20,380 nt of DNA, from positions 1 to 20,380 of the IMG/VR virus record IMGVR_UViG_3300037961_000324. The stretch is one strand, 5' to 3'. The first letter of the stretch is position 1, and each line of letters opens with the position of its first letter. Under the pieces are notes generated by a model. It ran no database searches and was not told where the DNA came from. It saw only the letters and a list, made by a program, of their open reading frames with translations. Position numbers and translations under genes: made by a program. This DNA comes from a virus. Positions 1 through 20,380 of the stretch are shown here, one piece after another.

Positions 1-1
1 C

Positions 2-1081
2 TTTGACTTGACTGAAGCACTTGAAAAAGGACTGGAATATGTCCTTTCTGTTATAGGTCAGAATCCTGCTTTACTAGAAGAGTTTTCAGCAGTGTTAACA
101 AATGTTTCTGATGGTGTAGATTGGGTTAAAGATGCAAAAGGAATGTATCTATTAAATGTTAGTAGACAAGATGGTAGTGTGTTTAGAGAAGCTAGAAAGG
201 TTCCAAAGTCAGTTAAAGATAAAATAGGTGATTCTTCTAGTATACATTTTGCAACAGCATTGTCACCGGCTTACTATATAGAAGGTCGTAAAATATTTAT
301 GAGACCTATTGCAGGTTCTGGTGCATCAATGAAGTTAGAAGTTGTCCAAAATAAAAGTGGTTATACTATAAACGACAACAATGAAGTTATATATAATGTT
401 GATGGAGATGCTAATAATCAATCTGGTTTTCCACCACAGTTTAATGAACTAGTAGTATTACACGCTTCTGAATGTATACTTATGGAAAAACTATCTGAGT
501 TTACAAGTAAGTTGCCTACAGATTTAGATTCTGATTTAACTATGTTTGATAAGATAGCAGATATATCAGCACAGATAAGTTTAGATACAAGTTTACCAAG
601 TTTTACTGCACCTACTTTTAGGGATGCAGGTGACGCTTTAACTAAAGCACAAAATTTAATTGATGGCACTACAATGGGTGGTGACACAGAAAATGAAAGT
701 GTACAATACTGGTTAGCTGATGAAGATGAAGATATGGTACAAGCTACTTTATCAACTGCTAGTCAAGAGTTACAAAGAGCATCAACAATATTAGCTGATT
801 ACAACGCTGAGTTATCTAGAAGTGTATCTCAATTCCAACAAGATGTTGCTAAAATGGGATTAGAGTTAAACGAAGAACAAGCAAAGCAACAAGCTAAGAT
901 AGCTGAGTTACAAGCAAACTTAAATAAAAGTATACAGTTGTATAACACTCTTATTCAAAAGATAGATGTTGACTTTAAATATTTAACAAGTCAATTACAA
1001 ATGGTGTCCGGTAAAAAACAAGAGTTTGTACAATTAAATATAAGTTCTAAGAAACTTGATGTTAATGAGAGACAAGTATGA
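2..1081 (+). CDS. phage virion structural protein with C-terminal coiled coil, 5' partial
   Basis: The frame is open to the left edge, so the true start is probably outside the window; the first in-window start-like codon is TTG at 8. Counting from that TTG, residues 1-165 look globular and include an F-P-P-Q-F-N-E-L-V-V-L-H-A-S-E helix (about 142-156), a type of segment seen in phage adaptor and neck proteins. Residues 165-230 are Asp/Ser/Thr-rich linker. Residues 240-335 are a long Gln/Glu/Leu-rich heptad-like coiled coil. Proteins of this build, with a short globular head and a Q/E-rich coiled coil, sit near the neck genes in many marine podovirus-like genomes. Its stop overlaps the next start as ATGA at 1078-1081, and the next two genes look like an adaptor, which supports a head-tail junction role. 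Exact function is not known. Coding status is certain, function weak. Confidence 0.85.
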   Translation, partial: FDLTEALEKGLEYVLSVIGQNPALLEEFSAVLTNVSDGVDWVKDAKGMYLLNVSRQDGSVFREARKVPKSVKDKIGDSSSIHFATALSPAYYIEGRKIFMRPIAGSGASMKLEVVQNKSGYTINDNNEVIYNVDGDANNQSGFPPQFNELVVLHASECILMEKLSEFTSKLPTDLDSDLTMFDKIADISAQISLDTSLPSFTAPTFRDAGDALTKAQNLIDGTTMGGDTENESVQYWLADEDEDMVQATLSTASQELQRASTILADYNAELSRSVSQFQQDVAKMGLELNEEQAKQQAKIAELQANLNKSIQLYNTLIQKIDVDFKYLTSQLQMVSGKKQEFVQLNISSKKLDVNERQV

Positions 1082-1341
1082 AACTAAAAGAAATGATTGA
1101 AAGAGTACAGCAACATCATCCAGATATGGGTGTAGTAGAAATCGTAAGGTCTCTAAATGATGGTATGAATGATATGGGTTTTAGAGCAGAGATTGTAGAA
1201 TCTATAGACCAGTTTACTAGTACTGCTGGTCAAAGAGTTTATCCATTAAAAAAACATATTATTAAAATTAAAGCTGTAGATTATAACGGCAAAACAATTA
1301 AAAAATTAATAGGTAGACCTAATGAGAGGGACTTAACATAA
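1078..1341 (+). CDS. head-tail adaptor, N-terminal part (DUF6682-like)
   Basis: An 87-residue protein. An N-terminal helix (residues 2-12) is followed by a helix ending in L-N-D-G-M-N-D-M-G (26-34), then a short strand region with A-G-Q-R-V-Y-P-L (50-57) and I-K-I-K-A-V (62-67). In phage adaptor proteins of the DUF6682 or gp4/gp6 type this order (helix, 'sLND' helix, 'aGqr.YpLP', 'i..v..n') forms the first half of a protein of about 200 residues. Here the chain stops at 1341 just after a G-R-P-N-E-R segment. The next gene starts in the overlapping TAATG and looks like the second half. It begins in an ATGA overlap with the upstream gene, so translation is probably coupled. The role at the portal-tail interface is inferred from the fold pattern and neighbours. 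It could also be an independent small neck protein. Confidence 0.75.
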   Translation: MKLKEMIERVQQHHPDMGVVEIVRSLNDGMNDMGFRAEIVESIDQFTSTAGQRVYPLKKHIIKIKAVDYNGKTIKKLIGRPNERDLT

Positions 1342-1805
1342 TGGAAAGAAGTAACTTTAATCTTAGTCAATACTTATGGTGGACAGAACGTGATTCTGTC
1401 CTTATTGCATATTACAATGCCAACACAGATAAATTTACATCTATAACAGAGGCTGTTCCAGTAAACCTGTTATATGTACAAAGACCAGATAAATTCTTAA
1501 TACCCGGAGAAGGTCCTGAAAGAGATGGTTTTTCTTCAGGGGATACTTATTTAGAAACTACTTTAGATAGTAATGCTCAAGTAACAGAAACCACTTATTT
1601 AAATCAAGTGTGTGAAATACCTGAACAATTTCACGAGGCTTTAATTAATAGGGTTATTGCAAATGGTTATGAAAGAAAAGCTGAAACAATACCATTAGCA
1701 CAGCACTTTCATATGAAGTATGAGCAAGGAGTTAGAGAAGCGAAGAAGTATTCTTATAGAGGAAGAGATGGTTCTAAACAAACAATAGCACCTATGGATT
1801 TCTAA
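1341..1805 (+). CDS. head-tail adaptor, C-terminal part (DUF6682-like)
   Basis: A 154-residue protein starting in the TAATG overlap at 1339-1343. It opens with Y-L-W-W-T-E-R-D and a strand L-I-A-Y-Y-N, then has an Asp/Gly-rich middle. The end is a helical C-E-I-P-E-Q-F-H-E-A-L-I-N-R segment (about residues 94-107) followed by A-N-G-Y-E-R-K and a basic tail. The 'P-x-x-F/Y-H-x-A-L-I' helix followed by an A-x-x-Y-x-R-K segment is the C-terminal signature of phage adaptor proteins, which dock on the portal and receive the tail. With the 87-residue upstream protein it would make a full adaptor of about 240 residues. In this frame there is a TGA at 1323-1325, so fusion by a -1 shift could only happen in the last few codons of the upstream gene. 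Coupled re-initiation is more likely. Function is inferred with moderate confidence. Confidence 0.75.
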   Translation: MERSNFNLSQYLWWTERDSVLIAYYNANTDKFTSITEAVPVNLLYVQRPDKFLIPGEGPERDGFSSGDTYLETTLDSNAQVTETTYLNQVCEIPEQFHEALINRVIANGYERKAETIPLAQHFHMKYEQGVREAKKYSYRGRDGSKQTIAPMDF

Positions 1806-2014
1806 TGTCAGTATCATTTGATAAATTAAACTTAGCTTTTGACAAAATAGCTTATCCTTTTAATAATATACTATTAACACTAGTTAGAGGTACAGCTACA
1901 AGTCGTGTTTCATTGCCTGTTAAACCTACTTTAATAAGAGTAATAAAACCAGTTTTTACAGTTACAACTAGAGTTGCAGAACCAGTAGCACCAACATATA
2001 CGAGGATACAATAA
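1805..2014 (+). CDS. small hypothetical phage protein
   Basis: A 69-residue protein joined to both neighbours by TAATG-type overlaps (1803-1807 and 2012-2016). It is rich in Val, Thr, Pro and Arg, has no membrane span, and its second half repeats a short R-V-x-x-P-V pattern between residues 34 and 62, which suggests extended strands. I do not recognise the family. Its place between adaptor and tail-fibre genes suggests a minor virion or neck component, but nothing in the sequence proves that. Confidence 0.6.
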   Translation: MSVSFDKLNLAFDKIAYPFNNILLTLVRGTATSRVSLPVKPTLIRVIKPVFTVTTRVAEPVAPTYTRIQ

Positions 2015-2355
2015 TGGCAGGAAGTTTATCAAGTCCTAATCTAGTTAAAGATGTATATACAAAGTTAGTTTGGTATAATACATCTAATGGTAAGTTCTAT
2101 AGGGATAATGGAACATCAGATGTAGAGGTATTACCAAAACTAGTAGAAGGAAATATTTTAAAACATCAAACAAGTAGTACAGTATCATCTGGAGACTTGT
2201 TTCAAATACTTAATAATAGCACAGAGGTTTTCTCAGTTGATTACCAAGGAGCTGTGCATTTAAAACCAAGAACATCGGCACCATCTGACAACTCTGAAGG
2301 TACTATATATTATAATAGTAGCGAAGGTAGCTTACTGGTGTCTGTAGAAGAATAG
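2014..2355 (+). CDS. small tail or fibre-like protein
   Basis: A 113-residue protein starting in a TAATG overlap. The N-terminal part contains V-Y-T-K-L-V-W-Y-N-T-S followed by F-Y-R-D-N-G-T-S-D-V. The C-terminal part reads F-S-V-D-Y-Q-G-A-V-H-L-K, then S-A-P-S-D-N and G-T-I-Y-Y-N-S-S. Both blocks resemble beta-strand repeats found in phage tail-fibre and baseplate-type proteins, where 'sAPs...EGtiYYNss.g.L' is a common end. It lies directly upstream of a fibre gene, separated by an 11-nt leader with an AGGAG ribosome site. A trimeric fibre-associated or adaptor role is plausible. No enzyme motif and no membrane span are seen. Confidence 0.65.
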   Translation: MAGSLSSPNLVKDVYTKLVWYNTSNGKFYRDNGTSDVEVLPKLVEGNILKHQTSSTVSSGDLFQILNNSTEVFSVDYQGAVHLKPRTSAPSDNSEGTIYYNSSEGSLLVSVEE

Positions 2356-2366
2356 GAGAATAGACT

Positions 2367-3797
2367 ATGGCTAAAGTCTGGAAAAAGCTCCAACGTGCAG
2401 ACAGTGACTATACAGGTAATGTTACTGGAAAAGTTGGAGGAACAGATGCTTCTGATGTAAAAGACGGAGCAGTCGCAGGAACTGCGGCAAAAACAATAAC
2501 CGATGCGGCATTTGATAGTAATACAAAACTAAAGACAACAAATGCGGCAGATGGTTTATTAAACTCACAAGTTGCAATAGCTAAAGATTCAAGTGGAAAC
2601 ATATCTTTAAGCAATGCGGCAAGTGGAAGTATATCATTAGACAATAGTGATGTAGGTTTAGGTAATGTTACTAACCACGAGCAAATTAAATCTGATGGTA
2701 GTAACGCACCTGACGCATTAAAAAATGACCAAATCACACTAACAGCAAGTGGTGGAACAGTAACACTTAATAATGCAGGTAGTGGTAGTATCACTAAATC
2801 CTCTATTGGATTAAGCAGTGTAGAAAACAAAAGTCAAGCTGATATATTAGGTGGAACATTAACCGGTGGAGTAAGTAGTTCAGCAACTATTGACGGGACA
2901 GCCGCTTCAACAGTAAAATCTGGTGCCGCAGATGGTGCAACTGCTAAAGGAATCACTGACGATGCTTTTACAGATGACAGTGGAACTCCAAAGCTAAATG
3001 TAGCTAATGCTAACAATTCGCTAAGGAATGACCAAATATCTTTATCAGCTTCTGGTGGTACAGTAACATTATCTGGAGCATCATCTTCTAATAATACTTT
3101 TACTAAGTCTTCTATAGGTTTATCAAGCGTTGAGAATAAAAGTCAAGCTGATATTCTTTCAGGTGATTTAACTGGTAAAGTTGGAGATACTGCTGTAGCA
3201 ACTATTGAAACAGGAGCAAGTAATGGTACAGCCGCTAAAGCAATAACTGATGATACTTTTGAAGTAGTCTCTGGTGTAAATACAATAAAAGACACTAGGG
3301 CACCAGCTTCATTAAAAAATTCAAGTATAAGTTTATCGGCTTCTAGTGGGACTGTAACAGTATCTGGAATTTCAAGTAGTAATAACACTTTTGGTAAGTC
3401 AGAAGTTGGCTTAGGCTCAGTAGTAAACCAAAAAGTAGCAGTAGTAAGTGGTAAAATTCAGTTAGATGATGTTGACCAAACTATTGATGCTGATAAAATT
3501 GGTGGTAAAACAAGAGCAGAAACTGAAGCCGCCGCAGTTACAACAGCTACAAGTAACATTGTAGGTACATCACCGGGTGTATTAGATACGCTTACTAAAA
3601 TATCAACATCACTTGGTAATCAATCTAATGCTTATAGTTCATTAACTACAAGTATAGGAACTAAAGCTAAAGCACCAATGACGCTAACAGCAGAGGATGT
3701 TGATGGTGACTCTTCATTTGATAATGACCCAGCTAATGAGGTTGTTGGTCAGATAGGTGTAGTAGGTGGGCAACAATACGTTGTTGTAGACGAATAG
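2367..3797 (+). CDS. tail fibre protein with tandem beta repeats (fibre A)
   Basis: A 476-residue protein with ATG at 2367 preceded by AGGAG at 2355-2359. Residues 1-23 are nearly identical to the start of the second fibre at 4756 and probably form the common virion anchor. Residues 16-360 are built from repeats: a unit beginning T-G-x-V, an A-K-x-I-T-D-D/A-A-F segment, an L-x-N-x-x-I-S-L-S-A-S-G-G-T-V-T strand pair and a V-G-L-G-N-V-x-N style ending. The V-G-L-G-N-V-x-N motif is a recognised phage tail-fibre repeat element. Residues 395-436 include G-T-S-P-G-V-L-D-T-L and L-T-T-S-I, also typical of fibre shafts. The last 40 residues are acidic and may be a tip or trimerisation region. There is no obvious lyase or receptor-binding enzyme motif. 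The likely role is host recognition or a fibre shaft at the tail. Confidence 0.85.
   Translation: MAKVWKKLQRADSDYTGNVTGKVGGTDASDVKDGAVAGTAAKTITDAAFDSNTKLKTTNAADGLLNSQVAIAKDSSGNISLSNAASGSISLDNSDVGLGNVTNHEQIKSDGSNAPDALKNDQITLTASGGTVTLNNAGSGSITKSSIGLSSVENKSQADILGGTLTGGVSSSATIDGTAASTVKSGAADGATAKGITDDAFTDDSGTPKLNVANANNSLRNDQISLSASGGTVTLSGASSSNNTFTKSSIGLSSVENKSQADILSGDLTGKVGDTAVATIETGASNGTAAKAITDDTFEVVSGVNTIKDTRAPASLKNSSISLSASSGTVTVSGISSSNNTFGKSEVGLGSVVNQKVAVVSGKIQLDDVDQTIDADKIGGKTRAETEAAAVTTATSNIVGTSPGVLDTLTKISTSLGNQSNAYSSLTTSIGTKAKAPMTLTAEDVDGDSSFDNDPANEVVGQIGVVGGQQYVVVDE
2412..3446 (+). repeat. tandem protein-level repeats in fibre A
   Basis: Units seen at about 2412-2675, a partial unit at 2676-2849, 2850-3158 and 3159-3446. 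Full units are about 88-103 codons. Each carries the T-G-x-V opening, an A-K-x-I-T-D-x-x-F segment and a G-L-x-S/N-V-x-N ending. The second half of the unit is the best conserved: K-S-S-I-G-L-S-S-V-E-N-K-S-Q-A-D-I-L occurs twice. Nucleotide identity is lower than protein identity. Confidence 0.75.
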
Positions 3798-3806
3798 GAG
3801 TAATTA

Positions 3807-4343
3807 ATGGCTGAAATAAAAAAATACAAGTTGAAAGACTTGCATACAGGGATGCCAAGCAATGGACATTGGGGTATATCAAAAGAGCTCTATGGAGAAG
3901 ACTATGACTATACCCCTTTGAAAAAAAGTTTGGTTGACAAAGGCTATCTTCCAGAAAAATACGATTACATTTGTGTTGATGATGCTAGTGATGTAGACGG
4001 AAAAAAGAATGTTAAATATGGTGGACGCAGAGTTTGGTTAATGCAAAATGATATGAGTATGGACCAAGAGACCGAGATTGATTGTCAAGTTATGTCAGAT
4101 GCAGAATGGCAACAACTTGAATGTGATAAACTTGGTGTTCAAGATTATATGTGTAAATGGGATGAAGATAAACAAGAAATGATTCCCCCAAAGAAAACAA
4201 CAAAAACTCTTAGTGAAGTAGAAGTAGATATGCAACCTCTTATTGATTATCATAAGCAAAATCCAAATATACCGGGTTATGATTATGACTATGAGTTTGA
4301 ATCTGGTGGTAAAACATATAAAATTGATGCAGGAAAATCATAA
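3807..4343 (+). CDS. hypothetical protein downstream of fibre A
   Basis: A 178-residue acidic, Tyr- and Asp-rich soluble protein with AGGAG at 3796-3800 before its ATG. No signal peptide or membrane span is present. Visible features are a Y-D-Y-I-C-V-D-D-A-S-D-V-D segment (residues 52-64), a W-D-E-D-K-Q-E-M-I-P-P patch (118-128) and a Y-D-Y-D-Y-E-F-E run near the C-terminus. I do not recognise the family. A gene of this size right after a fibre gene, with a W-D-x-x-x-x-x-W/M-x-P-like patch, could be a fibre-assembly chaperone, but the match is weak. It overlaps the next gene by one base (TAATG). Confidence 0.65.
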   Translation: MAEIKKYKLKDLHTGMPSNGHWGISKELYGEDYDYTPLKKSLVDKGYLPEKYDYICVDDASDVDGKKNVKYGGRRVWLMQNDMSMDQETEIDCQVMSDAEWQQLECDKLGVQDYMCKWDEDKQEMIPPKKTTKTLSEVEVDMQPLIDYHKQNPNIPGYDYDYEFESGGKTYKIDAGKS

Positions 4344-4591
4344 TGTCTTTTTGGAAAGATGCTAAAAAAAAGTTACAAGAAGAAAAGCCAAAAGAAGAAG
4401 TAGTAGATTTACAAGCAAAACTTTCTAAATTAGAGTTATCAGATATAAATTATATACACGACTTAATGATAGAAAGAACTTACAGGGGTAGAGAACTTGA
4501 ACAAGCTACTACTACTTATTTAAAAGTTAAGTTTATAAAGACAATGTTAGAAGGAGGAATAAATGTCGAAGAAGAAACTGAAGATAGTTAA
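4343..4591 (+). CDS. small charged hypothetical protein
   Basis: An 82-residue Lys/Glu-rich protein that starts in the TAATG at 4341-4345. It has a helical look, with a segment of alternating charges (residues 5-30) followed by L-S-D-I-N-Y-I-H-D-L-M-I-E and Y-L-K-V-K-F-I-K-T-M-L. The end overlaps the next gene by 29 nt, and that overlap carries the next gene's AAGGAGG ribosome site. No known family is recognised. It lies between two fibre genes. Confidence 0.6.
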   Translation: MSFWKDAKKKLQEEKPKEEVVDLQAKLSKLELSDINYIHDLMIERTYRGRELEQATTTYLKVKFIKTMLEGGINVEEETEDS

Positions 4592-4763
4592 ATGTACAAC
4601 TCAAGAACTAGAAGCAGTTTGTACTTTATTATCTGGAGTGGAAGTTAAAGTTGCAGAAGGCAAATGGGTATTTGATATGCACACTAAATTTAAAAAAGCA
4701 TTTGAAGAGTCGGCAAAAGCTGACCCCGAATATAGTTTAGTAGAAGAGGAAGAAGTTGGCTAA
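4563..4763 (+). CDS. small hypothetical protein upstream of fibre B
   Basis: A 66-residue protein. The start at 4563 is well supported by AAGGAGG at 4552-4558, five bases upstream. The sequence has a basic N-terminus (S-K-K-K-L-K), a middle with C-T-T-Q-E-L-E-A-V-C-T-L-L, and an acidic tail ending E-E-E-E-V-G. No family is recognised. Its last codons overlap the TTG start of fibre B by 8 nt, and its GAGGAAGAAG codons double as the fibre's ribosome site. Confidence 0.6.
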   Translation: MSKKKLKIVKCTTQELEAVCTLLSGVEVKVAEGKWVFDMHTKFKKAFEESAKADPEYSLVEEEEVG

Positions 4764-6372
4764 AGTTTGGAAAAAACTACAGAGAGCTGATTCAGATTTT
4801 ACTGGTAATGTAACTGGTAAAGTAAACAATGTAGATGTTAGTGGTGTATATACTACTAGCAATAAACCTACTAAATCAGATGTAGGTCTTGGTAACGTAG
4901 TAAACGAAGACCCAGCAACATTAAAAGCGACAATGTCGCTAGATAATGTAACTAATGAATCTAAGGCTACTATGTTTGCTAATCCTACATTTACAGGTAC
5001 TGCAACTGGTTTAAGTAAAGCAAGTGTTGGCTTAGGTAACGTAGACAACTCTCTATTTTCATCAGATGGTAAATTTAAAGGTGGCATTACTAAGTCAGAT
5101 GGCACAGCTATATTTGACCCATCAGATGGTAACTTTACAGGTAAAATTGCAGGTAGTACAGCTAGTGATGTAAAATCTAAAGCAGAAGATGCTAAAGATG
5201 CTATTGATGGTAATAAATCAATTACTATGGTAGGTGGTTCATTAAGTATTGGTACACCAAGTAGTGGTGTATATCCATTTAGTGTAGATACTAGTGGTAA
5301 TTTAAAAATTAAAAATGATGAGTTTCAGGCATTAGCAGATGGTACGGTTAACTGTCAAGATACCAATGGTGATTCTAAAATTGTACTAGTAGGTGATAGT
5401 ACAGGAACTGCTGAGTGTGAAGTACAAGGTGCTAATCCAACATTTGACTTAGGTGGTTCTAGTCCACTTGGTACATCAACACTTTTTCTTAGAAGAGGTA
5501 CTACAGGTAACCAAGCAAGAATATTATTTCAAACAGGTACTACAAATAAATTTGGTATAGGAGTAAGTCATACTGTAGATAATGACCAGTTCTGGATACA
5601 TAATGGAAATGGTTATTCTGGTAGTTCTCCACACCCTGAAAGAGTATTATCATTTAATCCAGATGGTAAGACAGGTTTTTTTGCTAATAGTAAAACTGTT
5701 GCAGGTTTTACATTTGGTAGTGACGGCACCAATAAACACGTTTACATTAAAGATGGTGGATTGGGTATTGGAACAACAAGTATACAAGATGGTGAACTAA
5801 ATGTAAGTGGTAATGCTACTGTAAATGGAGATTTACAAGTAGTAACAGATGCTACTTTTGAAGGGGATTTACAAGTTGATGGTTCTACTACAGGTATTAG
5901 TTATAGTGATTTAAGTAGTAAACCTACTATACCAGCCGCAAATACACTTTCTTATAGTATGAGTACTATTGATGGTAATGGTTATATATGGGTAATGCCT
6001 ACACAATTTATGCCTAATGATGATAATTCATATTTTAACGCCGCTATTGTAGACAATGGTGCACAAGCAAGAGTTATGACATCTAGTTTAGAGCTATATG
6101 CAAACGTACCTATACCTACTGGTTATAAGGTTACTCATTTTAGATTAAATGGTACAGCTAGTGTAAATGTAGCAGTCTATTATAGTGACGTTACAACATC
6201 TACTGCAACATCTGCACAAGTAACATCTTTATACACTAACGCAGATAACTCAGTTAATCCATCAAGTGGTATAGCGGCTACTAGTGATGGTAGATATATG
6301 ATATTAAAATGGCAACCAACTTCAACATCACATCGTTTATACGGTGCTAGACTAACAATAACAAAAGTATAA
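4756..6372 (+). CDS. tail fibre protein with shared anchor (fibre B)
   Basis: A 538-residue protein. The start is TTG at 4756, chosen because the first residues then match the ATG-initiated fibre A ([14 protein letters not shown]) and a GAGGAAG ribosome site precedes it. Residues 38-100 carry three V-G-L-G-N-V-x-N or L-D-N-V-T-N fibre motifs. Residues 105-390 are beta-repeat shaft, with segments such as G-G-L-G-I-G-T-T (334-341) and a pair of G-D-L-Q-V strands (358-374). Residues 395-538 form a separate Ser/Thr/Tyr-rich beta domain that looks like a receptor-binding head: [26 protein letters not shown], ending L-T-I-T-K-V. The C-terminal domain is unrelated to that of fibre A. Likely role: adsorption. 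It ends in a TAATG overlap with the collagen-like fibre. Confidence 0.85.
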
Positions 6373-8615
6373 TGGCAAAAGAAAAATTATCAGACGCAAA
6401 TCTAATACAGTTAACAGCTAAACCTACTAGTTTAAAAACTAAAGCTAGGTTACCACACTTATTTGATTCTAATGATGTAGAACAAGACTCAACACAAGAC
6501 CCTATTACACACAATGTAATGGATGCTGTTGAAGCTCTTAGAACAGATTTTAATAAACTATATGATGATGTACACCACGTGTATAAAATGTTATATAATG
6601 CTTTTGGTACAGCAGAATCTGAAAATTGGGATAGTAGAGGTCCAACAGGTCCTCAAGGACCAGCAGGTCCTACAGGTCCTCAAGGTGGTACTGGTCCCAC
6701 AGGTTTAACAGGTTTAACCGGACCAACAGGTCCAGCCGGTCCTAAAGGTAGCACGGGTGCAGATGGTCCTGCCGGACCTACAGGTCCTACGGGTCCTGCC
6801 GGTGTTGCAGGTGCTAAAGGTAGTCCCGGTGCAACAGGAGGTACAGGTCCTACAGGTGCTCCCGGTCCTACAGGTCCTACCGGACCCACTGGAAGTACTG
6901 GTCCTACAGGTCCTACTGGTAGTACAGGTCCCGAAGGTTTAGTATGGAGAAACGATTGGTCTAGTTCTACAAGTTATTCTGTAGATGATGCAGTTTATAA
7001 CAAAGGTAGTTCTTGGATATGTGTAAAAGCTAATAGTAATTCAGAACCTAGTAGTAGTAATAATAGTTGGGCAGAATTAAGTGTTAAAGGTGATACCGGT
7101 CCAACTGGACCTACAGGTCCCACTGGTCCGACTGGTGGTATAGGTCCTACTGGACCAACAGGAGCCAAAGGTCCTACTGGTTTAACTGGTAGTGCTGGTC
7201 CTACCGGTCCAACAGGGGCAAAAGGTGATGATGGAGACACTGGTCCCACGGGTCCAACTGGTCCTACGGGTCCACAAGGTTTAAAAGGAAACACAGGTCC
7301 AACTGGTCCCACTGGTCCAGCAGGAGCTGATTCTACTGTTGCAGGACCAACCGGTCCTACTGGTGCACAAGGACCCAAAGGTAATACTGGTCCAACCGGA
7401 GCTAAAGGTCCGACAGGTCCAACGGGTCCAACAGGTCCAGCTTTTACATATGCAAATTTTACATCATCTCAGTTAGCAGGATTAACTGGTCCTACGGGAC
7501 CAACCGGTCCGACAGGACCGACAGGACCGACAGGTCCACAAGGATTAAAGGGTAATACAGGTAATACTGGACCTACTGGTGCGGCAAGTACAGTTGCTGG
7601 TCCAACAGGACCTACTGGTCCAAAAGGAGATAAAGGCGATACAGGTGCTAAAGGTCCTACTGGTCTAACGGGACCAACTGGACCAACTGGTGCTGATAGT
7701 ACAGTAGCCGGACCGACTGGTCCAACTGGACCGACAGGACCTGCTGGACCTAAAGGCTCAACTGGTAGTACAGGACCTACAGGACCTACTGGACCTGCAT
7801 TCGTTTACGCAAATTTTACAGGACCTCAACTAGCAGGTCTTACAGGTCCAACTGGACCTACCGGACCTCAAGGTCCACAAGGAGTTGCAGGACCTACAGG
7901 ACCTGCCGGTGCTAAAGGAACTACTGGCTCTACTGGACCAGCAGGACCTAAAGGAGCTACTGGAGGAACTGGACCTACTGGACCGACTGGACCCACCGGT
8001 CCTACCGGACCTGCATTTGTATATGCAAACTTTACTGGTCCACAATTAGCTGGGCTAACAGGACCTACGGGTCCTACAGGACCAACGGGACCTACGGGAC
8101 CCACTGGACCTAAAGGTGACAAAGGAAATACTGGTAACACAGGTGCAACAGGACCTGCAAGTACGGTAGCTGGACCTCCGGGACCAGCAGGACCTACTGG
8201 ACCTACGGGACCTAAAGGAGATACAGGACCTACTGGAGCAAAAGGTAGTACGGGTGCAACTGGACCGGCAGGTGGAACAGGACCAGCAGGTGCAGACGGA
8301 GATGATGGTGGACCCGGACCTACAGGACCAGCAGGACCAGCAGGACCGAAAGGTGACACTGGTGCTACCGGACCAGCCGGACCAAAAGGAAGTACTGGAA
8401 GTACAGGTGGCACCGGACCAGCAGGACCTCCGGGACCTCCCGGACCAACTGGTAGCACAGGTTCAGCAGGGTCAGCAGGACCTCCCGGACCACCGGGACC
8501 AACTGGACCAGCAGGTAGTGGTAGCTTTACTGGTAAGCAATCATTTCTTATCAGTACAAAAGGTGCTACAAAGTCAGTAGAAGTAACTAACGGATTAGTA
8601 ACGGGGTTTAAATAA
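6372..8615 (+). CDS. collagen-like (Gly-X-Y) fibre protein
   Basis: A 747-residue protein. Residues 1-89 are a non-collagen head with a likely trimer-forming helix (49-77). From residue 90 to about 716 it is mostly Gly-Pro-Thr type triplets, roughly 170 in all, broken by inserts. Residues 189-239 form a [11 protein letters not shown] module ending S-W-A-E-L, of the aromatic 'W..sttY..gd.V...g..y.c' type seen in carbohydrate-binding-like tail modules. There are four S-T-V-A-G interruptions (about 319, 404, 441, 595) and three Y-A-N-F-T-x-x-Q-L-A-G-L modules (357, 476, 548). The last resembles the F-x-Y-x-D-F-T-x-E-Q-L-x-x-L linker known before collagen stretches in phage tail proteins. The C-terminus (717-747) is a short non-collagen cap. 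Threonine in the Y position is common in bacterial and phage collagen-like proteins lacking hydroxyproline. It follows two fibre genes, so a side-fibre or capsid-fibre role is likely. Confidence 0.9.
7440..7601 (+). repeat. YANFT-to-STVAG block, copy 1
   Basis: Encodes residues 357-410: a Y-A-N-F-T module, a run of GPT triplets, a G-N-T-G-N-T-G stretch and A-S-T-V-A-G. The same 54-residue order with the same spacing recurs at 8013-8174. Confidence 0.7.
8013..8174 (+). repeat. YANFT-to-STVAG block, copy 2
   Basis: Encodes residues 548-601, parallel to 7440-7601 at the protein level, but most wobble positions differ (for example GGT-CCT in one copy against GGA-CCT in the other). Confidence 0.7.
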
Positions 8616-8788
8616 TGTTAAAATCAGAATTAGAAGCGTGGAAAAAAAATGCAGAAGATAAATGCAAAGAAGCCCACGACTTATTAGATGGCAAAAACTT
8701 TGGTGATATAAAACTAGAAGATATGCAAAGCATTTGGAAAAAAATGAGGGAAATCTTAGGATTAGAAATACCTAAAGAGGATGAGTAA
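8615..8788 (+). CDS. small helical hypothetical protein (57 aa)
   Basis: ATG at 8615 sits in the TAATG overlap with the collagen-like gene and the frame ends with TAA at 8786-8788. The product is 57 residues, highly charged (Lys/Glu/Asp) and probably helical throughout: [12 protein letters not shown] at the start, [12 protein letters not shown] in the middle, P-K-E-D-E at the end. No membrane span is present. It overlaps the next gene by 8 nt and its last codons hold that gene's AAGAGG ribosome site, which supports it being a real translated link in the operon. Family unknown. Confidence 0.65.
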
Positions 8789-9068
8789 ACTTGCGAGGTC
8801 GTACAAGATGGATAGGATTGATGATAACTTCAGCATCCATCTTAACATTAAGTGGCTCATTCAGTTGCTTATGCTTACAGGTACACTTGTTTATGCGTAC
8901 GTTGGAATTACAACGCAACTTAGTAATATTACAAGAGAACTTGAACTATTATCAGAAAGAGTTATTAAATTAGAGGCGAAGCACGAGGCAGAAATTAAAG
9001 AGATTGAGAAATGGTATAAACAATCACTTGAACTAAATCCTCTTAAATGGGGACGTAAAAATAAATAA
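8781..9068 (+). CDS. single-span membrane protein, holin- or spanin-like
   Basis: A 95-residue protein. A short basic N-terminus is followed by one hydrophobic segment (about residues 24-44: W-L-I-Q-L-L-M-L-T-G-T-L-V-Y-A-Y-V-G), then a Glu/Leu/Lys-rich coiled coil (46-80) and a basic tail. The topology, one N-terminal span with a coiled-coil stalk, fits either a small holin-type membrane protein or an inner-membrane spanin. It lies at the head of the run of small genes that ends with the endolysin. No lipobox partner (outer-membrane spanin) was recognised nearby. The start at 8781 follows AAGAGG closely; an in-frame ATG at 8808 would give a protein nine residues shorter with the same span. 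Function inferred from topology and position only. Confidence 0.7.
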   Translation: MSKLARSYKMDRIDDNFSIHLNIKWLIQLLMLTGTLVYAYVGITTQLSNITRELELLSERVIKLEAKHEAEIKEIEKWYKQSLELNPLKWGRKNK

Positions 9069-9079
9069 TCCGGGGAAAT

Positions 9080-9397
9080 ATGGACTTTTTAGCAGTATAT
9101 TCAGAAGCAGGAATGATTGGCGTAGTCGGAGCTATGTTTGTCTATATGGTTTACAGTATGAACAAACGAGCTAGTGAACAAGCTCAAGCATTGGAAAATT
9201 TAAAAATAGAAAATAAGGGTCAAAGCGAAACACTAGAAAATATGGAAGGAATGATTATCAAGCTAATAGGAAGATGGAATCAGTCTGATGATAAACTTGA
9301 TAGGAAGTTTGATGCTCTTACCAAAGAGATAAATGATTTAGATAATCAAGTGTCTCGTATAGATGGCTCATTAAGTAGAATAAACGGGAAACACTAA
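9080..9397 (+). CDS. holin-like protein (BhlA/UviB-type topology)
   Basis: A 105-residue protein with GGGGA at 9072-9076 before its ATG. Residues 8-27 are one hydrophobic span (G-M-I-G-V-V-G-A-M-F-V-Y-M-V-Y), followed directly by K-R-A-S-E-Q and a long coiled coil (30-100) with heptad-like Leu/Ile/Met. This short lumenal N-terminus, single span and charged coiled tail match the general build of BhlA/UviB-type holin-like proteins. No sequence-level match can be verified here. It overlaps the next gene by one base (TAATG). It is the best single holin candidate of the three membrane proteins in this block, but a structural role is not excluded. Confidence 0.7.
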   Translation: MDFLAVYSEAGMIGVVGAMFVYMVYSMNKRASEQAQALENLKIENKGQSETLENMEGMIIKLIGRWNQSDDKLDRKFDALTKEINDLDNQVSRIDGSLSRINGKH

Positions 9398-9705
9398 TGG
9401 CATCACCAGCGTGGCAACGAAAAGAAGGTAAGTCTCCTAGTGGAGGCTTAAATGCAAAAGGAAGAGCGAGTTATAAGGGTGGCACTCTTAAAGCTCCAGT
9501 AACACAAAAAAATCCAAAGGGTAAAGCTAAAGCTAGACGTAAGTCATTCTGTGCAAGAATGTGTGGAATGAAAAGGAGACTTACTAGTGCTAAGACAGCT
9601 AGAGACCCAAACTCAAGAATTAACAAAGCATTACGTAAATGGAACTGTAATTGTGGTTCTAGGAAAAAAGCTAGTGCTGTAAGTAAGGCAAGGAAGTTAA
9701 GATGA
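9397..9705 (+). CDS. DUF6321-type basic phage protein
   Basis: A 102-residue, strongly basic protein (many Lys and Arg, few acidic residues). It opens with S-P-A-W-Q-R-K-E-G-K-S-P-S-G-G-L-N-A-K-G-R-A-S-Y, then T-L-K-A-P-V-T-Q-K-N-P-K-G-K-A-K-A-R-R-K-S-F-C-A-R-M-C-G-M. These blocks are the hallmark of the DUF6321 family, common in marine phages and of unknown function. Cys52, Cys56, Cys84 and Cys86 could bind a metal, though their spacing is not a standard zinc finger. The charge suggests nucleic-acid contact, perhaps as a packaged protein. It lies between two holin-like genes and overlaps the next gene as ATGA. Family assignment is fairly firm from remembered motifs; function is unknown. Confidence 0.85.
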   Translation: MASPAWQRKEGKSPSGGLNAKGRASYKGGTLKAPVTQKNPKGKAKARRKSFCARMCGMKRRLTSAKTARDPNSRINKALRKWNCNCGSRKKASAVSKARKLR

Positions 9706-9872
9706 CAAGAGCAGAGGCATTAAAGAAACTAAAAGGCTATAAAGGTGGTCTTATAAGTTGGGTTTTTGGAGGTAAAAGATACTATGGTAAGAAGAAGGGT
9801 GAGACAGCTACTCATATTCTTGCTACAACTCATAACGGAAAAACCAAACGAATACCCAAAAAGAAAAAGTAA
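9702..9872 (+). CDS. small basic hypothetical protein (56 aa)
   Basis: ATG at 9702 overlaps the TGA of the DUF6321-type gene (ATGA), and the frame closes with TAA at 9870-9872. The product is 56 residues and very basic: L-K-K-L-K-G-Y-K-G-G-L, then F-G-G-K-R-Y-Y-G-K-K-K-G-E and a P-K-K-K-K end. No known domain is recognised. The tight overlaps on both sides, and its pairing with another basic protein, support a real gene. It could contact nucleic acid. Confidence 0.65.
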   Translation: MTRAEALKKLKGYKGGLISWVFGGKRYYGKKKGETATHILATTHNGKTKRIPKKKK

Positions 9873-10021
9873 TGGATAGTTTAAAAGTTAGTGGCATAAG
9901 TACTAGTCTAGGTATGGTATACTATACTGATATTATATCTGGTGTTCTTATGTGTATAATGTTTGCAATCAATATATACTACTTAATATTAAAAATCAAA
10001 AACCAAAGTAAGGAGTCGTAA
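9872..10021 (+). CDS. short single-span membrane protein (49 aa), holin candidate
   Basis: ATG at 9872 lies in a TAATG overlap and TAA ends at 10021, again overlapping the next ATG. The 49-residue product has a polar N-terminus (D-S-L-K-V-S-G-I-S-T-S), one hydrophobic span of about 22 residues (20-41: D-I-I-S-G-V-L-M-C-I-M-F-A-I-N-I-Y-Y-L-I-L) and a short basic tail (K-I-K-N-Q-S-K). Short proteins of this layout close to the endolysin in marine phages are often called putative holins. It could act as a holin, an antiholin or a minor membrane protein. Confidence 0.65.
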   Translation: MDSLKVSGISTSLGMVYYTDIISGVLMCIMFAINIYYLILKIKNQSKES

Positions 10022-10245
10022 TGGACATAAAAGCAATGATGTTAGACTTAGCTGAGAAACAAGCTGATGCTATGAAAGATAAAATGATAGATGAATTAGG
10101 AAGCGAAGATATGGCTTCTAAAATTGCATCTGCCATTAATAAGAAAATTGACATACCATTTGTATCTGAAGAAAAAGAACAGATATTTTTTGAAAAGTGT
10201 GTTGATGTAGTAACTGACATTATCGAAGGAATGTTTAAAAAGTAA
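10021..10245 (+). CDS. small helical hypothetical protein before endolysin
   Basis: A 74-residue protein with AAGGAG at 10009-10014 before its ATG. It looks all-helical and amphipathic, with M-M-L-D-L-A-E-K-Q-A-D-A-M-K-D-K-M at the start and V-V-T-D-I-I-E-G-M-F-K-K at the end. There is no membrane span and no recognised family. Its stop is immediately followed by the endolysin ATG (TAAATG), so the two are probably translationally coupled. A lysis-regulation role is only a guess from position. Confidence 0.7.
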   Translation: MDIKAMMLDLAEKQADAMKDKMIDELGSEDMASKIASAINKKIDIPFVSEEKEQIFFEKCVDVVTDIIEGMFKK

Positions 10246-10722
10246 ATGGAATTTAAGGACGCAGTCAAAATTATCCTTAAACACGAAGGGGGGTATGTTA
10301 ATGACCCTGTTGACCCGGGAGGGGAAACTAATATGGGCATTAGTAAAAGAGCATATCCCTATCTTAATATTAAGGAGTTAACTAAGAAAGATGCTGAGGA
10401 CATATACTTCAAAGATTATTGGTTAAAAGCTAAAGTAAAAAAGATACCGGAAGAACTACGAATGATATATTTTGATATGGTAGTTAATATGGGTAAGTCG
10501 AGAGCTGTAAAGATACTGCAAACGGCAATAAGTGCTAAAGGCGTAAAGACCACAGTTGATGGAGGCATAGGTCCACAGACAATTAGTAATGCTTTAAAGT
10601 CTGGTTTAGAACCGGATAGACTTAGAAGTTACAGAGTTAAATACTATGCAGACTTAATAAATAGAAAACCTAGTTTAGAAAAGTATTGGTTTGGATGGTA
10701 TCGAAGGGCGTTAGAGGTATAG
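10246..10722 (+). CDS. endolysin, GH108-type lysozyme with PG_binding_3 domain
   Basis: A 158-residue muralytic enzyme. Residues 5-90 carry the family signature: L-K-H-E-G-G-Y-V-N-D-P-V-D-P-G-G-E-T-N-M-G-I (11-32), in which Glu14 of the H-E-G-G-Y motif is the expected catalytic acid. Residues 88-155 match the PG_binding_3 half: A-V-K-I-L-Q-T-A-I, then V-D-G-G-I-G-P-Q-T (104-112) and R-L-R-S-Y-R-V-K-Y-Y. Length is normal for GH108 phage endolysins, about 160-180 residues. Such enzymes hydrolyse the glycan strands of Gram-negative murein. No signal peptide or SAR segment is seen, so it should depend on a holin, and candidates lie just upstream. The start follows the previous stop directly. Confidence 0.93.
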   Translation: MEFKDAVKIILKHEGGYVNDPVDPGGETNMGISKRAYPYLNIKELTKKDAEDIYFKDYWLKAKVKKIPEELRMIYFDMVVNMGKSRAVKILQTAISAKGVKTTVDGGIGPQTISNALKSGLEPDRLRSYRVKYYADLINRKPSLEKYWFGWYRRALEV

Positions 10723-10724
10723 AT

Positions 10725-10985
10725 ATGTTCAACAACCTTAACATTAAGGGCACTAAGAAGTGGCGTAAGAAGCCTGACGAGTGTGCTCATTGTAAGAGTA
10801 AGAATGTTACTGGTATAGAAATATTATGTGCGTATGAAGGACCCTTATTTTGGGAATGTGATGACTGTGGTGAACGAATGCTACGCTTTACAAAACAGAC
10901 TACTGTAAAACATCTAAGAAAAACTGAAGATTTATTTATAGACCTTGAGGGGATGGAGAACATATGTCAACAACCACCAAATTAG
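10725..10985 (+). CDS. zinc-ribbon protein (86 aa)
   Basis: Two starts are possible in this frame: 10686, overlapping the endolysin by 37 nt, and ATG at 10725, which lies just after the endolysin stop with AGAGG at 10713-10717. I chose 10725, giving 86 residues. Cys20-x2-Cys23 and Cys45-x2-Cys48 form a clear C-x2-C...C-x2-C zinc ribbon, with the aromatic stretch G-P-L-F-W-E-C between them. The rest is basic at the N-terminus (K-K-W-R-K-K-P-D-E) and acidic at the C-terminus. Its partner is unknown; a nucleic-acid or protein-binding adaptor is plausible. Its end overlaps the phosphoesterase by 22 nt, and the phosphoesterase ribosome site lies inside it, so the two genes are probably co-expressed. 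Confidence 0.8.
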   Translation: MFNNLNIKGTKKWRKKPDECAHCKSKNVTGIEILCAYEGPLFWECDDCGERMLRFTKQTTVKHLRKTEDLFIDLEGMENICQQPPN

Positions 10986-11758
10986 ATAAAGGTGTAGTTA
11001 AACGTGGAATCGTTACACCAGATAAACATTTTCCGTTACACGACAAAAAAGCTATCGATGTGGTCTGCCAAGCGATTCGCATCATTAAGCCAGACTTTTA
11101 CGTTGACCTCGGAGATAGTGGAGAATTTAGTTCAGTATCACACTGGCAATGGAAGAAACGCAAACGTCCTCCGTTGGAGTATCAGTTGCCGAGAGTATAT
11201 GAAGACATCGGAGCTGTTAATGAAGGTATGGATATTATTGATGAAGCCCTTGATAAGGTACGATGTAAAGAAAAACATTTCTGCGAAGGAAACCACGAAC
11301 AATGGCTTAACTCTTTTGCTGAAGAAAACCCCTATCTACAAGGTCTTACGGTCCCAGACGCACTCTTACTTAAACAACGTGGTTTTGAATACTACCCAAA
11401 CGGAAAGTACTTAAAGCTAGGTAGGTTATGGTATTATCACGGGAACCATTACGGAGGAGTTGCACACGCAAGGAACCACTTATTAAAACTGGGATGCAAT
11501 GTAATCTATGGACATCATCACGATTTACAAATGCACAGCGTAACACATATAGACGGACCTAAGAGTGCTTGGAGTTTAGGATGCTTAAAGGATATGTCAG
11601 ATGAAGCTAATGGATGGCTTGGTAATCGTAAAACAAATTGGGCACACGCTTTTGCTGTTGTTGATTATTTTGATGACGGAAACTTTACGGTGCATATCGT
11701 CAATATTATTGACGGGAGAACTTCCTTATGGGGGAAAGAATTAAATGCCAAAGTCTAA
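10964..11758 (+). CDS. calcineurin-like metallophosphoesterase
   Basis: A 264-residue enzyme of the calcineurin-like phosphoesterase superfamily. The metal-binding motifs are in order: D20-x-H22 (P-D-K-H), G-D at 50-51 (Y-V-D-L-G-D), G-N-H-E at 109-112, H159 (Y-Y-H-G-N-H) and G-H-H-H at 183-186. This is the full two-metal centre, so it should be active. The family covers phosphatases, nucleases and phosphodiesterases, so the substrate cannot be told. A conserved aromatic insert S-H-W-Q-W-K-K-R-K-R follows the second motif. Codon use is unlike the neighbours: seven of eleven Arg codons are CGN, against one of nine in the first gene of the window. It overlaps the zinc-ribbon gene and the nozzle head gene, so it is part of the late operon despite this. 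Confidence 0.9.
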   Translation: MSTTTKLDKGVVKRGIVTPDKHFPLHDKKAIDVVCQAIRIIKPDFYVDLGDSGEFSSVSHWQWKKRKRPPLEYQLPRVYEDIGAVNEGMDIIDEALDKVRCKEKHFCEGNHEQWLNSFAEENPYLQGLTVPDALLLKQRGFEYYPNGKYLKLGRLWYYHGNHYGGVAHARNHLLKLGCNVIYGHHHDLQMHSVTHIDGPKSAWSLGCLKDMSDEANGWLGNRKTNWAHAFAVVDYFDDGNFTVHIVNIIDGRTSLWGKELNAKV

Positions 11759-12014
11759 CTTTGAAATACCATCCTTTAATAGAGGAATAATGTCTAACCC
11801 AGAAGATGAAAGAGACATTCCTACAGATGCCGCATCTTATTCTTTAAATATAGACCCTACTGTTAATGGTCAATTAGCAGGTATAACAAATGATAAAGCA
11901 TTAAAACTTACAGGTTTTGATAATAATGTTGTGTTAACTGATTGGGACCAAGGTTCTAGACATCAAACTCAAAATCCTGCACAAGAGTATCAAGCTCCAA
12001 CACCGAGTGCTTAA
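11745..12014 (+). CDS. nozzle/DNA-stabilisation protein, N-terminal piece
   Basis: An 89-residue protein overlapping the phosphoesterase by 14 nt. It begins with F-E-I-P-S-F-N-R-G-I-M-S-N-P-E-D-E-R-D-I-P and A-A-S-Y-S-L-N-I-D-P-T-V-N-G-Q-L. This is the typical opening of podoviral tail nozzle or packaged-DNA stabilisation proteins (T7 gp12-like, P22 gp10-like): a short 'GGI...p' strand, an 'a...N.d...g.l..r' segment and then the body. Here the chain ends in a Gln/Pro-rich tail after only 89 residues, and two bases later the 1176-residue body begins in another frame. It is probably a split version of one protein, with the two products assembling together. A separate small virion protein is the alternative. 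Confidence 0.65.
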   Translation: MPKSNFEIPSFNRGIMSNPEDERDIPTDAASYSLNIDPTVNGQLAGITNDKALKLTGFDNNVVLTDWDQGSRHQTQNPAQEYQAPTPSA

Positions 12015-12016
12015 TT

Positions 12017-15000
12017 ATGGCAATAGATACTAGCACTCCAAACAATAAACAGTACGCTACATTAACAGGTACATTTACAGGAACAGTAGATACTATATTC
12101 TGGATTAGAATGAACAATGATAATGGTACAGTTTTTAAATGGAAAACTAAGCAAGGCAGTGGTGCTTGGAGTTCTTTAACTACAGTAAGTGACCATTCTG
12201 CACAAACTGCTAAGTTATTAACCTTAGGTATGTCAGTTACATTTACTAGGTCTAACTTAGGAACTTATTTAGCTGGTGATAAGTGGGAGTTTACTGTGTC
12301 TCCAGATTACAGACTAGCACCTAACGATACTACTACTTCGTTTGATAGGTTAATACCTATGGATAAAAGTGACGAACAACATTTAATTGCAATAAACTCT
12401 AAGTCAGGAGAGACTGCATACATAGAAAACTATAATACAGATAGCCCTACAATAATACAAACACAGCCAATACCTGCAAAAGCAACTGGTTACGTTGATT
12501 ACGTAGTCAATAATAAATTAGCTTATGTAGGCATAGGTAAAGAAAAAAGCTCACAAGTTGTTGGCTTTGTTAAGAATAATCAATGGGGTGTTTCTGATGC
12601 TGAAGAATTTGAAAGAATACAAGAAAAAAGTTATCAAACAGTATCTGTATCTTCTGTAAGTCACAAAGTATTTACTGACTCAGTAATGTTACAAGGTGGA
12701 GCTGGTACTATTAACGATGCTTATCTTTCTGTTGGTTTTGATTACGAAGATAATGAGTCTGCTTTTTATATTTACAACAACAATACTAACAAGGTATATA
12801 AAAGAGACCTTCCCGGAACTCCTTTAGCTATACGTATATGCCCTTTTTTACAAACAAGTGGTAAGATAAATGGAGTAGCTATATTAATGGAGCCTACTAA
12901 TGGTGGTTATATAAATTTTATGCAAACTTACAGCATCAGTGATGATGGCACAGTAACTACGTTTGAAAAATCATTTAACCTTGAAGCACCAAGTGGGAAT
13001 ACTTCTTTAAACAAATTTAGTGACTTCTTAATGATTCCAAGAGTTAATAACATAAATAGCAACTCTACAATATTTGATTTAATATTATCAGCAGGAGAAA
13101 CAACAGATGAAAGTAGCCTTAGAGATGGTTACTTATTTAAGGTAGAAAACTTTAAATCTTATAATGAATCAGAGTTTTCTGGTAGTTCTGGTGGTAACAT
13201 AGAGGCTGGTGATTATATACCTATGTCTCCTAAGAATAGTTATAGTGGTGAAGATAAAGCCGCTAATATGTGGATAGAAATACGTAGTGATGATGGTAGT
13301 CAACAAGAAGTAGGTTGTACTAATCATCCTACTATGATGCAAAGGGGCAATCTAATACATTTAGGTTATGATTCTAATGGTCAAAATCCTTATATAGGAG
13401 TAACAGTTAAATTACAGCCTATATTTAAATATGAAGACTCTGACCAAGATGAATATGGTGGCTATGAAATAGCTATTATAAAACCTTTATGGTGGGATGG
13501 TTATAAGTATTGGAAACTTAAATGGGTTACTTATGCAGTGCCGTTAGACAGTAGTGGTAGAAATGCTTGTGAAATGATGGCACATATGAAAATGAGTGGT
13601 ACTACAACAACAAGTATTAGTAGTTCAAACTTACAACAGAGTAATGTACCTGCACCTGCTGACGCACCTTTGTTTGCTTCTAGTGCTGGTAAAAGTGTTA
13701 ATGATAGAGCTATGGTTTATTCAGAAGCAGATGGACAAAGAATAGGTTTTTACTATATACAAAGAGAAGAAAACGTAGCAAAGTTAAAAACTATAAATGA
13801 TATTGAAACTAAAAGTGGTCATTTAAGTATGTTTCCAAACACAGGAGGTAGCACTATATACAATCAATTTGCTAACTATAGTTCTGGAACAACAGATACA
13901 GCTCCTGCAAATATTCTTAGTACAAATTTACCTAGCACAGAAGATGAAAGACCTTATGTTTTATCAGATAGACAAGTGCAAATGACAGGTATGACTAGTG
14001 CTTCTGTACCAGCGGCAAACAATTCTAATCATATAACAAGAAGAGATGATGAGGGTGACGAGTATATAGAACAACAAATTGGCTCAGGCAGTGCAGGTTC
14101 TAATGAGTTATCTGGTAATGCACCTTGGTTTAATATAAGCACTATTACTACTAATACTAACAAAGACTGGTTAGGAGATGCTAGTACTAGAAAAGCATTT
14201 TACAAATGTTCTTTATTGTATGATGGATTTCAAGAGTCAGCTTTAATAAGTGTAATAGGGGCATATGATACAGGCTCTGCAATAACTGATGGTTTACAAG
14301 TACCTATAGAAATAGATGAAGAAGCTGTAGTAGGTGAACAAAAAAAGATATCAAGAAGAATTACATCTGTTATTTTATATAGAGCAGATGACTCAACACA
14401 AACATCTTTAGAACCTGAAGGTTTGTATAGGTTTGTAGAAGAAGTTTCTATAGACAAGTTTTATTTACAAAGTGGTAAATATAAATTTACTGTACAAGAC
14501 GATGGCAGTAGAGGTGCATCTTACGAAGCATTAAACGGTATACCAGAAACACTAGGTTCTCTAGGTGTAGACTATACAGTAAACGCATCTATAAATGGAT
14601 ATATGTTTATAGGTAATTGTAATCATCCTGAGTTTGCTGATGGAGAAAATGTGTTATTTAGAAGTGAGCCCGGTAAGTATTCTATATTTAACTGGTCACA
14701 GAACTTTATACAATTAGACTTTATACCTACTGCGTTGGCAAGTTTTGTTGGTAAGCTGTATGTGTTTGGTAAGAATCAGATGTGTATCGTTAATCCAGAA
14801 ACACTTATTATAGAAGAAAACATATCTGGTATAGGTTGCTTAGGACCTAAAGCGTTAAAGACTACATCTAGTGGTTTATTCTGGTTAGACTACAACAACT
14901 TTTACCAGTCATCACCAAAGATAGACAAGATAGGTACTACCATAAAGAAACAGCCACAATGTGGTTGGGATATGATTACTAATGCAGAGAAAGATTTAGC

Positions 15001-15547
15001 CGTTGTAGGTTACGATGCAACAAGACAATGCGTGTTGTTCTTTTTTCATAAAACAGACAGCAGTGGTACAGATAAAAGATGCTGGTCTTACTACATACCA
15101 CAAAAAAGATGGGACCTTTGGGAAACAACTTACAAAATATTTGACACAGTAGATGGTGACGATGGATACCCTATACTACTAGCAGAAGAAGGTAGAATAA
15201 TTAAAATGGGTGCTGGTACATCTAGAAGAAACTGGCAATGGAACAGTAAAAAACTTACACTAGGCACTGACACTAACTATAAAAAGGTTAGGGTTGTAAA
15301 GCTAGATGCTAGTAGTAGACCTAGTACAAGTATTAAGTATCAAACAAACGATGAGTCAACGTATCAAAGTGGTACAGATGTATCTAATAACTATGGCTCT
15401 AGTTGGACAGGTAATGCTATAAAAGTTGCATCAACTTATTCTAAACTAAGGTGGGTAAGGTTAAAAGCAGAAGGTACTAATGGCAGTACAACAAATGTTA
15501 AAGGTCATTCTATAGGAATAGTATACAAACCAAAGAAACCTAAATGA
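12017..15547 (+). CDS. large tail nozzle / DNA-stabilisation-like protein
   Basis: A 1176-residue protein, larger than typical nozzle proteins (500-800). Residues 9-95 form a beta-sandwich-like domain (T-L-T-G-T-F-T-G-T-V-D-T, F-K-W-K-T, V-T-F-T-R, L-A-G-D-K-W-E-F-T-V) of a kind inserted in phage and flagellar proteins. The rest is long and beta-rich, with repeated Y-I-x-N/V segments that suit a propeller-like hub. The C-terminal third (from about 850) carries the best marks: I-N-G-Y-M-F-I-G-N, F-V-G-K-L-Y-V-F-G-K-N, I-G-C-L-G-P-K-A-L, G-L-F-W-L-D-Y-N-N-F-Y, and R-C-W-S-Y-Y-I-P. This resembles gp10/gp12-type proteins, which cap the tail and hold DNA in the head. It overlaps the next gene as ATGA. 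Assignment is moderate: motif order fits, but no direct match was checked. Confidence 0.8.
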   Translation: MAIDTSTPNNKQYATLTGTFTGTVDTIFWIRMNNDNGTVFKWKTKQGSGAWSSLTTVSDHSAQTAKLLTLGMSVTFTRSNLGTYLAGDKWEFTVSPDYRLAPNDTTTSFDRLIPMDKSDEQHLIAINSKSGETAYIENYNTDSPTIIQTQPIPAKATGYVDYVVNNKLAYVGIGKEKSSQVVGFVKNNQWGVSDAEEFERIQEKSYQTVSVSSVSHKVFTDSVMLQGGAGTINDAYLSVGFDYEDNESAFYIYNNNTNKVYKRDLPGTPLAIRICPFLQTSGKINGVAILMEPTNGGYINFMQTYSISDDGTVTTFEKSFNLEAPSGNTSLNKFSDFLMIPRVNNINSNSTIFDLILSAGETTDESSLRDGYLFKVENFKSYNESEFSGSSGGNIEAGDYIPMSPKNSYSGEDKAANMWIEIRSDDGSQQEVGCTNHPTMMQRGNLIHLGYDSNGQNPYIGVTVKLQPIFKYEDSDQDEYGGYEIAIIKPLWWDGYKYWKLKWVTYAVPLDSSGRNACEMMAHMKMSGTTTTSISSSNLQQSNVPAPADAPLFASSAGKSVNDRAMVYSEADGQRIGFYYIQREENVAKLKTINDIETKSGHLSMFPNTGGSTIYNQFANYSSGTTDTAPANILSTNLPSTEDERPYVLSDRQVQMTGMTSASVPAANNSNHITRRDDEGDEYIEQQIGSGSAGSNELSGNAPWFNISTITTNTNKDWLGDASTRKAFYKCSLLYDGFQESALISVIGAYDTGSAITDGLQVPIEIDEEAVVGEQKKISRRITSVILYRADDSTQTSLEPEGLYRFVEEVSIDKFYLQSGKYKFTVQDDGSRGASYEALNGIPETLGSLGVDYTVNASINGYMFIGNCNHPEFADGENVLFRSEPGKYSIFNWSQNFIQLDFIPTALASFVGKLYVFGKNQMCIVNPETLIIEENISGIGCLGPKALKTTSSGLFWLDYNNFYQSSPKIDKIGTTIKKQPQCGWDMITNAEKDLAVVGYDATRQCVLFFFHKTDSSGTDKRCWSYYIPQKRWDLWETTYKIFDTVDGDDGYPILLAEEGRIIKMGAGTSRRNWQWNSKKLTLGTDTNYKKVRVVKLDASSRPSTSIKYQTNDESTYQSGTDVSNNYGSSWTGNAIKVASTYSKLRWVRLKAEGTNGSTTNVKGHSIGIVYKPKKPK

Positions 15548-15831
15548 GAAAGACACAGAATAGAAAAGCTACCAGAGATACTGGTTCAAGAATTAATTAT
15601 TTTGGAGATGAGCCAGTAAGCTCACCATCCGACATACAAAAAACAATAGATACTATTGCAGACAAAGTAGATTCAGAAACGGGTAGGGTTGAAAAAAGTA
15701 ATGCAAGTAGTGAAGAAGGAACATTAAGAACAGTTAAGGATAAAAGTAAATGGTACTTAGAAATAAAGACTAGCGATGGCTGGGTTCGTAGTGCAGAGGA
15801 TACTTTTGTAATTAAAAATAAGAACAGTTGA
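15544..15831 (+). CDS. small tail-like protein after nozzle
   Basis: A 95-residue protein starting in an ATGA overlap. The N-terminal half is polar and disordered-looking (K-A-T-R-D-T-G-S-R-I-N-Y-F). A short amphipathic helix follows (S-D-I-Q-K-T-I-D-T-I-A-D-K-V). The C-terminal third is beta: E-E-G-T-L-R-T-V-K-D-K-S-K-W-Y-L-E-I-K-T-S and W-V-R-S-A. This 'EG.lR.vk...kwyLEikt.dGW' strand pair occurs near the ends of phage tail proteins and may trimerise. Function unknown; tail-associated by position. Confidence 0.65.
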   Translation: MRKTQNRKATRDTGSRINYFGDEPVSSPSDIQKTIDTIADKVDSETGRVEKSNASSEEGTLRTVKDKSKWYLEIKTSDGWVRSAEDTFVIKNKNS

Positions 15832-15856
15832 GAAATAAAACAAGTCTAATTATATT
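15828..15856 (+). promoter_or_regulatory. possible sigma70-like promoter
   Basis: TTGAGA at 15828-15833 and TATATT at 15851-15856 each match the -35 and -10 consensus at five of six bases, with an exact 17-base spacer. It lies in the only gap longer than about 12 bases in the window. A start about 7 bases downstream (near 15863) would fall at or past the ribosome site at 15858-15863 (AAGGTG), so a normal leader for the next gene would be almost absent. This weakens the call. In an A+T-rich genome such matches also occur by chance. Confidence 0.25.
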
Positions 15857-15868
15857 TAAGGTGATATT

Positions 15869-16897
15869 ATGGGATTTTTTAGCAATTTATTTGGTACAAA
15901 TCAAAAGCGTAACGTAGGTCAAATAGGACGAGAGTACGATGATGCTTACGCTCCAGCAACGGAAGCGTATGACCAGTTGATGGGCAGGGGTCAAGAAATG
16001 ATGGACCCCAACTCTGCATTTAACCAGTCTCAAAAAGCTAGAATGATGGCACAGGGACAGGATGCGGCGGCTACGTCAGCTCGTATGGCACAAAGAACTG
16101 CGGCTATGTCAGGTGGTGCACCAGCAGGTGCTTTAGCGGCTCAATCTATGGCAGGTGCTAACAGGGCACAAGAAAGTTCTATGAATGCTTACAATCAATA
16201 CTTACAAGGTGCAATGGGTCAGGGTGCTGGTATGCTTAGTGGTGCGGCTAATAACTTAGCAAGTATGAACACCAATAGAATGAATGCTATGAATGCCCAA
16301 AGACAAGCAAATGCACAGATTGACAGTCAAGCGGCAGGTGGTATGGCATCACTTATTGGAACTGGACTTAGTCTTGCAGGAACTGCTATGGGTGGACCGA
16401 TTGGTGGTATGATAGGCAAAGGAATTGGTAGTTTGTTTGGACAAGAAGGTGGTAGTGTTCCAGAAGATTTAGAGTATATGATGTACGGTGGTTTGGTTAG
16501 AGACAAAAAGAATAACCCTGAAGATAAAACAGAAAAGATAGAGATGAAGAAGGGTGGGTTTGTTAGTCATATGATGTATGATAAAGAAGGTAAAGGTTAT
16601 AAAGCTAATACTATGGAAGACCATTTACGTATGAAAAAGATGGGTTACAGCCATAAAAAAGGTATGATGTATGGTGGTAAAGTAAAAGGTTATCAACAAG
16701 GTGGTCCTGCATTAAAACCTATACCCGAAGGGAACAAAGGATTGTCTAGGCTACCAGAAGCAGTTCGTAATAAAATGGGTTATATGAAAAAAGGTGGTTA
16801 TGTTTATGGACAGGAAGGTGGTATGCTATCACAAGTTATGGGACCTAAAGGTCCTATGCAGATAGGTACTCGTATGGGAGGTGTCCAAATTGGCTGA
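15869..16897 (+). CDS. internal virion / DNA-ejection protein candidate, Gly-Met-rich
   Basis: A 342-residue protein with AAGGTG at 15858-15863 before ATG. The opening M-G-F-F-S-N-L-F-G is typical of podoviral ejection proteins. Residues 50-155 are Ala/Met/Gln-rich and helical. Residues 158-190 form a Gly-rich hydrophobic segment (G-M-A-S-L-I-G-T-G-L-S-L-A-G-T-A-M-G-G-P) that could insert in a membrane. From 195 to the end the protein carries six short G-G motifs: M-Y-G-G-L-V, K-K-G-G-F-V, M-Y-G-G-K-V, Q-Q-G-G-P-A, K-K-G-G-Y-V and Q-E-G-G-M-L. Such MxxGG/QEGG tails recur in the next gene. It is probably packaged in the head and ejected with the genome. The name rests on build and position, not on a close match. 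Confidence 0.75.
   Translation: MGFFSNLFGTNQKRNVGQIGREYDDAYAPATEAYDQLMGRGQEMMDPNSAFNQSQKARMMAQGQDAAATSARMAQRTAAMSGGAPAGALAAQSMAGANRAQESSMNAYNQYLQGAMGQGAGMLSGAANNLASMNTNRMNAMNAQRQANAQIDSQAAGGMASLIGTGLSLAGTAMGGPIGGMIGKGIGSLFGQEGGSVPEDLEYMMYGGLVRDKKNNPEDKTEKIEMKKGGFVSHMMYDKEGKGYKANTMEDHLRMKKMGYSHKKGMMYGGKVKGYQQGGPALKPIPEGNKGLSRLPEAVRNKMGYMKKGGYVYGQEGGMLSQVMGPKGPMQIGTRMGGVQIG
16876..16892 (+). promoter_or_regulatory. ribosome site deciding a TTG start
   Basis: GGGAGG at 16876-16881 is placed 8 bases before TTG at 16890, whereas the in-frame GTG at 16881 lies inside it. This favours the TTG. The same TTGGCT start, overlapping the previous stop by 8 nt, is used at 4756. Confidence 0.55.
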
Positions 16898-18623
16898 GTC
16901 TGACGCACAATACAGAAAACGAAGAGAAAGAGAAGATGCTCAAGCTGTAGCATTAGGTAGAAAAATGGCGGCATTTGATGAAGCTCAAGCTTTAAGTGGT
17001 GGTTTTGGTAGTATGAAAAACATTAGAATGCAACCAATGAGTAACAATATAGAACTTGTACCACTTGGTAAAGGCATTCCTTCTGGTGTTTTAAACCAAG
17101 AAAGAACTGGCAAACAAATAGATAGACTTATACACGGTGCTAGAATGATGGGCGACCCAGAGTATGCTAAACAATTTATGCCCGGACCTATGCCTGAGTT
17201 AAAAAGAGCAGGTATGGATAAGTTTATGCCAGAGGCAGTAGATGTGCCTACTGGTGATATGTTTAGCAGTGATGATATGCAAAGATATACAGGTATGATG
17301 AATACCTTATCAAAGACTGACTTTTACCAAGCACAACCTTTACAAAACAGACCAAACTTTACTAGTAAAAAAAGACAATCAGCTTTAGATGCTTTAAAAG
17401 AAGGTATGATGAAGGCTAAGATGCAACAGAAGATGGACATACCTATGGAAATAAGGAGAGCAGAAGATAGTCCATTGCCCGGTGATGTAGTAGATGCTAA
17501 GCTAGAACCCGGAGAGTACGTACTTAATAGAAACGCTGTAAAAGCTATTGGTAAGAAACAACTAGATAAAATAAACAATAAGATAAAACCAAGGTTTTCT
17601 GATAAAATTAGAAAGAAAGCTAGAGACTTACCTCGTAGCATATCTTTAGGTGCAAGAAGGGAAGACTGGCAAAAGTATATGCAGACTGGTGGTCCTATAG
17701 AAGAGATAGACCTTACAGGTATGGAAGACCAAATGGGTTTTGGAGAAAATCGTTATGCAGATGCAGAAGAGTTAGGTGAACAAACAATACAAAAAGGTGT
17801 AGAGTTTGGTAAAAAATTATACGGTGGTGCTAAAGATTTATTAGGCAAGGCTTATAACAGGTTTGGTGGAGATGCTATAAAGGCTAGTAAAGCTATGGAC
17901 TTACAAGCTGATTTAAACTCAGAGTGGGCAGGTGGTGTAGACGGAGAAGCTTTTGAAGGTCAAAAAGAATTTGAAGACTCTAATTTAGAGATGGCTAAAA
18001 TGATGAGAGATGAGATGGGTCTAGGTAAAGCTGACTATGGTATGGCGGCTGGTCAATTTGGTCAACAAGTTGTAGATGATTTACAAGCTGGTTTAGGAGC
18101 TGGTGTAGCAGGTGCAGGAGCTATAGCAAACAAAGCACAAGAACTATATGGTAAAGCAAGTGATAAGTATCAAGAGTTTAAACCTAAAGCAAAAGAGTAT
18201 TTAGAAAGTGAGAAGTTCCAGAAACACGCTAGTAAAGGTTTAGGAATGGCAGGTGAGTTTTTTAAAGAAATGGCGGCAATGAGAGGCTTTGGTGAAGGTG
18301 GAGACTTTGACCAGTTTAAACCTAAAGCTTTAAAAAAGGTTGGAGAAGAAGAAACAAAAGAAATACCTGACACAATTAAAAGACCAAATTACTCTACAGA
18401 CCCAGAAGATGTTGCAAAAGAACAGAAAGAACAAGAAGCTGTAGAAGAACTTAGAGTAACTAATCCTTATATAGCTAGACCAGAGTCAATGGAACCAGAA
18501 ACATTGGAAGACATAACTAATCCATTAGGTGGTATTACAGGTATGGGTGGTCAAGAAGGTGGTTATGTAACTATGCAGGGCTTTATAAAGCAATCGTTGG
18601 AGAATATGTATGGCAGAAATTAA
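16890..18623 (+). CDS. internal virion protein with PGEYVLN motif
   Basis: Two starts compete: GTG at 16881 and TTG at 16890. GGGAGG at 16876-16881 overlaps the GTG but sits at normal distance from the TTG, so TTG is chosen, giving 577 residues that begin M-A-E-S-D-A-Q-Y. The N-terminus is charged and helical. Near residues 197-225 is P-G-D-V-V-D-A-K-L-E-P-G-E-Y-V-L-N-R-N followed by A-V-K-A-I-G. This 'PGEfVlnr.A...iG' motif is widespread in phage structural proteins of the tape-measure and internal-virion kind. Residues 270-470 are acidic, with Ala/Gly-rich helices. The C-terminus carries G-G-Q-E-G-G-Y-V, the same G-G tail motif as in the upstream gene. A DNA-ejection role is inferred from motif and context. 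It overlaps both neighbours (8 nt and 14 nt). Confidence 0.75.
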   Translation: MAESDAQYRKRREREDAQAVALGRKMAAFDEAQALSGGFGSMKNIRMQPMSNNIELVPLGKGIPSGVLNQERTGKQIDRLIHGARMMGDPEYAKQFMPGPMPELKRAGMDKFMPEAVDVPTGDMFSSDDMQRYTGMMNTLSKTDFYQAQPLQNRPNFTSKKRQSALDALKEGMMKAKMQQKMDIPMEIRRAEDSPLPGDVVDAKLEPGEYVLNRNAVKAIGKKQLDKINNKIKPRFSDKIRKKARDLPRSISLGARREDWQKYMQTGGPIEEIDLTGMEDQMGFGENRYADAEELGEQTIQKGVEFGKKLYGGAKDLLGKAYNRFGGDAIKASKAMDLQADLNSEWAGGVDGEAFEGQKEFEDSNLEMAKMMRDEMGLGKADYGMAAGQFGQQVVDDLQAGLGAGVAGAGAIANKAQELYGKASDKYQEFKPKAKEYLESEKFQKHASKGLGMAGEFFKEMAAMRGFGEGGDFDQFKPKALKKVGEEETKEIPDTIKRPNYSTDPEDVAKEQKEQEAVEELRVTNPYIARPESMEPETLEDITNPLGGITGMGGQEGGYVTMQGFIKQSLENMYGRN

Positions 18624-20028
18624 ACCAATGAATTTACCCGGGGTTAGTTATGACCCTATGCGAGGTTTACCACAACAAAAAACATTAGCTGAAAATTTAA
18701 GACAGGTAGCTGAGCGTAAGTTTATACGTCAAATGAACGAGTATCAATTAAAGAAACAAGCTCGTGAAGAAAAAGATTTTAACATTAACAAGAAAGCAGA
18801 GAACTTTATATTCTCTAACTATCCTAGTAGTAAAGCTAAAGGTGATTTTACAACAGCTTTTGACAATAGAAAGTTTGGACCCGGTAGTAGAGAAAAAGAA
18901 CTAGCTAGGTGGAAAGAGCAAGTGGGTGGCAACTACGCCGCTTTTCAACAATGGTATGATGCAGGTAAAAAGGCTGAAGAACAAGCTTTGTATAAATCTT
19001 TTACAAGAAACCCTGCTAAGTATAAAAGTGAGAAAGCATATAAGACAGCTATATCTAATTGGATGAATAGTATGTCTGATGTAGAGCAACAAGAAATATT
19101 AAACAATGCACCAGCAGAAGTGTTGCAAATAATAAATGATAACTGGAATGTAACTAATCCTACTTTTATAGAAAGTTTACAAAAGATACCACAAAATCTT
19201 ACATTTGGAACAGGTGACGATGATGACAGTGCTATACCAGAAGCACTTACTATAGCAGGTGGTCTTTTAGCAGGTGGTTATGGTCTATTAAGAGGTAGAG
19301 CATCTATGGCTAAGAAAGGGTTTGGTCAAGCTTTTGACAGGACAGATGCTAACCTTAGAAACATTACAAAAGACCTTGTAGAAAAAGCAAAAGACTTAAA
19401 GAAAGGTCAGCAACTAGATATGTTTGACAATGCTATACCTCACAGTAATGTGTCTAAGATAAACAGTGCACTAGATAAAATAGTAAGTTCAGGTGAGATG
19501 AACAAAGCTGATGCTGACAAGTTTAAAAGTATTGTAGACAAACTTATGAAGAGTGGCAAAGAGTTAACATCAGAAAACATAGGTAAAGCAATAAGAGAAG
19601 GTGGAGACGAGTTTGATAGCTTAGCTAAATCTTTAAGAAAGTCTACTAGACTATCTATAGGACCTATAAAAACAGGTAGTTTATGGAAAGGTCTTTTAGG
19701 AGTTGGACTTGCTGGAGTTGGAACATCTGTTCTTGCTCAACAAATGGGTGTTAATGAAGAAAAAGCAGATGATATGGGTACACTTGCCGCAAGTGCCGCA
19801 TCACTAAATCCAAGTATGCTAAATAAAATAAGAAAAGTAATAAAAGATAAAGGTATAGGCTACGTTACAAAAAAGATAGCGGCTAAAGGTGGACTTAGAT
19901 TATTAGGTAGTGTAGCAGGTAAAACTGTACTTAGTGGAACTGGTTACGGTGCTCTAATAGCAGTACCTGCACTAGCGTTTGATGCAGTTGCCATATATAA
20001 TATATTAGCAGACGACTACGAAGAGTAG
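18610..20028 (+). CDS. internal virion protein with hydrophobic segments
   Basis: A 472-residue protein whose ATG at 18610 overlaps the previous gene by 14 nt. Residues 25-65 are a basic helix. Residues 66-195 are soluble, with repeated aromatic and Lys-rich helices. Hydrophobic stretches lie at 211-228 (E-A-L-T-I-A-G-G-L-L-A-G-G-Y-G-L-L), 358-376 (L-W-K-G-L-L-G-V-G-L-A-G-V-G) and 428-466 (G-L-R-L-L-G-S-V-A-G, then A-L-I-A-V-P-A-L-A-F-D-A-V). An amphipathic Lys/Asp-rich helix region (245-345) separates the first two. Membrane-active helices in a late virion gene fit podoviral ejection proteins, which form a channel across the cell envelope. The family is not certain. Confidence 0.75.
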   Translation: MAEIKPMNLPGVSYDPMRGLPQQKTLAENLRQVAERKFIRQMNEYQLKKQAREEKDFNINKKAENFIFSNYPSSKAKGDFTTAFDNRKFGPGSREKELARWKEQVGGNYAAFQQWYDAGKKAEEQALYKSFTRNPAKYKSEKAYKTAISNWMNSMSDVEQQEILNNAPAEVLQIINDNWNVTNPTFIESLQKIPQNLTFGTGDDDDSAIPEALTIAGGLLAGGYGLLRGRASMAKKGFGQAFDRTDANLRNITKDLVEKAKDLKKGQQLDMFDNAIPHSNVSKINSALDKIVSSGEMNKADADKFKSIVDKLMKSGKELTSENIGKAIREGGDEFDSLAKSLRKSTRLSIGPIKTGSLWKGLLGVGLAGVGTSVLAQQMGVNEEKADDMGTLAASAASLNPSMLNKIRKVIKDKGIGYVTKKIAAKGGLRLLGSVAGKTVLSGTGYGALIAVPALAFDAVAIYNILADDYEE

Positions 20029-20031
20029 TAA

Positions 20032-20380
20032 ATGGCTGAACCTAAACAGTTCTCTCCTAAATTTGACGAAGAGCAAATACGAGGTGTCATTGACCAATAC
20101 GTAAGATTCCCAGATGCTTTTGACGATAGGGATGACGACATACAAGTATTAGAAGACCACGCTTCTTACTATAGAATACCATTTGCTCGTAATAAAAATC
20201 ACCAAGATGCTTTTGTTACACGTATGCTTAAACAAGCTGGTTCTGGTTTTATGGAAGGTTTTACTACCTTGCCACCAGAAAAACTTGGGATTGGTAGTGA
20301 GCCAGAAGACACTTGGGAAGGTATATCACGTAACTTAGGACACCTTGCAGGGTTTGTAGGATACCTACCCGGTGGTAAGA
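20032..20380 (+). CDS. large internal virion protein, N-terminal part (3' partial)
   Basis: ATG at 20032 comes three bases after the previous TAG, and the frame is open to the right edge (116 residues visible). The N-terminus is acidic and soluble (F-S-P-K-F-D-E-E-Q-I-R-G-V-I-D-Q-Y). It is followed by A-G-S-G-F-M-E-G-F-T-T-L-P and W-E-G-I-S-R-N-L-G-H-L-A-G-F-V-G-Y-L-P-G. The 'GF.TL....A/E..aRnLGHL.GFvG' order is common at the start of very large internal virion or ejection proteins of marine podovirus-like phages. Its position at the end of the ejection block agrees. The rest of the gene lies beyond the window, so no enzyme domain can be judged. Confidence 0.75.
   Translation, partial: MAEPKQFSPKFDEEQIRGVIDQYVRFPDAFDDRDDDIQVLEDHASYYRIPFARNKNHQDAFVTRMLKQAGSGFMEGFTTLPPEKLGIGSEPEDTWEGISRNLGHLAGFVGYLPGGK

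Follow-up and report, generated by a model that had tools for sequence, protein, structure and literature searches.

Gp48 of mycobacteriophage A10ZJ24 is a studied relative of the enzyme described here, and both belong to PHROG 221. The sections of its published account cited here describe a phosphodiesterase activity that is lost in D10G, the degradation of linear, plasmid, and mycobacterial DNA in Mn2+ buffer by Gp48 but not by mutant proteins, and a toxicity upon expression that is gone in D10G, D41V, and H175D; D10, D41, and H175 were essential (Li et al. 2025, PMC12287305). The same sections report early expression and a counter-defense role, with Gp48 needed on one host and not on another, and state that two other Cluster A homologues failed to replace gp48 in its phage (PMC12287305). 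Gp48-type genes lie beside primase and endonuclease VII genes, and no zinc ribbon is annotated alongside gp48.

Other described proteins are comparable in different ways. AS11 gp30, also in PHROG 221, joins a DNA-binding-type module to the enzyme: a helix-turn-helix precedes the enzyme domain (record annotation; Pfam 4.6e-5, below curated cut-offs), and the gene is in a replication-gene setting, beside endonuclease VII and 5'-3' exonuclease. T5 A1 is a 556-aa pre-early gene product annotated for host DNA degradation, a process for which it is needed according to the cited part of the literature (PMC13250531). In OM43 phage MEP301, the portion of the description used here puts a metallophosphoesterase gene adjoining or near the endolysin gene (ORF11, ORF12; PMC8024684), and in phage HSd1 a metallophosphoesterase gene is near the endolysin gene, beside DNA polymerase and exonuclease genes. 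The enzyme class has a published function. The new part is a zinc-ribbon partner, whose role is predicted; the pair was undescribed in the mainly open-access literature searched for phage metallophosphoesterase and zinc ribbon, where the single match concerned Bifidobacterium.

The window (the whole stretch of DNA analyzed, 20,380 bases) is an IMG/VR virus record in which the pair sits between a GH108 endolysin gene and a tail gene block (Table 1). It comes from a marine-type phage, with the pair among structural and lysis genes. An earlier note, made from the window's sequence, had described a zinc-ribbon gene that overlaps a phosphoesterase gene by 22 nt and contains its ribosome site. The overlap proved exact at 10964-10985, and the ribosome site was confirmed as GGAG at 10955-10958.

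Table 1. Features of the zinc-ribbon/metallophosphoesterase locus in window coordinates
Feature	Position	Strand	Basis
Endolysin (glycosyl hydrolase 108 + peptidoglycan-binding domain), direct upstream neighbor of zinc ribbon	10246..10722	+	Domain matches
Shine-Dalgarno-like AGAGG, 7 nt before ATG 10725, inside endolysin gene end	10713..10717	+	Sequence read
Zinc-ribbon protein, 86 aa, ATG 10725 (alternative in-frame ATG 10695)	10725..10985	+	ORF, alignment
Zinc ribbon first CxxC (C20, C23)	10782..10793	+	Invariant in 37 sequences
Zinc ribbon second CxxC (C45, C48, in WECxxC)	10857..10868	+	Invariant in 37 sequences
GGAG Shine-Dalgarno of metallophosphoesterase, 5 nt before ATG 10964, within zinc-ribbon gene	10955..10958	+	Sequence read
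22-nt gene overlap, coding the zinc ribbon's C-terminal PN-stop and the enzyme's TKL	10964..10985	+	Alignments
Calcineurin-like metallophosphoesterase, 264 aa, PHROG 221	10964..11758	+	Alignment, model, profile match
Enzyme motif DxH (D20, H22)	11021..11029	+	Invariant in 29 sequences
Enzyme motif GD (D51)	11114..11116	+	Invariant in 29 sequences
Enzyme motif GNH (N110, H111)	11291..11296	+	Invariant in 29 sequences
Enzyme metal-ligand histidine H159	11438..11440	+	Invariant in 29 sequences
Enzyme motif GHxH (H184, H186)	11513..11521	+	Invariant in 29 sequences

The metal ligands of calcineurin-like metallophosphoesterases lie in the motifs DxH, GD, GNH, H, and GHxH. All of these motifs are present in the enzyme family, as judged from an alignment of the window's enzyme with 28 relatives at <93% identity, drawn from 77 uncut loci and down to 64% identical to the window. 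The eight ligand residues were invariant in all 29 rows, bearing out the proposal that the enzyme keeps its expected metal ligands. The AlphaFold model (pLDDT 80.9, pTM 0.85) has an alpha/beta sandwich fold. Its VIA-align comparison gave LpxH (Z 13.5), PolD DP1 (12.6), and Mre11 (12.5, rmsd 3.1 over 179 residues), and because these lie within about 1 Z unit, the fold does not pick a substrate. Mre11/SbcD chains made up 25 of the 30 Foldseek PDB matches at E <=0.001 (many of them repeat entries, with E down to 2.4e-5 and low TM-scores of 0.38-0.47). However, the nuclease core fold of Mre11/SbcD is common also to LpxH and PolD, the window's enzyme has 264 aa against more than 300 in the chains listed, and a search of PDB sequences with the enzyme profile found no homology to Mre11/SbcD at E up to 1. 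LpxH has a GNRD variant of motif III. In the enzyme, GNH is invariant in the 29 sequences and followed by E or D. An LpxH-type role is suggested by a fold tie only and seems unlikely, as motif III would differ.

Sequence, in the form of PHROG 221, decides better than fold comparison what the enzyme is. PHROG 221 was matched by 29/29 enzyme members (best 3.9e-29), including the window's at E 5.3e-28 over residues 8-257, and Pfam PF00149 matched one of the 29 at E up to 1, the window's enzyme not being that one. The family is large, with at least 596 confirmed stretches in viral contigs in one scan, and identity to named phage relatives is only about 25%. Gp48 itself matches PHROG 221 at 2.4e-124 and scores 35.8 bits against the window-family profile (E 3.8e-12, set of 14 sequences). 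It has 255 aa compared with 264, and its D10, D41, and H175 align with D20, D51, and H184 of the window. The differences are that motif I of Gp48 is DxQ and that of the window's enzyme DxH, and that Gp48 is expressed early (PMC12287305, in the sections cited), whereas the window's gene is among structural genes. The DxH/DxQ difference, the failed homologue replacement, and the different gene setting all argue against a simple transfer of function from Gp48.

A further link leads to T5 A1 through phrog_1745, which was matched by 10 of the 29 enzyme members at E <=0.01 (best 3.9e-6; the window's own enzyme was not among them) and by T5 A1 at 8.5e-244. Stretches reading NHD and GHTH can be found in T5 A1, but with our own enzyme-family profiles it did not score above shuffled sequences, and it differs in its length and pre-early expression. 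From this family evidence, the enzyme is probably a DNase. The note had left the pair as a small nucleic-acid or nucleotide processing unit of unknown use. The published DNase and counter-defense role of Gp48, which shares the PHROG (PMC12287305, sections cited), narrows that use, and Gp48 together with the PHROG of T5 A1 favors the nucleic-acid part of the proposal; the idea of a unit is weakened, since the enzyme does not need this zinc ribbon. A virion location for the PaP1 relative, called a "constituent protein" in its record, was considered and rejected, as the cited part of PMC3652863 does not name that relative. As a separate observation, the enzyme frame in L154 (6194-7018) and L155 (3680-4504) has no canonical start upstream of the first motif; by eye, ACG stands at the position of the relatives' ATG.

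The zinc-ribbon protein was aligned with 36 relatives, down to 40% identical to the window. It ends in PN in all 37 rows. In the model (pLDDT 77.5, pTM 0.62), strands at residues 28-32, 40-45, and 51-53 accompany the two CxxC knuckles, giving a predicted zinc-ribbon fold that would bind zinc. Its start is uncertain, since ATG 10695, inside the endolysin gene, is also in frame, and the codon matching M1 is ATA, ATC, or ATT in several relatives. We found no strong relative of this protein. It had no match among named phages at E up to 0.1, its best match among solved relatives was L24e at a weak E of 0.014, and its Pfam matches were weak and mixed. The top VIA-align rows, ZifS (8yoz) and the zinc domain of antitoxin MqsA (3hi2), tied at Z 3.2, which is in the noise range per the tool's own note. 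For cellular relatives, neither the zinc-ribbon nor the enzyme profile confirmed any in genome contigs, in a scan that relies on short peptide patterns.

One group of relatives stands apart in its start region. In L054, L055, L056, L057, L058, L059, L061, and L144 (8/8; L059 and L061 are nearly identical), none of the codons ATG, GTG, TTG, and CTG occurs in the zinc-ribbon frame ahead of the first CxxC. Where the upstream ORF stops, exactly 26 codons ahead of the first Cys, there is a conserved ATC, and AGGAG or GGGAG precedes it by 7-9 nt in seven of the eight. Judging from these sequences, a conserved AUC start codon is possible in this group.

We surveyed the pairing from both sides. Among the best 80 of 105 loci confirmed with the zinc-ribbon query, the enzyme follows in 78. 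One of the two misses, L138, has its contig edge right after the zinc ribbon; in the other, L124 (3173-3732), the zinc ribbon is intact, the enzyme is missing, and the gene runs straight into the tail gene, although a chimeric contig is possible. The enzyme is therefore absent at one of the 79 zinc-ribbon loci uncut at that point, and the genes are not usually apart in other phages, the outcome that the earlier note would have counted against its proposal. The enzyme query, represented by the best 80 of 465 confirmed loci, found the zinc ribbon at 59, none at 18, and 3 cut off upstream. We pooled these two queries with two more distant enzyme queries into 252 loci with 161 distinct enzymes, 155 of which were scored after setting aside 6 without upstream sequence; the samples were picked for their similarity, in one case to the zinc ribbon itself, rather than at random. 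This zinc ribbon accompanied 71 of the 155, a different two-CxxC ORF one (L069), and neither the other 83, such that 84 enzymes lack this zinc ribbon. The pairing is thus real but asymmetric: the zinc ribbon occurs almost only with the enzyme, and the enzyme often occurs without this zinc ribbon. The L124 orphan and the numerous ribbon-less enzymes show that there is no strict dependence in either direction.

Further checks describe the ribbon-less cases. No zinc-ribbon copy was found elsewhere in three ribbon-less contigs, and at the same loci other long ORFs were directly preceded by a two-CxxC ORF in 2 of 502 cases. In a tree of 41 rows (midpoint root, long outgroup branches) that bears on the order of gain and loss of the zinc ribbon, ribbon-less rows mix with the ribbon-bearing L080 and L158. 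In L069, the different two-CxxC ORF (54-56 aa), just upstream of 1164, ends at the enzyme start, and the usual zinc ribbon is absent.

The junction between the two genes is nearly constant. In the window and 59 public viral contig loci (60 pairs, 50 distinct DNA sequences), the overlap measures 22 nt in 58 pairs and 25 nt in 2, and a Shine-Dalgarno match of at least 4 nt precedes the enzyme start in 59, a count without shuffle control. The overlap letters serve both proteins, and the TKL that they encode in the enzyme is frequent in rows with the zinc ribbon but missing from the aligned rows that lack it. In more distant pairs (L146 with its kin, L154, L155, and L158), both the zinc-ribbon ends and the overlap lengths differ. 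A programmed frameshift fusion was rejected because the relative frame varies (22- and 25-nt overlaps share one frame, and those of 26 and 38 nt another) and visual inspection revealed no slippery site. At the junction, the structured-RNA z-score was 0.42, giving no sign of a structured RNA. In three comparisons between relatives, dN/dS was 0.09-0.20 for the zinc ribbon and 0.07-0.11 for the enzyme; between the window and L009 it was about 0.09 and 0.11, and against L012-L014 the zinc-ribbon synonymous sites were saturated. The two genes form an overlapping pair within the structural region that is conserved and under selection.

We used longer contigs to place the pair in its genome. G001 (43.5 kb) and G005 (54.4 kb) both carry it, and among their printed ORFs of at least 100 aa, the structural block that includes the pair is on one strand and a replication-type block on the other. 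Family checks on these blocks covered four proteins: a Sak4-like protein and a primase/helicase in G001, and a terminase and a portal protein in G005. In the ribbon-less G010, the enzyme likewise lies within the structural block. Because of this placement, late expression of the pair is likely, and the layout of G001 and G005 fits the note's assignment to a late operon. A promoter belonging to the pair itself was rejected, as 8500-12500 contained 8 promoter-like sites against 13.5 expected. The endolysin gene is the direct neighbor in many relatives but not all, with a 58- to 98-aa ORF upstream in others.

Our preferred explanation, to which we assign a probability of roughly 45%, is a late-made two-metal PHROG 221 phosphodiesterase, most likely DNA-cutting, with a dedicated zinc-ribbon accessory that directs where or when it cuts. 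The enzyme would be made alongside virion and lysis proteins rather than early. The zinc ribbon would be translated just ahead of it, its gene ending inside the enzyme's start region, and would most likely bind nucleic acid, the enzyme, or both, so directing where or when the enzyme cuts. We infer that the two work together, by physical contact or otherwise in an aiming role, from their co-occurrence, their overlap, and the analogy to AS11 gp30. The zinc ribbon may be the trans counterpart of the helix-turn-helix fused to the enzyme in at least one relative, although in AS11 gp30 the module is fused in cis and has another fold, and the setting is one of replication genes. The cell use may be late host-DNA clearance, pre-packaging trimming of replicated DNA, or counter-defense. 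Since Gp48 acts on DNA and helps its phage overcome one host (PMC12287305, sections cited), a conserved small partner would be a handle on the aiming or restraint of such a nuclease, and with two short genes it is easy to test.

Aiming and braking both fit the zinc-ribbon data, and we have weighed a brake as an unlikely alternative in which an antitoxin-like inhibitor, made first, keeps a toxic DNase inactive until lysis or packaging. A small protein is indeed encoded first, overlaps a potentially toxic enzyme, and is nearly always found with it; the L124 orphan resembles an antitoxin retained after toxin loss; and both top VIA-align rows, ZifS and the MqsA zinc domain, would suit the idea, although the tool's own note places a Z of 3.2 in the noise. 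In toxin-antitoxin modules, the toxin is seldom without its antitoxin. Here, the 84 of 155 distinct enzymes without this zinc ribbon depart from that pattern, and it would be odd for a brake to be translated at a low level, as might happen in the possible AUC-start group, even though Gp48 is toxic when expressed alone (PMC12287305, sections cited). A combined form, in which the small protein binds the nascent enzyme and holds or aims it, such that a chromosome-shredding nuclease is made without harm among virion genes and released at packaging or lysis, strikes us as quite unlikely; one phage group's output of the pair would then be further set by the gate's conserved AUC start. If this is true, the phage would encode a regulator for a self-endangering DNase produced late in infection.

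The remaining alternatives loosen either the partnership or the choice of substrate. Two unrelated late proteins could overlap through genome compaction, with the zinc ribbon having some other target, such as RNA polymerase or the ribosome. Overlaps also occur between other neighboring genes of the window (e.g. 11745-11758 and 1078-1081), L124 has an intact zinc ribbon without an enzyme, and zinc ribbons of RNA polymerase and of translation initiation are among the weak structural matches. Yet the pair stays together while its upstream neighbor changes between the endolysin and the small ORF, and the co-occurrence of 78/80 from the zinc-ribbon side also makes this explanation doubtful. Quite improbable, in our judgment, is an enzyme acting on a small or cyclic nucleotide in counter-defense or nucleotide recycling. 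In its favor, the superfamily is a broad one, and comparing folds puts LpxH, a non-nuclease, level with nucleases; the links to Gp48 and the PHROG of T5 A1, the helix-turn-helix of AS11 gp30, and the dominance of Mre11/SbcD in the Foldseek list all oppose it.

Several other features of the window were recorded. By eye, window 11745-12014 and 12017-15547 seem to equal one 1169-aa ORF in L154 (7023-10532), suggesting that a tail gene is split in the group to which the window belongs; the 1176-aa tail protein had no named-phage match at E up to 1e-5. The proteins of 2367-3797 and 4756-6372 share a nearly identical N-terminus and are perhaps duplicated tail-fiber adaptors, and 9397-9705 encodes a 102-aa protein whose matches are to the C-terminal portions of several larger PHROGs without an assigned function. 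A 747-aa collagen-like protein rich in GPT repeats is encoded at 6372-8615, where GC is 0.505 compared with 0.375 for the window. Third-position GC in 8615-11758 is 0.23-0.35, higher than in most of the window, and the enzyme has the lowest synonymous divergence (pS 0.286) of 26 genes compared with L160. Constraint, recombination, or codon bias may account for this low divergence and the GC block.
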